Source of the DNA: an uncultured Clostridia bacterium
Lineage (GTDB): Bacteria; Bacillota; Clostridia; Christensenellales; UBA1750
DNA length: 64,000 bases
Reading direction: 5' to 3'
NCBI GenBank assembly: GCA_904393115.1
Contig: CAJFMX010000003.1
Coordinates: 1-64,000 of the forward strand
Every line of letters starts with the position of its first letter. The first letter of the stretch is position 1. Shown piece after piece: positions 1 through 64,000 of this stretch. A program made the translations under genes and the position numbers. The notes under the pieces are model-generated. The model saw only the letters and a program-made list of their open reading frames with translations. It had not been told where the DNA came from and ran no database searches.

Positions 1-1320
1 CTCCACCTTAACGGTGGCGCCGTTCTTCAGGGAGCCGATCTGAGAGAAGTTGGTGCCGGCGCCGCTGCGAACGCGCAGGGAGGAAGCGGTAACCATGTAA
101 GTCTTGCCGTCGGTCGTGTCGTCATCATCCTCGACATCGCCAGCGGTGACGGTGATCTTCATGGAAGAAGCAGTGTACTTCTTACCATCGTTGGTGGTGT
201 AGGAAGCGGTGATGTAGGCAACGCCTTCCTGCGTACCGATGACGGTTTCGCCGTCGGTCACGTCGACGTACTGCGCGTTCACAGCAACGCCACCGTCACG
301 GGTGCCAATCTCGATGGTCGCGTCGACCTTCTTGTTGGTGGCAACACCCATGACGACCGGCGTGTACTCCTCGCCGATCTTGATGGTCTTGGAAGACTCG
401 GCGAAGTAGATGCCCTGAGGATCAGCTTCCTTGATGTGTTCGCGAACGACAACATCGTATTCCTTGGTCTCAAAGATCGCGGAAGCGGTCTCCAGAGTGA
501 AGACAACGTTGTTGTAGTAATCGTCATTGCCCTGAGCAGACTTGCCGTTTACGGTGTACTTAACCTTAGAATCGTTGAGCTTCTTTTCCTCGTCAAGGCA
601 GATGATCGCCTGAGAGCCGCTCTCGTCGCAGGTGGTCTCCTCGGCCCAGGTCACAACATCGAACAGGTCGCCGGTGTTGTCCTTAAAGGTGATCTCAACG
701 ATGTCGCTATCATCGCTGGCTTCGCCAACATAGTCGAAGTAGATTTTGGAACCGACGATGTAGGCATCCATGACCTTACGATTGGTGGACTCGATCTTGG
801 AGATGGTAGCGGTCTTGGCGTTCTTGTACTCAGCGGTATTCTCCAGCTTCACGCTGACCTTAGCAGTCTCCTTGAGGTTGACATTGTTGACTTCATCGGT
901 GACCTCGATGAGGAAGGTCTCAGTGTAGCCAGACTTGGTCAGCTCAATGGGGAAGATCACAATGCCCTTGCCATTCTGCGTGAAGAAACCAATCTGGTTG
1001 TCGTAGTTGGCCAGATCATTGACCTGCAACTTCTTGCCATCGATGTAAACCTCAGCATTCTTGCTCAGATCAACATCAAAGCCTTCCACACGAACGAGGG
1101 CCATCTTACGGTTTTCTGTAAACTTACCAGTAAGGTCCTCATCCTCCTGCTCGTAATTATACTCAGCAGTGACGGAATTAGTGTTGTCTTTGGAGCCAAG
1201 CTCCTTGTCTGTTCCAACACCATCCTTCCAGCTGTACACCTTGATATCATAAGACTTGTCAGCAATCGTCTTATTCGTCGTGGTGTCAGCGAAGGACACG
1301 GGGATCATGCACAGCACCAT
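1..1320 (-). CDS. Secreted SH3b-domain protein, C-terminus outside the window, start unresolved
   Basis: The leftward frame is open from the left edge to an in-frame TAA at 1390-1392. It encodes an acidic exported protein. A hydrophobic segment ending VSFA just before ADTTT looks like a signal peptide. About 400 residues follow, including a BIG2-like stretch (GEEYTPVVMGVAT, then IGTQEGVAYITASY). An SH3b segment begins at TYMVTASSLRVRSGAG near the left edge and is cut off. The whole order matches the protein at 17220-18689, so the two are paralogs. The first in-frame ATG (1318-1320) lies inside the hydrophobic segment and has no Shine-Dalgarno; an ATT at 1366-1368 would give a proper signal peptide but also has none. 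Likely role is cell-wall or matrix binding; this is inferred from SH3b. Confidence 0.75.
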   Translation of the reverse strand, partial: MVLCMIPVSFADTTTNKTIADKSYDIKVYSWKDGVGTDKELGSKDNTNSVTAEYNYEQEDEDLTGKFTENRKMALVRVEGFDVDLSKNAEVYIDGKKLQVNDLANYDNQIGFFTQNGKGIVIFPIELTKSGYTETFLIEVTDEVNNVNLKETAKVSVKLENTAEYKNAKTATISKIESTNRKVMDAYIVGSKIYFDYVGEASDDSDIVEITFKDNTGDLFDVVTWAEETTCDESGSQAIICLDEEKKLNDSKVKYTVNGKSAQGNDDYYNNVVFTLETASAIFETKEYDVVVREHIKEADPQGIYFAESSKTIKIGEEYTPVVMGVATNKKVDATIEIGTRDGGVAVNAQYVDVTDGETVIGTQEGVAYITASYTTNDGKKYTASSMKITVTAGDVEDDDDTTDGKTYMVTASSLRVRSGAGTNFSQIGSLKNGATVKVE

Positions 1321-1453
1321 GGCCAGCGCCAGCACGATCGCAAGAGAATAAAACAGATTTTTCGAAATTTGACCGCGGGAGTTCGGATTTTAGCGGGAAG
1401 AGTATGCAATAATTTTGAAATGAAATTGCAATATATTTTGAAATACTTTGGCG

Positions 1454-1491
1454 AAAAAAGACGGCTTGCAGGAGCAATCCATGCAAGCCGT
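1454..1491 (-). terminator. Rho-independent terminator after the PHP gene
   Basis: Leftward transcripts form a perfect 10-bp stem (ACGGCTTGCA with TGCAAGCCGT) followed directly by a C and six Ts. It lies 14 nt past the PHP stop codon and separates that operon from the SH3b gene. Confidence 0.85.
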
Positions 1492-1504
1492 TCGCCTTTC
1501 GTGG

Positions 1505-2278
1505 TCAAATGTGGAGCAGGCGGTCCTCCCCCAGGCCCAGCCGCTGCGCCAGCTCGCTCGCCAGGTAGATGTTCTCCAGCTCGGCCAGGGCGTGCGCATC
1601 GCTGCCGAGCGTAAACGTCGCGCCGCAATCCCGCGCGATGGCAAACATGCGCTCGTGCGCAGCCAGGCTCGCTTCCCCGTGCAGGCAATCGCCGTTGATC
1701 TCGATGGCCGCGCCGTGCTCGCGCGCGGCGAGAAAGCAGCGCGCAAATTCGTCGTCGGAAATGCAGTCCAGGATGGCCTTCGTGTTTTCCGGCGTGCGGC
1801 CGATGGGGCAGAAGGGGTGCGCGATGCTCGTGGCAAAGTCCTGCTGTACGAGGGCCAGGAAGCTCTCCACGAGATAGGATGCGACTTCGGCGTCCGTCAC
1901 ACGGTCGCGGGGCAGGACCAGCCCTACCATGTGGATGTGGGAGTGGGGGACCAGCACGTAATCGAGCGCATCGCGGTGCGCCCGCGTCAGCGCGATGACG
2001 CCGCCGGCAAACTCCGTCTCCGCGCCGATGCGCACGCGCACGCCTTTGCAGTCCCGGGGGATCTGCTCGCGGATGCGGGAGATGTGGTCGAAGTCCTGCG
2101 GGGCGTACCACTCGCTCGCCCCGGGAATCTCGCGGTCCCAGACGTGATTGGTGATGCCGACGGTGGCGATGCCGTGCTTCGCGGCGTAGTCCACGATGGA
2201 TTCCACCGTCTGCATGGGGTCCGTGGAGCAGGCGGAGAGGTTGGTGTGGATGTGCAGATCGTGCAGAGGCGTATGCAA
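1505..2278 (-). CDS. PHP-domain phosphohydrolase-like protein
   Basis: A 257-residue protein of the PHP metal-dependent phosphoesterase superfamily, the group that includes histidinol phosphatases and YcdX-like proteins. The metal-binding HIHTN motif is at residues 9-13, an internal HSHIH follows, and GSDAHALAE near residue 235 is the usual C-terminal PHP motif. The start is TTG at 2276-2278, chosen because AGGAGG sits exactly seven bases upstream and the HxH motif follows within ten residues, as is normal for the family. It is the last gene of a leftward operon with the AraC regulator and the hydroxyacid dehydrogenase. The substrate is unknown; a sugar phosphate is plausible from context only. 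Confidence 0.85.
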   Translation of the reverse strand: MHTPLHDLHIHTNLSACSTDPMQTVESIVDYAAKHGIATVGITNHVWDREIPGASEWYAPQDFDHISRIREQIPRDCKGVRVRIGAETEFAGGVIALTRAHRDALDYVLVPHSHIHMVGLVLPRDRVTDAEVASYLVESFLALVQQDFATSIAHPFCPIGRTPENTKAILDCISDDEFARCFLAAREHGAAIEINGDCLHGEASLAAHERMFAIARDCGATFTLGSDAHALAELENIYLASELAQRLGLGEDRLLHI

Positions 2279-2294
2279 GGAAAGTCCTCCTTTT

Positions 2295-3095
2295 TTAGGC
2301 CCTCCGGCGCCATTGCCCCGGCGGAACGCCGTAGCACTGCCGAAAGGCGCGGATGAAATTGTTGACGTCGGCAAAGCCGGATTGGACGGCGATGGACGCG
2401 ATGGAATCGTCCGTCGTCTCCAACAGCTCCTTGGCGTAGGAGAGGCGCAGCAGGCGGATGTACTGCTTGGGACTGTATCCGACCTGCGCGCGGAAGCTGT
2501 GCGCCAGGTGGCAGGGGCTGACGTAGAGATGCGCCGCCAGATCCGCCACCGACAAAGGCTCCGTGAAGTGCGCTTCCATGTATTGCTGGGCGTCGAGGAT
2601 TCGCTTTGCGGCCGGGGTCGGGGAGACGGCAAAGTCGCCCGGGCAGGCGCGATAGGCGAGCACCAGGAGCTGGCCGAGGAGGCTTTCCACCATCTGGCGG
2701 GCGCAGGGGAGATCCCCGGCGTATTCCGCGCAGAGGCGCGCAAAGAGGGCGTCCGCCTCTGGCTTGTCCCTGCGCAGCGCCACGCAGTGCACGAAGCCCT
2801 GCGGCCGGTTGCGAAACACCGCCGTCAAGGGCGAGTGCGGAAACGCGCGGGAGAGCTCCGGCAGGCTCAAAATGGCGAAGTAGCGCTCATAGGGCTCGGC
2901 GAGCACGCGGACCTGGTGCTCCTCTAGGGAGGAGATGAACACCAAACACCCGGGCCCGGCCGTGTAGTCCGCCCCGGCGATGGTGAAGCGCGCGCGGCCC
3001 CGGCGCACGTAGACCATCTCGCAGGAGAGGTGCACATGCTGGTGCTCCGGCGCCTGCGCAAGGCTGTGCTGGAGATCGAGCAGGAGGCTGCGCAT
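2295..3095 (-). CDS. AraC-family transcriptional regulator
   Basis: A 266-residue regulator. The N-terminal part (about 1-150) is a cupin-like sensor region with EMVYVRRGRARFTIAG and the GxxxF-type strand pattern. The C-terminal part (about 165-262) carries the two helix-turn-helix motifs of AraC proteins, including LSVADLAAHLYVSPCHLAHSF and DSIASIAVQSGFADVNNFIRAF. The ATG directly abuts the stop codon of the upstream hydroxyacid dehydrogenase gene, so the two are translationally coupled. It probably controls the divergent catabolic island, with the inverted repeats at 4185-4273 as candidate sites; this is inference from position. Confidence 0.93.
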   Translation of the reverse strand: MRSLLLDLQHSLAQAPEHQHVHLSCEMVYVRRGRARFTIAGADYTAGPGCLVFISSLEEHQVRVLAEPYERYFAILSLPELSRAFPHSPLTAVFRNRPQGFVHCVALRRDKPEADALFARLCAEYAGDLPCARQMVESLLGQLLVLAYRACPGDFAVSPTPAAKRILDAQQYMEAHFTEPLSVADLAAHLYVSPCHLAHSFRAQVGYSPKQYIRLLRLSYAKELLETTDDSIASIAVQSGFADVNNFIRAFRQCYGVPPGQWRRRA

Positions 3096-4100
3096 TTACG
3101 CCATCGTCTCCAGCATGGGGAGGGTGACCTCGTAGGGCGTGGGCGCGCCCGAGAGCCAGCGCGCGCACTCCTCCGCCATGTAGGCGCCCATGCGCTCGAC
3201 CTCCCGGCCCTTGCTCCCGGCGATGTTCGGGGTCAGGAACACGTTGGGGAGCGCGTTGAGCGGGCTGTCCGCGGCCGGGGGCTCGGGGAAGGTCACGTCC
3301 AGCACCGCGGTGCGGTCCGGCGCCTCCTGCAGCGCGCGCACGAGGTCCGCCTCCACCACCTGCGCCCCGCGGCCCGTGTTGAGGAAGGTCGCGTTCCGGG
3401 GCATGCGGGAAAAGAGCGCATAGTCCAGCATCCCCACCGTGGAGGGGAGGTTGGCCACGTGGTTGCTCACGACCTGGCAGGTGGAGAAGATCTCTGTGAG
3501 CGTCGCGCGGCGCGCGCCAAGGCTTTGCAGCACCTCGTCGGACACAAAGGGATCGTAGGCCAATACCTCGTACGCATAGGCGCGCAGGCGGTCCAGCACC
3601 ATGCGGCCGATCATCCCCGCGCCCAGGATGCCGACGCGGATGCCGTAGTTGCAGGGCAGGGAGTCGGCATAGGCGCTCGAGGCCTCCCGCCCCTGCCGCT
3701 CATAGCGGCGAACCGCCTGGTAGAAGCCCTTGCCGGAAAGAACGATCTGGGCCACCGCGTATTCCGCGACGGGCACGGCGTTGGCCGCCCAGGCGGAGAA
3801 CACGCGGACCCCGCGGGAGAGGAACGGCCGGGCAAAGTACTGCACCGAGCCCGCGCCATAGAACACCGCCCGCAAATTTGGAAGATATTCCGCGATCTCC
3901 GCCTCGGAGAGCGCGGGCATCCCCCAAGTCGAGAAGATCACCTCTGCGCGCTGAAGATCCGCGCGCCGCGCCGCAAAGTCCGCCCGGCGGATGTCGCCGG
4001 GGAGCTCCGCAACGAGCGCCGCGATCTGCGCGCGCGTCTGCGCCGGATAGACGCGGGTCAGCGCGTCGGAATCGCTCATCCAAACCGCATACTTGCGCAT
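3096..4100 (-). CDS. D-2-hydroxyacid dehydrogenase family protein with altered catalytic histidine
   Basis: A 334-residue NAD(P)-dependent D-2-hydroxyacid dehydrogenase-type protein. The Rossmann motif GILGAGMIGRMV is near the middle, the NTGRGAQV segment carries the expected arginine and FPEPP the expected glutamate. The usual TPHxAG motif reads TPNIAG, so the family catalytic histidine is asparagine at residue 292. The start at 4098-4100 follows a GGGGG ribosome site and gives MRKYAVW, a normal N-terminus; upstream extension is non-homologous. First gene of the leftward operon. It may reduce a 2-keto sugar acid, or may have lost dehydrogenase activity. Confidence 0.88.
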   Translation of the reverse strand: MRKYAVWMSDSDALTRVYPAQTRAQIAALVAELPGDIRRADFAARRADLQRAEVIFSTWGMPALSEAEIAEYLPNLRAVFYGAGSVQYFARPFLSRGVRVFSAWAANAVPVAEYAVAQIVLSGKGFYQAVRRYERQGREASSAYADSLPCNYGIRVGILGAGMIGRMVLDRLRAYAYEVLAYDPFVSDEVLQSLGARRATLTEIFSTCQVVSNHVANLPSTVGMLDYALFSRMPRNATFLNTGRGAQVVEADLVRALQEAPDRTAVLDVTFPEPPAADSPLNALPNVFLTPNIAGSKGREVERMGAYMAEECARWLSGAPTPYEVTLPMLETMA

Positions 4101-4139
4101 GCATTCGCCCCCTTTTCGCTTTTGTGCGTTTATGGTATC

Positions 4140-4145
4140 ATTATA
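4140..4145 (-). promoter_or_regulatory. Candidate -10 box for the leftward dehydrogenase-araC-PHP operon
   Basis: A consensus TATAAT reads leftward about 40 nt upstream of the dehydrogenase start. No good -35 hexamer lies 16-18 bp further upstream, which would fit a promoter that needs an activator such as the AraC protein encoded here. Confidence 0.5.
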
Positions 4146-4184
4146 GCAGACGGGAAAGGGTAAGGATAGAGATTCCCTGCGAAA

Positions 4185-4273
4185 AAATCTGCAAAACCTG
4201 CGGCGGAAGGCTCGAGGCGCAGATGCGCAGATTTTGCAGATTTCTGCGCGGCTTTGTGCGACAAAAGCCGCGC
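4185..4273. promoter_or_regulatory. Two inverted repeats in the divergent control region
   Basis: AAATCTGCAAAA at 4185-4196 is perfectly repeated in inverted orientation as TTTTGCAGATTT at 4232-4243. Immediately beside it, GCGCGGCTTT (4246-4255) pairs with AAAGCCGCGC (4264-4273) across an 8-nt loop. Both lie between the divergent operons. They are candidate operator sites for the AraC regulator or another repressor; binding is inferred, not shown. Confidence 0.6.
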
Positions 4274-4321
4274 GCCGGGGAATACAATGGAAGAAAACCA
4301 AGGACGAGAGGGGAAAGAGAG

Positions 4322-5632
4322 ATGTTTTCCTGGAAAACGCTGGAGGAAATGCGCGAAGCCGCGGAGAAGGTCGGCGCGCAGCTTCCGCTTGCAGAGGATA
4401 CTTCCTGCCTGCGCCAGAGCTGGCAGGCGGGGGCGCATGCGGTCCCCAACCGCATCGTCATCCAGCCCATGGAGGGCTGCGACAGCGAGGCGGACGGCAG
4501 TCCCGGCGCGCCCACGCGCCGGCGCTACCTGCGCCTGGCGGCCGGCGGCGCGGGGATGATCTGGCTGGAGGCCTGCGCCGTCTGCCGCCAGGGCCGCGCG
4601 AACCCGCGCCAGCTCTGGATTCGGGAGGAGAACGTGGACGCCTTCCGCCGCCTGGCGGACGAGATGCGGGAAACCGCCCTGCGGACCACGGGCGTGGCGC
4701 CCGTGCTCGTGCTGCAGCTGACGCACTCCGGGCGCTATTCCAAGCCGGACGGCGTGCCCGCGCCGCGCATCGCCTGCAACAACCCGCTCTTTGAGAAGGA
4801 CGCGCCCCTGCCCGAGAGCTGCATCGTCACGGATGCGGAGATCGAGCGCGCGGAGGACGACACGGCGCGCGCCGCGGCCCTGGCCCAGCGCGCGGGCTTT
4901 GACGGCGCGGACATCAAGGCCAGCCACCGATATTTGGGCAGCGAGCTGCTCTCGGCCTTCACGCGGCCGGGGCCGTATGGCGGCAGCTTCGAGAACCGCA
5001 CGCGCTTCCTGCGCAACGCCCTGAGCAAGGCGCGCCAGGCGGTCCACGGGGAGTTCCTGCTCACCTCCCGGCTCAACGCCTACGACGGGTTCCCCTATCC
5101 GTATGGCTTTGGCGCGGCGGAGGGCGGCGGCCTGGAGCCGGACCTTGCGGAGCCGATCCGCCTGGTGCAGATCCTGCGGGACGAGCTGCGCCTGCCCCTG
5201 GTCAACATCACCATCGGAAACCCGTACGTCAACCCGCACGTCAACCGCCCGGCGGACTGGCAACCCTATCCCCTGCCGGAGGACCCGCTTCTGGGCGTTG
5301 CGCGGATGCTCGCGTGCGTGGGGGGCATCAAGCGCGCGGCGCCCGGCGTACAGATCGTGGGATCGGCCCTGTCCTATCCCCGGCAGTTCGCGGGCAATCT
5401 CGCCGCCGGGGCGGTCGAGGCGGGGCTCATGGATGCCGCGGGCTTTGGGCGGCTGTCCTTTGCGTATCCGGAGTTTGCGCGGGACCTGCTCTCGGGCGCG
5501 GGATTGGACCGCCGGCGCTGCTGCGTGGCCTGCGGCAAGTGCTCCCAGCTCATGCGCATGGGCAGCCGCACGGGCTGCGTGGTGCGCGACCCGGAGTTCA
5601 CGAATCTCTACAAGGAGTTGACGAAGAAATGA
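4322..5632 (+). CDS. NADH:flavin oxidoreductase, Old Yellow Enzyme family, short form
   Basis: A 436-residue FMN TIM-barrel reductase. It shows the family features: an N-terminal NRIVIQPMEG segment, LQLTHSGRYS, the substrate or flavin region IKASHRYLGSELLS and FTRPGPYGGSFENRTRF. At the C-terminus four cysteines at 401, 404, 407 and 419 form a CxxCxxC-x11-C cluster motif as in Fe-S-containing members such as trimethylamine dehydrogenase and 2,4-dienoyl-CoA reductase. The FAD/NAD module that normally follows in those enzymes is absent, so electrons must come from a partner. ATG at 4322 follows GAGGGGAAAGAGAG. It heads the rightward island and overlaps the SDR gene by ATGA. Likely reduces an activated C=C bond. 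Confidence 0.88.
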   Translation: MFSWKTLEEMREAAEKVGAQLPLAEDTSCLRQSWQAGAHAVPNRIVIQPMEGCDSEADGSPGAPTRRRYLRLAAGGAGMIWLEACAVCRQGRANPRQLWIREENVDAFRRLADEMRETALRTTGVAPVLVLQLTHSGRYSKPDGVPAPRIACNNPLFEKDAPLPESCIVTDAEIERAEDDTARAAALAQRAGFDGADIKASHRYLGSELLSAFTRPGPYGGSFENRTRFLRNALSKARQAVHGEFLLTSRLNAYDGFPYPYGFGAAEGGGLEPDLAEPIRLVQILRDELRLPLVNITIGNPYVNPHVNRPADWQPYPLPEDPLLGVARMLACVGGIKRAAPGVQIVGSALSYPRQFAGNLAAGAVEAGLMDAAGFGRLSFAYPEFARDLLSGAGLDRRRCCVACGKCSQLMRMGSRTGCVVRDPEFTNLYKELTKK

Positions 5633-6423
5633 AGGCGCTGAGCGGAAAGGGCCGCGCCGCCCTGGTCACGGGCGCGCGGCGCGGCATCGGCCTGGGGATC
5701 GCCAAGGCCCTGCTCGCGGAGGGATACGCCGTGCTGCTGTGCGGCGTGACGGAGGAGCCGCGGGCGACCGCGGACATCGCGCCGGAGCTGACCCGGCTGG
5801 GGACATGGGCCTACCTGCGCTGCGACGTCTCCGACGCGCAGGACCGGGAGGCACTCTTTGCCGGCATGGAGGAGAAGTTCGGCCGGCTGGACGTGCTCGT
5901 CAACAACGCGGGCGTCGCGCCGGTGCAGCGCCTGGACGTGCTCGAGACCACGGCGGAGAGCTTTGAGCGGCTCCTGCGGGTGAACACGGAGAGCTGCTTC
6001 TTCATGTGCCAGGCCGGCGCAAAGCGCATGCTCGCGGGAAAGGCCCAGGGCATTCCCGACTACCGGCCGCGGATCATCAACATCTCCTCGGTCTCGGCCT
6101 ACGCCTCCTCGCCCTCGCGCGGGGAGTACTGCGTGTCCAAGGCGGGGATCTCCATGGTGACAAAGCTCTTTGCGGACCGCCTGGCCGGGGAGGGCATCCC
6201 CGTCTTCGAGGTGCGGCCCGGCATCATCCAGACGGACATGACCGCGGGCGTCGCGGACAAGTACCGCCGCATGATCGAGCAGGAGGGCGTGACGCCCATC
6301 CGGCGCTTCGGCCAGCCGGAGGACGTGGCGGACCAGGTGCTGGCCGCGTGCTCGGGCCTGCTGGACTTTGGCACGGGCACCGTGCTCAACGCGGACGGCG
6401 GCTTCCACCTGCGCCGCCTGTGA
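5629..6423 (+). CDS. SDR-family NAD(P)-dependent oxidoreductase
   Basis: A 264-residue classical short-chain dehydrogenase. The cofactor motif GARRGIGLGIA starts near residue 14, NNAGVAP is intact, and the catalytic Ser-Tyr-Lys set appears as ISSVSAYAS and YCVSKAG. The C-terminal LNADGGFHLRRL is typical of the family. It overlaps the upstream reductase gene by ATGA, indicating translational coupling. Next to a mannonate-dehydratase-like gene it could act as a hexuronate or keto-sugar reductase, as SDR proteins do in other Firmicutes uronate loci; the substrate is inferred. Confidence 0.92.
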   Translation: MKALSGKGRAALVTGARRGIGLGIAKALLAEGYAVLLCGVTEEPRATADIAPELTRLGTWAYLRCDVSDAQDREALFAGMEEKFGRLDVLVNNAGVAPVQRLDVLETTAESFERLLRVNTESCFFMCQAGAKRMLAGKAQGIPDYRPRIINISSVSAYASSPSRGEYCVSKAGISMVTKLFADRLAGEGIPVFEVRPGIIQTDMTAGVADKYRRMIEQEGVTPIRRFGQPEDVADQVLAACSGLLDFGTGTVLNADGGFHLRRL

Positions 6424-6443
6424 GAAGGAGGGGGGGGAAGAAG

Positions 6444-8333
6444 ATGCAGATCCTTCGCGCGGGCGCGCTCGTGGTGGGCACGGGCTGCGCCGGGTACAAC
6501 GCTGCGGACTGGCTCTGCGCCTACGGCGTGCCGGACGTCTGCCTCGTGACCGAGGGGCGGGAGGCGGGCACCTCGCGCAACGCGGGCAGCGACAAGCAGA
6601 CCTATTACAAGCTCTCCCTGGCCTCCGGCGCGGCGGACAGCCCCCGCCAGATGGCGCGCGACCTGTTCGCGGGCGGCGGCGTGCACGGCGATACCGCGCT
6701 GTGCGAGGCGGCGGGATCGGCGCGCGCGTTCCTGAAGCTCAACCTGCTGGGCGTGCCCTTCCCCACGAACCGCTACGGCGAATTCGTGGGCTACAAGACG
6801 GACAACGACCCCCGGATGCGCGCCACGTCCGTCGGGCCGCTCACCTCCCGCGCCATGACCGAGGCGCTGGAGCGGAGCGCGCTGCAAAGGGGCGCGCGCC
6901 TGTGCGACCGGATGCAGGTGGTGCGCCTGATCGTGGAGGCGGGGCGCGTGCACGGCCTGCTCGCGCTGGACCTGGAGCGCCTCGGGGAGGAGGACCACGG
7001 CCTGACGCTCTTCCTGACGCCCTTTGTGGTGCTGTGCACGGGCGGGCCGGCCCTGGTCTACGAGCGGACGGTCTATCCGCCCTCCCAGACCGGGTGCACG
7101 GGCGCCGCGCTGCTGGCCGGGGCGCAGGGGTGCAACCTGAACCACTGGCAGTACGGCATCGCCAGCACGGCCTTCCGCTGGAACCTCTCGGGCAGCTACC
7201 AGCAGGTCCTGCCGCGCTATGTCTCCGTGGACGCGCAGGGCGTGGAGCGGGAGTTCCTGCCCGGGGCGATGGGCGGCGCGGCGCGCGCGCTGCGCATGGT
7301 CTTCCGCAAGGGGTACGAGTGGCCCTTTGACAGCGCCCGCGCGGCGGAGTCCTCCCAGGTGGACCTTGCGGTCTACCGCGAGACGGAGGAGCTGGGCCGG
7401 CGCGTGTACCTGGACTACGCGCAGGACCCCGCGGGGTTTTCCGCCGAGGCCATGGGCGCGGAGGCGCGGGAGTACCTGGAGCGCTCCCGCGCGCTCGCGC
7501 CCACGCCCATCGAGCGGCTGCGCCGCATGAACCCGCAGGCCATCGCCCTCTACCGCAGCCACGGCATCGACCTTGCGCGCGACCGGCTGGAGATCGCCGT
7601 CTGCGCGCAGCACCACAACGGCGGCCTGGCCGTGGACGCGCACTGGCAGACCAGCGTCGAGGGCCTCTACGCCGCGGGCGAGAGCGCGGGCACGTTTGGC
7701 GCCGCGCGCCCGGGCGGCTCGGCGCTCAACTCCGGCCAGGTCGGCTCGCAGCGCGCGGCGGAGCACATCGCCTTCCTCGCTGCGCGCCGGGAGCAGGACG
7801 AGGCCCTGGCCCTGGAGGCGGCGCGGCGCTTCCTTGCGGAGATGGCCGCGCGCATCGACCCGAGCGCGCCGCCGCCCGCGCAGACCCTCGCCTCGACGCG
7901 GCAGGAGATGACGCGCTGCGCCGCGCACCTGCGCGACGAGGCCGGCATGGCGGTCCTGGCGGAGCGGATCGCGGGCCTGCCGCCCGTGCGCGCGCGCTGC
8001 GCGCAGGAGCTGCCGGACGCGCTGCGCGCGCAGGACGTGCTCGCGGCGCAGGCGGCGGCGCTGTCGGCCATGCGCCTTTCCGCGGCGCGCAGCGGGAGCC
8101 TGGGCTCGGCGCTCGTGCGCGGGCGGGCGGCGGGGGACCCGCTCGCCGGCTGCGCGCTGCGCACGCGGCGGGAAGGGGACGCGTTTGTGAGCGACTACGT
8201 GCCCGTGCGGCCGCTGCCGGCGGGCGACGATTGGTTTGAGACCGTTTGGCACGAATACAATTCCATTCACCGCATTGCAGAGGAGGAGACAGAGCATGGA
8301 CGCAACCATTCGCCTGACGCACGAGGGCTTTAA
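6444..8333 (+). CDS. FAD-dependent oxidoreductase, fumarate reductase/succinate dehydrogenase flavoprotein-like
   Basis: A 629-residue flavoprotein. The FAD-binding VVGTGCAGYNAADWL is at residues 8-22. The C-terminal HHNGGLAVDAHWQTSVEGL followed by YAAGESAGTFGAARPGGSAL is the conserved second FAD segment of the fumarate reductase flavoprotein superfamily. There is no signal peptide, so it is cytoplasmic. The start follows a long GGAGGGGGGG ribosome site. Its 3' end overlaps the next gene by 38 nt. In this island it may oxidise a sugar hydroxyl or serve as redox partner of the short OYE reductase; neither is shown. Family assignment is firm, substrate unknown. Confidence 0.85.
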   Translation: MQILRAGALVVGTGCAGYNAADWLCAYGVPDVCLVTEGREAGTSRNAGSDKQTYYKLSLASGAADSPRQMARDLFAGGGVHGDTALCEAAGSARAFLKLNLLGVPFPTNRYGEFVGYKTDNDPRMRATSVGPLTSRAMTEALERSALQRGARLCDRMQVVRLIVEAGRVHGLLALDLERLGEEDHGLTLFLTPFVVLCTGGPALVYERTVYPPSQTGCTGAALLAGAQGCNLNHWQYGIASTAFRWNLSGSYQQVLPRYVSVDAQGVEREFLPGAMGGAARALRMVFRKGYEWPFDSARAAESSQVDLAVYRETEELGRRVYLDYAQDPAGFSAEAMGAEAREYLERSRALAPTPIERLRRMNPQAIALYRSHGIDLARDRLEIAVCAQHHNGGLAVDAHWQTSVEGLYAAGESAGTFGAARPGGSALNSGQVGSQRAAEHIAFLAARREQDEALALEAARRFLAEMAARIDPSAPPPAQTLASTRQEMTRCAAHLRDEAGMAVLAERIAGLPPVRARCAQELPDALRAQDVLAAQAAALSAMRLSAARSGSLGSALVRGRAAGDPLAGCALRTRREGDAFVSDYVPVRPLPAGDDWFETVWHEYNSIHRIAEEETEHGRNHSPDARGL

Positions 8334-10017
8334 GTGGAGGAGGACGCCGGAGGGCGCGGAGAACGCGGACAGCGCGCCGGAGATCGCGGAGCTGTTCGCG
8401 CACGAGGAGGGCGCGGCGTGCTTCCAGGTCGTCCTGCGCGCGCCGGAGCGCTTCGCCCTCTCGACGGGAAAGAAGCACTGGTACTCTCCGGCTGGGCACA
8501 GGGACCGCTACCGCCTGGACGTCGCGGCGCAGGGCGCGCAGGTGCAGGCCTGGATCGAGGACGGCATCCTGGACGACGGCGGCTGCCTGCGCGCCGACGT
8601 GCTGCTGAGCCAGGAGGAGAAGGAATACGAGGCCGGGAGCGCGGCCGTGGTCTTTGTGCAGGTGCGCGCCCCGCGCACCACGCAGGTCCGCGTGCGCGTC
8701 TATCACGCCTTTGGCACGCATCCGGAGGAGCTCCTGTGCGAGCGGACGCTGGCCCTTTCCGTCTACCCCGTGCGCCTGCCCGCGCCGGAGGACTACGCCT
8801 TCTACCTGGACCTCTGGCAGCACCCGTCGAACCTTGCGCGCAAGCACGAGACCCCGCTGTGGAGCGACGCGCACTTTGCCGTGATCGAGCGCTATGCCCG
8901 CACCATGGCCGCGCTGGGGCAGAAGTCCGTCACGGTCCTGGCCGGGGACGTGCCCTGGCGCGGCCAGGGGTGCATGGACAACGACCGCTTCCCCGCGGAC
9001 CTGTTCGAATACGCCATGGTGCGCTCCGTGCGCCATGCGGACGGCAGCGTCGAGCCGGACTTCTCCGTCATGGACCGCTACATCGACACATTCGAGCGCT
9101 GCGGCGTGCGCGGGGACATCGAGATCCTCGGCCTGTGCAACATCTGGAAGAAGGACAGCTTTGACGACCATCCGCTCGTGCCCGGCGACCCGGAGCCCTA
9201 CATCAGCCTGCCCTGCCTGGACGAGCGCACGGGCGCGCTGTCCTACCTGGACAAGCCGGAGCAGGTCGACGCGTTCATCGCCGCGCTGGAGGCGCACCTG
9301 GACGAGACGGGCCGCCTCTCCCGCGCGCGCCTTTCCGCGGACGAGCCGGCGGACATCCCCGCCTACCGCCGCAGCGTGGAGCGCATCCGCCGCGTCGCGC
9401 CGCGCCTGCGCCTGAAGACCGCGATCAACCACGCGGAGTTCATCCCGGCCTTCTCCGACGCCATCGACGACTTCATCCCCTCGCTGGCCTCGGTCTGCGA
9501 GCAGTACGACGAGCTGCAGCGCATCCGGCGGGACCTGTCGGGCAAGCGCTTCCTCTGGTACGTCTGCTGTGCGCCGGCGCATCCCAATACCTACCTGCAC
9601 AGCGACCTGTGCGAGACGCGGCTCATCGGCGCGCTGACGCGCCACATGGGCTTTGACGGGTTCCTGCGCTGGGCCTACACCACCTGGCCCGCGGACCCGC
9701 GGCGGGACGCGCGCTACGGCGCCTTCCCCGCGGGGGATACGCACTTCGTCTACCCGGCGGCCAATGGGGAGCCGCTGCTCTCCCTGCGCTACATGGCCCT
9801 GCGCCGCGCCATCGAGGACTTTGAGATCCTGCGCCTGCTGGACGCGCAGGGCCTCAGGGAGCAGGCCGACGCCCTGGCCGCGTCCGTGCTGCGCGAGCCG
9901 GACGTGCGCAAGTGGTTCCACGGAGAGGAGCCGATCCCGCTGCAGGAGATCTGCGCCACGGACTACGGCGATTACGAGCGCCTCCGCCGCGAGGCCCTTG
10001 CGCTGCTGAGCCGCTGA
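8296..10017 (+). CDS. DUF4091 / GH123-like protein
   Basis: A 573-residue protein. The N-terminal half is beta-rich and lacks a signal peptide. The C-terminal half has the TIM-barrel-associated DUF4091 features: an acidic FSADEPADIP turn, GFLRWAYTTWP, then GDTHFVYPAANGEP and a LRYMALRRAIEDFEILRLL helix, which is the hallmark ending of the family that includes GH123 N-acetylgalactosaminidases. ATG at 8296 follows GGAGGAGAC and lies inside the preceding gene. Absence of a signal peptide suggests that it acts on an imported oligosaccharide or glycoside. Last gene of the tightly packed rightward set before a new promoter. Confidence 0.8.
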   Translation: MDATIRLTHEGFKWRRTPEGAENADSAPEIAELFAHEEGAACFQVVLRAPERFALSTGKKHWYSPAGHRDRYRLDVAAQGAQVQAWIEDGILDDGGCLRADVLLSQEEKEYEAGSAAVVFVQVRAPRTTQVRVRVYHAFGTHPEELLCERTLALSVYPVRLPAPEDYAFYLDLWQHPSNLARKHETPLWSDAHFAVIERYARTMAALGQKSVTVLAGDVPWRGQGCMDNDRFPADLFEYAMVRSVRHADGSVEPDFSVMDRYIDTFERCGVRGDIEILGLCNIWKKDSFDDHPLVPGDPEPYISLPCLDERTGALSYLDKPEQVDAFIAALEAHLDETGRLSRARLSADEPADIPAYRRSVERIRRVAPRLRLKTAINHAEFIPAFSDAIDDFIPSLASVCEQYDELQRIRRDLSGKRFLWYVCCAPAHPNTYLHSDLCETRLIGALTRHMGFDGFLRWAYTTWPADPRRDARYGAFPAGDTHFVYPAANGEPLLSLRYMALRRAIEDFEILRLLDAQGLREQADALAASVLREPDVRKWFHGEEPIPLQEICATDYGDYERLRREALALLSR

Positions 10018-10051
10018 CGCAGGCTGCGGCGGCCCGGGGCGCAAAAAAGGG

Positions 10052-10080
10052 TTGACGCTCCGGGCTCCGCGTACTATCCT
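10052..10080 (+). promoter_or_regulatory. Promoter for the mannonate dehydratase-like gene
   Basis: TTGACG at 10052-10057 and TATCCT at 10075-10080 are separated by 17 bp. The transcript would start about 60 nt ahead of the start codon, giving this gene pair its own promoter inside the island. Confidence 0.65.
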
Positions 10081-10150
10081 GAAAAGCAAGGGTGGGCGCC
10101 CGCGCGGGCGCGCCGAAACAAAGAGAAACGACAAAACGGAGGATACCGGT

Positions 10151-11185
10151 ATGAAAATGGGCCTGGGCTTCTATCCAAGCACCTACAGCGAGGACGCGCT
10201 GTCCTTCGCCAAGCAGATCGGCGTCAGTCACATCATGATCCACATCCCCAGCGCGGAGATGCTCCCCTCCGCCCGGGAGGGCTATTGGTCCGCGGAGGAC
10301 CTGCAGGCGCTGGTCCGCCAGGTCGAGGGCCACGGCCTCAAGCTCGAAGCCATCGAGAACTTTGAGCCCCGCCACTGGGCGCACATCCTCACGGCCGGCC
10401 CCAAGCGCGAGGAGCAGATGGACAACGTCAAGCGCACCATCGAAAACCTCGGCAAGGCGGGCATCCCCATCATGGGCTATAACTTCTCGCTCGCGGCCGT
10501 GGCCGGCCGCAAGATGCTGCCCTATGCGCGCGGCGGCGCGATCTCGCCCGTCTACGACAAGGACGCGGACGAGAACTTCGACAAGCCCCTGCCCAACGGC
10601 TTTGTCTGGGGCCAGCAGGTCGAGGAGGCGGAGGGCGACATGGGCGACGTCTCCCTGGAGGAGATGTGGGACCGCTACGACTGGTTCATGGACCGCATCC
10701 TGCCCGTTGCGGAGGCGGCCGGCGTAAAGATGGCCATCCACCCGGACGACCCGCCCGTGCCCGTCATGCGCCACGTCAACCGGCTGATGGTGAGCGTGGA
10801 CCGCTATGACGAGAACTTCCGGCGGCATCCCTCGCCCAACAACATGGTGGAGTTCTGCCAGGGCACGTTCACGGAGATGCCCTACGGCGACGACTACGTC
10901 TACGACGCCATCGACCACTTCACCAAGATGCAGAAGATCGCCTACGTCCACTTCCGCAACGTGCGCGGCAAGCTCCCGCGCTACTATGAGGAGTTCATCG
11001 ACAGCGGCGACGTGGACATGATGCGCGCGCTGACCCTCTACCGCGACAACGGCTTTGCGGGCATGATCATTCCGGACCACGTGCCCACCATGCCCGTCAA
11101 GGAGCCGTGGACCACGGGCGTCGCCTACACGATCGGCTACATGCGCGCCCTGTGCCGCGCCCTGCACATCGATCTCGAGGACTGA
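10151..11185 (+). CDS. uxuA: Mannonate dehydratase family protein (UxuA-like)
   Basis: A 344-residue TIM-barrel protein of the UxuA type, which dehydrates D-mannonate to 2-keto-3-deoxygluconate in hexuronate catabolism. The metal-site signatures are all present: MAIHPDDPP, VEFCQGTFTEMP (cysteine ligand), YVHFRNVRG and IIPDHVPTM. Length fits the family. It has an upstream promoter and a downstream neighbour 16 nt away that encodes a sugar-isomerase-like TIM barrel. No uxaC or kdgK is in the window, so true mannonate as substrate is likely but not certain; paralogs acting on other sugar acids are known. Confidence 0.88.
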   Translation: MKMGLGFYPSTYSEDALSFAKQIGVSHIMIHIPSAEMLPSAREGYWSAEDLQALVRQVEGHGLKLEAIENFEPRHWAHILTAGPKREEQMDNVKRTIENLGKAGIPIMGYNFSLAAVAGRKMLPYARGGAISPVYDKDADENFDKPLPNGFVWGQQVEEAEGDMGDVSLEEMWDRYDWFMDRILPVAEAAGVKMAIHPDDPPVPVMRHVNRLMVSVDRYDENFRRHPSPNNMVEFCQGTFTEMPYGDDYVYDAIDHFTKMQKIAYVHFRNVRGKLPRYYEEFIDSGDVDMMRALTLYRDNGFAGMIIPDHVPTMPVKEPWTTGVAYTIGYMRALCRALHIDLED

Positions 11186-11201
11186 GGGGAGGAAGAGAAG
11201 C

Positions 11202-12059
11202 ATGTATACGGTGTTGGACGCCTCCATGCTGGGCATCCCGCGCTCCCTTTCGGAGCTCGCCCCGCTGTGCGCCGCGCGCGGCATCGCGGGCCTGAGCGCG
11301 CCGGCCGCCATTTTGGACGATCCGCGCGCGGGGGCGGAGGCCGCGGCGATGATGCGGGACCTCGGCCTGCAGTGGGGGCTGATGCCCATGACGGCGGATT
11401 TCTACGCCTGGGACCTGGGGGACGACGCGTTCGAGGCAGCGCTGCGCGCGCTGGAAGCGCGGGCCTGCGCGGCGGAGAAGCTGGGCGTGCGCTGGGCCTA
11501 CAACCACGTCTGGTCCTCCAGCCCGCGGCCGTTTGACGAAAACTTCGACTGGCATGTGCGTCGCGTCGCCCGCGTGAGCCGGGTGCTCGCGGACCACGGC
11601 ATCCGCTACGGCCTGGAGTTCCTGGGGCCGCACGAGCTGCAGCGGCTGCAGCCCCATCCCTTTGTGCACACGCTTGCCGGCGTGCTGGCCATCGCGGACG
11701 CGGCGGGCGGCGTGGCCGGATTCGCCTTTGATACCTTCCACTGGTACTGCGGAACGAACGGCGACCGGGACGACCTGCTCTACGCCGTGCAGCACGCGGA
11801 CCGCCTCGTCGCCCTGCACCTCAACGATGCGGTGGCGGGCGTTGCCCACGACCAGCAGCGCGACATGGAGCGCCGCCTGCCGCTGGAGACCGGCGTCATC
11901 GACGCCAAGGCGGTCTGCGCCCGCTTCCGGGCGGCCGGCTATGCGGGCCCCTGCATGATCGAGCCCTTTGAACCGGCGCGCACCCGCTTTGCCGCCATGT
12001 CTGCGGAGGAAGCGGTGGATGCGGCAGGCGCGGTGTTCCGCAAGCTGGACCTGCTGTAA
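11202..12059 (+). CDS. Sugar phosphate isomerase/epimerase family TIM barrel
   Basis: A 285-residue protein of the xylose isomerase-like TIM-barrel (AP endonuclease 2) family. Metal-binding-type segments include YGLEFLGPHE, FAFDTFHWYCG, LVALHLNDAV and the C-terminal PCMIEPFEP. GAGGGGAGGAAGAGAAGC upstream supplies the ribosome site for ATG 11202. Such proteins isomerise, epimerise or in some gut bacteria cleave modified sugars. Its 3' end (from 11931) is the left part of a tandem duplication, and a second copy of that end lies at 12235-12363 without the rest of the gene. Confidence 0.85.
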   Translation: MYTVLDASMLGIPRSLSELAPLCAARGIAGLSAPAAILDDPRAGAEAAAMMRDLGLQWGLMPMTADFYAWDLGDDAFEAALRALEARACAAEKLGVRWAYNHVWSSSPRPFDENFDWHVRRVARVSRVLADHGIRYGLEFLGPHELQRLQPHPFVHTLAGVLAIADAAGGVAGFAFDTFHWYCGTNGDRDDLLYAVQHADRLVALHLNDAVAGVAHDQQRDMERRLPLETGVIDAKAVCARFRAAGYAGPCMIEPFEPARTRFAAMSAEEAVDAAGAVFRKLDLL

Positions 12060-12074
12060 GACCCCCAAAACATG

Positions 12075-12110
12075 AGCGGCCCGCCTTCCCCATCGGGAGG
12101 GCGGGCCGCT
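12075..12110. terminator. Convergent hairpin, copy A
   Basis: A long GC stem (AGCGGCCCGCC with GGCGGGCCGCT) around a CATC loop, 16 nt past the isomerase stop. Leftward it is followed by a T-rich ATGTTTT; rightward the T tract is weak. It probably stops transcription from the island. Confidence 0.7.
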
Positions 12111-12117
12111 TGCGCGT

Positions 12118-12234
12118 TATTTCGGCGTCAGGACTTCTTTCCGCGGCGGCCGAAGAGCCGCTGCAGGAGCGGGCGCGAGCGGGCGCCTGGGGAGCACCGT
12201 CTCCGCGAGGTCCGGCGGGTTTTTCAGCCAGCAG
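12118..12234 (-). pseudogene. Remnant of the ppk1 3' end
   Basis: This stretch reproduces the last codons of ppk1 including its TAA (12118-12120 on the plus strand as TTA) but is detached from the gene and has a 10-bp insertion that breaks the frame. It is a by-product of the tandem duplication and not an independent gene. Confidence 0.8.
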
Positions 12235-12363
12235 GCGGCCGGCTATGCGGGCCCCTGCATGATCGAGCCCTTTGAGCCGGCGCGCACCCGCTTTGCCGCC
12301 ATGTCCGCGGAGGAAGCGGTGGATGCGGCAGGCGCGGTGTTCCGCAAGCTGGACCTGCTGTAA
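12235..12363 (+). pseudogene. Remnant of the isomerase-like gene 3' end
   Basis: It encodes the same C-terminal residues as 11931-12059 (AGYAGPCMIEPFEPARTR onward to KLDLL and stop) but has no upstream coding part or start. It was created by the duplication. Confidence 0.8.
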
Positions 12364-12379
12364 GCCCCCCAAAAACATG

Positions 12380-12415
12380 AGCGGCCCGCCTTCCCCATCG
12401 GGAGGGCGGGCCGCT
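12380..12415. terminator. Convergent hairpin, copy B
   Basis: Same stem-loop as at 12075-12110. Read leftward it follows the ppk1 stop by 6 nt and is followed by ATGTTTTTGGGG, so it is the probable ppk1 terminator. Confidence 0.75.
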
Positions 12416-12421
12416 CGCGCG

Positions 12422-14443
12422 TTATTTCGGCGTCAGGACTTCTTTCCGCGGCGGCCGAAGAGCCGCTGCAGGAGCGGGCGCTTGGGGAGCACCGTCTCCG
12501 CGAGGTCCGGCGGGTTTGTCGGCCAGCAGCACGTCCAGGAAGTGGGAGAACCACTGCTTGAGCTCCGGGCTCTCCACCGGGGCGGCGATCTCCACGCGGC
12601 GCACCTGGTTGCGGGTCATCAGGTCCGCGGAGGAGATGTAGATCTGCCGCAAGTCGCCGTCGCCAAAGGCGTAGACGCGGGAGTGCTCCAGGAAGCGGCC
12701 CACGATGCTGGTGACAGTGATGTTGTCGGTCTTGCCGGGAATGCCGGGCACTAGGCAGCAGATGCCGCGCACGATGAGGTCGATGCGCACGCCGGCCTGC
12801 GAGGCTTGCGCCAACTTGTCGATGAACTCGCGCTCGGTCACGGAGTTGACCTTCATGACGATGTGGCCGCGCCCGCCGCGGGCGATCTCGCCGTCGATGA
12901 GGCGCAGGAGCTGGTCCTTCATGGAAAAGGGCGCGACCAGGAGCTTGCTGTACGTCCCGTGCAGGTCCCCGATGAGCATGTTCTGGAAGAAGGCCACGGC
13001 GTCCGCGCCGATGACCGGGTCCGCGGTCAGGAGGCTGAAGTCCGTGTAGAGCGCGGCGGTCTTCTCGTTGAAGTTGCCGGTGCCGACGTGCGTCACGTAG
13101 CTCAGGCCGTTCTTCTCCTGGCGCGTGATGAGGCAGAGCTTGGAGTGGCACTTGTACTTGTCCGCGCCGTAGAGGATGCGGCAGCCGGCCTCCTCCAGCG
13201 CGCGCGCCCATTCGATGTTGTTCTTCTCGTCAAAGCGGGCGCGCAGCTCCACCAGGACCGTGACGTTCTTGCCGTTTTCCGCCGCCGCGCACAGGTGCTT
13301 GACCACGGCGGAATTGCGCGCCAGGCGGTAGATGGTGATCTGGATCGAGACCACCTTCGGGTCCGCGGCGGATTCCTTGAGCAGGTCCAGGAAGGGCTGC
13401 ATGCTCTGATAGGGATAGAAGAGCAGCACGTCGCGCTGGCGAACCTGGTCCCACATGGGCACGTCGGGGTTGAGATAGGCGGGATATTCCGGCTTGTGGG
13501 GTGGATTGTAGAGCTCCGGCACGCCGCCCAGGTCGTAGGCGTAGCCGAGCGAGAGCGGGCAGGAGCTCAGGAACGTCTGCTCCTCGCGCAGGTGGAGCAT
13601 CTGCTGCAGCAGCTCCTTCAGGTGGTGGGCCTCGCCCTGCATCTCCAGGCGGACCGGCGCCAGGTGGTCGCGCTTGCGCAGGAGCTTGACCATGTGCTCG
13701 CGGAAGTCCGGCGCGTCCTCGTCAAACTTCTCCTCGTCGTAGCTGATGTCCGCGTTGCGCGTGACGGCGATGACGGACTGCTCCTCGACGGTGTAGATCT
13801 TGAAGATCTTGCGAAGGTGCGCCAGCAGCACGCTCTCCGTGCGGACAAAGCGCGTCTTGCTGCCGGGCAGGAACAGGATGGGCGGCACAGAGTCCGGCAC
13901 GCTCACGATGCCCAGGAACGTGCGGTCGCGATCGCGCAGGAGCGCGGCGGCGTGCAGGGCCTTGTTCTTCAGGTGCGGAAAGGGATGGTTGCGGTCGATG
14001 ATCTGCGGCGCGAGCAGGGGGCGGATTTTTTGCTGGTAATAGGCCTGGATGTGCGTCTTGTCCTGGCCCTGCAGCTCCTCATAGGGGATGTCCCGCACGT
14101 CGTAGAGGCTCAGCTCCGACATGACCTTGGCAAAGATCGCGTCGCGCAGGCGGATGAGCGGGCGCACGGCCTCGTAGATCATGTTCAGCTGCTCGGCGGG
14201 GGTTTTGCCGCTCTTGTTGTCCTCCGCGTGCGGCGTCATGACGGAGAGGTCGAACAGGCTCCCCACGCGGACCATGAAGAACTCGTCCAGGTTGCTGGTG
14301 AAGATGGAGACAAAGCGCAGCCGCTCCATCAGGGGCACCGTGGGGTCGGTGGCCTCCTCCAGCACGCGCTGGTTGAACTTCAGCCAGCTCAGCTCGCGGT
14401 TTTGGGTGTAGCTCAAATCGTAGCGTTGAGCAGTTTGTGACAA
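12422..14443 (-). CDS. ppk1: Polyphosphate kinase 1
   Basis: A 673-residue PPK1, which reversibly polymerises the terminal phosphate of ATP into polyphosphate. Visible family features are NRELSWLKFNQRVLEEA at the N-terminus, SNLDEFFMVRVG, VELRARFDEKNNIEWA and the catalytic-histidine motif HVGTGNFNEKTA. The start is TTG at 14441-14443, with AGGGAGG seven bases upstream; it gives MSQTAQRYDLSY and a normal length. The gene starts 31 nt inside the 3' end of ppx, so the two opposing polyphosphate enzymes are coupled. Its last 108 nt lie in copy B of the tandem duplication. Confidence 0.96.
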   Translation of the reverse strand: MSQTAQRYDLSYTQNRELSWLKFNQRVLEEATDPTVPLMERLRFVSIFTSNLDEFFMVRVGSLFDLSVMTPHAEDNKSGKTPAEQLNMIYEAVRPLIRLRDAIFAKVMSELSLYDVRDIPYEELQGQDKTHIQAYYQQKIRPLLAPQIIDRNHPFPHLKNKALHAAALLRDRDRTFLGIVSVPDSVPPILFLPGSKTRFVRTESVLLAHLRKIFKIYTVEEQSVIAVTRNADISYDEEKFDEDAPDFREHMVKLLRKRDHLAPVRLEMQGEAHHLKELLQQMLHLREEQTFLSSCPLSLGYAYDLGGVPELYNPPHKPEYPAYLNPDVPMWDQVRQRDVLLFYPYQSMQPFLDLLKESAADPKVVSIQITIYRLARNSAVVKHLCAAAENGKNVTVLVELRARFDEKNNIEWARALEEAGCRILYGADKYKCHSKLCLITRQEKNGLSYVTHVGTGNFNEKTAALYTDFSLLTADPVIGADAVAFFQNMLIGDLHGTYSKLLVAPFSMKDQLLRLIDGEIARGGRGHIVMKVNSVTEREFIDKLAQASQAGVRIDLIVRGICCLVPGIPGKTDNITVTSIVGRFLEHSRVYAFGDGDLRQIYISSADLMTRNQVRRVEIAAPVESPELKQWFSHFLDVLLADKPAGPRGDGAPQAPAPAAALRPPRKEVLTPK

Positions 14444-15327
14444 AGGTATCCCTCCCTGACTCCGTATTGACTGACGAAGATGCGGTCCCGGCACAGCGCA
14501 TGGCCCAGCGCGTTCATCATCAGCGCGCCGGGGATGATGGTGTGGATGCGGTCCGGGCAGGCGCGCAGGATCAGCTTGCGCGCCTGATCGTTGCGCTTGC
14601 AGAGCAGTTCCGTGATCTCCTGCATCTCCTCCGGAAGGATGACGCGGTTTTCGGCATCCTTGCCGAAGTAGGCGTTGGAGATCTTGAGCACGGCCCGCGC
14701 CGTGCCGCCGATGCCGCAGGCGCGCTCGGCGCGCTCCTCGGGCAGGTCGGCGCTCTCCAGGGCCTCCTCCACGCGGCGGGTGATGGCCTTGAGCTCTTCC
14801 TTCTTGGGCCAGATCTTGGAGACGCACTCGTTGAACAGGTTCAGCGAGCCGACGGCCAGGCTCTGCGCCTGCTCGATCTCGCCGTCGCGGCACTCGAGGA
14901 TCTCCGTGCTGCCGCCGCCGATGTCGAACATCGCGCCCGTGCGCATGTCGTTTTTGAGCATGGCGCCGTAGTAGCCGAGCTTGGCCTCCGTCTCGCCCGA
15001 GATCACGTCCACCGTAAGGCCGGTGCGCCGGCGGATCAGGTGCACGGCCTCGTCAGTGTTGCGGATGTTGCGCAGCGACGCCGTGGCAAAGACGTGCATC
15101 TCGCTCATGCCGAAGTGGCCGAGCAGCGTGCGGAATCCGGCCAGCACCGCGCAGGCCTTGTCGATGCCGTCGCGGGAGAGCAGGCCGTCCTCGTTGATGT
15201 AGTTGACAATGCCCGCCATCTCCTTTTCGGAAAAGAGCAGGTCAAAGTCGCCGTTGTCCAGCACGTTGTAGGCGGACAGGCGGATGGTGTTGGACCCCAG
15301 GTCGACCACTGCATACTTCTTGGACAT
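14413..15327 (-). CDS. ppx: Exopolyphosphatase / GppA-type phosphatase
   Basis: A 304-residue Ppx/GppA protein of the ASKHA ATPase fold; it hydrolyses polyphosphate ends or pppGpp. Motifs are VVDLGSNTIRLSAY at the N-terminus, the ISGETEAKLGYYGA loop and FDIGGGSTEI. It is short, matching single-domain forms without the HD extension. ATG at 15325-15327 follows AGAGGCAAGAAACGAA; a longer upstream frame is low-complexity and unlikely. It forms an overlapping operon with ppk1. Confidence 0.93.
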   Translation of the reverse strand: MSKKYAVVDLGSNTIRLSAYNVLDNGDFDLLFSEKEMAGIVNYINEDGLLSRDGIDKACAVLAGFRTLLGHFGMSEMHVFATASLRNIRNTDEAVHLIRRRTGLTVDVISGETEAKLGYYGAMLKNDMRTGAMFDIGGGSTEILECRDGEIEQAQSLAVGSLNLFNECVSKIWPKKEELKAITRRVEEALESADLPEERAERACGIGGTARAVLKISNAYFGKDAENRVILPEEMQEITELLCKRNDQARKLILRACPDRIHTIIPGALMMNALGHALCRDRIFVSQYGVREGYLCHKLLNATI

Positions 15328-15633
15328 TTCGTTTCTTGCCTCTTTATGCGATAATTTGGAAAAAGCAGACGAGAAAGCCGCGCCCCCTGCGGGCGGGGAG
15401 CTCCCTTCATTCTGCAAACACATCTCTATTCTCTATTATAGACCAAGGATGTCTACGTGGCTATACATTTGCGTAAATCCGCCGTAAAATCCCGGATTTT
15501 GGCAGATGCCCGGAAGATTTTACATTTTTTTCCGCGGAGATAGAAGGAACCCTTGCGCCTATGGTATACTATGGAGGAAATAGGCGCCGGAGGGGCCGAT
15601 TTCGCCCGGCGCTAAGACGGAGGAGGAAGGGAC
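15328..15633. other. Divergent intergenic region between ppx and the MFS gene
   Basis: Leftward, a TATAAT lies at 15435-15440 as a likely -10 for ppx-ppk1. Rightward, TATACT at 15565-15570 preceded by TG at 15562-15563 makes an extended -10 for the transporter. The rest, including an AT-rich stretch at 15478-15530, shows no coding potential. Confidence 0.55.
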
Positions 15634-16884
15634 TTGGACAAGATCAAGCTGACGGGTTTGGAGAAGCGATGGATTCTATACGATGTGGGGAATTCGGCCT
15701 TTACGCTCCTGATCTCCACCATCATTCCGATCTACTTCAACGACCTGGCCGGGCGCGCCGGCATCAGCGAGGTGGACTACCTCGCCTATTGGGGCTACGC
15801 CGCCTCCCTGGCCACGGCCATCGTCGCCCTCATCGGTCCGGTGCTGGGCACCATCGCCGACACGCAGAACTACAAGAAGCCGATCTTCACCGTGAGCATG
15901 ATGCTGGGTGTCCTGGGCTGTGCGGCGCTCTCCCTGCCGACGACCTGGATCGTGTTCCTGGCGGTGTTCGTCCTCGCCCGCGTGGGCTACAGCGCGAGCC
16001 TCATCTTTTATGATTCCATGCTGGTGGACGTCACCGACAACAACCGCATGGACGTCGTCTCCTCCCACGGATATGCCTGGGGCTATATCGGCAGCTGCGT
16101 GCCGTTCGTGCTCTCGCTGGGGATCGTGCTGTTTGCCGACGCCCTGGGGCTGACCCTGCGCGCGGCCATGGCCATCGCCTTCTGCCTCAACGCCGCCTGG
16201 TGGGCGCTGATGTCCCTGCCCTTCCTGCGCAGCTACCGGCAGACGCACTTTGCCGCGCGCCCGGAGCGCCCCGTCCGCGAGAGCTTCCGCCGCCTGGGCC
16301 GCACGCTGCGCGACATCCGCGGGCAGAAGCACATCTTCCTCTACCTCCTCGCGTTCTTCTTCTTCATCGACGGCGTGTACACCATCATCGAGATGGCGAC
16401 CGCCTACGGCAGCGCCCTGGGCCTGGATTCGCAGGGGCTGCTCCTGGCGCTGCTGCTGACGCAGATCGTCGCCTTTCCCTGCGCGCTGCTGTTCGGCAAG
16501 TTCTCCAAGCGGTTTGAGGCTGCGCGCCTGATCAAGATCTGCATCGCGGCCTACACGGCCATCGCACTGTTCGCCATCCAGCTCGACCGGCAGTGGGAGT
16601 TCTGGTTCCTCGCCGTGATGGTGGGCATGTTCCAGGGCGCGATCCAGGCGCTCTCCCGCTCCTACTTCGCCCGCATCATTCCGCCGGAGAAGTCCGGGGA
16701 ATACTTCGGCATCTACGACATCTGCGGAAAGGGCGCTTCCTTCATGGGCACTATGCTGGTCGGCGCCGTGGCCCAGCTGACGGGCGTGGCCAACGCGGGC
16801 GTGGGCGCCATCGCGGTCCTGTTCGTCATCGGGTTCCTGCTGTTCTGGAAGGCGGCCAAGCTCAACGCCGCGTGCCGCGCCTAG
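15634..16884 (+). CDS. MFS transporter, UMF1 (Atg22-like) family
   Basis: A 416-residue integral membrane protein with about 12 hydrophobic segments. The N-terminal KRWILYDVGNSAFTLLISTIIPIYF and the following GPVLGTIADTQNYKKP loop are typical of the UMF1/Atg22 major facilitator group, and a conserved GEYFGIYDICGKGASFMG occurs near the C-terminus. The start is TTG at 15634 with GGAGGAAGG upstream. The substrate is unknown; Atg22 in yeast exports amino acids from the vacuole. Followed by a terminator, it is a single-gene unit. Confidence 0.9.
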   Translation: MDKIKLTGLEKRWILYDVGNSAFTLLISTIIPIYFNDLAGRAGISEVDYLAYWGYAASLATAIVALIGPVLGTIADTQNYKKPIFTVSMMLGVLGCAALSLPTTWIVFLAVFVLARVGYSASLIFYDSMLVDVTDNNRMDVVSSHGYAWGYIGSCVPFVLSLGIVLFADALGLTLRAAMAIAFCLNAAWWALMSLPFLRSYRQTHFAARPERPVRESFRRLGRTLRDIRGQKHIFLYLLAFFFFIDGVYTIIEMATAYGSALGLDSQGLLLALLLTQIVAFPCALLFGKFSKRFEAARLIKICIAAYTAIALFAIQLDRQWEFWFLAVMVGMFQGAIQALSRSYFARIIPPEKSGEYFGIYDICGKGASFMGTMLVGAVAQLTGVANAGVGAIAVLFVIGFLLFWKAAKLNAACRA

Positions 16885-16902
16885 CACAGCCCAAAGCTGC
16901 AA

Positions 16903-16929
16903 AGCCTGCCATCCGGCAGGCTTTTTTTT
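16903..16929 (+). terminator. Rho-independent terminator after the MFS gene
   Basis: AGCCTGCC and GGCAGGCT form a stem around ATCC, followed by eight Ts. Confidence 0.92.
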
Positions 16930-17120
16930 GCCGCATGCCATGAATAAAAATTATCCACATGAATAAAAATTCACAAAGAGAAAATGTGGGAAAGCATCAC
17001 AAATCCATCATATTTCGATCACACAACCTTAAAATGATGAAAAAGTGAAGAGTTATTGCGCGAAATGTGAGAAATACACGCAGAATACACGCAAAAACAG
17101 CCCCAAATTATATATTTTGT

Positions 17121-17169
17121 TTCGAAAGCGTTCCGAAGGGTTTACATATTTATGCGCGTATGCTATCCT
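17121..17169 (+). promoter_or_regulatory. Promoter of the SH3b gene with an upstream cre-like palindrome
   Basis: TTTACA (17141-17146) and TATCCT (17164-17169) are 17 bp apart. Just upstream, TTCGAAAGCGTTCCGAA (17121-17137) is an imperfect palindrome resembling a CcpA cre box. Position ahead of -35 would fit activation; control by CcpA is inferred. Confidence 0.55.
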
Positions 17170-17219
17170 TATCTTGAGCTCAGGGAAGAGCGTACATCAT
17201 CAGAAAGGGGAAAAGAACC

Positions 17220-18689
17220 ATGAAGAAACTGCTAGCCAGCGCACTGGCTGCGGCGCTGCTCCTGACATCGTGCGTAACCGCGATGGCGGACAGCACCGAG
17301 ACGATCTCTGGGAAGAGCTACATCGTCGGCGCCTATGAGATCGAGGACGGCGGACACGAAAACAGCGATCCGCTCGCCTATGACAAGGACGTCAACTCCC
17401 TGACCGTGGAGTATGACTACGAGACCATGGACGAGGTCACCACCGGCCGCTACTCCGAAGACGCGAAGATGATTATGATCTACGTCGAGGGCTTTGACAC
17501 GGGCAAGCTCATCGGCGACATCTCGATCACCATCGACGGCAAGGACTTTGACGCCGACGACCTGGTCGGCGCGGAGTACCAGGACCGCATGGGCTACGAC
17601 GCGGACGCAGGCATCCTCCGCTTCCCGGTTGAGGCGACCAAGTCCGGCTACAGCGACACCTACGTCATCGAGATCGAATCCGACGACGGCGACGGCAACA
17701 CCGTGACCGAGACCGCGCGCATCACCCTGCGCCTGGAAAATGAGTCCGAGTACAAGAATGCGGAAACCGCGACCATCTCCCGCATCTCCGGCGACGGCGT
17801 GGACGCCTACATCGTGGGCTCCCGCATCTACCTGGACTACGCGTCCTCCAGCACGGACGACGATGCGCTGCTGACGATCACCTTCCGCGATGAGAACGGC
17901 GACCTCTTCGACGTGGTGACCTGGTACTACAACGCGGCCTCCGACGGGAACGAGCTGGATGAACAGGGCCTGTTCAACGCCAGCGACGAGGACGGCGACG
18001 TGGATCTTAACGGCCTGAAGCTTGACAGCTCTGTCGGGTACTTCAAGGTGTACGCCGGCGATTACGATTACTTCGACGATGCCGATGAGGATTACTTCAC
18101 GAACGTCTACTTCACCCTGGAGACCTCTTCGGACATCTACGAGACCAAGGAATACGACGTGGTCGTCCGCACGGACGTCTACGAGACGGACCCCAAGGGC
18201 ATCTACTTTGAGGAGTCCAGCATCACCCTCGACATCGGCGAAAGCTACACCCCCAACGTCCTGGGCGTGGCCACCGGCCGCACCGTTGACGCGGTGATCG
18301 AGCCCGGCACGGGCACCAGCCGCAACGTCATCGACATCGAGGACGACGACACCATCATCGGCACCCAGGAAGGCACCGCCTACGTCACGGCGACCTATGA
18401 GTTCATCGCCGAAGGCGGAGAGTTGGAAGAGTACACTTCTTCTTCCATGAAGGTCACCGTCACCGACGAGATCTATGACGGCGAGTCGGAAGAGGATACC
18501 GACGACGATGCCACCAGCACCTACATGGTCACCGCCAGCACGCTGAACGTGCGCACCGGCCCCTCGACCTCCTACTCCAAGGTGGGCACGCTCTCCCGCG
18601 GCACCGCGGTGGAGGTTGTGGGCACCTACGGCAACTGGGCGAAGCTGAGCAACGGCTACTACGTATCTCTGAGCTACCTGTCCGCATAA
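17220..18689 (+). CDS. Secreted acidic SH3b-domain protein
   Basis: A 489-residue exported protein paralogous to the one at 1-1320. The N-terminus MKKLLASALAAALLL is a signal peptide; LTSC at residues 15-18 could be a lipobox, and AMAD a few residues later an ordinary signal peptidase site, so anchoring is uncertain. The mature part is very rich in Asp, Glu and Tyr. A BIG2-like region (GESYTPNVLGVATG to GTQEGTAYVTATYEF) precedes an acidic linker and a C-terminal SH3b domain (about 435-489: TYMVTASTLNVRTGPSTSY...). SH3b domains bind peptidoglycan or other wall polymers. It is a single-gene unit with its own promoter and terminator. Confidence 0.88.
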   Translation: MKKLLASALAAALLLTSCVTAMADSTETISGKSYIVGAYEIEDGGHENSDPLAYDKDVNSLTVEYDYETMDEVTTGRYSEDAKMIMIYVEGFDTGKLIGDISITIDGKDFDADDLVGAEYQDRMGYDADAGILRFPVEATKSGYSDTYVIEIESDDGDGNTVTETARITLRLENESEYKNAETATISRISGDGVDAYIVGSRIYLDYASSSTDDDALLTITFRDENGDLFDVVTWYYNAASDGNELDEQGLFNASDEDGDVDLNGLKLDSSVGYFKVYAGDYDYFDDADEDYFTNVYFTLETSSDIYETKEYDVVVRTDVYETDPKGIYFEESSITLDIGESYTPNVLGVATGRTVDAVIEPGTGTSRNVIDIEDDDTIIGTQEGTAYVTATYEFIAEGGELEEYTSSSMKVTVTDEIYDGESEEDTDDDATSTYMVTASTLNVRTGPSTSYSKVGTLSRGTAVEVVGTYGNWAKLSNGYYVSLSYLSA

Positions 18690-18726
18690 CCCCCCGGATC
18701 AATCGAATCTTTCGGTGCAAAAAAAG

Positions 18727-18766
18727 GGGACCCCGAAGTGTGCGCGGGGTCCCCGATCTTTTTTGC
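18727..18766 (+). terminator. Terminator after the SH3b gene
   Basis: GGGGACCCC and its partner CGGGGTCCCC form a strong stem, followed by GATCTTTTTT. Confidence 0.85.
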
Positions 18767-18803
18767 AAAAAGAAACGGCCCTCCCGAGAAAGCGGGAGGG
18801 CCG
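18765..18803 (-). terminator. Terminator after the amidohydrolase gene
   Basis: GGCCCTCCCG and CGGGAGGGCC form a stem about 11 nt past the leftward stop codon, followed leftward by GTTTCTTTTT. Read rightward it also has a T tract (18807-18815), so it is bidirectional. Confidence 0.8.
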
Positions 18804-18813
18804 GCATTTTTTT

Positions 18814-20196
18814 TTAGACCTTGCAGCTGCAGCAGCGGCAGCACTTCAGGGAGCGGCCGGCAGCGGCGTTGACGACCTCCTTGCCGCGCACGGCAAGGGT
18901 CCCGCCCACAAGGACGAAGTCGATGCCCTCGGGCGGGTCGTCGGGCCGCCCCTTGTCGACATAGGCGGCGTTGTCGTAGATGGTCTTGGGGTCGAAGACC
19001 GCGATGTCCGCATCCGCGCCCACGCGCATGCGGCCCTTGCGCGCAAAGCCCATCACCTGCGCCGGCAGGAGCGTCGCGCGGCGGACGGCCTCGCAGAGGT
19101 TGAGGTTGGCCTGCTCGCGGACCATGCGGAAGAACGCGGCGAACGTGCCGGCGATCTGCGGGTGGCCCTCGCCGGGGTTGTAGGGCGCGGTGTCGGAGGA
19201 GGGCATGATGTAGTCGCGCGTAAAGGCCAGGGCGATGGAGGGCTCGGCGTCCGTCTTGCAGATGACGGTCTCGTTGGGGTGCAGCGTGCGCATGGTCCGA
19301 TAGAGCTGCTCGTCCAGGCGCTGGCCGGTGTATTCGCCGGTGGCGACGAGCAGGCTGGGCAGGATGCTCTCGTGGGCGAAGACATAGCTCTCCCGGAAGC
19401 ACTCCGAGCCGATGGAGGTCGCCCAGTCCACGTACATGCCGCTGTCGGCCCAGATGTCCACGCCCTGGGCGCGGGCCTTGTCGAGCATGTCCAGCGCCTC
19501 GCGCATGACGAATTCGCCGTACTGGTAGACCAGATGGCTGATGACGATGCGCGCGCCCGTCCGGCGGGAGACCTCGATGGCGTCCGCCAGGGAGGAGAGG
19601 TCGTAATCGTCCTCCATGCGCGTGTCGATGGAGACGACGCGGCCGTACTCCCGCGCAACCGTGGCCAGGGCGAGGATCTCGTCCAGGGAGGTGCCGGGCG
19701 TGTAGCCCACGCCCAGGGAGATGCCGGCTGCGCCCTGGCTGAGCCCCTGGCGCGCCAGGCAGCACATGTGGTCGATCTGCTCCTTTGTGGCCGGGGCGTA
19801 GATGTTGCAGGCGCCGACCATCTTGCGCAGGGTGGAGCCGCCCAACAGCTCCGCGTGGTTGAGCGGATACCCCTTGTCGATGCGGTCAAAGAACTCGGTG
19901 ACATTGGGAACGGACAGGCCGCAGTTTCCGCTGACCAGCGTGGTCACGCCCTGCAGGAGGGAGAGCTTGGCGCAGGTCTCGTGATCCGGGTAGGTGGTCA
20001 CGTTGTCCACGTGGGCGTGCACATCAATAAACCCGGGGCAAACGACGTGCCCAGCGGCGTCAAGCTCGGTGTCTGCATGGAGAGGGGTATCGGAAATCTC
20101 CGCAATGCGGCCGTCCTTTACGCCCACCGAGGCCAAGCGGGCGGTGCAGGACTCGGGGTCGATGACCAGCCCGTTGTTGATGCAAAGCGTATTCAT
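18814..20196 (-). CDS. Amidohydrolase, N-acyl-D-amino-acid deacylase family, with Cys-rich tail
   Basis: A 460-residue metallo-amidohydrolase. The GFIDVHAHVD motif (metal-binding HxH) is near residue 55, the GNCGLSVPN segment is typical of D-aminoacylases, and the C-terminal MGFARKGRMRVGADADIAVFDP is the standard amidohydrolase composite-domain ending. D-aminoacylases release D-amino acids from N-acyl forms. Unusually, the protein ends LKCCRCCSCKV with five cysteines in the last eleven residues, which the family normally lacks. ATG at 20194-20196 follows AAGGAG. A single-gene unit lying between an exoprotein gene and potD. Confidence 0.85.
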   Translation of the reverse strand: MNTLCINNGLVIDPESCTARLASVGVKDGRIAEISDTPLHADTELDAAGHVVCPGFIDVHAHVDNVTTYPDHETCAKLSLLQGVTTLVSGNCGLSVPNVTEFFDRIDKGYPLNHAELLGGSTLRKMVGACNIYAPATKEQIDHMCCLARQGLSQGAAGISLGVGYTPGTSLDEILALATVAREYGRVVSIDTRMEDDYDLSSLADAIEVSRRTGARIVISHLVYQYGEFVMREALDMLDKARAQGVDIWADSGMYVDWATSIGSECFRESYVFAHESILPSLLVATGEYTGQRLDEQLYRTMRTLHPNETVICKTDAEPSIALAFTRDYIMPSSDTAPYNPGEGHPQIAGTFAAFFRMVREQANLNLCEAVRRATLLPAQVMGFARKGRMRVGADADIAVFDPKTIYDNAAYVDKGRPDDPPEGIDFVLVGGTLAVRGKEVVNAAAGRSLKCCRCCSCKV

Positions 20197-20245
20197 CTTG
20201 TCTGGTTCTCCTTACGATTGTCAATGGGAAGAGGAAAAAACGGAG

Positions 20246-20281
20246 GAAAGGTGAAAGGCGTGATGCCCTTCACCTTTCTTT
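20246..20281. terminator. Terminator after potD
   Basis: GAAAGGTGAA/TTCACCTTTC with inner GGC/GCC pairs forms a long hairpin 38 nt beyond the potD stop. T-rich runs lie on both sides, so it can work in either direction. Confidence 0.8.
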
Positions 20282-20318
20282 TTCCGGCGTGGGGAAGAAA
20301 TTGCGCAGCGGAGCGGGA

Positions 20319-21371
20319 TCAGGCCTGCTTAAAGGCGTTCCAGATCTCGTTCATCTGCTCGGTCGCCTCGGCGGAGATGTCCTGCATGAACTCGGTCTCG
20401 CCCAGGGTGTCGGCGGGGATGTTGACCGCCTTGTTGTCCAGGAACTCCTGGGGCAGGTACTCCGTCGCGGCGGAGTTGCAGTTGATGTACTGCGTGAAGA
20501 CGGAAGCCTTGGCGCTGACCTCCGGGTCGCACATGAAGTTCAGGAACTGATGCGCGGCGTCCGCGTGCGGCGCGTTCGCGGGGATGAAGAAGGCGTCGAT
20601 GCCGTAGCCCATGCCCTCCTCCGGGTAGCAGACCTCAAAGTCCGGGCGCTCGGAGAGCACGGCGGAAACCTGGGAGGTGAAGATGTAGCCGATGGTGCAC
20701 TCGCCGGAGATCAGCTTCTCATGCGGGGTGTCGCCGTCCAGGGCGCGGATGTTGGGCTTGAGCTGCAGGAGCTTCTCGCCGGCCTGGGCGATGATCTCCG
20801 GGTCCTCGGTGTTGAGGGAGTAGCCCATGGACTTCAGCGTCATGCCGATGACGTTGCGCATGTCATCCATCACGACGAGCTGATCCGCAAGGCTGGGGTC
20901 CCACAGGCTGTTGTAGCCGGTGATCTCGCAGGTGACCTTGGCGGGGTCGTACACGATCAGCGGGGTGCCCGCGACGTAGGGCACGGTGTACTTGGCCTCC
21001 GGGTCGAAGTAGTGGTTGAGGTAGGCGGGGTTGAGGTTGGAGAAGTTGGGGACCTTTTCCTTGTCGATCTCCATGATCAGCCCCTCGTTGCGGGCGATGT
21101 TGACGACAAAGTCGCTGCCGATGACGATGTCGTAATCGCCGCCCTCGGCCGCCTCCAGCTTGGTGAGCATTTCCTCGTTGGAGGTGTAGTAGTTATAGTT
21201 GATGGCGATGCCGGTTTCCTCCGTGAACTGTGCCAGCAGCTCGGGGTCAATGTAGTCGGCCCAGGAGAAGATGACCAGCTCCTGCGCAGGGGCGGACGAG
21301 CAGCCCACGCTCATCAGCATCAGGGCGAGGATCAGCACCAGGCTGAAGGCACGGATCAGGGTCTTTTTCAT
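20319..21371 (-). CDS. potD: Spermidine/putrescine ABC transporter substrate-binding lipoprotein
   Basis: A 350-residue lipoprotein. The signal peptide ends in the lipobox SVGC (cysteine 24). The mature part starts LVIFSWADYIDPEL, the classic PotD/PotF opening, and continues with FEEETG-like QFTEETGIAINY and YDIVIGSDFVVN. It captures polyamines outside the membrane and delivers them to PotBC. Last gene of the leftward potABCD operon, with a 58-nt gap after potC that holds its own AGGAGG site. Confidence 0.95.
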   Translation of the reverse strand: MKKTLIRAFSLVLILALMLMSVGCSSAPAQELVIFSWADYIDPELLAQFTEETGIAINYNYYTSNEEMLTKLEAAEGGDYDIVIGSDFVVNIARNEGLIMEIDKEKVPNFSNLNPAYLNHYFDPEAKYTVPYVAGTPLIVYDPAKVTCEITGYNSLWDPSLADQLVVMDDMRNVIGMTLKSMGYSLNTEDPEIIAQAGEKLLQLKPNIRALDGDTPHEKLISGECTIGYIFTSQVSAVLSERPDFEVCYPEEGMGYGIDAFFIPANAPHADAAHQFLNFMCDPEVSAKASVFTQYINCNSAATEYLPQEFLDNKAVNIPADTLGETEFMQDISAEATEQMNEIWNAFKQA

Positions 21372-21429
21372 CTCTTTGTCGTTTCCTCCTCAAAAATGAT
21401 GATCTATAATACGCCGTGTGCCGGCCGTA

Positions 21430-22212
21430 TTACCGGGCTTTCCTGCGCAGGGAGCTGAGCAGGTAGAACACGCCGATGGCGCCGAAGACCACCAGCAGCA
21501 TGAGCGTGCACAGGGCGTTGACTTCCGGGGTCACGCCCATCTTGAGCATGGAGTAGACCTGCAGGGGCAGGGTGTTGGAAGTCGTGCCCGTGACGAAGAA
21601 GGAGATGACCACGTCGTCCATGGACATGGCGAAGGCCAGCAGCGCGCCCGAGATGATCGCCGGCGTGATCAGCGGCAGCGTCACGTCGTAGAAGGCGCGC
21701 GTCTGCGTCGCGCCCAGGTCCCGCGCCGCCTCGACATAGGCGGGGTCCAGGCCGACCAGGCGGCTTTGGACGTTGATGAAGATGTAGGGAACGCAGAACG
21801 TCGTGTGCGCGATGATGAGCGTCACCATCCCGAACGGCACCTGCAGGATGGAGAAGAACGAAAGGTACGCCATGCCCAGGATGATCTCCGGCAGCATCAT
21901 CGGGATCAGGGAGACGTTTTCCAGCAGGTTCTGCGCGCGGAAGCGGGACTTGGCCATGCCCACCGCGCCGGCCGTGCCGATGAGGATCGACAGCGCGCAC
22001 GAGGAGACGGCCAGGAACAGCGAGTTCTTCAGCGAGCGCATGATCTGCGTGTTGCGGAAGAGCTTTTCATACCACTCCAGGGAGAAGCCCTCCCAGTTGC
22101 CGTACTTGGAGGCGTTGAAGGAGTAGACCACCACCACGATGATGGGCAGGTAGTTGAACAGCAGCACCAGCAGCACGAAGAGCTTGGAGCGCCAGGTATT
22201 CGTCCGCTTCAT
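21430..22212 (-). CDS. potC: Spermidine/putrescine ABC transporter permease PotC
   Basis: A 260-residue permease with six predicted membrane segments and the EAA loop YVEAARDLGATQTRAFYDVTLP that contacts PotA. The N-terminus has the LPIIVVVVYSFNASKYG pattern of PotC. It overlaps potB by ATGA. Confidence 0.95.
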   Translation of the reverse strand: MKRTNTWRSKLFVLLVLLFNYLPIIVVVVYSFNASKYGNWEGFSLEWYEKLFRNTQIMRSLKNSLFLAVSSCALSILIGTAGAVGMAKSRFRAQNLLENVSLIPMMLPEIILGMAYLSFFSILQVPFGMVTLIIAHTTFCVPYIFINVQSRLVGLDPAYVEAARDLGATQTRAFYDVTLPLITPAIISGALLAFAMSMDDVVISFFVTGTTSNTLPLQVYSMLKMGVTPEVNALCTLMLLVVFGAIGVFYLLSSLRRKAR

Positions 22213-23077
22213 CGCAGACCACCCAGGGTTTTCGCCCCTGTAACCTTCTTGTAGAGATAGATGAAGACGGTGGTGAAGACGAGCATGGCGATGGAGAGCG
22301 TGGCGCCCATCGGCCAGTTGCGCGCCTGCATGAATTCATTCTTGATCAGGTTGCCCAGCAGCAGGGTCTTGCCGCCGCCCAGCAGGTCCGAGATGAAGAA
22401 CAGGCCCATCGACGGCACGAACACCAGCACGCACCCCGCCACAATGCCCGGCACCGTCAGCGGCACCGTCACCGTGCAAAACGCCTTAAAGGGCGAAGCG
22501 CCCAGGTCGCGCGAGGCCTCAACAACCGTCCAATCCAGCTTCTCCACGGAGTTGTAGATGGAGGTGATCATGAAGGGCAGCAGCGCGTAGACCATGCCCA
22601 GCATCATCGCGCCGTTGTTGTAGAGGATCTTGAGCGGCTCGTCGATCAGCCCCAGGGCCTGGAGCGAGACGTTGACCACGCCGTTGGCCTTGAGCAGGAT
22701 GATCCAGCCGTTGAGCCGCAGCAGGGAGTTGATCCAAAACGGGGTCATGAGCAGCAGCACGATGAAGCTGCGGACCCTGGGCGGGAACTTGGCCGTGAAG
22801 TAGGCGAAGGGATAGCCGATGAGCAGCGTCAGCACGGTGGTGGCGATGGCCACCAGGAAGGAGTCGAGAAAGACCTTGCCGTAGACCGCGCTGAAGAGGT
22901 TCTTGTAGTTCTCCAGCGTAAAGACATTGGTGATGCCCCAAACGTCGTCCTTTTCCAGGAACGTGATGCCGATGACGTAGAGCAGCGGCAGCGCCACGAA
23001 CAGGAAGGTCCAGATCGCCAGGATCCACACTGTGGGGGCGATGCGGCGCTTGGGGGCGGAGGAAAGTTCCCGCTCCC

Positions 23078-23081
<4 letters not shown>
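22209..23081 (-). CDS. potB: Spermidine/putrescine ABC transporter permease PotB
   Basis: A 290-residue permease with six membrane segments and the EAA loop VVEASRDLGASPFKAFCTV. GTG at 23079-23081 is chosen because it overlaps the potA stop as GTGA and is preceded by GGGGGAAGG; upstream residues in the frame are a shadow of potA. PotB pairs with PotC to form the channel. Confidence 0.94.
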
Positions 23082-24160
<1,079 letters not shown>

Positions 24161-24256
24161 GTATCCCCTCCCTATATCGAATAAAGAAGTCAGCTCTAGT
24201 ATGAAAGAAATTTTGGAAAAATCAAGTTAAAGTTTTGCATAGAGGGGCCAGCCAGG

Positions 24257-24709
24257 TTAAAGCGGTTTGTAGGCCCGTTTCACGCACTTGGGGAGGAACG
24301 CCTGGAGCGCCTCCACGCCGTCGCGCAGGTCGAGATCGCGGTAGTTTCCGCAGCTCTCCGCCGAGGCGCCGGGCACGCTTTCCATGGAAAGCGAGAGGGC
24401 GATGGTCTCCTGCAGCAGGCGGCAGACCGCGTCTTCGCTCAGCCCGATCGTCACAAGGTAGAACCCCGTCCGGCAGCCCATGGGGCCGAAGTAGACGATG
24501 TTGTCCGCGCAGGCCGAGGAGCGCAGGCAGGTGGCCAGCATGTGCTCGACGGTGTGCGCCTCGGTCGTGGTGAGATACCGGCCCGCGTTGGGCCGGAAAA
24601 AGCGCAGGTCCGCCGTCAGAACCGGCACGCCCGCGCGCACGTCCTCCCGAAAGTATACGCCCGGCTCCATGCCGCGATGATCGACGGAAAAGCTGGCGAT
24701 GGTTTTCAT
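24257..24709 (-). CDS. luxS: S-ribosylhomocysteine lyase LuxS
   Basis: A 150-residue LuxS. It splits S-ribosylhomocysteine into homocysteine and DPD, the precursor of autoinducer-2. Zinc ligands and catalytic residues are in place: HTVEH (His and Glu), GPMGCRTGFYL (catalytic cysteine) and CGNY (third zinc ligand). It is divergent from mtnN, which produces its substrate. The AGGGAGG site lies 12 nt before ATG 24707-24709, slightly farther than usual. Confidence 0.96.
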   Translation of the reverse strand: MKTIASFSVDHRGMEPGVYFREDVRAGVPVLTADLRFFRPNAGRYLTTTEAHTVEHMLATCLRSSACADNIVYFGPMGCRTGFYLVTIGLSEDAVCRLLQETIALSLSMESVPGASAESCGNYRDLDLRDGVEALQAFLPKCVKRAYKPL

Positions 24710-24766
24710 TCCCGCATTCGACCTCCCTCAAATCCGACCAAAATCCTAGGAGAAAATTTCATGAAT

Positions 24767-24832
24767 ATTATAGCAGAAACGGCCTGCAATGCAAGAAGTT
24801 TTTTTGACATCTTCGGCGGGATTTGCTAAAAT
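24767..24832. promoter_or_regulatory. Back-to-back promoters of luxS and mtnN
   Basis: Leftward: TTGCAT (24789-24794) and TATAAT (24767-24772) with 16 bp between, plus an extended TGC. Rightward: TTGACA (24804-24809) and TAAAAT (24827-24832) with 17 bp between. The two -35 boxes are only 9 bp apart, so one regulator could affect both. Confidence 0.8.
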
Positions 24833-24865
24833 CGGGAAGAAACAGGCAAAAATGGAGGAATGCGC

Positions 24866-25552
24866 ATGAAAATCGGGATCATTGGAGCCATGGACGTGGA
24901 GGTGGAGACGCTCCGCAGCCGCATGGAGGGCGCAAAGCTGGAAACCGTCTCCGGGATGCAGTTCGCGCAGGGGCGCCTGGCGGGATGCGACGCGGTCGTC
25001 GCGGTGGCGGGCGTGGGCAAGGTCAGCGCCGCCATGTGCGCGCAGACCCTGATCCTGCGCTACCAGCCGGACGCCGTCATCAACACGGGCGTCGCCGGCG
25101 GGATCGGCCCGGACCTGAAGGTCCTGGACGTGGTGCTTGCGACCGCCGTGGTGCAGCACGACATGGATACCTCGCCCCTGGGCGACCCGGTGGGCTATAT
25201 CTCCGGCCTTGGCTGCGTGGAGATGCCCTGCGACGCGGCGCTGTGCGCGGCGCTGGCGGACGCCGCGGCGCGCGCGGGCATCGCGGTCCGGCGCGGCCTT
25301 GTGGCCTCCGGGGACCAGTTCATCGCCTCGGCGGAGCAGATCGCCCGCATCCGCGCGCACTTTGACGCCCAGGCCGCGGAGATGGAGGGCGGCGCCATCG
25401 GCCAGGTCTGCACGGCGAACGGCGTCCCCTTCGCCGTGCTGCGCGCCATCTCCGACGGCGGCAACGAGGAGGCGAAGATGAGCTATCCGCAGTTTGTGCA
25501 GCGGGCCTCGGAGCGCTCCGTGCGCATCCTGATGGAGTACCTGCAGGCGTGA
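24866..25552 (+). CDS. mtnN: 5'-methylthioadenosine/S-adenosylhomocysteine nucleosidase
   Basis: A 228-residue nucleosidase that removes adenine from SAH and MTA, feeding LuxS. Family motifs are IGIIGAMDVEVE at the start, NTGVAGG, the catalytic-glutamate region EMEGGAIGQV and the aspartate region RAISDGG. ATG 24866 is preferred over 24860 because GGAGG is seven bases from the former and one from the latter. A single gene with its own promoter and terminator. Confidence 0.95.
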   Translation: MKIGIIGAMDVEVETLRSRMEGAKLETVSGMQFAQGRLAGCDAVVAVAGVGKVSAAMCAQTLILRYQPDAVINTGVAGGIGPDLKVLDVVLATAVVQHDMDTSPLGDPVGYISGLGCVEMPCDAALCAALADAAARAGIAVRRGLVASGDQFIASAEQIARIRAHFDAQAAEMEGGAIGQVCTANGVPFAVLRAISDGGNEEAKMSYPQFVQRASERSVRILMEYLQA

Positions 25553-25561
25553 TGCGCACGC

Positions 25562-25592
25562 AAAAAAGCGGGCCGAAGGCCCGCTTTTTTTG
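25562..25592. terminator. Bidirectional terminator between mtnN and the lipoprotein gene
   Basis: AAGCGGGCC and GGCCCGCTT form a stem with a GAA loop, flanked by an A run and a T run. It serves both convergent genes. Confidence 0.93.
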
Positions 25593-25594
25593 CG

Positions 25595-26026
25595 TCAAAG
25601 GAAGCTCTCCACCACGTAGAGCGTGCGCGTCGTTTCGTCGAGGAAGAGAAGCAGCTCGGAGTTGTCCTCCTGGCTGTCGTACGCGGCGACGCAGTCCGCG
25701 TACGGGATGCGCCACTGCGCGGGCAGGTCCTCCAATTCGCCGAGGAAGTCCTCCGCGGCCGCGGTCACGCCGCTGGCGTAGATCGTGGGCCCGCCGGCCT
25801 CGCCCCAGGCGGCGTCCGGCAGAGCCGCGCCCTCCTCGTATTGGAAGACGTGGTAGCGGATGCCGTCCCCGTGGAAGCTCGCGCCCGTGTCCGCGGAATA
25901 GACCTCCCGGTAGCCGTCCGGCAGGCGCAGTCCCCAGTTTTTCTCGATCGTAGAGGCGTACGAGGTGCAGCCGGGGAGCCAAAACAAAACAGCGAGCAGC
26001 GCAAAGACCGCCGCGATTCGTTTCAT
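25595..26026 (-). CDS. Small lipoprotein of unknown function
   Basis: A 143-residue exported lipoprotein. The signal sequence MKRIAAVFALLAVLFWLPGC ends in the lipobox LPGC. No family is recognised; the mature part is acidic and beta-rich. AGGAGGGATTTTG precedes ATG 26024-26026. It is the last gene of the leftward GntR-ABC-permease operon, 19 nt after the permease stop, so it may work with that transporter at the cell surface. Confidence 0.8.
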   Translation of the reverse strand: MKRIAAVFALLAVLFWLPGCTSYASTIEKNWGLRLPDGYREVYSADTGASFHGDGIRYHVFQYEEGAALPDAAWGEAGGPTIYASGVTAAAEDFLGELEDLPAQWRIPYADCVAAYDSQEDNSELLLFLDETTRTLYVVESFL

Positions 26027-26045
26027 CAAAATCCCTCCTGATCGA

Positions 26046-28232
26046 TTAGGCGTCCGCATACGGCGCGGTGAGGGCGAGGAAGCGGTCGAATTGCTCCTGC
26101 GTCATGCGGAAGTAGACTGTGTTCGACGAGACGCCGTCGCCGGTGTCGTAGTCCTGCAGCACGAAGTAGGTCAGGCCCACGATGGGTTCGTCCAGGGAGT
26201 CGATCTGCGTGGAGCAGTCCCCGAGCAGGTCGAGCAGGCCCAGGAGGTCCTCCCGCGCCGCGGGCCCGGAATCGGCCGCGCCGTCGTAGTCCGCGGGCAC
26301 GGCGTCGGACAGGCCCATCTGCATGTCCAGCGCGCGGCCGGCCGCCCCGGGCTCGTAGATGCGGAACTCCGCCTCAGCCCAGAGCTGCGCGCCCGGCTCC
26401 GCGCTGCGCAGCCAGGCGGCGGACTCCCGCAGCGCATCCAGCGCAACGGCGTCGTGCGGCTGCGCCTCCTCGCCCGGGGATGCTGCTGCGGCGCTCTCCT
26501 CGTTGACGCGCTGCACAGCCTGCAGGAACGTCTGCGGCGTCTTTTCCGTGATCGCGTAGGAGGTGTAGAAGCTCTGCCCGTCCGCCACGCCGGAGAGGCT
26601 GAAGGCCAGGCTGCTGTCCTGCAGGTCCGACGCGGGCACCAGGTCCGAGAGGTACGTCGGCAGCGAGAGCTGCAACAAGAGCTGGTCCGCGTAGGACAGC
26701 GCGGCGTATTCCTCCCGGTAGAGCGCGAAGAAGTCCCGGTCGTCCTGCTGGTTCCAGCCCGGACCGTCGACGGCGAGGATCTCGTCCTCGGCCGGCAGGC
26801 GCGTCAGGACCTCGCGATAGGCGTCCTGCTGCGAGAGCAGGGCCGCAAGGCGCGCAAGATCGCTGTCGCGGAAGTTGACGCGCCGGGTGATCTCCTCGCC
26901 GGAGCGCAGGTGGAACCGCACGCCCATGGGGAAATAGCTGCTGCCATAGCTGGAATCGGTGCGGCCGTCGTACATCGCGACGGTCGAATCCAGCGCGCCC
27001 GTCAGCACGGAGAGGAGCTCCTCGTCCTCTGCGTCCACCTCGGAGACCTGCAGTTCGGCATAGCTCTCCATGCCGCCGAAGGGCTCCATGCCCAGGTTCG
27101 CATACGCGACCTCCTCGGCGGCGGGGACGGCGCGCAGCATCCGCTCGCCCACCGCGCGGCCGAGCACCGGCAGGCCGAACCCCACGACCACCACGACCGG
27201 CAGCACGCACAGGGCCGGCAGGAGGTTGCGCGCCTTCCGGGTCGTCACGAGCTCATAGATGAAGTAGACGGCGAGCGCCAGCAGGAACAGCGGCCAGAAG
27301 AACGCGGCGTCTGAAAAGAGCAGGCGCCAGTCCTCCGAGGCGAGCGCCGCCCCGAGCACCAGGAACACGGGCAGCGAGATCGCGCAGCGGTAGACGTGCT
27401 GCAGGACGCGGTTGGGCGCGCTCTTGCCCGCGGTCTCCGACGCGCGGAAGTGGTGGAAGAAGCCGGCGAGGACCGTGTAGCCCAGCCCCAGCACGCCGGT
27501 GTAGAGAATGCCCGCGCCATAGCGCATGGATTCCTCCAGGGAGAGGTCGCCGATGGCGCCGAAGGAGAGGAGGGTCGCCACGGCCGAGGCCGGAAGGTTC
27601 AGGCTGTAGTTGAACACCGGGCCCAGGTCCCAGGTGTAGAAGATGGGCGCGACGGATTCGAGCATGGCGCCGGCCAGCACGCTGATGAAGCGCGGGAGGA
27701 ACAGCACAATGCCCGTGACGATGAACGCGGAAAACCGCGTGCCCGTGGCCGTGATGCCGACGAGCGCGCAGCCCATGACGAGCGCCGCACAGGCGGTGAA
27801 GTACAGGAACTGGTCCGGAACGTAGGACAGGTTGATGGGCCGGCCGCAGAGCGCATAGACCAGGCAGGCGCCAAGGAGCGAGAGGACAATCGTCCCAACC
27901 AGGTACGTCAGCACCGCGAGCACCCGGGAGACGTAGAGGCACTCCCGCGTCAGCGGCAGCGAGTGATAAAAGTCGGAAGCGTTTCGCCGCGTCAGGAACC
28001 CGAAGGCCGAGTAGACCAGCGTCACCGGCGCAACGTAGACAAAGAGGAAGAGCGGCGGGGAGAAGTCGCTGATCCCCGGCTGCGTCAGCCGGCCGGAGAG
28101 CGAATCGAGCAGGGCCGGGACGATCGTGAACACCACGCACAGCACCAGGTAGATGCTCCCCATGAGCCGGAGCTGGCGCAGCGTTTCCACATAGAGCCCG
28201 GGGTGAAAGAGCATGGAGCGGTTGCGTTTCAT
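26046..28232 (-). CDS. ABC-2-type large membrane protein with extracellular domain
   Basis: A 728-residue membrane protein. About eight hydrophobic segments occupy residues 20-390, including SDFYHSLPLTRECLYVSR, a typical cytoplasmic motif of Clostridia and Bacillus ABC permeases of this class. A large, acidic, soluble C-terminal part (about 400-728) follows, probably extracellular. The start at 28230-28232 is chosen because AGGAGG is seven bases upstream; a GTG two codons earlier is too close. It follows the ATPase gene by 11 nt and forms the membrane part of a YtrA-regulated exporter, possibly for envelope stress or an antibiotic peptide. Confidence 0.83.
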   Translation of the reverse strand: MKRNRSMLFHPGLYVETLRQLRLMGSIYLVLCVVFTIVPALLDSLSGRLTQPGISDFSPPLFLFVYVAPVTLVYSAFGFLTRRNASDFYHSLPLTRECLYVSRVLAVLTYLVGTIVLSLLGACLVYALCGRPINLSYVPDQFLYFTACAALVMGCALVGITATGTRFSAFIVTGIVLFLPRFISVLAGAMLESVAPIFYTWDLGPVFNYSLNLPASAVATLLSFGAIGDLSLEESMRYGAGILYTGVLGLGYTVLAGFFHHFRASETAGKSAPNRVLQHVYRCAISLPVFLVLGAALASEDWRLLFSDAAFFWPLFLLALAVYFIYELVTTRKARNLLPALCVLPVVVVVGFGLPVLGRAVGERMLRAVPAAEEVAYANLGMEPFGGMESYAELQVSEVDAEDEELLSVLTGALDSTVAMYDGRTDSSYGSSYFPMGVRFHLRSGEEITRRVNFRDSDLARLAALLSQQDAYREVLTRLPAEDEILAVDGPGWNQQDDRDFFALYREEYAALSYADQLLLQLSLPTYLSDLVPASDLQDSSLAFSLSGVADGQSFYTSYAITEKTPQTFLQAVQRVNEESAAAASPGEEAQPHDAVALDALRESAAWLRSAEPGAQLWAEAEFRIYEPGAAGRALDMQMGLSDAVPADYDGAADSGPAAREDLLGLLDLLGDCSTQIDSLDEPIVGLTYFVLQDYDTGDGVSSNTVYFRMTQEQFDRFLALTAPYADA

Positions 28233-28243
28233 GCGCACACCTC

Positions 28244-29143
28244 CTATCGGATTTCGTCGTCAAAGGCATAGCCCAGGGATTCCATCTCGTAGAGGAAGAC
28301 CTCCTCCAGCGAAAGGGGGAGCACCTCCAGCAGCACGGGCGACTGCGTGCGCAGCGCCTGCGTCACCGCCTCGCGATCCCCGCGCACGATCAGGTTGGAG
28401 ACGGAGCCGTGCTTTGTGAAGTTCAGCACGTCAAAGCCCGAAAAGACCGTGTGGTCGTAGGCATGGTCAAAGGCGATCTGCACCTTGAAGAGCGTGGTCT
28501 TGAGCTTCTGCACGTCGCTCTCCAGCACGAGGCCGCCCTTGTGCAGCAGCGCGAGCTGGTCGCAGGTATCCTCCAGCTCCCGCAGGCTGTGCGAGGTCAG
28601 CACCGCCGTGCACCCGCGCTCGGCCACGTCCGCGTAGAGCAGCTTCTTGACCAGGTTGCGCAGGATCGGGTCGAGCCCGTCGAACGTCTCGTCCAGAAAC
28701 AGGAAGTCCGCCCGGCAGGAGAGGGCCAGGACCATGGCCGCCTGGCGGCGCATGCCCTTGGAGAAGGTGTTGAGGTTCGCATTCTCCTCCAGATGGAAGA
28801 CCTGCAAGAGCTCCGCATAGCGCGCGGAGTCAAAGCGCGGATAGACCGCCGCGTACGCCTTCTTCATGCGGGCCAGGCTCGACTGCGGCAGGAAGTAGAG
28901 TTCGTCCGGGACAAAGGCGAGGCGGGACTTTAGCTCCGGGTTTTCATAGATGTTCTTCCCGTCCAGGGTCACGTTTCCCTTGTCCGGCCGGTAGATGCCG
29001 CAGATCAGGCGCAGCAGCGTGGACTTGCCCGCGCCGTTGGCGCCCACCAGGCCGTAGACGCACCCCTCGGGGATCGTGCAGTCCAGACCGGAGATCGCCG
29101 GAAAATCGCCAAATCGCTTGGTAAGGCCGTTGACCTGTATCAT
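28244..29143 (-). CDS. ABC transporter ATP-binding protein
   Basis: A 299-residue ATPase of the YtrB/BcrA type. Walker A GANGAGKST (about 34-42), signature FSKGMRRQ, Walker B FLFLDETFDGLD and the H-loop LTSHSL are present. A C-terminal extension of about 90 residues follows. Its ATG overlaps the gntR stop as ATGA. It energises the permease encoded next. Confidence 0.94.
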   Translation of the reverse strand: MIQVNGLTKRFGDFPAISGLDCTIPEGCVYGLVGANGAGKSTLLRLICGIYRPDKGNVTLDGKNIYENPELKSRLAFVPDELYFLPQSSLARMKKAYAAVYPRFDSARYAELLQVFHLEENANLNTFSKGMRRQAAMVLALSCRADFLFLDETFDGLDPILRNLVKKLLYADVAERGCTAVLTSHSLRELEDTCDQLALLHKGGLVLESDVQKLKTTLFKVQIAFDHAYDHTVFSGFDVLNFTKHGSVSNLIVRGDREAVTQALRTQSPVLLEVLPLSLEEVFLYEMESLGYAFDDEIR

Positions 29144-29526
29144 GTTGCCCCTCCTTGTTTCGCTTCGTTGTAGGCGCGCGTTACGGCGGAGACGATGTCG
29201 GAAAGCGGAATCCCCGCCTGCGCGAGCTGGCCGGTCTTTTCCGCGACGTCCCGGAGCAGCGCCTGCCGGCTGGCGCGCAGCGCTTCCGGCGCGCCCGGGG
29301 AGATGAAGCGGCCGTTGCCCGGGACGCTGTAGCAGAGCCCCCGGCGCTCCAGCTCGGCATAGGCCTTTTGCAGCGTGTTGGGGTTCACGGACAGCTCCAC
29401 CGAGAGGCTGCGCACGGAGGGCAGCAGGCTCTCGGGCGCAAGGTCCCCCAGGGCGATGTGCATCTCCACCTGCTCGATGATCTGCTCGTAGATGGGCACG
29501 CGCGAGTACTTGTCGATGGTGAACAT
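29140..29526 (-). CDS. GntR-family regulator, YtrA subfamily
   Basis: A 128-residue regulator. The winged helix begins SRVPIYEQIIEQVEMHI, with SVRSLSVELSVNPNTLQKAYAELERRG as the recognition part; the short C-terminal tail with no effector domain is the YtrA pattern. The start at 29524-29526 has GGAGGGAGGCC directly upstream. It is the first gene of the operon and almost certainly represses it through the palindrome at 29546-29564. Confidence 0.93.
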   Translation of the reverse strand: MFTIDKYSRVPIYEQIIEQVEMHIALGDLAPESLLPSVRSLSVELSVNPNTLQKAYAELERRGLCYSVPGNGRFISPGAPEALRASRQALLRDVAEKTGQLAQAGIPLSDIVSAVTRAYNEAKQGGAT

Positions 29527-29545
29527 GGCCTCCCTCCTTTTGTGT

Positions 29546-29599
29546 GTACTATGCCATATAGTACAGTTAGAGCATAGCGGGAAACGCCGCATTTGTCAA
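29546..29599 (-). promoter_or_regulatory. Promoter and palindromic operator of the gntR operon
   Basis: Leftward TTGACA (29594-29599) and TATGCT (29571-29576) are 17 bp apart. Directly downstream GTACTAT and ATAGTAC form a perfect 7-bp inverted repeat with a 5-bp centre (29546-29564), over the expected transcription start. This is the standard arrangement for an autorepressing GntR protein. Confidence 0.85.
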
Positions 29600-29702
29600 G
29601 AAGAAACGCCGCGCGCCGGGAAAAAAGGCGGGAGAACGTTGCGGCGGAGCGCTTTGCGAGGTAGAATAGAACCCAGCAAGATGCGAAACGGGGGACGAAG
29701 GA

Positions 29703-30791
29703 TTGGACAACAAGGCGATTCTCTGCGTCATCGCGGTTTTTTTCGCCATAGGCGGGATAGACGATCTGATCGGGAACCGGCTCGGGCTCGGGAGCGTCTT
29801 CCTGGAGACGCTGCAGAAGATGGGCATGATCCTGCTGGGGGTGATGGGCATCTATTCGCTGGCCCCGGTCGCGGCCGAGTACGTCGGCGCGGCGGTGACG
29901 CCGCTTGCGGACGCGCTGCACATGGACCCCTCGGTCTTTCCCGCGATGCTCTTTCCGGTGGACATGGGGGGATTCCAGCTCGCGGTCGAGACGGCGAAGG
30001 ACCCCCGGATGGGCCTGGTCTCGGGCGCGCTCATCGCGTCCCTGTGCGGCGCGACGGTGGGGTACACCGTCACCGTCGCCTCGACCGTGATGGACAAGCG
30101 CTTCTTTCCGCAGCTGGCGCGGGGAATCCTCTCGGGCATGGCGGGCATCCCGGTGGGGTGCGTCGTCGGCGCGGTGCTGGCGGGGGTGCCGCTCCCCGCG
30201 GCGCTGTACAACTGCCTGCCCCTCTGGGTGCTGGCGGGGCTGCTGATGTGGGGGCTCCTGTGCGCGCCGGAGAAGATGACCAAGGGCTTTACGGTCTTTG
30301 GCCGCATCCTGTCGGCCATTGCGGTGGTGGGCCTGATCCTGCAGGCGGTGCAGATGCTCACCGGGTGGACGATCCTGCCCGGCATGGCCCCCGCGCAGGA
30401 GGGGCTGCGCCTTGTGGGCACGATCATCTTCATCATGACCGGGGCCATGTGCCTGCTGACGGTGCTCAGCCGGGTCCTGCGCCGCCCGCTCCGGTTCGTC
30501 GCGCGGAAGATGGGCGTCGGCGGGGAGGCGGTCACGGGCATCCTGAGCGCCGCGGTCTCCGTCACCCTCACCTTTACGCAGGTCGAGAAGATGGACGAGC
30601 GGGGGCTGATCGTGGTCTGCGCCTTCTGCGCGACGGGCGCGCACGTCATCGGCGGGCAGCTCGGGGTCGTCGCAGACCTTGCGCCGGAGATGGTTTGGCC
30701 CTTCCTTGCGGCCAAGGCCGTCGCCGGCGCGGTCGGGATCGCGCTGGCGCTGGTCCTGACCCGGAACAGGCAAAACGCCGCGCAGGCGTAA
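29703..30791 (+). CDS. eutH: Ethanolamine transporter EutH-like protein
   Basis: A 362-residue integral membrane protein with about ten hydrophobic segments. MGMILLGVMGIYSLAP, the conserved FPVDMGG and the ITGAMCL-like IMTGAMCLLTVL segment fit EutH, which brings ethanolamine into the cell. The start is TTG at 29703 with GGGGGACGAAGGA upstream. No other eut gene is in the window, so it is an orphan; ethanolamine specificity is taken from the family. Confidence 0.85.
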   Translation: MDNKAILCVIAVFFAIGGIDDLIGNRLGLGSVFLETLQKMGMILLGVMGIYSLAPVAAEYVGAAVTPLADALHMDPSVFPAMLFPVDMGGFQLAVETAKDPRMGLVSGALIASLCGATVGYTVTVASTVMDKRFFPQLARGILSGMAGIPVGCVVGAVLAGVPLPAALYNCLPLWVLAGLLMWGLLCAPEKMTKGFTVFGRILSAIAVVGLILQAVQMLTGWTILPGMAPAQEGLRLVGTIIFIMTGAMCLLTVLSRVLRRPLRFVARKMGVGGEAVTGILSAAVSVTLTFTQVEKMDERGLIVVCAFCATGAHVIGGQLGVVADLAPEMVWPFLAAKAVAGAVGIALALVLTRNRQNAAQA

Positions 30792-30796
30792 GGGGC

Positions 30797-30881
30797 GGCG
30801 CCCACACTGTGGGCTTTGGCGCCCGCACTGTGGGTTTTGGGCGCCCACACTGTGGGCTTTGGCGCCCGCACTGCGGGTTTT
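30797..30881. repeat. Four short tandem palindromic repeats
   Basis: Four units of 21, 21, 22 and 21 bp (30797-30817, 30818-30838, 30839-30860, 30861-30881). Each starts GGCGCCC and contains CCCACACTGTGGG or CCCGCACTGTGGG (CTGCGGG in the last), then three or four Ts. Units alternate A-B-A-B, so the array looks like a doubled 42-bp pair. It starts six bases after the eutH stop. Confidence 0.9.
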
Positions 30882-30915
30882 GGCGCCGGATTTGCGCGGT
30901 TTGGACAGAACCTTG

Positions 30916-30944
30916 TTGTAATCTCAAAGGATGTGTGCTACAAT
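30916..30944 (+). promoter_or_regulatory. Promoter of the small membrane protein gene
   Basis: TTGTAA (30916-30921) and TACAAT (30939-30944) are separated by 17 bp, about 30 nt ahead of the start codon. Confidence 0.65.
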
Positions 30945-30975
30945 CAGTCCAAACTCAAGAAGGAGGCAGGCGCAG

Positions 30976-31227
30976 ATGAAGAAGTGGAGGACGGGCGTGC
31001 TGGCCGCCGCCGCTGCCGTGCTGGTCCCGCAGACGGCGAGCGCGCAGGAGGGGATTCTCCCCGTGCGGCAGGTTCTGATGGGCGCGGAACGCGTGCAGGC
31101 CTACTGGGTGCTGGGCGCGTGCTCGGCGCTGTTCGTGGTGCTGATTTTCGTCTGGAGCGTCCGGCTCAAGCGCGCGTCCCAGCAGGCGACCCCCATGCCG
31201 CGCCTGCCGCACCGCGTGCGGAAATAG
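30976..31227 (+). CDS. Small single-pass membrane protein
   Basis: An 83-residue protein of unknown family. MKKWRTGVLAAAAAVLVPQTASAQ is a signal peptide with an ASA cleavage site. A second hydrophobic segment YWVLGACSALFVVLIFVWSV is followed by a basic tail (RLKRAS...HRVRK), so the mature protein would sit in the membrane with the C-terminus inside. GGAGGCAGG supplies the ribosome site. It has its own promoter and terminator. Confidence 0.75.
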   Translation: MKKWRTGVLAAAAAVLVPQTASAQEGILPVRQVLMGAERVQAYWVLGACSALFVVLIFVWSVRLKRASQQATPMPRLPHRVRK

Positions 31228-31238
31228 GAGGAACAAAC

Positions 31239-31271
31239 GGGCAGCCATCGCCAAGCGATGGCTGCCCGTTT
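31239..31271. terminator. Hairpin between convergent genes
   Basis: GGGCAGCCATCG pairs perfectly with CGATGGCTGCCC around a CAAG loop, followed by GTTTGCC. It separates the small membrane protein from the Myb-like gene on the other strand. Confidence 0.8.
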
Positions 31272-31288
31272 GCCTTGCCGGGGGCCGG

Positions 31289-31921
31289 TCAGGGCGCGTC
31301 CGCCGGCGCGACCAGGTCGGCAATTTGCAGGCAGAGGTCCAGGTATTGCCGGCTGCGCGCGTCGTCCATGCCCTCGGCGCGGGCGGCGATGCGGCGCGTC
31401 AGCGCCTCGGCCGGCGCCAGGCGCAGCGAGGCCTCCCGCGGCAGGGAGCGCGCGCGCTGGAACGGGTCCGCGCAGGGGAGCCCTTCGCTGCGCAGCTCCT
31501 CCAATACGCTCCGCACGCGGTCCGGATGGGACTTGAGCAGCGCGCGGTACTTGTTTTGCAGGCGCAGGGCCGCGCTGCGGTCCCCGCCGCCCATGGCGGT
31601 CACGCAGGCGCGCACGGAGATGCCCTTGCCCTGCGCCATGAGCACCTCGCGCAGGAGCAGGTCGATCTCCTCCGAAGAAAAGGGCTGAAAGGGCAGCGCG
31701 CGGCCGGTGGGGACGTCCTCCGGGGCCTGGCCCGCCTTGACCGCGGCGTAATAATAGTTGCGGATGCTATTGGCCTTGCGCCCCGTGCGCGCAGCCAGGC
31801 GGTCAAAGGCCGCGCGCAAGGGCTGGCCCTGGGCGCAGCAGGCGCGAACCTCCTGCCAGAGCAGGGCGGTTTCCTCCTCGCTCCAACCGTTGTGTGTGGG
31901 CAGTTGCAGGACCTGACTCAT
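31289..31921 (-). CDS. Myb/SANT-like DNA-binding protein
   Basis: A 210-residue protein. The N-terminal NGWSEEETALLWQEV helix and the RTGRKANSIRNYYY segment are the paired tryptophan/helix pattern of bacterial Myb-like regulators such as RsfA of Bacillus spores. A second similar unit (PFSSEEIDLLLREVL ... RLQNKYRALLKSH) follows. AGGAGGCCATTTC precedes ATG 31919-31921. It may regulate transcription, perhaps in sporulation; this is inferred from the fold. Confidence 0.75.
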   Translation of the reverse strand: MSQVLQLPTHNGWSEEETALLWQEVRACCAQGQPLRAAFDRLAARTGRKANSIRNYYYAAVKAGQAPEDVPTGRALPFQPFSSEEIDLLLREVLMAQGKGISVRACVTAMGGGDRSAALRLQNKYRALLKSHPDRVRSVLEELRSEGLPCADPFQRARSLPREASLRLAPAEALTRRIAARAEGMDDARSRQYLDLCLQIADLVAPADAP

Positions 31922-32081
31922 GAAATGGCCTCCTTGCGAAATGGTTTTTTGCACATCCTGTATTCCATAAAGAGTATGCGCACAAACCGCGCGCCTTATG
32001 CCATTTCTGCAAAAAACTTCTTCCCATTCCGGTCGCGGATGGGGTATACTGAACGCAAAAAAGAGCGGAGGGAAATCCCAC

Positions 32082-33050
32082 ATGCAGATGCCCTGGATCT
32101 TGCAGAGCGCCGTGGAGCGCGAACTGGAGGGCTGCCCGGCGCAGGCCGTGCGCGCCGCGGCGCTCGACCTCTCCCGCAGGTATCGGGAGAGCGGGCGGGC
32201 GCCGGACGGCGCGCGCCTTGCGCGCAGCGCGGAGGAGGTGCGCGCCTATGCGGCCTTCCGCATGCCGGCGACCTATGCGGCGGTATCGCGCGCGCTGGAG
32301 ATCGCGCGGGAGGCCGGCCTGCCCGGCGCGCAGACGCTCACCGACGTCGGCAGCGGCAGCGGCAGCGCCTTCTGGGCCGTGCGCCAGGCCTTCCCGGCGC
32401 TTGCGCAGGCGCGCCTGCTGGAGCGGGAGGCCGGGATGATCGCCCTGGCCAAGCGCCTTGCCGCGGAGCAGGAGGGCTGCCGCGTGGAGTGGATCGCGGG
32501 GGACATGCGCCAGACGCCCATCCCGCCGGCGGACCTTGTCACGGCCTCCTACTGCCTGGGCGAACTTCGGCCGGAGGACGCAGAGACGGTGGCGCTGCGG
32601 CTCTGGGAGGCCGCGGGCCGCGCGCTGCTCCTGGTGGAACCGGGCACGCCGGAGGGCCACGCGCGCATCCGGCGCTATGCGGGCCTGCTCGCGCAGCGGG
32701 GCGCGCAGATCCTCGCGCCCTGCCCCCGGGGAACGGAGGCCTGCCCGCTCGGGGACGCGGACTTCTGCGCCTTCACGGTGCGCGTGGAGCGCACGCGCCT
32801 GCACCGCTTCCTCAAGGACGGCGAGCTGCCCTACGAGGACGAGAGCTTCTCCTTCCTGCTGGCCGCGCGGGAGGCGGGCGCGCCGCCGGCGGCGCGCGTG
32901 CTGCGGCGGCCCCGCGTCCACTCCGGGTTCGTGGAGCTCTCCCTCTGCCGGGCGGGCGGCGCGGCCTGGGAGAAGGTGACCCGCAAGAGCCCCGGCTTCA
33001 AGCGCGCGCGCAAGGCCGAGCCTGGCGACGGCTGGGGGGAGGGGACCTAG
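32082..33050 (+). CDS. Rsm22-like SAM-dependent methyltransferase
   Basis: A 322-residue methyltransferase. The N-terminal AYAAFRMPATYAAVSRAL segment and LTDVGSGSGSAFWA (SAM motif I), then LVTASYCLGEL and LLLVEPGTPEGHARI, match the Rsm22 family of small-subunit ribosomal methyltransferases. The start at 32082 lies nine bases after GGAGGG; a second Met follows two codons later. Its TAG overlaps the TAG of the convergent ABC-F gene within CTAG. Confidence 0.85.
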   Translation: MQMPWILQSAVERELEGCPAQAVRAAALDLSRRYRESGRAPDGARLARSAEEVRAYAAFRMPATYAAVSRALEIAREAGLPGAQTLTDVGSGSGSAFWAVRQAFPALAQARLLEREAGMIALAKRLAAEQEGCRVEWIAGDMRQTPIPPADLVTASYCLGELRPEDAETVALRLWEAAGRALLLVEPGTPEGHARIRRYAGLLAQRGAQILAPCPRGTEACPLGDADFCAFTVRVERTRLHRFLKDGELPYEDESFSFLLAAREAGAPPAARVLRRPRVHSGFVELSLCRAGGAAWEKVTRKSPGFKRARKAEPGDGWGEGT

Positions 33051-34483
33051 AGCCCGAGCGACTCCTCGGCAAAGCGCGCAAAGTCCTGCTGGACGAGGCG
33101 GAGCGCGCCGCCGCGCAGGTCGAGCACGCTCGTGCAGAGCCTGCGCAGCAGGTAGAGGTCGTGCGAGGCGATCAGGAGCGTGCCGTTGTAGCTGGCCAGC
33201 GTCTCCTCCAGCTGCTCGCGCGCGGGCAGGTCCAGGTGGTTCGTTGGCTCGTCCAGCAGCAGGAAGTCCTCCTGGCGCAGGATGGCCATGGCGAGCTTGC
33301 ACTTCATCTGCTCGCCAAAGGAGAGGGCGCGCGCGGGCTGCGCGAGCTGGCGGGACGTGAGCCCCAGGTTGTTGAGCAGCCTGCGCTCCGCGCCGCCGAC
33401 CGTCCCCAGCTCCGCCTGGAGCAGGGCGAGCACGGTCTGCTCCGTATCGGTGAAGGCGAAGTCCTGCCGGATCAGGCAGGGCCGCGCGCTGGGCGAGACC
33501 CAGAGCTCGCCCTCGAAGGACTCCTCGCCGGCGATCATGCGCAGCAGCGTGGTCTTTCCCGCGCCGTTTTCGCCAAAGAGCGCCACGCGGTCCCCGCCGC
33601 GCAGGGCAAAGGACGCGCCGGTGAACAGCGCGTGCGCGCCAAAGCGCTTGCCAAGGTCCTTCGCCTCGAGGATGCGGCGGCTGTGCGCGCTCTGGCCCTC
33701 GATTTCGAAGCGCACGCGGCGCTCGGCCTTGGGGCGCTCGGGCGCGGCCTCGCGCATCCGCTCCAGGCGGCGGATGTCGTTTTTGACCTTTTTGTCCATC
33801 TTTTTGGCGCTGGCGCGCCGCTTTTCCTTTTCGCCCATCTTCAGGCCGCTGGAGGGCGCCTCCGTGGACTTGCGGTGCGCGGTCTGGGCGCGCTGGCGCA
33901 GGGCGGCGATGTCCTCCTCGAGCGCGCGCTGGCGCCGCTGCCCGACCTCGTACTGGTGGAGCTGTTCCGCGTAGCGCTGCGCCTTCTGCGCGCGGTAGTC
34001 GGAGTAGCCGCCCGCGTATTCCGTGAGGCGGCCGTCCGCAAGCTCCAGGATGCGGTCCGCGGCGGCGTCCAGGAAGTAGCGGTCGTGGGAGACGACGAGC
34101 GTCGCGGCGCGCAGCGCTTGCAGGCGCTGCAGGAGGTAGGCGATGTTGCGCGCGTCCAGGTGATTGGTCGGCTCGTCCAGGAGGAGCAGGCCCGGCTGCT
34201 GGGCGAGGACCGCGTCCAGCGCCGCGCGGGTGCGCTCGCCGCCGGAGAGCGCGTCCGCGGCCCGCTGCTCCTGGCGCAGGAAGCCCAGCGCGCAGGTCGT
34301 GCGCACAAGGCCGGAGTCCGGCAGGAGCTCGCCGGCGATCAGGCGCAAGAGCGTGGTCTTGCCCGCGCCGTTCGGGCCCACAAGGCCCACGCATTCGCCG
34401 GTTTCCAGGGAAAAGGAGAGATTGTCCAGCAGGGTTCTGTCGCCCAGCGACAGGGTGAGGTTGCGAACGAGAAGCAGCGGCAT
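33047..34483 (-). CDS. ABC-F family ATPase, possible ribosome-protection protein
   Basis: A 478-residue protein with two ABC domains and no membrane part. Walker A motifs are GPNGAGKT (about 36-43) and GENGAGKT (about 300), signatures LSGGERTR and LSFGEQMK, with LLLLDEPTNHLD and its second copy. The linker is long and basic (KKMDKKVKNDIRRLERMRE). ABC-F proteins act on the ribosome; short two-domain members with leader attenuation often give resistance to macrolides, lincosamides or pleuromutilins. ATG at 34481-34483 is seven bases from GGGGG; an earlier ATG at 34487-34489 is too close. Regulation by attenuation is suggested by the leader. Confidence 0.88.
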   Translation of the reverse strand: MPLLLVRNLTLSLGDRTLLDNLSFSLETGECVGLVGPNGAGKTTLLRLIAGELLPDSGLVRTTCALGFLRQEQRAADALSGGERTRAALDAVLAQQPGLLLLDEPTNHLDARNIAYLLQRLQALRAATLVVSHDRYFLDAAADRILELADGRLTEYAGGYSDYRAQKAQRYAEQLHQYEVGQRRQRALEEDIAALRQRAQTAHRKSTEAPSSGLKMGEKEKRRASAKKMDKKVKNDIRRLERMREAAPERPKAERRVRFEIEGQSAHSRRILEAKDLGKRFGAHALFTGASFALRGGDRVALFGENGAGKTTLLRMIAGEESFEGELWVSPSARPCLIRQDFAFTDTEQTVLALLQAELGTVGGAERRLLNNLGLTSRQLAQPARALSFGEQMKCKLAMAILRQEDFLLLDEPTNHLDLPAREQLEETLASYNGTLLIASHDLYLLRRLCTSVLDLRGGALRLVQQDFARFAEESLGL

Positions 34484-34506
34484 GTGCATTCCCCCAAAAT
34501 ACAAAA

Positions 34507-34528
34507 CGTCCCCGCGCAGGCGGGGACG
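34507..34528 (-). terminator. Intrinsic terminator just ahead of the ABC-F start (attenuator)
   Basis: Leftward, GTCCCCGC and GCGGGGAC form an 8-bp stem with a CTGC loop, followed by GTTTTGTATTTT and then the ABC-F ribosome site 11 nt further. There is no complete gene for it to terminate, so it most likely attenuates the ABC-F transcript. Confidence 0.75.
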
Positions 34529-34760
34529 GAGAATTCAGCCGCAAAGGGCGCAGAGGCGCGCAAAAAAACAGGCGGGCAAAATCCTTCCGCACACCCCATT
34601 CTGCGCGCAGGCAAAGCAGGCCCCTTTTCGCGAAAAAAGGGAACGCTTCACCCAGGTTCAGAAATGAGTGCGTCGGTTAGATCTTCCTCATGCCTGTCCT
34701 ATGCCCTCCTCACTTGGAAATCTTCCGCTTCAGGATACAATGCGCGGCGCGCGCTGTCAA
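34529..34760 (-). promoter_or_regulatory. Promoter and leader of the ABC-F gene
   Basis: Leftward TTGACA (34755-34760) and TATCCT (34732-34737) are exactly 17 bp apart; the -35 shares bases with the stop codon of the ACT gene. The leader of roughly 200 nt contains a four-codon ORF (ATG 34689-34691 to TAA 34677-34679, MRKI) preceded by AGGAGGG 12 nt upstream, and a CCCTTTTTTCGCGAAAAGGG stem-loop near 34620-34642. Such a short reading frame could sense stalled ribosomes. Confidence 0.65.
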
Positions 34761-34987
34761 GAGGCAATTTCGCAGCCCGCGGCCTCCAGCGCACGCCAGC
34801 CGTCCTCGCGCGCCAGGGCGTCCGCGGGCGCCCTCGCGCTTTCGCACACGAGGGAGAGTTCCTCGTCCGTCCGGGAGAGGAAGGCCAGGCGGCCGGATTC
34901 GTCCACGCCGGAGGCAGAAGCGATGCGGCAGACGGAATACGCCCCCGGAAAGACGCGCAGGCGAAGCACGGCAGGGGAAGAAGCCAT
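34757..34987 (-). CDS. Half-length ACT-domain-like protein
   Basis: A 76-residue protein resembling the first half of CASTOR-type tandem ACT proteins (VFPGAYSVCRIA, FLSRTDEELSLVCE, then DGWRALEAAG). The second ACT unit usual in the family is absent: the protein stops a few residues after GWRAL. AGGAGGGATTCC precedes ATG 34985-34987. It may be a genuine short form or a truncated remnant; nothing homologous follows in the next 80 bases. Confidence 0.7.
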   Translation of the reverse strand: MASSPAVLRLRVFPGAYSVCRIASASGVDESGRLAFLSRTDEELSLVCESARAPADALAREDGWRALEAAGCEIAS

Positions 34988-35063
34988 GGAATCCCTCCTG
35001 TTTTCAAGCGTTTTGCGCAAACGAAAAGGCGGCGCAGCGCGCCGCCTGTCGGTCGGTGAAAAA

Positions 35064-35417
35064 TCAGATTTCCTCGTCGGGATCGTCGCCGACTTCTTCG
35101 CCGTCGAAGCGGCGCTGCACGATGGCGATGAGCTTTTCCATCAGGCTGTCGTCCTCGATGGGCACAAACTCTTCCATGTCGTCGTCCATCTGGACGATCT
35201 TCATGATGTAGACTTCCTGATCTGCGCAGCCCTCGCAAGCCTCGTCGTCGCAGGTCTCCTCGTCGTGGGCGCACTCCTCGCAGCCGCACTCCGCGTCCTC
35301 CGCATCGGACAACACGGCGTATTCCTGGCCGTTGTAGAAGAAGTAGTCCATGACCTCCAGTTCAAAGTCGTTGCCTTCGTCGTCGGTGAAGACGACAATA
35401 TCGCGCTCGTCCTGCAT
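35064..35417 (-). CDS. DUF1292 family protein
   Basis: A 117-residue, strongly acidic protein of the DUF1292/YrzB family, common in Firmicutes. The opening DIVVFTDDEGNDFELEVMDYFFYNGQEYAVL is diagnostic. A cysteine-rich insert (ECGCEECAHDEETCDDEACEGC) lies in the middle, then VYIMKIVQ and the family ending. Function is not known. ATG 35415-35417 has GCGAGGTG upstream. The much longer frame extending upstream is an antisense shadow. Confidence 0.88.
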   Translation of the reverse strand: MQDERDIVVFTDDEGNDFELEVMDYFFYNGQEYAVLSDAEDAECGCEECAHDEETCDDEACEGCADQEVYIMKIVQMDDDMEEFVPIEDDSLMEKLIAIVQRRFDGEEVGDDPDEEI

Positions 35418-35509
35418 GGGTTTGCACCTCGCTTCCGTATTTCCACGCCTATTGTACCCCAAATGCAGAAAAGGTGCAAGCGGAATCTTGGAAACGGAGC
35501 GAGAAGCTT

Positions 35510-35881
35510 TTATTTTTTTTGCGCAAAGTCCAGGGCCTGGCATACCCAGGAAAAGAGCTCTGCGTCCAGGTCTTCCCGGCGGGAGAGGACGATGTGATGC
35601 GTCCACCTTCCGGGATAGGCCTCGGTCCTTGCCGCGACGCGGGGGGAGAGGAGCGGCGCGGACAGCCCCAGGGTCAGCACGAAGGAAGCGGGCGGCAGCT
35701 TGGCCTTGGGCAGGACGCGCAGAAAGGACGCGCAGGCAAAGACGCGCCCGCACGAGAGCGAGATCTGCGTCTTGCAGACCTTCTCCTGGACCGCAGGGCA
35801 AAGGCTGCGCACGCCGCAGAGAAACTCCGCGTAGAGCGGCAGCGCCTCCAGGTGGGAGTCGAAAAAGAGCGCGGGGCGGAC
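35510..35881 (-). CDS. DUF5655-like protein without evident start codon
   Basis: A conserved frame of about 123 residues. PALFFDSHLEALPLY, KVCKTQISLS, FACASFLRV and YPGRWTHHIVL are features of the DUF5655-type family often found in Firmicutes. No ATG, GTG or TTG with a ribosome site lies near the expected N-terminus; the frame continues through codons for a basic stretch to an ATG at 35960-35962 that has no ribosome site and overlaps the divergent GNAT start. Either a non-standard start is used or the 5' end is damaged. Function unknown. Confidence 0.6.
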   Translation of the reverse strand, partial: VRPALFFDSHLEALPLYAEFLCGVRSLCPAVQEKVCKTQISLSCGRVFACASFLRVLPKAKLPPASFVLTLGLSAPLLSPRVAARTEAYPGRWTHHIVLSRREDLDAELFSWVCQALDFAQKK

Positions 35882-35960
35882 TTTGGGAAGGGTCCTTCGC
35901 TTTCTTTTTGCGCGAAAATCGTGTATAATGGACGAAAATGCATTTGGGGGAGAGGAAGCC

Positions 35961-36473
35961 ATGGTAACGGGAAAGTTCATACGCGGAAACGACGACCTGC
36001 GCGAGGTGGAGGACGTGCGCATGCGCGTCTTTGTGGAGGAGCAGGGCTTCTGCGCGGCGGAGGAAATGGACGCCTACGACGCGCGCGCGATCCACTGCCT
36101 GCTCTACGACGGCGAGGGGAAGCCCGCGGCGACCGGACGCCTCTACATCGACGACGACGGCTATTGGCGCATCGGCCGCGTGGCGGTCGTGCGGGAGCGC
36201 AGGGGCCAGCAGATGGGCGACCTTGTGATGCGCATGCTGCTGGACAAGGCCCTGGGCGCGGGGGCAAAGCGCTTCCGCCTGCTGGCGCAGCGGCAGGCGG
36301 AGGGGTTCTACAGCCGCTACGGCTTCACCCCCTACGGCGAGGAGGTCCTGGATCAGGGCGTGCCCCACATCGAGATGGAGGCCACGGACGTCTCCATCCT
36401 GCGGGCGGTCTTTTCCGGGTGCCGCGGCGAGGAGATGCTCCGCCGCGAACAGGAAGGCAAGAAAGAGGAGTAA
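35961..36473 (+). CDS. GNAT-family N-acetyltransferase
   Basis: A 170-residue GNAT protein of the ElaA/YjcF type: VRMRVFVEEQGF at the start, then RIGRVAVVRERRGQQMGDLVM (acetyl-CoA loop) and the ending GFYSRYGFTPYGEEVLDQGVPHIEM. GAGAGGAAGCC precedes ATG 35961; TATAAT at 35924-35929 is the likely -10. The stop is 6 nt before addB, so it may be co-transcribed with it. Substrate unknown. Confidence 0.9.
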   Translation: MVTGKFIRGNDDLREVEDVRMRVFVEEQGFCAAEEMDAYDARAIHCLLYDGEGKPAATGRLYIDDDGYWRIGRVAVVRERRGQQMGDLVMRMLLDKALGAGAKRFRLLAQRQAEGFYSRYGFTPYGEEVLDQGVPHIEMEATDVSILRAVFSGCRGEEMLRREQEGKKEE

Positions 36474-36479
36474 ACCGGC

Positions 36480-39400
36480 ATGGGTGTCATCGGCATTGCG
36501 GGGCGCGAAGGCTCCGGCAAGACGCGCGCGTGCGTGGAGGAGATCCGCGCCCTGCTGCGCCGGGGGGAGCGCGCGCTCTATCTGGTCCCCGAACAGGACA
36601 CGGTGGAGGCGGAGCTCTTCCTTTCGCGGGAGCTGAACTTGGACGTGCTCTGGAACCTGGAGGTGCTCTCGCCCACGCGCCTTGCGCAGCGCATCCGCGG
36701 CGAGGCGGGCGGCAGCGCGCGCGTCCTGCTCACGGACGCGGGCCGCGCCATGGCCCTCAAGGGCGCGCTGCTCTCGCTGCGCGGGAGCCTGCGCTACTTT
36801 TCCCAGGGCAGCCAGGGCGCGGCCGACCAGATCGGCGATCTGCTGGCCGAGCTCAAGAGCGGGGAGAACGACCCCACCCTCCTGCGCGTGGCCGCGGACC
36901 GCATGCCCGCGGGCAGCGCGCTGGCGCAGAAGGTCTACGACCTGGTCGCCCTGTACGAGGCGTATGAGGACCGCCTCGCCGGGCGGTACCTGGACGGCGA
37001 GGACGCCCTGCGCCGCAGCGCGGAGCTCGCCGGCGCGTGCGGGAGCCTTGCGGACCTGACGGTCTTTGCAGACGGGTTCGACGTGCTGCCGCGGACCACG
37101 CTGCGGCTGCTGGCCGCGCTGGGCGCAAAGTGCCGCGCGGTGTACGTGACAAGCGCCCTCAGCGCGCCCGAGGCGCCGGACGGCGCGCTCTTTGCGCCCG
37201 CAAGGGACGCGATGCACACGCTCGCCCGCATGTGCGAGGAGGCGGGCGTGCGCTTTTCCCTGCGGACGCTGCCGGACCGCGCGCTGCCGAACCCGGAGAT
37301 CGAGCACCTGGCAAAGAACCTGTACGCGGACCGGCCCCGCCGCTTTGCGGGCGCGCCCCGGCGCGTGCAGGCCGTGCAGGCCCGCGATCCCTACATGGAG
37401 GCCGAGCGCGCCGCGGGCTATCTGTTTGAAAAGTGCCGCCTGGAGGGCTGGCGCTACCGGGACATGGCCATCGTCTGCGCGGACATGGGCGTCTACGGCC
37501 AGCGGGTCCGCCAGGCGCTCGAGCGGCGGGGGATGCGCGCCTATATCGACCAGCAGCCCGCGGCCGCGGACCATCCGGCGGCGCAGTACCTGCTGGCGGC
37601 GCTGGCGGGCGCGGCGCGCTACTACCGGCAGGAGGACATGCTGCGCGCGCTCAAGAGCGGGTACGCGGGCGTGACCGCGCGCGAGGCGGACCGCCTGGAG
37701 CTCTACGCCATGGAGCGCGGCCTGGAGGGGCGCCTGTGGGAAGCGCCCATCGAGGAAAACGACGCCCAGGCGCGCGAGGAGGACGGCGCGCCCCTGCGCT
37801 CCCTGGAGGAGATCCGCGCGCGCTTTGTCGGGCCGATCCGCGCCTTCCGGGAGGGGGGCTTGACGCGGAGCGTGCGCGGCTTCTGCGAGGGCGTGGTGCG
37901 GCTGATGGAGGAGGACGACATCGCCGGCCAGCTCGCCAAGGACCACGCCCGCTGCGCGCAGGAGGGGGACGTGACGCGCATGCAGGTCGTGCGGCAGGCG
38001 CAGTCCGCCATCAACCGCGTGCTCGACCAGGCGGTGGAGCTCTGCGGCGGGGAGCAGATGCGCCTGGAGGACTTTGCGCGCCTGCTGCGCGCGGGGCTTG
38101 CGGCGATCTCCATCGGGTCCATCCCCATGTCCCCGGACGCGGTCTACGTCGGCGAGATCGCGCGCTTTTCCCGGCGGGAGGTGAAGATCCTCTACGTCCT
38201 GGGGACGAACGCGGACAGCATCCCCGCCCGGCGGCAGGACGGCGGAACCTTGCAGGAGGACGAGCGCGCGGAGCTGCTGCGCGCCGCGCGGGAGGCGGGC
38301 GTGCAGATCCGCCTCAGCCGCCTGAGCGACCGCGCGGCCATCGAGCGCATGGCGCTCTACCGCGCCTTCCTCGCGCCGAAGGAGGAGCTCGTCCTCTCCT
38401 ATGCGGCGGTGGACGCGCGCGGCGCGGCCCTGCGCAAGAGCCCGCTGCTGCTGCGGCTGGAGGGGCGCGTCTTTCCGCAGATGCGGGAGGCGTGCGGCCT
38501 GCTGGGCGACCGCTACGTCTACGCCGGGGCGCGCCAGTCCATGCGGGAGGCGCTCCTGGCGGGGCTGCGCGCGTACCTGGGCGGCGCGCGCCTGACGCCG
38601 GAGCTGCTGGGCCTGGCCGGCGCCCTGCGCGAGAGCGCGCCCGCGGAGTACGAGCAGACGCTGCGCAGCGCGATCGAGGGCCGGCGGGAGCCGGCGCTGG
38701 ACGCCGAAACCGCGCACGACCTCTACCTGCGCGCGCAGAAGAATGCGCGCTACGGCGTGGAGGGGATGATCGCGAGCATCTCGCAGCTGGAATCCTTTGC
38801 GCTCTGCCCGTTTGCGCACTTTGTGGGCTACGGCCTGCGCCCGCGCGAGCTGAAGGAGCCGCGCATGGACGCCCGCGAGCGCGGGACCCTCGAGCACCGC
38901 GCGATCGAGGACTTTGCCGGGCGGCTCTACGCCCGCCAGGACGAGGTCGGGGACGAGGAGGCCGAGCGCCTCATGCGCGAGGTGCTCGAGCCCCTCTTCG
39001 AGGAGGAGAGCGCGCACCGGCGCGAGGGCGGCCTGAGCCGGGCCAACCACCAGGAGATCCGCCGGGCCATGGGCCGCATGAGCCGCCTGATGGCGCTGCA
39101 AAAGCGGCTGAGCCGCTTCCGCGTCAGCGCGGAGGAGCTGGCCTTCACCCCGGCGGACACCGCGCCCCTGTCGCTGCCCAGCGGGGAGCGCGTCTACCTG
39201 GAGGGCAAGATCGACCGCGTGGACGTGCTGAACCTGCACAGCGACCTCTATGCCCGGGTCATCGACTACAAGACGGGAAACACCGCCCTGGGGCTGGACG
39301 ACGTCTACTTCGGCCTGCGGCTGCAGCTCTTCCTGTACCTGGACGCGGTGCTCGCCCTGCGCGGCGCCAAGCCCGCGGGCGTGTTCTACCAGAAGCTCTC

Positions 39401-39875
39401 CGAGGCGCCGATGCGCCTTGCCGGCGGGCGCATCGACGAAAAGCTCGCCGCGCGCCAGCGGAAGAAGCTGCGCCTGACCGGCTTCATCCTCGAGGACCCG
39501 GACGTCATCGGGCAGATGTGCGCAGACCCGGAGATCATGGACCAGGTGCTGCCCGTGGAGCCCAGGACCAAGGGCGGCCGCGCCCTGCCCGGGGAGTTCA
39601 CCGAGCGCAGCCGCAGCCGGATGCTCTCGGAGGAGGCGTTCGGCCTGCTGCGCCGGCACACGCGCAGGAAGCTGGCGGAGCTGGCCGGCGACGCGCTCGC
39701 CGGGAAGGCGGCGGTCTCCCCGGCGCTGACGCAGGACCTGGACGCCTGCAAGTACTGCCGGTTCCGGAGCATCTGCGGCTTTGACGAGAGCCTGCCCGGC
39801 TGCGAGCGCCGCAATTTGCAGATGGACAGCGAAGAGGTGTTGCAACGAATGCGCAAGGAGGACGAAAATGCCTGA
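36480..39875 (+). CDS. addB: ATP-dependent helicase/nuclease subunit AddB
   Basis: A 1131-residue AddB, partner of AddA in processing double-strand breaks to recombination substrates. Walker A GREGSGKT is at residues 8-15. The C-terminal RecB-type nuclease motif VIDYKTGN begins at 927. Cysteines 776, 1090, 1093 and 1099 (CxxC-x5-C) supply the four ligands of the AddB iron-sulphur cluster. It ends 8 nt inside addA. ATG at 36480 has only a weak ribosome site (AGGAG 10 nt upstream). Confidence 0.96.
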   Translation: MGVIGIAGREGSGKTRACVEEIRALLRRGERALYLVPEQDTVEAELFLSRELNLDVLWNLEVLSPTRLAQRIRGEAGGSARVLLTDAGRAMALKGALLSLRGSLRYFSQGSQGAADQIGDLLAELKSGENDPTLLRVAADRMPAGSALAQKVYDLVALYEAYEDRLAGRYLDGEDALRRSAELAGACGSLADLTVFADGFDVLPRTTLRLLAALGAKCRAVYVTSALSAPEAPDGALFAPARDAMHTLARMCEEAGVRFSLRTLPDRALPNPEIEHLAKNLYADRPRRFAGAPRRVQAVQARDPYMEAERAAGYLFEKCRLEGWRYRDMAIVCADMGVYGQRVRQALERRGMRAYIDQQPAAADHPAAQYLLAALAGAARYYRQEDMLRALKSGYAGVTAREADRLELYAMERGLEGRLWEAPIEENDAQAREEDGAPLRSLEEIRARFVGPIRAFREGGLTRSVRGFCEGVVRLMEEDDIAGQLAKDHARCAQEGDVTRMQVVRQAQSAINRVLDQAVELCGGEQMRLEDFARLLRAGLAAISIGSIPMSPDAVYVGEIARFSRREVKILYVLGTNADSIPARRQDGGTLQEDERAELLRAAREAGVQIRLSRLSDRAAIERMALYRAFLAPKEELVLSYAAVDARGAALRKSPLLLRLEGRVFPQMREACGLLGDRYVYAGARQSMREALLAGLRAYLGGARLTPELLGLAGALRESAPAEYEQTLRSAIEGRREPALDAETAHDLYLRAQKNARYGVEGMIASISQLESFALCPFAHFVGYGLRPRELKEPRMDARERGTLEHRAIEDFAGRLYARQDEVGDEEAERLMREVLEPLFEEESAHRREGGLSRANHQEIRRAMGRMSRLMALQKRLSRFRVSAEELAFTPADTAPLSLPSGERVYLEGKIDRVDVLNLHSDLYARVIDYKTGNTALGLDDVYFGLRLQLFLYLDAVLALRGAKPAGVFYQKLSEAPMRLAGGRIDEKLAARQRKKLRLTGFILEDPDVIGQMCADPEIMDQVLPVEPRTKGGRALPGEFTERSRSRMLSEEAFGLLRRHTRRKLAELAGDALAGKAAVSPALTQDLDACKYCRFRSICGFDESLPGCERRNLQMDSEEVLQRMRKEDENA

Positions 39876-42800
39876 GTTTACGCCGGAGCAAGCGCGCGTC
39901 ATCGCGCATGAGAGGGGAAACCTGCTCGTCAGCGCCGCCGCGGGGTCGGGCAAGACCGCGGTGCTCGTCGAGCGCATCCTGCACCTGGTGCGCGGCGGGG
40001 CGGACATCGCCTCGTTCCTGGTGGTGACGTTCACGCGCGCGGCCGCGGACGAGCTGCGCGAGCGCCTGCTCCTCCGCCTGGAAAAGGAGGCGGAGGAAAA
40101 CCCGGACCTGCGCGCCCAGCTCGACCGCGTGCCCCTGGCCTCCATCTCCACGATCCACGCCTTCTGCCGCACGCTGCTCACCCGCTACAGCGAAAAGGCG
40201 GGCGTGGAGCCGAACCTGCGCGTCTGCTCGGAGGCGGAGCGCGTCATCTTCCAGATGCGCGCCATGGACGACGTGCTCGACGAGGCCTATTCGGACGAGA
40301 CTATGCTCGCCCGGCTGGAGCGCATGGGCGGCGTCCAGCAGGTCCGCCTCAACGTCGAGAGCCTGTACCGCTTCCTGCTCTGCCAGGTGGAGCCCATGGC
40401 CTGGCTGCGCGAAAAGGAGGACGCCTACGAGCGCGACGCCCGCGACCCGGCGCGCGCGCCGTGGATGGAGGCGGCGCGCGCAGAGGGCGCGCGCGCCCTT
40501 GCCCAGGTGCAGCGGCAGATGGAGGCCGCCCTGCGCTTTGCGGCGGAGTCCCTGAGCGAGGACTGCCGGAAGATGGCTGGCCTCGTCCAGGGGGACCTTT
40601 CCGACCTTGCGCAGGTGCAGAAGGGCGAGAAGACGGACATCCAATTTGCCACCTTCCGCTCGCCCAACCGCAGAAAGGCCGACGACAGCGAGGACCTGAA
40701 CCGCCTGCGCGCCCTGCGCGACGCCTACAAGGCGGCCTTTGCCGACGCGAAGGCCGCCTGCCCCGCGCTGGACGACTGGGAGGCCGAAAAGCTGCAGGAC
40801 ATGGCCGATGCCGTGCACGCCCTGGCCGAGATCACGCGCCGCTTCCACGCGGCGTACGGCCGGCTCAAGGCGGAGATGGGCGTTGTGGACTACAACGACC
40901 TGGAGCAGATGGCCCTGCGCCTGACGGAGGACGAGAGCGTTTGCGAGGACCTGCGCCTGCGCTACAGCCAGATCTTCGTGGACGAGTTTCAGGACTCCAG
41001 CGCCGTGCAGGAGGTGCTCCTGCGCCGCATCGCGCGCGGGGACAACACCTTCCACGTCGGGGACGTCAAGCAGTCCATCTACGGCTTCCGCCAGTCGGAC
41101 CCGGGGCTGTTCCTCGCGGAGCAGGACGCCTACGGGCGGGGCGAGGGCGGGGCGCTCATCGCGCTCAACCGCAACTTCCGCTCCCTGCCCAACGTCCTGC
41201 ACTGCACAAACCGCGTCTTTTCCCGGTGCATGACGCGCGAGCGCGCGGGCATGGACTACGACGCGGACGCCGCGCTCTACCCCGGCCGCACGGCCGAGGG
41301 GGCGGGCGAGCCGACGCTCGTGCAGCTTATCGACAGAAAGGGCCTGGACGAAGAGGGCGAGGGCAGCGTGCGCACGGAGGCGGAGGCCGTCGCGCGCCTG
41401 GTGCGCCGGCTGCTGGGCACGCCCGTATCCGACGGAAAGGGCGGCACGCGCCCGGCCCGCTACGGCGACATCGTGGTGCTGCGGCGCGCGGTGTCCTCGG
41501 CGCTGCCGCAGTACATGGAGTGCTTTGCGCGCATGGGGATTCCCGCCTACGCCGGCGGGGGCGGCAGCTTCTACGAGACGCCGGAGATCCGCGCGGCGAT
41601 GGACTGCCTGTGGGCCGTGCACAATCCCCTGGAGGACGTCCACCTGCTCGGCGCGCTGCACGGGGCCGGCCGGTTCACCGCGCAGGAGCTGGCGCGCATC
41701 CGCCTCAAGGGCCGGGGGGAAAATGGCGAAGGCGAGGGCAAGCGCGTCTGGACCGACCTGATCGCCTACCGGAACGACCCGGACGACGCGGCCCTTGGGG
41801 AAAAGGCCGCGCGCTTCCTCGATGAGATCGCGCGGCTCCGGCGCGTGGCGCGGGAGGAGAAGCTCGCCGTGCTCTGCGCCGCCGTGCTGGAGGAGACGGG
41901 CCTGCTCGAGCGCTTTGCCGCCCTGCCGCGCGGCCAGGCGCGCGTGGGCAACCTGCGCTCCCTGCCCGTGCGCGCCGCGGAATACGACGAGGCCGGGCTG
42001 CGCCTGGGCGACTTCCTGCGCCGCATCGAGTCCACCGCGGGCCGCAACCGCGAGGAGGACGTGCCCCCCTTCTCCGAGAACGACGACGTGGTGCGCATCA
42101 TGACCGTCCACAAGTCCAAGGGTTTGCAGTTCCCCATCGTCATCGGGGCGGGGCTGGGCGCGCGCTTCCGGTTCTCCAACGACCAGGGCGCGGACGGCTA
42201 CCTCACCAGCCGCGTCTACTGCCACCGGGACTTGGGCCTTGCGCTGGAGTTCTACGATCCCGTCAGCGCGGCGGGGGACGGCACGCTCATGACGCGCACG
42301 ATCGCGGCCTGCAAGCGGCGGGAGAGCCTCGCCGAGGAGATGCGCATCCTCTACGTGCTCATGACGCGCGCGCAGGACCGCCTGGCGCTCGTGGGCGAGG
42401 TCTCCGGCCTGGAAAAGCACCTGCACGCCTGGGCGCAGGGCGCGCAGGACCCCGCCTGCCCGCTGGACTTCCTGATGCCCGCGCTCCTGACGCATCCGGA
42501 TGCCCGCGCCCTGTGCGAGGCGCACGGCCTGACCCCGGGCCGGGAGGCGGACGCCTCCCGGTGGGAGATCGCTTGGACCCTGCGCGCGCAGGAGGCCGAG
42601 GCGCCGGAGGACGGCGAGATGGACCTGCAGGCCCTGCTCGACGCCGCGCCGGACGAGGAGATTCTGCGCCAGCTGACGTACGTCTACCCCCATCCCGAGC
42701 CCGCCGTGCGGCAGAAGCAGTCCGTCACGGAGCTCGCGCACGGGGAGGAGACGTTCTTTGTGCGGGAGAGGCCGGCCTTCCTCTCGCGGGAGAAGCGGCT

Positions 42801-43308
42801 CACGGGCGCCGCGCGCGGCTCGGCGCTGCACCGGTTCCTGGAGATCGCGGACTTTTCCGCCTTTGCCGCCCTTGCGCCGGACGCGTGGGGGCAGGAGATC
42901 GCGCGGCAGGCCCAGCGCGCGGCCGGCATGGCGCGCATGGCGGCCGAGGAGGCCGAGGCCGTGCAGGCAGGCGCGGAGGAGGTGCTGCGCTTCCTCCGCT
43001 CGGAGATCGGGCGGAAGATCCTCGGCGGCGCGCCGGTCCTGCGCGAGAAGCCCTTTGAGATCCGCCTGGACGAGGGCGGGCAGATGCGCCTGGTCCAGGG
43101 CGTGATCGACCTGATGGTCCTGGAGGCGGACGGCGCGACGCTCGTCGACTACAAGACCGACCACACGGGCCTGGAGCCGGAGAGCGTGCGCCAGCGCCAC
43201 GGCGCGCAGGTGCGCCTCTACCGGGAGGCCGCGCAGCGCGCGGGCCTTGTGGTCAAGCGGAGCCTGGTCTATCTCTTCTCCACGGGGAATGCGGTGGAGA
43301 TCGAGTGA
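39868..43308 (+). CDS. addA: ATP-dependent helicase/nuclease subunit AddA
   Basis: A 1146-residue UvrD-type helicase with a C-terminal nuclease. Walker A AAAGSGKT is at about 23-30, Walker B IFVDEFQD around 369-376, MTVHKSKGLQFPIV is helicase motif V, and LVDYKTDH near 1092 is the nuclease core. AAGGAGGACGAAA gives a strong ribosome site; the ATG lies 8 nt inside addB, so expression is coupled. Together AddAB replace RecBCD in Firmicutes. Confidence 0.97.
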   Translation: MPEFTPEQARVIAHERGNLLVSAAAGSGKTAVLVERILHLVRGGADIASFLVVTFTRAAADELRERLLLRLEKEAEENPDLRAQLDRVPLASISTIHAFCRTLLTRYSEKAGVEPNLRVCSEAERVIFQMRAMDDVLDEAYSDETMLARLERMGGVQQVRLNVESLYRFLLCQVEPMAWLREKEDAYERDARDPARAPWMEAARAEGARALAQVQRQMEAALRFAAESLSEDCRKMAGLVQGDLSDLAQVQKGEKTDIQFATFRSPNRRKADDSEDLNRLRALRDAYKAAFADAKAACPALDDWEAEKLQDMADAVHALAEITRRFHAAYGRLKAEMGVVDYNDLEQMALRLTEDESVCEDLRLRYSQIFVDEFQDSSAVQEVLLRRIARGDNTFHVGDVKQSIYGFRQSDPGLFLAEQDAYGRGEGGALIALNRNFRSLPNVLHCTNRVFSRCMTRERAGMDYDADAALYPGRTAEGAGEPTLVQLIDRKGLDEEGEGSVRTEAEAVARLVRRLLGTPVSDGKGGTRPARYGDIVVLRRAVSSALPQYMECFARMGIPAYAGGGGSFYETPEIRAAMDCLWAVHNPLEDVHLLGALHGAGRFTAQELARIRLKGRGENGEGEGKRVWTDLIAYRNDPDDAALGEKAARFLDEIARLRRVAREEKLAVLCAAVLEETGLLERFAALPRGQARVGNLRSLPVRAAEYDEAGLRLGDFLRRIESTAGRNREEDVPPFSENDDVVRIMTVHKSKGLQFPIVIGAGLGARFRFSNDQGADGYLTSRVYCHRDLGLALEFYDPVSAAGDGTLMTRTIAACKRRESLAEEMRILYVLMTRAQDRLALVGEVSGLEKHLHAWAQGAQDPACPLDFLMPALLTHPDARALCEAHGLTPGREADASRWEIAWTLRAQEAEAPEDGEMDLQALLDAAPDEEILRQLTYVYPHPEPAVRQKQSVTELAHGEETFFVRERPAFLSREKRLTGAARGSALHRFLEIADFSAFAALAPDAWGQEIARQAQRAAGMARMAAEEAEAVQAGAEEVLRFLRSEIGRKILGGAPVLREKPFEIRLDEGGQMRLVQGVIDLMVLEADGATLVDYKTDHTGLEPESVRQRHGAQVRLYREAAQRAGLVVKRSLVYLFSTGNAVEIE

Positions 43309-43370
43309 GGGCCGCGGGAAAAACGGCACAAAAAAAGCGCGCAGCCTTGCGCGCGGGAAAGGGAAAGCGC

Positions 43371-44564
43371 ATGAATCTATTGGTGAAGCTGTTCGTCAAG
43401 GACAGCAAGAACGTCGAGAACCCGGCCGTGCGCCAGCGCTACGGGAGGCTGTCCGGCATTGTGGGCATCGCGCTCAACGCGCTGCTCTTTGCCGGGAAGT
43501 TCCTCGCGGGGTCGGTCTCGGGATCGGTGGCCATCACCGCGGATGCGGTCAACAACCTCTCGGACGCGGGGTCCTCCATCATCACGCTCATCGGGTTCAA
43601 GCTCGCCGGCAAGCCCGCGGACGCGGACCATCCCTTCGGCCATGCGCGCATGGAGTACATCGCCTCGCTCGCCGTGGCCTTCATCGTGCTGCTGCTGGGG
43701 GTGGAGCTCCTGCGCGACAGCGTGGGCAAGATCTTCCAGCCGGAGGAAGTCGCCTTCTCCTGGCTCTCGGTCGGGGTGCTGGCCGCCTCCATCGCGGTGA
43801 AGTTCTGGATGTACCGCTACAACACGGCGCTGGGCAAGCGGATCGACTCCGTCGCCATGCGCGCGACCGCGGCCGACAGCCTCTCGGACGCGCTGGCCAC
43901 GGCCGCGGTGCTCCTCTCCACGATCGTAAGCCCCCTGATCCACTTTTCGCTCGACGGCTACATGGGCGTTGTGGTGGCCGGGTTCATCCTCTGGTCCGCG
44001 ATCGGGATCCTGCGCGACACGATGAACAAGCTCCTGGGCGAGGCGCCGACGCAGGAGATGGAGCAGCTCCTCACCCGGCACATCCTGCGGCACGAGGGCG
44101 TGCTCGCCCTGCACGACATGGTCGTCCACTCCTACGGCCCGGGCCGGACCTTTGCCACGGTCCACGTCGAGGTCGACGCGCGGGAGGACATCCTCAAGTC
44201 CCACGACATGATCGACAACATCGAGCGGGAGGTCCTGCTCGACCACGGCGTGAACCTGGTCATCCACCTGGACCCCATCGTCGTGGACGACCCGGAGGTC
44301 AACGCCCTGCGGGAGACGACGCGGGAGCTCGTGCAGGAGGTAAACCCGGAGCTGACCATCCACGACTTCCGCGTGGTGCGCGGGCGCACGCACTCCAATC
44401 TGATCTTTGACGTGCAGGTGCCGCGGGACTGCCCGCTGACGGACGAGGAGATCACCCGGCGCATCATCGAAAAGGTCAAGGGCCTGCGCGAAAACTACTT
44501 TGCCGTGGTGACGCTGGACCGCACCTATGTCGGCAAGCCGAGCCACAAGACGAAGATGAACTAG
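43371..44564 (+). CDS. Cation diffusion facilitator family transporter
   Basis: A 397-residue CDF protein. Six membrane segments occupy about 25-215. The metal sites are visible as ADAVNNLSDAGSS and DHPFGHARMEYIA, with RATAADSLSDALAT in segment V. The long cytoplasmic C-terminal part carries the usual ferredoxin-like dimer domain plus an extra extension. CDF proteins export Zn, Mn, Fe or Co in exchange for protons. The ribosome site is weak. Its TAG overlaps the convergent pdxK stop in CTAG. Confidence 0.93.
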   Translation: MNLLVKLFVKDSKNVENPAVRQRYGRLSGIVGIALNALLFAGKFLAGSVSGSVAITADAVNNLSDAGSSIITLIGFKLAGKPADADHPFGHARMEYIASLAVAFIVLLLGVELLRDSVGKIFQPEEVAFSWLSVGVLAASIAVKFWMYRYNTALGKRIDSVAMRATAADSLSDALATAAVLLSTIVSPLIHFSLDGYMGVVVAGFILWSAIGILRDTMNKLLGEAPTQEMEQLLTRHILRHEGVLALHDMVVHSYGPGRTFATVHVEVDAREDILKSHDMIDNIEREVLLDHGVNLVIHLDPIVVDDPEVNALRETTRELVQEVNPELTIHDFRVVRGRTHSNLIFDVQVPRDCPLTDEEITRRIIEKVKGLRENYFAVVTLDRTYVGKPSHKTKMN

Positions 44565-45424
44565 CCCTCGCGCAGGGGCACGATGCGCACGCCCTCGGGG
44601 GCGTCCAGCACGTGCGCAAGGCAGCGTTCCAGCAGCACGCCCTCGCGCGTGGGGGCCCCGGCCTCGTGGGTATAGACCATGCAGCGCGAGACGAACGCCG
44701 CCGCCCGGCGCACGGCGGCGGGCAGGACCTCGCCCCGCAGGAGCGCGCCCGTGAGCACCGAGGTAAAGATGTCCCCCGCGCCGGGATACGTCCCGGGCAC
44801 GCGCGGGGCGACGACGGTGAAGGCGCTCTCCTCGTCCCGCGCGATCGTGCACACGGAGTCCGGGTAGTCCCGCAGCAGCGCGGAGGTGATGACCGCGTCG
44901 CCGTCCGTCACGCGGTGGAGCGCGTCGAGCATGTCCACGGCCTCCCGGCGGGAGAGGGGGGCGGGCATGGGCACGTCCAGCAGCAGCGCGGCCTCGGTGA
45001 GGTTGGGCGTGATGACCGAGGCGCCGCGGCAGAGCGAGCGCATCGCGTGGACCATGCGCCCGTCAAAGGCGGCGTAGAGCCGGCCGTCGTCGCCCATGAC
45101 CGGGTCCACGACGCGCAAACACTCCCGCTCGTGCATGAAGCGGGAGACGATCTCCGCCTGTTCGGGCGAGCCGAGGTACCCGCTGTAGACCCCGTCCAGG
45201 CGGGCGGGGATGGCGCGGAGCTTGTCCAGGATGCAGACCATCTCCTGCGTCAGCTCCCGGGCGTAGACCGGGCCGAATCCGCCCGTATCGCTGGAGTAGA
45301 CGGCCGTGGGGATGGGGCAGACCTTGACCCCCATGCAGGAGAGCACGGGGATGACGCAGGTCAGCGAGCAGCGGCCGTAGGAGGCCAGGTCGTGCAGCGC
45401 GGCGACGTTTTTGATCCTTTCCAA
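44561..45424 (-). CDS. pdxK: Pyridoxal/pyridoxamine kinase
   Basis: A 287-residue PfkB-fold kinase that phosphorylates vitamin B6 vitamers. VAALHDLASYGRCSLT at the N-terminus, PTAVYSSDTGGFG, VVDPVMGDDGRLY and the catalytic ending PGTYPGAGDIFTSVL identify the PdxK/PdxY group. The start is TTG at 45422-45424, the first usable codon, 11 nt after AAGGAG; a longer upstream frame is a shadow of the next gene. It lies downstream of the flavodoxin-like gene behind a hairpin. Confidence 0.9.
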   Translation of the reverse strand: MERIKNVAALHDLASYGRCSLTCVIPVLSCMGVKVCPIPTAVYSSDTGGFGPVYARELTQEMVCILDKLRAIPARLDGVYSGYLGSPEQAEIVSRFMHERECLRVVDPVMGDDGRLYAAFDGRMVHAMRSLCRGASVITPNLTEAALLLDVPMPAPLSRREAVDMLDALHRVTDGDAVITSALLRDYPDSVCTIARDEESAFTVVAPRVPGTYPGAGDIFTSVLTGALLRGEVLPAAVRRAAAFVSRCMVYTHEAGAPTREGVLLERCLAHVLDAPEGVRIVPLREG

Positions 45425-45467
45425 GGGGGGATCGGCTCCTTTTCTCGTATACTTTGTCGCAAAGAGA

Positions 45468-45490
45468 AGGGGACGATGCTCCATCGTCCC
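45468..45490 (-). terminator. Hairpin between the flavodoxin-like gene and pdxK
   Basis: GGGGACGATG and CATCGTCCCC form a perfect 10-bp stem with a 3-nt loop. The leftward tail TTCTCTTT is only moderately T-rich, so termination may be partial. Confidence 0.65.
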
Positions 45491-45510
45491 CCAAAAGATG
45501 TGCAAATGAT

Positions 45511-45948
45511 TTAGATCTCGTGGTTCAGGGCCTTGTTCATGCAAGCCTGCGCGAACTTGCGCGCCGCCGCAAAGTCCTCCTCGTCGGGGTTCTTGCCGCC
45601 GAACAGGCCGACCTTGCCGTGGCAGACCAGCACCTCGGGCAGGACCTTGATGCCGCGGCCCTCCAGGACCTTGCGCAGCTCCTTCAGGCACTCGTCGTTC
45701 TTCTTGGGGCTGCAGCAGAACAGCGCGGCGGCCTCCATGCGCTTGGTGTCCAGGGTGTTGGCAAACTCGATGGCGACCTTGTGCGGCTTGCCGTTATGGT
45801 CCTCGGTGCCGATAAAGGCGATGGCCAGGCCCTCGGGCATGTAGGCGGGCTGAAGCTGCTCGGCCGGGAGCTTGAACTCCTGCGCGATGACGGTGGCGAC
45901 TTCCTGGATGCTGGGCTTGTCTCCCGCGTAATAGATCTTGGTTCTCAT
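45511..45948 (-). CDS. Flavodoxin-like small protein
   Basis: A 145-residue protein whose beta-alpha pattern (MRTKIYYAGDKPSIQEVATVI, later AIAFIG, AALFCCSPKKND, EVLVCHGKVGLFG) resembles the flavodoxin fold, with CHGKVG near the position of a typical third flavin loop. The classical first FMN loop T/SxTGxT is not present, so flavin binding is doubtful. AAGGGGG lies before ATG 45946-45948. Confidence 0.6.
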   Translation of the reverse strand: MRTKIYYAGDKPSIQEVATVIAQEFKLPAEQLQPAYMPEGLAIAFIGTEDHNGKPHKVAIEFANTLDTKRMEAAALFCCSPKKNDECLKELRKVLEGRGIKVLPEVLVCHGKVGLFGGKNPDEEDFAAARKFAQACMNKALNHEI

Positions 45949-46095
45949 AGAGAATGACCCCCTTTAGAAAGAATGAATGATGGAAGTATGATTGAACCAG
46001 CTTATTGGATAAGCTGCTGAATCAACGAGAAAAAAATCGACGCCTGCGCCGCCTTGCGCGCAGGAACCCTCAAGAAATACAGGGGAGAGAGCAGA

Positions 46096-46782
46096 ATGAC
46101 GAACGCTGAATTTACAACCGCATACCTGGAGGCCATGGGCTGGAAGGATTCCGTCGTCGCGGATGAAAACCTCTCCGTGGAATACCCGGCCTGCGTCTAC
46201 ACCTTTTCCGATAGGCGCGTGACCGCGCTCGTTCCGGAGGCCATGTGCCTTCGGGAGGAGATCCCGGAGGGGGCGGCCCTGACGGAGGTGCTGGGCGTCC
46301 TTGTGGACCTGGAGGCCGTGCGCGTGCAGCGGGAGAAGGTCATCGGCCTGTTTGCGCAGTTTCCGCAGATCGGCGAGACGCTTCCGCCCGTGAGCGACGG
46401 GGACGCGCTGGAGCGGATGCTCGGCGCCATGGAGGAGCCGGACCGCATGCGCGGCGAGGTCACCCTGCAGGACGATGTGACGTGCTGCATTTCCGGGGAA
46501 GACGGCGAGCTCCTTGCGGCGGCGGGCGCGGTCTGCAGCGGGAAGATCGCGGATATTTCCGTGGCGGTGCATCCGGCCGTGCGCGCAAAGGGGCTTGGAA
46601 CCCGCGTCGCCGCCGCGCTCATCCGCAAGGTGCAGGAGCAGGGCTACATTGCGCTCTACCGCGTGGAGAAGGTAAACCTGCCCTCCGTGCGCCTGGCCCG
46701 CCGCCTCGGGCTCCGGCCCGGATTTGTCATGGAAGGCGCCCGGATTCTGTTTCCCGAGGAATGCGCCCCGGCAACGTTTTGA
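46096..46782 (+). CDS. GNAT-family acetyltransferase
   Basis: A 228-residue protein. The N-terminal half is family-specific and not recognised. The C-terminal half has the GNAT core: IADISVAVHPAVRAKGLGTRVAAALI (acetyl-CoA loop) and the NLPSVRLARRLGLRPGFVMEG ending typical of members that act on small metabolites. GGGGAGAGAGCAG precedes ATG 46096. Substrate unknown. Confidence 0.85.
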   Translation: MTNAEFTTAYLEAMGWKDSVVADENLSVEYPACVYTFSDRRVTALVPEAMCLREEIPEGAALTEVLGVLVDLEAVRVQREKVIGLFAQFPQIGETLPPVSDGDALERMLGAMEEPDRMRGEVTLQDDVTCCISGEDGELLAAAGAVCSGKIADISVAVHPAVRAKGLGTRVAAALIRKVQEQGYIALYRVEKVNLPSVRLARRLGLRPGFVMEGARILFPEECAPATF

Positions 46783-46883
46783 TCCTACCTATTAGTGTAG
46801 TCTTTGCGCCTGCAAAAATCAAGGGCCCGAATGCGCTTTTGTGCATTGTTCACACTCTATTCATGACCGAAGGGAATCCTGCA

Positions 46884-46912
46884 TTGACAAAAGCGGCCCA
46901 TGGACGTACACT
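46884..46912 (+). promoter_or_regulatory. Promoter of the VOC gene
   Basis: TTGACA (46884-46889) and TACACT (46907-46912) with a 17-bp spacer, about 45 nt before the start codon. Confidence 0.75.
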
Positions 46913-46962
46913 GAGAGCGCAGACATTTTCCGGCAAAAAAAACGAATCAGGGAGGCTCTGCT

Positions 46963-47421
46963 ATGGAGAACCAAGTCAACCTGGGAGGGTTCATTCAGAT
47001 CGCGCTGGTCGTTCACGACATCGAGAAGGCCTGCAGGAAGTGGGCGGAGATCTTCGGCGTGCCCGTCCCGCCCATCCGCGTGGACAAGCCCAGCCACAAC
47101 CCCAACCTGACCTACCGCGGCAAGGAGGCGTATTACGGCCTCAAGTTCGCCGTGATCGACTGCCGGGAGCGCGGATTCGTCATCGAGCTGCACGAGCCGG
47201 ACGAAAACCCCTCCACCTTCCGGGAGTTCCTGGACAAGCACGGCAACGGCGTGCACCACATCGGCTTTGAGGTCGGGGACCGGCGCGACGCCATCGTGGG
47301 CGAGCTTGCGGACATGGGCTACGACCTGCGCACGGTCGGCATCTACCCGGGCAGCAGCTGGACCATCGTCGACACGGAGGAGGACCTCGGCGTCAACCTC
47401 AACATCAAGCCCAAGGCGTGA
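46963..47421 (+). CDS. VOC-family protein (methylmalonyl-CoA epimerase-like)
   Basis: A 152-residue vicinal-oxygen-chelate protein with two beta-alpha-beta-beta-beta units. Metal-site residues appear as IALVVHDIEKA, VIELHEPDE, GVHHIGFEVGD and the second-unit glutamate near VDTEEDLGVNL. Such short VOC proteins include methylmalonyl-CoA epimerases and glyoxalase-like isomerases. It is followed 18 nt later by the TolB-like gene, with which it probably forms an operon. Confidence 0.88.
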   Translation: MENQVNLGGFIQIALVVHDIEKACRKWAEIFGVPVPPIRVDKPSHNPNLTYRGKEAYYGLKFAVIDCRERGFVIELHEPDENPSTFREFLDKHGNGVHHIGFEVGDRRDAIVGELADMGYDLRTVGIYPGSSWTIVDTEEDLGVNLNIKPKA

Positions 47422-47439
47422 GAAAGGATCGGATATTCC

Positions 47440-48315
47440 ATGAGCGAAAAAAAGATGATTTCCGTTTTGCAGACCTATGACGTCACCACCGGCGAGCGGA
47501 AGGTGCTGCGCCGCTTCGACGAGCACATCGAGGCGCCCAACTGGGGCATGGACGGCACCTTCCTCGTCTACAATTCCCAGGGGCACATCTTCCGCTACGA
47601 CCTGCAGAGCGGGGAGAGCGCGCAGATCGACACCGGGATCTGCACCCGCTGCAACAACGACCACGTCCTCTCCTTTGACGGCAAGTGGATCGGCATCTCC
47701 TCCGGCGTGGACGGGGACGGCGCCTCCCGCGTGTGGACCGTGCCGCTGACCGGCGGCCAGCCCAAGCAGATCACGCCGCTCAAGCCCTCCTACCTGCACG
47801 GCATCTCCCCGGACGGCAAGACCCTCGCCTACTGCGCGGAGCGGAACGGCAACTTCGACGTCTACACGCGCAGCGCCGACGGCACGGGCGAGGAGACGCG
47901 CCTCACCACCGCCGAGGGCCTGGACGACGGCCCGGAGTTCTCCCCCTGCGGGACGTATATCTGGTTCAACTCCGTGCGCAGCGGGCTGATGCAGGCCTTC
48001 CGCATGAAGGCGGACGGCTCCGAGCAGACCCAGATGACGGACGACGACCGCAACAACTGGTTCCCGCACGTCTCCCCCGACGGAAAGCAGGTCGTCTTCG
48101 TATCCTATTATAAGGACGACGTCGCCCCGGGCGACCACCCGGCCAACAAGAACATCTGCATCCGCAGGATGTCCGCCGAGGGCGGCCCGATCGAGACGCT
48201 CATCGCGACCGATCCGGAAAAGGGCGAGAAGGGCGGCCAGGGCACCATGAACGTCAACTCCTGGTCCCCGGACAGCCGGAAGTTTGCCTTCGTCACCTAC
48301 GTATTCGAGGATTGA
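47440..48315 (+). CDS. TolB/WD40-like beta-propeller protein
   Basis: A 291-residue propeller. Repeated blades include SPDGKTLAYCAER, FSPCGTYIWFNS, VSPDGKQVVFVSYY and WSPDSRKFAFVTY, the PD40/TolB pattern. It lacks a signal peptide, so it is cytoplasmic. AAGGATCGG lies before ATG 47440. Related proteins in Firmicutes accompany carbohydrate enzymes; with the VOC gene it may take part in metabolism of an unknown small molecule. Confidence 0.85.
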   Translation: MSEKKMISVLQTYDVTTGERKVLRRFDEHIEAPNWGMDGTFLVYNSQGHIFRYDLQSGESAQIDTGICTRCNNDHVLSFDGKWIGISSGVDGDGASRVWTVPLTGGQPKQITPLKPSYLHGISPDGKTLAYCAERNGNFDVYTRSADGTGEETRLTTAEGLDDGPEFSPCGTYIWFNSVRSGLMQAFRMKADGSEQTQMTDDDRNNWFPHVSPDGKQVVFVSYYKDDVAPGDHPANKNICIRRMSAEGGPIETLIATDPEKGEKGGQGTMNVNSWSPDSRKFAFVTYVFED

Positions 48316-48322
48316 CGCGCAC

Positions 48323-48359
48323 ACTCCGAAGGGATTTCTTCTTCGGAGTTTTACTTTTT
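48323..48359 (+). terminator. Terminator after the TolB-like gene
   Basis: ACTCCGAAG and CTTCGGAGT form a 9-bp stem followed by TTTACTTTTT. Confidence 0.88.
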
Positions 48360-48395
48360 GGTAAAACGACCGTTAAAATTTTTTCTTTTTGGCCA

Positions 48396-48521
48396 TTGAC
48401 AGATGCTTTGGAAGATGATACGATAAACTCGTAAAGAATTTGTTACCGATTCATGAATGACCGCGGCTTCCGAACAGGCTCTTTTCCCCGCGAAAAGAGC
48501 CGGGGAGGCCGTTTTCTTTTT
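48396..48521 (+). ncRNA. Candidate small RNA
   Basis: TTGACA (48396-48401) and TACGAT (48419-48424) with a 17-bp spacer form a good promoter. About 25 nt into the transcript a long hairpin begins: GGCTCTTTTC pairs with GAAAAGAGCC, extended outside by CGGCTTCC with GGGGAGGCCG, and then TTTTCTTTTT. The unit would be roughly 90 nt and carries no supported gene. Transcription is inferred. Confidence 0.45.
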
Positions 48522-48620
48522 GGGATGAAAAAAATGGAAGCGAAAAGGGGAAGAAGAAGGAATTACTGCGCAAGTGTGTCTATAAACGCATTATACTCGA
48601 TTAAAAAAAACAAAAAGATG

Positions 48621-48649
48621 TTGAAATGAGAAATAAAGAATGATATACT
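48621..48649 (+). promoter_or_regulatory. Promoter of the membrane-protein pair
   Basis: TTGAAA (48621-48626) and TATACT (48644-48649) with a 17-bp spacer, and TGA as an extended -10. Confidence 0.75.
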
Positions 48650-48740
48650 GGATATACGCAATAGATTCGAAAGGGTGTGCATCGCCAATGGGAAATGCGG
48701 ACACCGGTTGGAGAAGCCTGCTTGGAGAGGAGGAGGAAAA

Positions 48741-49576
48741 ATGCTGCAAAATCGCAGACTCTCTTTGGCGGTCGGCGGCGCGCTGCTGACGGTCCTGTGG
48801 CTCCTGGGCCTGGGCTGTACGCAGGTCTCGCTCCTGCGCGAGGACAGCATGGGAATCCCGGAGTTCTACAACGTGACCTGGATTCCCTGGCTGGTGCTGG
48901 GGCTGGCGGCGATGGGGTGCCTGGCGTGCTCAAGCCCCTGCCCAAGGAAAGCCCCTGGGACTACGCGCCTGCGCTGGCGCTGGGCCTGGCCCTGTGCATC
49001 GGCACGAGCTCGCCGCTGCTGTGGGCGGCGTTCGACCCGGGGTGGTGGAACGTGCCGCACACTTGGACATTCCTTTACGCGCTCTATGCGGCGGCGTTTG
49101 CGTATCTGCTGCTGCGGGGGGAGACGCGCGGCCTGCGCTTTGACGGGAAGCGGGCGCTGCTGCTGGTTGGGCTGCTGGCGCTGGCCTACGCGCCGCGGCT
49201 GCTGTCCGAAGCGGCTGATTGGATCGGCGGGAATCTGATTTCCGCGAACAACACATCGCCCTATCGCGTGGCGGGGTGGATCGCCTCGGCGCTGTTCCTG
49301 CTGGGCGGGGCGATGGCGCTGCTCGTGGCGCGGCGGGGCCGGCGGGGCGCGGGCGCGTTTCTGGTGATCCTGGCGGCGGTCTGCCTGATCCTGTACCTGC
49401 TGGTGGCGTACAACGTCCTGCCCTACGGCTGGCCGGAAAGCGAATGGCCGCTGGTCCTGCGCATCCTGAAGACGCGCTTCTACGACGGGCTGCTGACGAC
49501 CAACAGCATGTCCGCCTACGGTTTTGTACTCTTTGCGGGCCTCAAGTGCCTGCTGCCGGAAAAGGAGGGAAGATAG
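48741..49576 (+). pseudogene. Frameshifted membrane protein, paralog of the next gene
   Basis: ATG 48741 follows GGAGGAGGAAAA. The first frame matches the N-terminus of the next gene (signal-like segment ending GLGC, then TWIPWLVLGLAAMGCLA) until about 48927. There 10 bases are missing relative to the paralog, and similarity continues in another frame (KPLPKESPWDYAPALALGL onward) to TAG 49574-49576. The 3' 300 nt are nearly identical to the paralog. As read it would give a truncated protein of 165 residues. Confidence 0.85.
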
Positions 49577-50416
49577 ATGAAGGGAACGGTTTGGAGGAGA
49601 GGCGCCGGCGGGGCGGCATTGGCGCTGCTGCTGGTGTTCGGCCTGGGCTGCATGAACGTGACGCTCATCCGTACAGTGGAAGATCTTTGGTTCACGGAGC
49701 TCTATCACGTGACGTGGATTCCCTGGCTGGTCATGGGCCTGGCGGTGATCGGGTGCCTGGCGCTGCTGGGCGCGCTGCGGCCGCTGAAGATGCAGAGCCC
49801 GTGGAACTACGCGCCGGCGCTGGTCCTGGGTCTGATCCTGTGCATCGGCACGAGCTCGCCCCTGGTGTGGATCGAGTTCGACTCTTCCCGCTGGAACGTT
49901 CCGTACACGCTGGTGTTCGTCTACGCACTGTTTGCGGTGGAGTTTGTGCGGCTGCTGCTGCGCGCAGAGGCGCGGGGGACGCCGTTTGCCTGGAAGGAGG
50001 CGGCGAAGCTGGTCGGCCTGCTGGCGCTGGCGTATGCGCCGGCGCTGCTGTCCCAAGGCGTCTACTGGCTCGTGGACAACGTGATCCCGCAGCGCTCCAC
50101 GCTACCCATCCGTGTGGCGGGATGGATCACCTCGGCGCTGTTCCTGCTGGGTGGGGCGATGGGGCTGGCCGTCGCGCGGCGGGGCCGGCGGGGCGCGGGC
50201 GCGTTTCTGGTGATCCTGACGGTGGTCTGCCTGGCCCTGTACCTGCTGGTGGCGTACAACGTCCTGCCCTACGGCTGGCCGGAAAGTGAATGGCCGCTGG
50301 TCCTGCGCATCCTGAAGACGCGCTTCTACGACGGGTTGCTGCTGACCAACAGCATGTCCGCCTACGGCTTTGTGCTCTTCGCGGGCATCAAGTGCCTGCT
50401 GCCGGAAAAGCGGTAG
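49577..50416 (+). CDS. Multi-pass membrane protein of unknown function
   Basis: A 279-residue protein with about seven hydrophobic segments. The N-terminus ALALLLVFGLGC resembles a lipobox, although the following segments suggest that it is simply the first membrane span. VTWIPWLVMGLAVIGCLALLG, RVAGWITSALFLLGGAMGLAVARRG and FYDGLLLTNSMSAYGFVLF are shared with the preceding pseudogene. No known family is recognised. AGGAGGGAAGATAG provides the ribosome site. It is the intact copy of a tandem duplication. Confidence 0.8.
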   Translation: MKGTVWRRGAGGAALALLLVFGLGCMNVTLIRTVEDLWFTELYHVTWIPWLVMGLAVIGCLALLGALRPLKMQSPWNYAPALVLGLILCIGTSSPLVWIEFDSSRWNVPYTLVFVYALFAVEFVRLLLRAEARGTPFAWKEAAKLVGLLALAYAPALLSQGVYWLVDNVIPQRSTLPIRVAGWITSALFLLGGAMGLAVARRGRRGAGAFLVILTVVCLALYLLVAYNVLPYGWPESEWPLVLRILKTRFYDGLLLTNSMSAYGFVLFAGIKCLLPEKR

Positions 50417-50433
50417 CGGGCTTGAGAAAAGAA

Positions 50434-50471
50434 CCCGCCCCCGGTTGATCCGCCGGGGGCGGGCGTTTTTT
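50434..50471 (+). terminator. Terminator after the membrane-protein pair
   Basis: CCCGCCCCCGG and CCGGGGGCGGG form an 11-bp stem followed by CGTTTTTT. Confidence 0.93.
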
Positions 50472-50812
50472 GGTGGTCGAATCCCGCGTGCGGCACACAC
50501 GGCGGCGTGTAAAGGTCCGCAAAAGGAGAAGCCGGGAAACTCCGCAAAATTTTCTTTGTGAAAGTTGTGTAAAACGCAAATTTCCTCTTGCGCGGAGCGG
50601 GGGTGCGGGTGTATACTACAGAAGTTGCCGCATGGGATGAAGCGGGAAGTTGCTGGCTTGGCCGCCAGGTAATTCTCGTGGACCGGTCCGCAAGACGGAC
50701 GCCGAACTCATTCCTTCCCTTCGGAAGATTGGGGGACGCTGCGCCGAAAAGAATTTTCTTGCGGCACACACGGCGCGGTGTATATGAGTTCCACCTGCAA
50801 GGAGGGTAAAAC
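50472..50812 (+). promoter_or_regulatory. Promoter and leader of the S10 ribosomal operon
   Basis: TTGCGC (50588-50593) and TATACT (50612-50617) with an 18-bp spacer point to a start near 50624 and an untranslated leader of about 190 nt. Such leaders often fold into a site for a ribosomal protein (autoregulation); this role is inferred. TGCGGCACACACGGCG occurs twice, at 50489-50504 and 50760-50775, the second inside the leader near its 3' end. Confidence 0.6.
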
Positions 50813-51121
50813 ATGGCCAATCAGAAGATCCGTATCAAGCTCAAGGCGTATGAGCACACCCTGATCGATCAGTCGGCAGAGCGCATTGTGGAGACGGCGA
50901 AGCGCACCGGCGCCCGCGTTTCCGGCCCGATTCCGCTCCCCACCGAGAAGGAAGTCGTCACCATCCTGCGCGCGACCCACAAGTACAAGGACTCCCGCGA
51001 GCAGTTCGAGATGCGCACGCACAAGCGCCTGATCGACATCCTCTCGCCCACCCCCAAGACGGTGGATGCCCTGATGCGGCTGGATCTGCCCGCCGGCGTT
51101 GATATCGAGATCAAGCTCTAA
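50813..51121 (+). CDS. rpsJ: 30S ribosomal protein S10
   Basis: 102 residues, full length. [25 protein letters not shown] and the hairpin loop region [19 protein letters not shown] are diagnostic. First gene of the S10 operon; besides its role in the small subunit head it is NusE, a transcription antitermination factor. AAGGAGGGTAAAAC precedes the ATG. Confidence 0.98.
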
Positions 51122-51141
51122 TGTTGGAGGTGCCAAGTAAG

Positions 51142-51783
51142 ATGAAAAAGGCGATTCTCGGCACGAAGGTCGGCATGACGCAGCTCTTCCTGGAAGACGG
51201 CCGCGTCGTTCCCGTTACCGTCGTCGAAGCGGGCCCCTGCACCGTGGTGCAGAAGAAGACCGTGGAGCGTGATGGCTATTCCGCCATCCAGGTAGGCTTC
51301 AAGACTCTCTCGGAGAGCCGCGCGAAGAAGCTTAAGAACAAGCCCGAGCAAGGCCACTTCAAGAAGGCTGGCGTAGCGGCCACCCGTTACTTGCGCGAGT
51401 TCCGCTTGGACGATGCGCAGAACTATGAAGTGGGTCAGAACATCGAAGTGAACGTCTTTGAGAAGGGCGACAGCGTCGATGTCACGGGCACCAGCAAGGG
51501 CCACGGCTACACCAGCCCCATCCTTCGCTGGAACCAGCACACCGGACCCATGGCGCACGGTTCCAAGTACCACCGCGGCGTCGGCTCCCTCAGCGCAAAC
51601 TCCGATCCGTCCCGCGTGTTCAAGAACAAGCACATGGCTGGCCAGTGGGGTAACGAGCGCGTCACCGTGCAGAACCTCGAGGTGGTCAGAGTCGACGGCG
51701 AGCGCAACCTGCTCTTTGTCAAGGGCGCTCTTCCCGGTCCGAACGGCGGCTTGCTTTTGATCCGTGACTCGGTCAAGGCGTAA
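51142..51783 (+). CDS. rplC: 50S ribosomal protein L3
   Basis: 213 residues. [16 protein letters not shown] is the standard start; the frame extends seven codons upstream, but GGAGGTG ahead of ATG 51142 and family alignment favour this start. The loop near the peptidyl transferase centre ([15 protein letters not shown]) is intact. Confidence 0.98.
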
Positions 51784-51812
51784 GAGCAAGCAATAAGGAG
51801 GAAACGCAAATT

Positions 51813-52436
51813 ATGCCTAAGATTGCATTGACGAACATGCAGGGCGCCAATGTCGGGGAGATCGAGCTCTCTGACGGCATCTTCGCTGTTCCCATGAATG
51901 AGCCTGTCGTGCACCAGGTGATCGTTGCACAGCTTGCCAATAAGCGTCAGGGAACCCAGAGCGCGCTGGGCCGCACGGAGGTTTCCGGCGGCGGCAGAAA
52001 GCCGTGGCGCCAGAAGGGCACCGGCCGCGCCCGCCAGGGCTCGACCCGCGCGCCCCAGTGGACGCACGGCGGCGTGGTCTTCGCGCCCAAGCCCCGCGAT
52101 TACTCCAAGAGCGTGCCGCGCAAGGTCAAGCGCCTGGCGATGAAGTGCGCCCTGTCCTCCAAGGTGGCCGACGGCGACATGATCGTGCTGGACGCGCTGA
52201 CCTTTGAGACCCCCAAGACCCGCGAGATGGCCAAGGTCCTGACCGCCATCGGCGCGACGAAGAAGACCCTGCTGGTCCTGCCCGGCAAGGACGAGACGAT
52301 CTACCGCGTCTCCAACAACATCCCGGGCCTGGAAGTGGCCTTTGTCAACACCATCAACGTCCTGGACATCATGAAGTGCGACAAGTTCGTCGTCCTCAAG
52401 GATGCGGTCGCCCAGATTGAGGAGGTGTACGCATAA
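51813..52436 (+). CDS. rplD: 50S ribosomal protein L4
   Basis: 207 residues. The tunnel loop [19 protein letters not shown] is conserved. L4 often also represses its own operon in bacteria. It overlaps rplW by one base (TAATG). Confidence 0.98.
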
Positions 52437-52732
52437 TGAAGAACCCTCATGACATCATTCTGCGTCCGGTTCTCACCGAGGCCAGCTACGACGGAATCGC
52501 CAACAAGGACTACACGTTTGAAGTCGACATCAAGGCCAACAAGACCGAGATCAAGCAGGCGATCGAGACGATCTTCGACGTCAAGGTCGAGCGCGTGAAC
52601 ACCGTCCGCCAGATCGGCAAGGTCAAGCGCATGGGCCTGCACTCCGGCCGCCGCGCGGAGGTCAAGAAGGCCTACGTGAAGCTGACGGAGTCCTCTAAGC
52701 CCATCGCCTTCTTCGAGGGCATGGCCGAGTAA
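52436..52732 (+). CDS. rplW: 50S ribosomal protein L23
   Basis: 98 residues, [17 protein letters not shown] start and [18 protein letters not shown] core. L23 lies at the tunnel exit and is the docking site of trigger factor and SRP. Confidence 0.97.
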
Positions 52733-52760
52733 TTTTCGCTTTCTTAGGAGGGAATTTAGG

Positions 52761-53594
52761 ATGGCTATTAAGTTCTATAAGCCGACCTCTCCGGGCCGCC
52801 GCTTCATGTCGGTTTCCGCCTTCGAGGAAATCACCTGCACCACGCCCGAGAAGTCTCTGCTTGAAGATAAGCGCTCCACCGGCGGACGCAACGTCCACGG
52901 CAAGATCACCGTCCGCTTCCGCGGCGGCGCGGCGCGCAAGAAGTACCGCATCATCGATTTCAAGCGCAACAAGGACGGCATCCCCGCGCGCGTTGCGACC
53001 ATCGAGTACGATCCCAACCGCAGCGCCAACATCGCCCTGCTCTTCTACGCGGACGGCGAGAAGCGCTACATCATCGCCCCCTACGGCCTGAAGGTCGGCG
53101 ACACGATCATGAGCGGCGAGGGCGCCGACATCAAGCCCGGCAACGCCCTGCCCATCGCCAACATCCCGCTTGGCACCCTGATCCACTGCATCGAGATGCT
53201 GCCCGGCAAGGGCGCGCAGCTGGTCCGCTCCGCGGGCAACGCGGCGCAGCTGATGGCCAAGGAAGGCGCTTGGGCGCAGGTCCGCCTGCCCTCCGGCGAG
53301 GTCCGCATGATCCCCATGGGCTGCAAGGCCACCATCGGCCAGGTCGGCAACATCGATCATGAGAACGTCAACTACGGCAAGGCCGGCCGCGTTCGCCACA
53401 TGGGCTTCCGCCCGCACAACCGCGGCGTCGTCATGAACCCCAACGACCACCCGCACGGCGGTGGTGAAGGCAAGTCTCCTGTCGGTATGCCCGGACCTGT
53501 AACCCCCTGGGGCAAGCCCACGCAGGGCCGCAAGACCCGCAAGCATCGCAACCCCAGCGACAAGTTCATCGTCAAGCGCCGTAACGGCAAGTAA
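52761..53594 (+). CDS. rplB: 50S ribosomal protein L2
   Basis: 277 residues, full length. [15 protein letters not shown] and the C-terminal [18 protein letters not shown], which lies near the peptidyl transferase centre, are intact. Confidence 0.98.
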
Positions 53595-53615
53595 GCCAGT
53601 AAGGAGGCAAGCTTC

Positions 53616-53894
53616 ATGTCCAGATCCGTTAAGAAGGGCCCTTACGTGGAAGCCAGGCTTCTGAAAAGGGTTGAAGAAATGAACAACAAGGGCGAGAAGA
53701 AGGTGCTCAAGACGTGGTCCCGCGCGTCCACGATCTTCCCCGACTTTGTGGGGCACACCATCGCCGTCCATGATGGCCGCAAGCACGTCCCCGTTTACGT
53801 GACCGAGGAAATGGTGGGCCACAAGCTGGGCGAGTTCGCGCCCACGCGCACGTTCCGCGGTCATGCCGGTGAAAAGTCCACCGGCGGCCGTTAG
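53616..53894 (+). CDS. rpsS: 30S ribosomal protein S19
   Basis: 92 residues. [18 protein letters not shown] and [19 protein letters not shown] are diagnostic. It binds 16S rRNA with S13 in the head. Confidence 0.98.
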
Positions 53895-53910
53895 GAAGGA
53901 GGATACAAAC

Positions 53911-54294
53911 ATGGCCACCAGATCCCGTGAAAAGAGCGCGGCGCGCAAGGCCAATGCCGACAAGCGCGCGCGTTGCACCGCCAAATACGTCCGCATTCCT
54001 TCCCGCAAGGTCCACATCGTCCTGGACCTGATCCGCGGCAAGAGCGCCGACCAGGCGCTGGCGATCCTCATGAACACGCCCAAGGCGGCGGCGCCCATTG
54101 TTGCCAAGGTTCTCAACAGCGCGATTGCCAACGCCGAGAACAACCTCGAGCTGGACCGCAGCACGCTTTACGTTGCGGAGTGCTACGCCAACCAGGGCCC
54201 GACCCTGAAGCGTTTCCATCCCCGCTCCAGAGGGCAGGCGTTCTCGATCCTGAAGCGCTCCAGCCACATCACCGTGGTGCTGGACCAGAAGTAA
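53911..54294 (+). CDS. rplV: 50S ribosomal protein L22
   Basis: 127 residues. [21 protein letters not shown] and the tunnel loop region [17 protein letters not shown] are conserved. ATG 53911 has AGGAAGGAGGATACAAAC upstream; the frame starting further left overlaps rpsS and is not used. The N-terminus has a short extra basic stretch (about 17 residues) before the family core. Confidence 0.97.
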
Positions 54295-54309
54295 CAAGGA
54301 GGAAGATTC

Positions 54310-54981
54310 ATGGGGCAGAAAGTTAATCCGCATGGCGCCAGAGTCGGCGTCATCAAGGATTGGTCCGCGCGTTGGTACGCCAACAAGAAGGATTTTTCGA
54401 ACTACCTTGTGGAAGATCACGCCCTGCGCACCATGCTCAAGGAAAAGCTCTTCGGCGCCGGCATCTCCCACATTGATATTGAGCGCGCTTCCAACAAGGT
54501 GACGGTCAACATCTTCACCGCCAAGCCCGGCATCGTCATCGGCCGCGGCGGCGCGGGCGCCGAGGCGCTCAAGAAGGAGATCGAGGCCTTCACCGGCAAG
54601 GCGGTCTCCCTGAACATCCTGGAGATCAAGCAGCCCGAGGCCGACGCCCAGCTCGTCGCCGAGAAGGTTGCCCAGTCCCTGGAAAAGCGCGTTTCCTTCC
54701 GCCGTGCGATGAAGCAGAGCCTGGGCTTTGCGATGCGCGCTGGCGCCAAGGGAATCAAGATGCAGGTCTCCGGCCGCCTGGGCGGCGCGGAAATCGCGCG
54801 GTCCGAGGGGTATCATGAGGGTTCCATCCCGCTGCAGACCCTGCGCGCGAACATCGATTACGGCTTTGCCGAAGCCAGCACCACCTATGGCCGCATTGGC
54901 GTTAAGGTGTGGATTTACAAGGGTCAGGTGCTTCCCCGCGCCAAGAAGACCCCCGTCAAGTCCGCGGAGGGAGGAAAGTAA
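54310..54981 (+). CDS. rpsC: 30S ribosomal protein S3
   Basis: 223 residues. [17 protein letters not shown] start, a KH domain ([19 protein letters not shown]) and the S3 C-terminal half. It helps unwind mRNA at the entry channel. Confidence 0.98.
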
Positions 54982-54984
54982 GTC

Positions 54985-55419
54985 ATGTTGATGCCGAAGA
55001 GAGTCAAGCGCCGCCGCGTCATGCGCGGACGCATGAAGGGCAAGGCGAGCCGCGGCAACTTCGTTGCCTACGGCGAGTATGGCCTGCAGGCCACCGAGCC
55101 CTGCTGGGTTACGTCCCGTCAGATTGAGGCTGCTCGTATCGCGATGACTCGTTTCATCCGCCGCGGCGGTCAGGTCTGGATCAAGATTTTCCCCGACAAG
55201 CCCGTCACCCAGAAGCCGGCGGAGACCCGAATGGGTTCCGGTAAGGGCTCGCCCGAATACTGGGTTGCGGTGGTCAAGCCCGGCCGCGTGCTGTTTGAGA
55301 TCGCAGGCGTTCCGGAGGAGTCCGCGCGCGAGGCGCTGCGCCTGGCTGCCCACAAGCTGCCGCTGAAGACCAAGATCGTCGCTAAGGCCGACAAAGTGCA
55401 GGGTGGTGAAGAAGAATGA
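54985..55419 (+). CDS. rplP: 50S ribosomal protein L16
   Basis: 144 residues. [19 protein letters not shown] and [18 protein letters not shown] are standard. The stop overlaps rpmC by 4 nt (ATGA). Confidence 0.98.
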
Positions 55420-55616
55420 AAGCGAACAAGTACTTTGATATGACGGATACGGAGCTGGACCAGCAGCTGGCAGAGCTCAAGTCGGAGCTCTTCAACCTTC
55501 GCTTTCAACTGGCCACCGGCCAGCTTCAGAATCCCATGATGATCCGCGAGACGAAGCGAAACATCGCTCGGGTCAAGACTATTCTGCGTGATCGTCAGAT
55601 CAAGGCGCAGGCCTGA
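55416..55616 (+). CDS. rpmC: 50S ribosomal protein L29
   Basis: 66 residues. [24 protein letters not shown] with the [11 protein letters not shown] end is diagnostic. ATG overlaps the rplP stop. Confidence 0.97.
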
Positions 55617-55642
55617 TCACGAAACGGAAAGGAGAAACCTCA

Positions 55643-55903
55643 ATGTCTGAAGTCAGAGGAAACCGTAAGGTCCGCGTCGGGGTCGTGGTCAGCGATAAGA
55701 TGGATAAGACCATTGTGGTTGCGATCAGAACCCGCGTCAAGCACGGCCTGTACGGCAAGATCATGAACCGTACCACCAAGCTCAAGGCGCACGACGAGAA
55801 CAACTCCTGTGGCGTGGGCGACGTCGTTCGCGTGATGGAGACCCGCCCGCTGAGCCGCGAGAAGCGCTGGCGCCTGGTGGAGATCGTCGAGAAGGCGAAG
55901 TAA
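55643..55903 (+). CDS. rpsQ: 30S ribosomal protein S17
   Basis: 86 residues. [16 protein letters not shown] and the [22 protein letters not shown] end are typical of S17, an early 16S rRNA binder. Confidence 0.98.
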
Positions 55904-55927
55904 GCCGCAGTAAGGGAGGGTAAAAAA

Positions 55928-56296
<369 letters not shown>

Positions 56297-56311
56297 TTGG
56301 AGGTAGACGAC

Positions 56312-56638
56312 ATGGCTACGCCTAAGAAGATTCACGTCAAGAAGAATGACACCGTAGTGGTCATTTCCGGTAAGGACGCCGGCAAGAAGGGCAAGGTGCT
56401 GGTGGCGATGCCTTCCGAGGGGAAGATCATCGTCGAGGGCGTCGCGATGGCGACCAAGCACAAGAAGCCGCGCGGCCTTGGCCAGCAGGGCGGCATCGTC
56501 CATCAGGAGGCCCCGATCTACGCCTCCAAGGTGATGCTGGTTTGCCCCAGCTGCGGAAAGCCGACCCGCCTCGCCCACAAGCTGCTCGAGGACGGCTCCA
56601 AGGTTCGTCTGTGCAAGAAGTGCGGCGAGACCTTCTAA
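56312..56638 (+). CDS. rplX: 50S ribosomal protein L24
   Basis: 108 residues with the KOW motif [15 protein letters not shown] zinc-ribbon-like CxxC...CxxC pattern ([11 protein letters not shown] and CKKCGETF) lies at the C-terminus. ATG 56312 follows GGAGGTAGACGAC; the TTG five codons upstream is the ribosome-site region and is not used. Confidence 0.97.
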
Positions 56639-56662
56639 ATCAAGCAAGGGAGGGACAAGAGA

Positions 56663-57205
56663 GTGTCTAGACTCAAGGACAAGTACAAGACCGAAGTCGC
56701 CCCTGCTATGATGGCGAAGTTCGGCTATAAGAACGTAATGCAGATCCCGCGCCTCGACAAGATCGTCATCAACATGGGCCTTGGCGAGACGAAGGACAAC
56801 CCCAAGTCGTTCGACGCGGCGCTGGCGGACCTGACCGTCATCGCCGGCCAGAAGCCCCTGGCGACCCTTGCCAAGAAGTCCGTTGCGAACTTCAAGGTCC
56901 GCGAGGGCATGAAGATCGGCGCCAAGGTCACCCTGCGCAGCGAGAGAATGTATGAGTTTGCCGACAAGCTCATGAACATCGCCCTGCCGCGCGTGCGCGA
57001 CTTCCGCGGCGTTTCCACCAAGGCCTTCGACGGCCGCGGCAACTACGCCCTGGGCATCCGCGAGCAGCTGCTGTTCCCGGAGATCGAGTACGACAAGGTG
57101 GACAAGATTCGCGGCATGGAGATGATCTTCGTCACCACCGCCAAGACCGACGAGGAAGCCAGGGAGCTGCTCAGACTGCTGGGCATGCCCTTTGCGCAGG
57201 CCTAA
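56663..57205 (+). CDS. rplE: 50S ribosomal protein L5
   Basis: 180 residues. The start is GTG at 56663 with GGGAGGGACAAGAGA upstream. [19 protein letters not shown] and [26 protein letters not shown] are diagnostic. It carries 5S rRNA into the large subunit. Confidence 0.98.
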
Positions 57206-57225
57206 GGGGAGGAGAACGGAAAACT

Positions 57226-57411
57226 ATGGCTAAGAAGTCGATTGTCATTCGCCAGAAGAGGGAGCCGAAGTTCTCCACGCGCGCCTACACGCGCTGCCGC
57301 ATCTGCGGCCGTCCTCACTCTGTTTTGAGGAAGTACGGCATTTGCCGCATCTGCTTCCGCGAGCTTGCGTACAAGGGGGAGATCCCCGGCGTGCGCAAGG
57401 CGAGCTGGTAA
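57226..57411 (+). CDS. rpsN: 30S ribosomal protein S14, zinc type
   Basis: 61 residues. Two CxxC pairs ([20 protein letters not shown]) bind zinc; this short form is usual in Firmicutes and differs from the zinc-free paralog induced under zinc limitation. Confidence 0.98.
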
Positions 57412-57439
57412 GCCGGAGTAGACGGAAGGAGGTAACACA

Positions 57440-57838
57440 ATGCTCGTTAATGATCCCATCGCAGATATGTTGACCCGCATCCGCAACGCTCTGGTTGCAA
57501 AGCACGATTCCATCCTCGTTCCCGCGTCCAACGAGAAGAAGGCCGTGGCCAAGATCCTGCTGGACGAGGGCTTCATCAAGTCCGTGGACCTGGTGGAGGA
57601 CGGCGTGCAGGGCGCGATCAAGATTGGCCTGAAGTACGATGCCAACCGCAAGAGCGTCATCACGGGTCTTAAGAAAATCTCCAAGCCCGGCCTTCGCGTC
57701 TATGCGAAGAGCGAGGAGCTGCCCAAGGTCCTCGGCGGCCTGGGTATCGCCATCATCTCGACGTCCAAGGGCGTCATGACCGATAAAGAAGCCCGCAAGA
57801 ACGCAGTCGGCGGCGAAGTCCTCTGCTACGTTTGGTAA
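57440..57838 (+). CDS. rpsH: 30S ribosomal protein S8
   Basis: 132 residues. [15 protein letters not shown] and [20 protein letters not shown] are standard. S8 is the usual translational repressor of the spc operon. Confidence 0.98.
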
Positions 57839-57867
57839 GCGCTTGAACATTTGGAGGTAATTGAATT

Positions 57868-58410
57868 ATGTCGAGAATCGGCAGACTTCCGGTTGCCATC
57901 CCCGCGGGCGTGACGGTCAAGGTGGACGATCACAACGTCGTCACCGTCAAGGGCCCCAAGGGTGAGCTGACCCAGCACATTCACAACGACATGAAGATCG
58001 AGATCGAGGGCGCGACGCTGCGCGTCTCCCGCCCCTCGGACGACAAGATGCACAGGTCTCTGCACGGCCTGAGCCGCACGCTGATCAACAACATGATCAT
58101 CGGCGTGACCCAGGGCTACCAGAAGGCGCTGGACGTCGTGGGCGTGGGCTACCGCGCGCAGATGCAGGGCAAGAACCTGGTTCTCACCATCGGTTACTCG
58201 CATCCGGTCGAAATGGTTCCCGTGGACGGCATCGCCTTCGAGTGCCCGACCCCCAACAAGATCATCGTCAAGGGGATCGACAAGCAGCTCGTCGGCGCCA
58301 TTGCAGCCAATGTCCGTTCTGTCCGCGAGCCCGAACCCTACCATGGCAAGGGCATCAAGTATGAAACCGAAGTCATCCGCCGCAAGGAAGGCAAGACCGG
58401 TAAGAAGTAA
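57868..58410 (+). CDS. rplF: 50S ribosomal protein L6
   Basis: 180 residues with the two repeated L6 domains; the C-terminal [25 protein letters not shown] is the signature. Confidence 0.98.
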
Positions 58411-58424
58411 AGGGGTGAGCGCAA

Positions 58425-58793
58425 GTGATCCAGAAGAGGGACAAAAACGAAATTCGCAGGATTCGTCACGAGCGCGTCCGCAAGAAGATCTCCGGCAACG
58501 CGGAGCGCCCGCGCTTTTGCGTGTATCGGAGCCTGAAGAATATTTACGTTCAGATTATCGACGACACAAAGGGTGTTACCCTGTGCCAGGCCTCGACCTT
58601 GGACAAGGAGATCAAGCCGCAGCTTGAGTCCGTGGACAAGAAGGGCGCCGCCAAGCTCGTCGGCAAGCTCGCCGCGGAGCGCGCCCTGGCCGCCGGCATC
58701 AAGGAAGTGGTGTTCGACCGTGGTGGCTACGTCTACACCGGTCGCGTGGCCGAGGTTGCCGCCGCCGCTCGTGAAGCCGGGCTCGATTTCTAA
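58425..58793 (+). CDS. rplR: 50S ribosomal protein L18
   Basis: 122 residues. GTG start at 58425 with GGGGTGAGC upstream. [22 protein letters not shown] and [16 protein letters not shown] are diagnostic. It binds 5S rRNA. Confidence 0.98.
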
Positions 58794-58811
58794 GCGTAAG
58801 GAGGGAAAAGG

Positions 58812-59312
58812 ATGCAGCGCTACAATCGCGAAGAGAGCGAATTCAAGGAAAAACTCGTCGCCGTTAACCGCGTGACCAAGGTCGTCAAGGGCGGCCGCAA
58901 CTTCCGCTTCAGCGCCCTGATCGTCATCGGCGACGGCAAGGGCCGCGTCGGCTGCGGCATGGGCAAGGCGGCGGAAATTCCCGAGGCCATCCGCAAGGGC
59001 GTCGAGGACGCCAAGAAGAACCTCATCACCGTGCCGATCGTGGGCACCACGATCCCGCACGAGGTGATCGGCAAGTTCGGCACCGGCTCCGTCGTGCTCA
59101 AGCCCGCTCCCGAAGGCACCGGCGTTATCGCCGGCGGTCCTGCGCGTGCGGTCATCGAGACGGCCGGCATCCGGGATATCGTCACCAAGTCTTACGGCAC
59201 CAACAACCCCATCAACGTCGTCAAGGCGACGATCGAGGGCCTGAGCCGTTTGAAGACCGCGGAAGAGGTCGCGCGCCTGCGCGGCAAGTCCGTCGAAGAG
59301 CTGTTGGGCTAA
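58812..59312 (+). CDS. rpsE: 30S ribosomal protein S5
   Basis: 166 residues. [21 protein letters not shown] and [19 protein letters not shown] are conserved. It guards decoding accuracy at the mRNA channel. Confidence 0.98.
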
Positions 59313-59327
59313 GGAGGGTGTTTCAAA

Positions 59328-59510
59328 ATGAAGCTGAAAATCACGCTCATGAAGAGCACCATCGGCCGGCATGAAAACCAGATCCGCACGGTGAAGGCGC
59401 TGGGCCTGAAGAAGATCCGCTCCACCGTGGTGCAGCCCGACAATCCCGCGATCCGCGGCATGATTTTCACGGTGAAACATCTGGTTTCTGTCGAAGAAAT
59501 CGCTGACTAA
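59328..59510 (+). CDS. rpmD: 50S ribosomal protein L30
   Basis: 60 residues. [25 protein letters not shown] fits bacterial L30. Confidence 0.97.
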
Positions 59511-59524
59511 TCAGGAGGTGCGCG

Positions 59525-59965
59525 ATGAAACTCCATGAGATTTCTCCCGCAGCCGGTTCCACCACCGCCCCCAAGAGATTGGGCCGCGGCGTGGGATCCG
59601 GCCTGGGCAAAACTTCCGGTAAGGGCCACAAGGGCAGCAAAGCGCGCTCCGGTGGCGGCAAGGCCCAGGGCTTTGAGGGCGGCCAGATGAAGCTGGTCCG
59701 CCGCATCCCCAAGCGCGGCTTTACCAACATCTATGCGAAGGAATACGCTACGATCAACCTCTCCGCTCTGGAGGCGTTCGAGGACGGCGCCGTCGTGGAC
59801 GCGCAGGCCCTGAAGAACGCGGGCATCGTCAAGAACGCGAAGGACGGCATCAAGGTCCTGGGAAATGGCGAGCTGACCAAGAAGCTCACGGTCAAGGCCG
59901 CCAAGTTCTCCAAGTCCGCTGCGGAGAAAATCGAGGGCAATGGTGGGAAAGCAGAGGTGATCTAA
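59525..59965 (+). CDS. rplO: 50S ribosomal protein L15
   Basis: 146 residues. [20 protein letters not shown], the Gly/Arg-rich tail [18 protein letters not shown] and [10 protein letters not shown] are standard. It ends one base before the secY start codon. Confidence 0.98.
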
Positions 59966-59966
59966 C

Positions 59967-61235
59967 GTGCTGGAAACTTTCCGCAATGCCTGGAAGGTGG
60001 AGGACCTCCGCAAGAGGATCATCTACACGTTAGTCATGCTTCTGATCTACCGCGTCGGCTCCGTCATCCCGACGCCCGGCGTCAACGTCGACTACATCGC
60101 CCAGCAGGTGTCCAACATCTCCATGCTCGGCATGCTCGACTTCATCAACGGCCAGAACTTCTCGAACTTCACGATCTTTGCCATGGGCATCTCGCCCTAC
60201 ATCACCTCATCGATTATCATGCAGCTCCTGACCATCGCCATCCCCGCCCTTGAGCGGCTGCAGAAGGAAGGCGAGGAGGGCCGCAAGAAGATTGCCGAGA
60301 TCACCCGCGTGGTCACCATCGCGCTGGGCTGCATCATGGCCATCGGCATCATCCTGGGCTTCGGCTCCGGCGCCATGGCCAGAGGCGAGGACGCCAACTT
60401 CCTGGACTACGCGCTGGTCTTCCTGACGCTTGCCGCCGGTACCGCGCTGACCATGTGGATTGGCGAGCGCATCACCCAGAACGGCGTCGGCAATGGGATT
60501 TCTTTGTTAATCTTTGTGGGTATTATTGCGAGTTTCCCGGGACAGGTTTATACTGGTATTCAGTCGGTGATTCTCAACCCCATGAGCGCGTGGGCCATCC
60601 CCGTGGTCATCGTGGGCATCATCGTCCTGGTTGTGGGCATTGTGTTTGTGGATTCCGGTCAGCGCCGGATCCCCGTGCAGTACGCCAAGCGCATGGTCGG
60701 CCGCAAGATGTACGGCGGTCAGTCCACCCACATCCCCATGAAGGTCAACTCCACCGGCGTCATGCCGCTCATCTTTGCCATTTCCATCATCCAGTTCCCC
60801 GGGTTGATCGCGCAGTTCTGGCCGACCTCCGGGTTTGCGCTGTGGTATGGCAGATGGTTTAACGCGTCCAGCTGGGTGTACATGGTCGTGTATGCACTGC
60901 TCATCCTGTTCTTCACGTACTTCTACACCAGCATTTCCTTCAACCCCACGGAGATGAGCAAGAATCTGCAGCAGAACGGCGGCTTCATCCCGGGCATCCG
61001 CCCCGGCAAGCCCACGGCAGACTATCTCTCCCGCATCTCCAACCGCATCACGCTCTTCGGCGCGATCTTCCTGGCCCTGATTGCGACGATTCCCTCGGCG
61101 ATCCTGGCGCTGACTGGCAACAGCGCGCCCTTCACCGCCACGGGTATCCTGATCGTCGTCTCCGTCGCCATGGAGACCACCCAGCAGCTCGAAGCGCAGA
61201 TGATGATGCGCCACTACAAGGGCTTTATGAAGTAA
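59967..61235 (+). CDS. secY: Protein translocase subunit SecY
   Basis: 422 residues with ten membrane segments. LRKRIIYTLVMLLIYRVGSVIPTPGV, the plug-near ITSSIIMQLL and the C-terminal FFTYFYTSISFNPTEMSKNLQ loop are conserved. The start is GTG at 59967 with GCAGAGGTGATCTAAC upstream. It forms the channel for protein export with SecE and SecG. Confidence 0.98.
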   Translation: MLETFRNAWKVEDLRKRIIYTLVMLLIYRVGSVIPTPGVNVDYIAQQVSNISMLGMLDFINGQNFSNFTIFAMGISPYITSSIIMQLLTIAIPALERLQKEGEEGRKKIAEITRVVTIALGCIMAIGIILGFGSGAMARGEDANFLDYALVFLTLAAGTALTMWIGERITQNGVGNGISLLIFVGIIASFPGQVYTGIQSVILNPMSAWAIPVVIVGIIVLVVGIVFVDSGQRRIPVQYAKRMVGRKMYGGQSTHIPMKVNSTGVMPLIFAISIIQFPGLIAQFWPTSGFALWYGRWFNASSWVYMVVYALLILFFTYFYTSISFNPTEMSKNLQQNGGFIPGIRPGKPTADYLSRISNRITLFGAIFLALIATIPSAILALTGNSAPFTATGILIVVSVAMETTQQLEAQMMMRHYKGFMK

Positions 61236-61276
61236 GGCCCCGCCACCCCAACGTCCAGGAAGGAGGAAGCTGAACC

Positions 61277-61897
61277 ATGAAGATCGTATTCTTGGGCCCT
61301 CCCGGCGCGGGCAAGGGCACGCAGGCGGAGAAGATCATCTCCCGCCTGGGCATCCCGCAGATCAGCACCGGGGAGATCCTCCGCCGCGCCATCCGCGAGA
61401 AGACCCCCACGGGTCTGGAGGCGCAGAGCTACATCGAAAAGGGCGCGCTCGTGCCCGACGACGTGGTCGTGCGCATCGTCCGGGACCGCATTGCGGAGCC
61501 GGACTGCAAGAACGGATACCTGCTCGACGGGTTCCCCCGCACGCTGCCCCAGGCGGAGGCGCTGGCCTCCTTTGAGTCCATCGACGTGGTCGTCAACCTG
61601 GAAGTTCCCGCCTCCCTGCTGATCCACCGGCTCAGCGGGAGAAGGGTATGCGCGCAGTGCGGCTACACCACTCACGTGGACAGGGGAGAGGCGAAGTGCC
61701 CCAAGTGCGGCGCGGAGCTGACGCAGCGCAAGGACGATGCGCCGGAGTCCGTGCAGAACCGCCTGGACGTCTACGAGAAGCAGACCAAGCCCCTGATCGA
61801 CTTCTACGCCGAGAAGGGCCTGCTCAAGAACGTGGACGGCTCCAAGCCCCTTGCGGAAGTCACAGAGGCCATTCTGGCGGCCCTTGGGAGCAACTAG
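61277..61897 (+). CDS. adk: Adenylate kinase
   Basis: 206 residues. Walker A GPPGAGKGTQAE is at residues 7-18. The LID domain has four cysteines (CAQCGY... CPKCGA), so it binds zinc as in many Gram-positive enzymes. It interconverts ATP, ADP and AMP. The stop is directly followed by map. Confidence 0.98.
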   Translation: MKIVFLGPPGAGKGTQAEKIISRLGIPQISTGEILRRAIREKTPTGLEAQSYIEKGALVPDDVVVRIVRDRIAEPDCKNGYLLDGFPRTLPQAEALASFESIDVVVNLEVPASLLIHRLSGRRVCAQCGYTTHVDRGEAKCPKCGAELTQRKDDAPESVQNRLDVYEKQTKPLIDFYAEKGLLKNVDGSKPLAEVTEAILAALGSN

Positions 61898-62674
61898 ATG
61901 ATCACATACAAAACGCAAGCCGAGATTGAGAAGATGCGCAGGGCTGGACAAGTGCTCTTTGCCGCCATGAAGGCGGTCAAGAGCGCCATCCGCCCCGGTG
62001 TGACCACGGCCGAGCTCGACCGGGTAGCCGAAAGCGTCATCCGCTCGCACGGCGCGATTCCGTCCGAAAAGGGATATGAGGGATTTCCGGGCTCCATCTG
62101 CGCGTCTCCGGACGACATGGTGGTGCACGGCATCCCCTCTGAATCGGTGGTCCTGCGGGAAGGGCAGATCATTTCCATTGACTGCACGGTGCTGCTGGAC
62201 GGGTACCAGGCCGACATGGCGCGGACCTTCCCGGTGGGGGAGATCTCGCCCGAGGCCCAGGCCCTGATCGACGCGGCGAAGGAGAGCTTTGGCAAGGGCC
62301 TGGCCTTTGCGCGCAAGGGATACCGGATCGGAGACATTTCCCACGCCATCCAGACCTCAGTGGAAGGACATGGCTACGGCGTGGTGCGCAGCTTGTGCGG
62401 CCACGGAATCGGGAAGGAGATGCACGAGGACCCCGAGGTGCCGAACTTCGGCAAGCCGGGGCACGGGCTGCGTCTTCGCGAGGGGCTGTGCATCGCGGTG
62501 GAGCCCATGATCACGGCGGGGGACTATCGCGTCTACATCGCCGAGGACAACTGGGCCTTCCTCACGCGAGACCACTCTCTGAGTGCGCACTACGAAAACA
62601 CTTTGGCGATCACGGAAAGCGGCGAGGCGCTGATCCTGACGATGCCGGACGGCTTCGATGGGGAGGACGTATGA
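61898..62674 (+). CDS. map: Methionine aminopeptidase type I
   Basis: 258 residues. The five metal ligands are in IISIDCTVLLDGYQADMAR (two Asp), CGHGIGKEMHEDP (His), the EPMIT glutamate and SAHYENTLAITESG (Glu). It removes the initiator methionine from new proteins. The stop overlaps the next gene as ATGA. Confidence 0.98.
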   Translation: MITYKTQAEIEKMRRAGQVLFAAMKAVKSAIRPGVTTAELDRVAESVIRSHGAIPSEKGYEGFPGSICASPDDMVVHGIPSESVVLREGQIISIDCTVLLDGYQADMARTFPVGEISPEAQALIDAAKESFGKGLAFARKGYRIGDISHAIQTSVEGHGYGVVRSLCGHGIGKEMHEDPEVPNFGKPGHGLRLREGLCIAVEPMITAGDYRVYIAEDNWAFLTRDHSLSAHYENTLAITESGEALILTMPDGFDGEDV

Positions 62675-62991
62675 CGCCGGATGTGAAGATCGGTCAGGTC
62701 GTTCGCTCGACAAAGGGCCGCGACGCGGGGAGGCTGTTTCTCGTCGTCGGCTTTGCCGACGAGGAGCACGCCCTGCTCTGCGACGGGGACCTGCGGCGGA
62801 TCGATTCGCCAAAGAAGAAGAAACGCAAGCATTTCCTGCCAACGCAGGAATTGATTTCCAGTCTCGGGGAGAGGCTAACACGGGGCGAAGCGGTCTGCGA
62901 TGCGCACATCCGCAAGGCCCTGGCCGCCCTGAGGGATCAAGGATTGGATGCGCCTTGCAAGGAGGTTAAAGAGTGTCGAAGCAGGATGTAA
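62671..62991 (+). CDS. KOW-domain RNA-binding protein (L14e/L27e-like)
   Basis: 106 residues. The N-terminus [23 protein letters not shown] is a KOW motif like that of eukaryotic L14e and L27e; a basic KKKKRKH patch follows. Genes of this kind sit between map and infA in many Clostridia, but their function is not established. It overlaps map by 4 nt and infA by 19 nt. Confidence 0.88.
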
Positions 62992-63194
62992 TCGAAGTGG
63001 AAGGCACCGTAACGGAAGCCTATCCGAACGCGATGTTCCAAGTGGAGCTTCCCAATGGCCACAAGATCCTCGCGCACATTTCCGGCAAGCTTAGGATGAA
63101 CTTCATCCGGATTCTTCCGGGTGATAAAGTGACCATAGAGCTTTCGCCCTATGACCTGACCAGGGGAAGAATCACCTGGCGCGGCAAGGCGTAA
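62973..63194 (+). CDS. infA: Translation initiation factor IF-1
   Basis: 73 residues. GTG start at 62973 with AAGGAGG upstream inside the KOW gene. [25 protein letters not shown] and [14 protein letters not shown] are the S1-fold signature. It occupies the ribosomal A site during initiation. Confidence 0.98.
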
Positions 63195-63223
63195 ACCCAT
63201 CACAGCAACGGAGGAAAACGAAC

Positions 63224-63337
63224 ATGAAAGTGAGACCGTCTGTAAAGCCGATCTGCGAAAAGTGCAAGATCATCAAGCGGAAGGGCCGCGTCATGGTCAT
63301 CTGCGAGAATCCCAAGCACAAGCAGCGTCAGGGCTAA
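63224..63337 (+). CDS. rpmJ: 50S ribosomal protein L36
   Basis: 37 residues ([20 protein letters not shown] and on to KHKQRQG). The zinc ligands CxxC, a third Cys and His are present, so this is the zinc-type form. GGAGGAAAACGAAC precedes the ATG. Confidence 0.97.
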
Positions 63338-63462
63338 AGGACCCAAACCGCTTTATCTGATTGCGTAGTGCGGCTGCACGGGAGTCCCCCGTGATCTGCG
63401 TGATTTTGATAAATAGATCAACCACGTTAAGACCCCACGATTTACGGAGGTGTTGAGGCACA
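63338..63462 (+). other. Spacer between rpmJ and rpsM
   Basis: A 125-nt gap, long for this operon. CACGGGAGTCCCCCGTG can form a short hairpin near 63379-63395; no T run follows, so it is not a terminator. No promoter is clear. It may be a small regulatory or processing site. Confidence 0.4.
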
Positions 63463-63840
63463 ATGGCACGTATTGCGGGCGTTGACCTGCCCAGAGAGAA
63501 GCGCGTCGAAATTGGGCTGACCTATATCTTTGGCATCGGCAGAGCCACTGCCGATGAAATCCTCAGCAAGACCGGCATCAACCCGGACACCCGCGTCAAG
63601 GACCTGTCCGAGACCGAGGTTGCGCAGCTGAGAGACTATATCGAGCACAACCTGAAGGTGGAGGGCGACCTCCGCCGTGAGGTTTCCCTCAATATCAAGC
63701 GTCTTGTGGAAATCGGCTGCTATCGCGGCGTGCGTCATCGCCGCGGCCTGCCCGTTCGCGGCCAGTCGACCAAGCAGAACGCGCGCACCCGCAAGGGCCC
63801 CAAGAAGCAGGTCGCGGGTAAGAAGAAGGCTACCAAGTAA
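63463..63840 (+). CDS. rpsM: 30S ribosomal protein S13
   Basis: 125 residues. [24 protein letters not shown] and [22 protein letters not shown] are diagnostic; the basic tail ends KKKATK. Confidence 0.98.
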
Positions 63841-63864
63841 GCCGTCAGAAGAGGAGGGAACATC

Positions 63865-64000
63865 ATGGCGAAGACCACTAAGGTGACCAAGCGTGTGGTT
63901 CGCAAGCGCAAGGAGCGCAAGAACGTTGAGCGCGGCGCTGCGCACATCGCTTCGTCCTTCAACAATACCATCGTAACCATCACCGACACCGCTGGAAACG
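63865..64000 (+). CDS. rpsK: 30S ribosomal protein S11, truncated by the window edge
   Basis: The first 45 codons: [20 protein letters not shown], then [21 protein letters not shown], the S11 signature region. GGAGGGAACATC precedes the ATG. The remaining two thirds lie outside the window. Confidence 0.97.

Follow-up and report, generated by a model that had tools for sequence, protein, structure and literature searches.

An ABC-F gene in an uncultured Clostridia bacterium lies behind a putative VmlR-type attenuator with a four-codon upstream reading frame

The window analysed here, a 64-kb stretch of DNA from an uncultured Clostridia bacterium of the order Christensenellales, carries an ABC-F ATPase gene on its minus strand, preceded by a promoter, a structured leader with a short upstream open reading frame (uORF) and a terminator. 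The features of the locus are as follows:

32085–33050, plus strand: gene for an Rsm22-like methyltransferase (PF09243, E 9e-60), convergent with the ABC-F gene and overlapping its end
33047–34483, minus strand: ABC-F ATPase of the VmlR clade, 478 aa, two ABC domains (NF000355, PDB matches, tree)
34496–34528, minus strand: predicted intrinsic terminator, CGTCCCCGCCTGCGCGGGGACG (stem 34528–34507) with tail TTTTGTATTTT (34506–34496)
34526–34542, minus strand: GCGGCTGAATTCTCCGT, candidate antiterminator partner strand extending into the terminator foot (masked-uORF folds)
34562–34568, minus strand: T7 tract immediately 3' of SL-1, read from the sequence
34568–34699, minus strand: SL-1, long hairpin containing the uORF, putative anti-antiterminator (z −4.96; pairing in five leaders)
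34594–34568, minus strand: 3' strand of SL-1, GTGTGCGGAAGGATTTTGCCCGCCTGT
34677–34691, minus strand: uORF ATG AGG AAG ATC TAA, four codons, MRKI
34705–34711, minus strand: Shine-Dalgarno (SD)-like GAGGAGG for the uORF, 13 nt 5' of its ATG
34507–34725, minus strand: leader RNA of about 220 nt, its start placed from the promoter (fold z −5.12)
34732–34760, minus strand: sigma-A-type promoter from the promoter scan, TTGACA (34760–34755), 17 bp, TATCCT (34737–34732)
34757–35020, minus strand: ACT-like (A9CJY8-like) gene, shortened to 87 aa from the 121–122 aa seen elsewhere

An earlier note, made from the letters of this DNA, had described a promoter, a leader with a four-codon frame and an alternative stem, and a terminator hairpin with a T run just before the ribosome site; each of these was recovered. 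The promoter matches the consensus at 10 of 12 positions, and the 1.2 kb scanned held 2 promoter-like sites compared with 0.1 expected from shuffles. The 220-nt leader folds 5.1 standard deviations better than its shuffles, none of 200 being equally stable, and SL-1 by itself has a comparable score (z −4.96), so that the alternative stem appears to be real. Eight of the nine pairs in the terminator stem are G-C, and its T-rich tail is followed on the minus strand by an SD-like GGGGG and the ABC-F start codon at 34483. Terminator-like sites are not rare (2 seen, 1.3 expected), and the terminator alone is thus not strong evidence. SL-1 together with its T7 tract was also scored as terminator-like in the upstream scan (−12.9 kcal/mol); judged from sequence, the tract might serve either as a pause site or as a first terminator.

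The encoded protein passed the general model for ribosomal-protection ABC-Fs, NF000355 (411 bits, cut-off 380), and exceeded the curated cut-off of none of the named NCBIfam resistance families (Vga, Msr, Lsa, Sal, CplR, OptrA), scoring 320.8 against 725 for Vga. Its best PDB matches were VmlR2 (8buu, E 4e-106) and VmlR (6ha8, E 5e-98). Two loci from other genomes served as named references because of their own matches: L037, from Bacillus tequilensis, matches 6ha8 at E 9e-290 and is VmlR itself, and L034, from Sutcliffiella horikoshii, is close to VmlR2 (E 1e-188 to 8buu). In a quick maximum-likelihood tree with SH-aLRT supports, the query and its family members fall with VmlR and the VmlR2 relative in a 33-row clade (support 99) nested in a 41-row clade (support 100), and the remaining ABC-Fs of the query genome lie outside. 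By sequence comparison, the query protein is thus a member of the VmlR/VmlR2 (ARE2) clade, apart from other ABC-Fs. The query and its closest relatives are 478–509 aa long, as against 544–650 aa for most VmlR-clade proteins, and seem to have no C-terminal extension.

This placement bears on whether the leader might be a true attenuator of a housekeeping ABC-F, acting for example in rescue at difficult sequences, with the uORF reporting general translation defects. The vmlR gene is also induced by ribosome-assembly defects (PMC9226507), which, with the failure to pass any named resistance cut-off, would suit such a role; the protein groups with VmlR and VmlR2, away from the other ABC-Fs of its genome, and, unlike a housekeeping factor, it gave no close orthologue in genome G008 or in most of the order sampled. 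We regard a housekeeping role as unlikely. Recent acquisition of a mobile gene was also considered and set aside: the best plasmid match, at 39.5% identity, gives no sign of recent transfer, yet genome G006 carries the gene in another context.

Within the family, orthologues occur in three further genus members (61, 58 and 55% identity) and in one member of another genus (44%); at the same threshold, G008 and the remainder of the sampled order yielded none. All four relatives have TTGACA at the same place, exactly 17 bp from a −10 box (TATGCT, TATGCT, TAAAAT, TATACA), four-codon uORFs (MIKI, MLMI, MMKF, MRKN) and a U-run terminator 5' of the ABC-F start. The 13-nt spacing between the uORF SD and its ATG is long and counts against the proposed reading; vmlR spacing is similarly long, at 15 nt in Bacillus, and the four genus members have 13, 13, 13 and 14 nt. 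A search for the uORF with its distant SD returned a single site in the query genome and, in three other genus members, one site apiece linked to an ABC-F gene, besides a single unrelated hit; reversing the pattern as a control returned none. Genomes G009 and G007 share the order ACT-like gene, M23 peptidase, leader, ABC-F gene and convergent Rsm22-like methyltransferase, the last of which is thus a neighbour there as well as at the query locus. In G006 and G001 the leader and ABC-F gene stand in other contexts, which indicates that the leader travels with the gene. An ordinary leader for some other signal (an amino acid, a tRNA or a metabolite riboswitch), its uORF coincidental, would be unsurprising insofar as terminator-controlled leaders are common in Bacillota. 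Set against this are the conservation of the four-codon uORF and its pairing in five genomes, the persistence of the leader beside the ABC-F gene in changed surroundings, and the lack of any Rfam family (riboswitch, T-box or other leader) at gathering score within the 64-kb window; we give such a leader hardly any credence.

In all five leaders, nucleotides 9–13 of the uORF (codons 3–4) pair with RNA about 60–100 nt downstream. The pairs, in the order G000 (the query genome), L030, L031, L032 and L033, are:

nt 9: G-U, G-U, G-C, G-U, G-C
nt 10: A-U, A-U, A-U, U-A, A-U
nt 11: U-A, U-A, U-A, U-A, A-U
nt 12: C-G in all five
nt 13: U-G, U-G, U-G, U-A, U-G

Two positions show two-sided compensatory changes, nt 10 from A-U to U-A in L032 and nt 11 from U-A to A-U in L033, and owing to these double changes the stem is kept although codon 4 varies (I, F, N). 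Because the five sequences were aligned by hand, this covariation is a suggestion and not a statistical result. Equivalent pairing involves codon 3 and the stop of the MIN uORF in Bacillus vmlR. The fold of SL-1 in L031 is unremarkable (z −1.3). Since the uORF residues vary while the pairing is kept, the pattern fits sensing at initiation and not peptide-specific arrest.

To model the switch, transcripts truncated within the terminator loop were folded both with the uORF free and with it covered by a ribosome, whose footprint size, like the fold energies, is approximate. When the P site was set at codon 1 of the query uORF, TCCGT in the foot of the terminator became more strongly paired to RNA upstream of it, from 0.24–0.48 to 0.80–0.99; setting it at codon 3 gave a weak shift, to only 0.40–0.63. 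Masking the uORF raised the corresponding pairing of TTCGT in L030 from 0.07–0.70 to 0.82–0.89, of TCCGT in L031 from 0.22–0.68 to 0.93–1.00, and of AATCC in the Bacillus vmlR control from 0.06–0.99 to 1.00. The partner of the terminator foot is the SL-1 3' strand in each of these, and the switch to the antiterminator therefore appears in three of the five family leaders and in the vmlR control; L034, the VmlR2 relative run as a further control, gave no switch in masked-uORF folds. In L032 and L033 the foot of SL-1 itself adjoins the U-run, a more compact form, and by the folds these two leaders seem to use SL-1 itself as terminator. In L033 (positions 1030–1280, genome G001) the SD and start codon of the uORF make up an arm of a stem adjoining a U8 tract, so that a ribosome would sit on the terminator itself. 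In the query the antiterminator invades no more than the bottom 3 bp of the terminator stem, and the complete leader with its uORF masked still folds with the terminator present; the switch thus depends on the order of co-transcriptional folding. Because the complete leader folds in this way, the pre-terminator transcript was chosen, which is the physically relevant stage and also the more favourable test.

To set these findings against chance, upstream regions of ABC-F genes were scanned for an ATG uORF of 3–8 codons with an SD and a terminator within 140 nt of the gene. Such leaders precede 27 of 43 ABC-Fs of the query (VmlR) clade, as against 2 of 75 that are more remote and 1 of 215 upstream regions after dinucleotide shuffling, with a Fisher p of 2e-13; it is the between-group comparison that carries weight, the rule having been fixed after the query was seen, and the counts are not fully independent because some loci are identical or nearly so (L036/L122, L150/L151). 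The simple scan misread some loci, among them L036/L122, the same sequence truncated at 341 aa, and two loci without a start. With the low controls, the presence of the arrangement in all four family relatives that have the gene and in 27 of 43 clade genes indicates, at the level of sequence, that the architecture is not due to chance.

Several ABC-F genes are known to be controlled in a related manner. In vmlR, experiments showed that drug-stalled ribosomes on the uORF block an anti-antiterminator, so that an antiterminator can form and RNA polymerase escapes termination; inducers are lincomycin and virginiamycin M, and erythromycin is not an efficient one (PMC9226507). Consensus uORFs are MIN for VmlR, MK[L/Q] for VmlR2, MR[I/M] for CplR and MAGN for LsaA, and drugs acting just after initiation are proposed to stall ribosomes on uORFs as short as these (PMC10201436). 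Like the query, Bacillus subtilis vmlR has a leader of about 220 nt with a distant SD and a very short uORF in SL-1, an SL-1 3' strand common to the uORF pairing and to the antiterminator at the terminator foot, and a terminator directly before an ABC-F gene of the same clade. It differs in its uORF (MIN, not MRKI), in its longer protein (547 as against 478 aa) and in its SL-1 of 84 nt, that of the query being GC-rich and longer (137 nt) and followed at once by T7; there is no close sequence identity. VmlR2 leaders share the short uORF, distant SD, terminator and VmlR-clade protein, with different uORFs (MK[L/Q], PMC10201436, or MWN in L034 from S. horikoshii), and the switch was not reproduced in L034. 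A short uORF likewise controls the ABC-F genes lmo0919/vgaL of Listeria and lsaA of Enterococcus (MAGN, PMC10201436), which belong to other ABC-F subfamilies and were set against the query by description.

Clostridioides difficile cplR, induced by lincomycin and retapamulin (PMC10201436), also combines a uORF hairpin with a terminator; its uORF is MR[I/M], its protein is of another subfamily, and its terminator stem hides the SD. For cplR, uORF attenuation with translational control was shown experimentally, stalling rather than premature termination being essential (PMC10201436). This precedent raises the prospect that the query leader acts mainly by concealing the ABC-F ribosome-binding site, with termination secondary, and in the fold TGTATTTT can indeed pair with GGAATGCA around the ABC-F start region. 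That hairpin is weak, however, and no counterpart was seen in L030, whereas the terminator is strong, with a T-rich tail 5' of the gene SD and a stem that leaves the SD out. Mainly translational attenuation is accordingly quite improbable in our estimate.

What computation shows, then, is a set of conserved elements, a uORF pairing that covaries and a modelled switch. The earlier proposal of an attenuator-type leader stands as the best explanation, with conservation, covariation and modelled switching in agreement, and the leader is very probably a VmlR-type transcription attenuator responding to drug-stalled ribosomes on its four-codon uORF. By analogy, the mechanism is most likely the one already known from Bacillus vmlR and Clostridioides cplR, of which this leader would be a new example. 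For transcription start, stalling, readthrough, drug spectrum and resistance, we infer the following course. RNA polymerase would initiate near 34725. Without drug, a ribosome would soon complete or leave the uORF, SL-1 would form with uORF codons 3–4 paired to AAGGATTTT, and transcription would stop at the terminator (34528–34507). A drug that stalls the ribosome as it initiates on the uORF, or directly afterwards, would keep the uORF from pairing; the freed SL-1 3' strand CGGAAGGATTTTGCC could then pair with GGCTGAATTCTCCG, removing the terminator foot from the T-run, and polymerase would continue into the ABC-F gene, whose product would remove the drug from the ribosome.

Within this attenuator, SL-1 and its T7 might constitute a first terminator blocked directly by the stalled ribosome, the second being controlled through the antiterminator, an idea we hold only tentatively. 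It is similarly doubtful that the SL-1 arm 5' of the AUG would then form part of the first terminator's stem, and we would put no greater trust in L032 and L033 as one-terminator forms with the ribosome placed directly on the stem of the terminator.

Because the VmlR-type leader matches the vmlR scheme in every testable feature, lincosamides, pleuromutilins and streptogramin A, which stall at or just after initiation, would be expected to induce. Erythromycin is an unlikely inducer, since the short, varying uORF is unlike a macrolide arrest peptide and vmlR responds to it poorly (PMC9226507). The suggestion that the protein is an inducible resistance factor is strengthened by its place in the clade of the experimentally studied VmlR and VmlR2, with erythromycin as a reservation.

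A literature search for this leader type with Christensenellaceae returned nothing. With the present leader, VmlR-type attenuation, investigated in Bacillus and bacteria related to it, would reach into a GC-rich Bacillota lineage, in which an inducible intrinsic resistance factor is predicted. What could raise the case above the routine is the T7 following SL-1, by which the uORF hairpin might act as a first terminator, and the variety of leader types that the clade contains. Other Bacillota VmlR-clade ABC-Fs have longer leaders with normal SD spacing, and their uORFs share the ending [FIT]LA(x)-stop. Examples, by locus and position, are:

L120 876, L124 808, L127 871, L036 2621, L153 955
L126 864, L147 825, L143 1002, all on the minus strand

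The peptides include MRRIFLAF, MRICFLAG, MRISFLAR, MRICFLAS, MINLFLA, MRKCILA and MHKRTLA; because their alanine codons vary (GCA, GCT, GCC), there is a hint of selection on the peptide and perhaps of a different inducer. Together, the three-codon, four-codon and LA-ending leaders form a set for relating uORF sequence to inducer spectrum, a follow-up called for in PMC10201436.

A CCGCAAAGGGCGCAGAGG-like stretch at 34539–34561 looked repetitive, but a dispersed repeat was rejected, the leader being single-copy in the genome (best other match 36 bases, E 6e-4). The region of the shortened ACT-like gene was compared with L030 (1–1230) and L031 (1–1225). The M23 peptidase of G009 and G007 is absent from the query locus, the rest of the genome offering no more than a partial match at 33%, and the junction sits just 5' of TTGACA; a deletion has therefore probably joined both ends.

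Follow-up and report, generated by a model that had tools for sequence, protein, structure and literature searches.

Two tandem membrane-protein genes (copy A, upstream, and copy B, downstream) in an uncultured Clostridia bacterium have very probably reached their present form by gene conversion from A into B together with decay of A, within a tandem pair that is old. This reading builds on the mosaic of the two copies, for which a direction can be given, on the lesion in A, on the native sequence that follows B and on the single or broken copies found in relatives, all of them features of the genome sequences compared. According to the proposed history, A and B would descend from an old tandem duplication of a gene whose polytopic membrane protein has no name. 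Once the lineage had separated from its sister species G003, about 250 nt (about 380 nt at most) from the back of A would have been copied into B by homologous recombination, leaving B as a hybrid with its own front, an A-type back and its own 3' flank. Copy A would have lost 10 nt, apparently through a slippage deletion, and would remain as a pseudogene or encode at most a truncated protein. The mechanism as such is known: gene conversion and decay of an ordinary kind, in a family of genes that changes fast. All coordinates refer to the window, that is, the whole 64,000-nt stretch analysed (assembly GCA_904393115.1, contig CAJFMX010000003.1, positions 1 to 64,000), and the features are collected in Table 1.

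Table 1. Features of the tandem pair and its immediate surroundings in the window.
Feature	Coordinates	Strand	Basis
Promoter-like site (TTGAAA, 17 nt, TATACT), 5' of copy A	48621-48649	+	consensus match only
Copy A, frame of its own ATG (48741); exits the homologous frame after ~62 codons, stop at 49238	48741-49238	+	
Site at which copy A lacks 10 nt present in copy B (gap junction); B has there a GGCG direct repeat (4 nt), 10 nt apart	48924-48929	+	repeat by eye
Copy A, homologous frame past the lesion, 216 codons from GTG, stop-free	48926-49576	+	ORF list
Putative donor tract in copy A, matching the converted core of B	49268-49521	+	B coordinates minus 846
Shine-Dalgarno-like AAAGGAGGG of copy B, within the final codons of A	49561-49569	+	by eye
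Copy B, intact; polytopic membrane protein of 279 aa with 6 hydrophobic stretches above the threshold used	49577-50416	+	
Putative converted core in copy B, 15 differences from A over 254 nt; outer bounds ~50032 to stop	50114-50367	+	
Terminator-like hairpin 3' of copy B	50434-50463	+	pattern match

The pair is flanked by a propeller-repeat (TolB-like) gene at 47440-48315, in which a Pfam scan finds PD40 repeats, and by the S10 ribosomal operon, with the gene that we take to be S10 at 50813 (the ribosomal gene names are presumed). The stop codon of A (49574-49576) directly adjoins the ATG of B, and since the Shine-Dalgarno-like sequence of B sits in the last codons of A, the ribosome site of B is independent of the frame in which A is read. 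Promoter-like sites number three in the region against a shuffle mean of 0.5, and four terminator-like sites were found against 2.7 expected from shuffles.

An earlier sequence-only reading of this DNA had described nearly identical 3' ends and clearly different 5' parts in the two copies, and this contrast was confirmed by alignment. The final 300 nt (49265-49564 versus 50111-50410) align without gaps and are 93% identical, with 20 differing sites (9 synonymous and 11 non-synonymous), whereas the preceding 300 nt of A are 72% identical to B. A maximum-chi-square scan placed the switch at 50114 (49268 in A), with 108 differences in the 350 nt before it and 19 in the 297 nt after it, and none of 2000 permutations gave an equally strong breakpoint. 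Across the switch, dS between A and B falls from 0.605 to 0.113 and non-synonymous divergence from 0.333 to 0.053; as both kinds of divergence fall, the cause is to be sought at the DNA level. As expected of gene conversion, a tract of high identity lies beside diverged sequence, and it does so at synonymous sites too.

The sister species G003 harbors a single intact copy at this site (L004, which covers the stretch also labelled L007, contig CALWKN010000170.1), and the direction of the exchange was read against this one orthologue, with one genome per species. Amino acid identities for the pairs A-B, B-G003 and A-G003 are 0.48, 0.85 and 0.50 in the N-terminal region, 0.65, 0.74 and 0.54 in the middle region, 0.91, 0.47 and 0.47 in region C1, and 0.91, 0.46 and 0.46 in region C2. 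In the same way, dS between B and G003 is 0.625 in the front and 1.50 in the back, and that between A and G003 is 1.21 and 1.31, respectively. To the left of the best split (50032), B sides with G003 alone at 92 sites and with A alone at 51, and to the right of it at 17 and 151 sites, respectively; within the core (50114-50367), 122 sites link it to A alone and 3 to G003 alone. The distance of A from G003 hardly changes along its whole length while B departs from its orthologue in the tract, which makes A the donor and B the recipient; overwriting of A by B would have left the back part of B similar to G003. It had been proposed that equal divergence of both copies from a relative along their length would speak against conversion; in the relative compared, G003 only, A is even and B switches, and the conversion claim withstood the comparison. 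The sister species thereby separates donor from recipient, so that the locus offers a clear, polarised case of conversion.

The tract is bounded on both sides, on the left by the breakpoint scan and on the right by the native flank, although its exact right edge inside the gene appears soft: B remains A-like up to 50365, and between 50368 and the stop 3 sites favour G003 alone and 2 favour A alone. The 3' flank of B aligns to the flank of G003 with a local score of 190, where the best of 50 shuffles reached 15, and what follows the stop of B is this native flank and not a further copy start as after A; the two-codon extension of A is also absent from B. With a native flank behind B and no further copy, the flanks would have stayed unexchanged, barring loss of a third copy. 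Five neighbouring genes compared between the window species and G003 show dS values of 0.20 to 0.86, against which the tract dS of 0.11 indicates an event that postdates the species split and yet is not recent. The changes in the core that could be polarised on G003 (about 6 events on B and 3 on A, counted by hand) are too few to fix the timing. Additionally, the middle region is patchy, with A-like runs of 8 and 11 sites amid G003-like ones, so that more than one event is likely, including earlier small tracts. The front part of B and G003 shows a dN/dS of 0.19, which indicates that the B lineage is constrained.

The direct-repeat spacing of A and B is 836 ahead of the lesion and 846 past it, which means that A is short of 10 nt relative to B. 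A 10-base loss near 48927 that puts A out of frame had already been proposed from the letters, and it was found again as a gap at about 48926, with the start-codon frame ending at 49238. The loss looks like a slippage deletion, given the direct repeat that B carries at the lesion position; copy A would now be a pseudogene, and its homologous frame past the lesion would yield at most a truncated product. The lesion is presumably carried by the living strain and not a product of assembly or of a strain mixture, and the order in which conversion and lesion are placed in the history above is likewise the presumed one. A may have been functional until lately, which the dN/dS of the A-B tract (0.47, from 20 substitutions) neither proves nor excludes.

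Several other explanations were weighed against conversion between the neighbours. The A-type back part could have come into B from another strain and not from the chromosomal neighbour, as would suit a core with 94% identity to A instead of 100%; no match closer than A was listed in the searches (made with the whole protein or its profiles), and such an origin appears rather unlikely, the donor presumably being A itself and not an A-type allele of a relative. A hybrid made by unequal crossing-over or by recent partial duplication is improbable. Their adjacent position and direct orientation, and a right edge of the tract that is unsharp within the gene, would suit such an origin, but B is followed by its native flank with no copy start after it, so that a third copy would have had to be lost later; unequal crossing-over is thus unlikely. 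Recent partial duplication, by contrast, is rejected, as both copies are full length, the split of A and B, by identity to G003, is older than that of B and G003, and the tract dS is 0.113 against 0.625 for the front of B and G003. The sequence-only reading had left gene conversion and recent partial duplication side by side; the former is upheld by the mosaic relative to G003 and the direction from A into B, and the latter falls on the full length of both copies. An assembly artefact, in which the lesion or the mosaic would be a chimaera, might be suspected from the 62 contigs into which the window genome is split and from the record of G003, whose title calls it a metagenome assembly. However, the longest exact match between A and B is 51 nt, the tract has 20 substitutions of its own, so that the copies were kept apart, and the lesion shows the anatomy of a slippage deletion; an artefact is accordingly given little probability.

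Phase variation, in which slippage or recombination would toggle copy A, had also been suggested, and A is indeed broken with a stop-free homologous frame past the lesion, in a pair of copies between which exchange did occur. We consider it very improbable. By eye, the lesion is without homopolymer or short tandem repeat, being a 10-nt loss beside a 4-nt direct repeat, and neither a slippage-prone repeat nor an invertible or recombining segment with a recombinase was recognised; no recombinase is conspicuous, again by eye only, among the ORFs listed for 43-56 kb. Seven inverted pairs occur in 3 kb, two of which (15 and 12 nt) have distant arms on either side of the lesion, likely by chance. 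Additionally, the lesions in the orthologues of G002 and G004 differ in kind and place, and with lesions elsewhere and of other kinds in these sister species and no simple repeat at the one in A, the suggestion of a switch was not sustained. The orthologue at the S10 site carries an in-frame TAG in G002 and a frameshift after about codon 202 in G004, where the exported-protein gene upstream is seemingly out of frame at the signal peptide. G001 lacks a gene of this kind in the interval from S10 to the propeller gene, and G006, which belongs to another genus, possesses an intact member at the S10 site. Across 11 genomes of the taxonomic family, 3 of the 6 copies at this site are broken, each differently, which looks like decay and not like a conserved switch. 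Another lone member, orthologous between the window genome (G000) and G003, is intact in both, with a dN/dS of 0.45 against 0.12 for its neighbour. Strong protein constraint on the back part of both copies, for which 41 of 49 aligned sites identical among A, B and G003 from 50368 to the stop might be cited, has next to no chance of explaining the 3' likeness and is ruled out by the dS contrast, as synonymous divergence between A and B also falls about five-fold and the divergence of B from its orthologue rises in the back part instead of falling.

The membrane protein belongs to a family that was traced by searches of widening scope. Within the genus, a match was found in 4 of 5 genomes, the window's own included; stepwise profiles at the level of the order found members in 4 of 297 genomes and then in 7 of 396 (six of the taxonomic family, the seventh weak), and the wider profiles reached 8 of the 11 genomes of the taxonomic family, where the single-protein query had given 4 of 11. 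An initial view of the gene as restricted to the genus was therefore wrong. At the level of the class, the membrane profile matched in 5 of 291 genomes, namely the window's own and four weak ones. The supposition of two family members on contig G000:C4 was also wrong, since the upstream membrane gene there (L039:2681-3559) has no profile match. Further members in the window genome are cut or fragmentary (L058 1-701 on G000:C51, and L082 on G000:C37). Contig C51 starts inside a member, so that the assembly breaks at a family member, and that member lies beside a gene (L058:939-1946) that we take to be mutarotase-like and that is a relative of L040:6872-7879, which flanks a cassette of the family in G002.

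Searches of Pfam, NCBIfam and solved structures gave no trustworthy match for the membrane or the exported proteins. The best Pfam matches of the membrane members (Acyl_transf_3, E 0.00011, and 7TMR-DISM_7TM, E 0.00043, in 2 of 17 members each) lie below the curated cut-offs where these are printed and probably reflect shared hydrophobicity. PADLOC, applied to the 17 membrane members only, matched one of them to NsnC (E 0.0043), and an AlphaFold model of B (three sequences) has a mean pLDDT of 46.9. No relative was found in viral contigs. The family lacks a description in the libraries searched, which is not a claim of its absence from print.

In G002 and G004, the member at the S10 site lies directly 3' of a gene for an exported protein. 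A profile of the exported protein gave 12 matches among 200 genomes of the order; they fall in 4 genomes, each of the taxonomic family (11 genomes), and a membrane-gene match adjoins the exported gene in 12 of 12, a pairing for which the profiles were partly trained on those same loci. At the loci outside the training set, a matching ORF was found beside the exported gene in 6 of 6 (E 2e-19 to 3e-4). None of the other ORFs fell below E 0.44 at eight loci with 61 ORFs, and only family members fell below 0.19 among 304 ORFs from the window and eight loci. Conversely, the membrane gene stands without an exported gene at 14 of the 25 distinct loci examined, some of them at contig ends (G004:C6:4154 was left out). 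Among the matches of the taxonomic family, the exported gene is thus always beside a membrane gene while the membrane gene also occurs alone, as expected of a toxin and its immunity protein, a pattern that also fits other partner systems. The profile search found no exported gene in G000 or G003. At the level of the class, the exported profile matched in 2 of 391 genomes; neither match has a membrane gene as partner, and these two genes outside the order argue against strict pairing. They are distant relatives of the exported protein from other families of the class (L073 1300-2064 and L074 1192-2094). In G002, the family cassette is duplicated in tandem (L040 4073-6673): an exported gene that lacks a clear signal peptide comes first, then a membrane gene, then a 3' piece of an exported gene and finally another membrane gene.

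Regarding function, an immunity-like or partner-protein role is put forward as a tentative working idea, suggested by members that in some relatives come after a gene for an exported protein and in G000 occur by themselves. Immunity in particular is possible but short of likely; it is suggested by an exported gene that never occurs without a membrane gene in the taxonomic-family matches and by genes that are tandem, converting, decaying and fast-changing. The same facts fit an exported protein with a processing or anchoring partner. More specifically, and again with doubt, A and B might be orphan members of an undescribed cassette of a secreted antagonist in Clostridia, made of an exported protein of ~200-250 aa and a membrane immunity protein, in which genomes devoid of the exported gene would reshuffle the membrane gene by conversion into hybrid specificities.

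The evolution of the pair plausibly resembles that of orphan immunity genes. In the accessible part of one account of T7SS immunity genes in Firmicutes, recombination is described between tandem paralogues of esaG and of tipC, and little recombination for tsaI, of the DUF443 membrane family (PMC9484751). Shared with that part of the account are tandem paralogues in a Firmicute, mosaics that arose when neighbours exchanged sequence, a disrupted copy alongside intact ones and retention by lineages that lack the partner gene; the strings described there reach up to a dozen genes, whereas two copies are present here (PMC9484751). Unlike those immunity families, copy B matches no Pfam family, and DUF443 (TsaI) is absent among the 10 families, each in 1 or 2 members, that a Pfam scan of 17 members listed at E <=0.1. 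As in the concerted evolution of prokaryotic paralogues, so far as the accessible text of PMC6053082 describes it, paralogues are closer to each other than to their orthologues, here over part of their length, but the process seen here is partial, one-directional and known from one lineage and not long-lasting (PMC6053082). The larger worth of the locus is that it exposes a two-gene cassette that evolves fast, is often broken and occurs mainly in a single taxonomic family; the distribution of its partners yields a testable prediction on function.

Two observations concern the sequence around the pair. A second promoter-like site (TTGACA, 17 nt, TACGAT), followed by a stable hairpin (z -3.2) and a T-run, occupies 48396-48524, 5' of the promoter-like site of copy A, and its first hexamer and T-run are also conserved in the G003 stretch (L007); none of the three listed Rfam matches falls in this interval, which is possibly a small RNA or an attenuator. 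Downstream of copy B, a match to the S10-Clostridia ribosomal leader was found at 50629-50705, below threshold (26.6 bits versus 35.1, E 0.011), and the leader region is bracketed by a 15-nt word, GCGGCACACACGGCG, at 50490-50504 and 50761-50775. This word occurs twice genome-wide at up to 1 mismatch, as does its reversed control word, and in the window it has 2 matches at up to 2 mismatches, a number that 16 of 100 shuffles also reach. Words that resemble it were seen by eye near the S10 gene in L005, L006 and L007.
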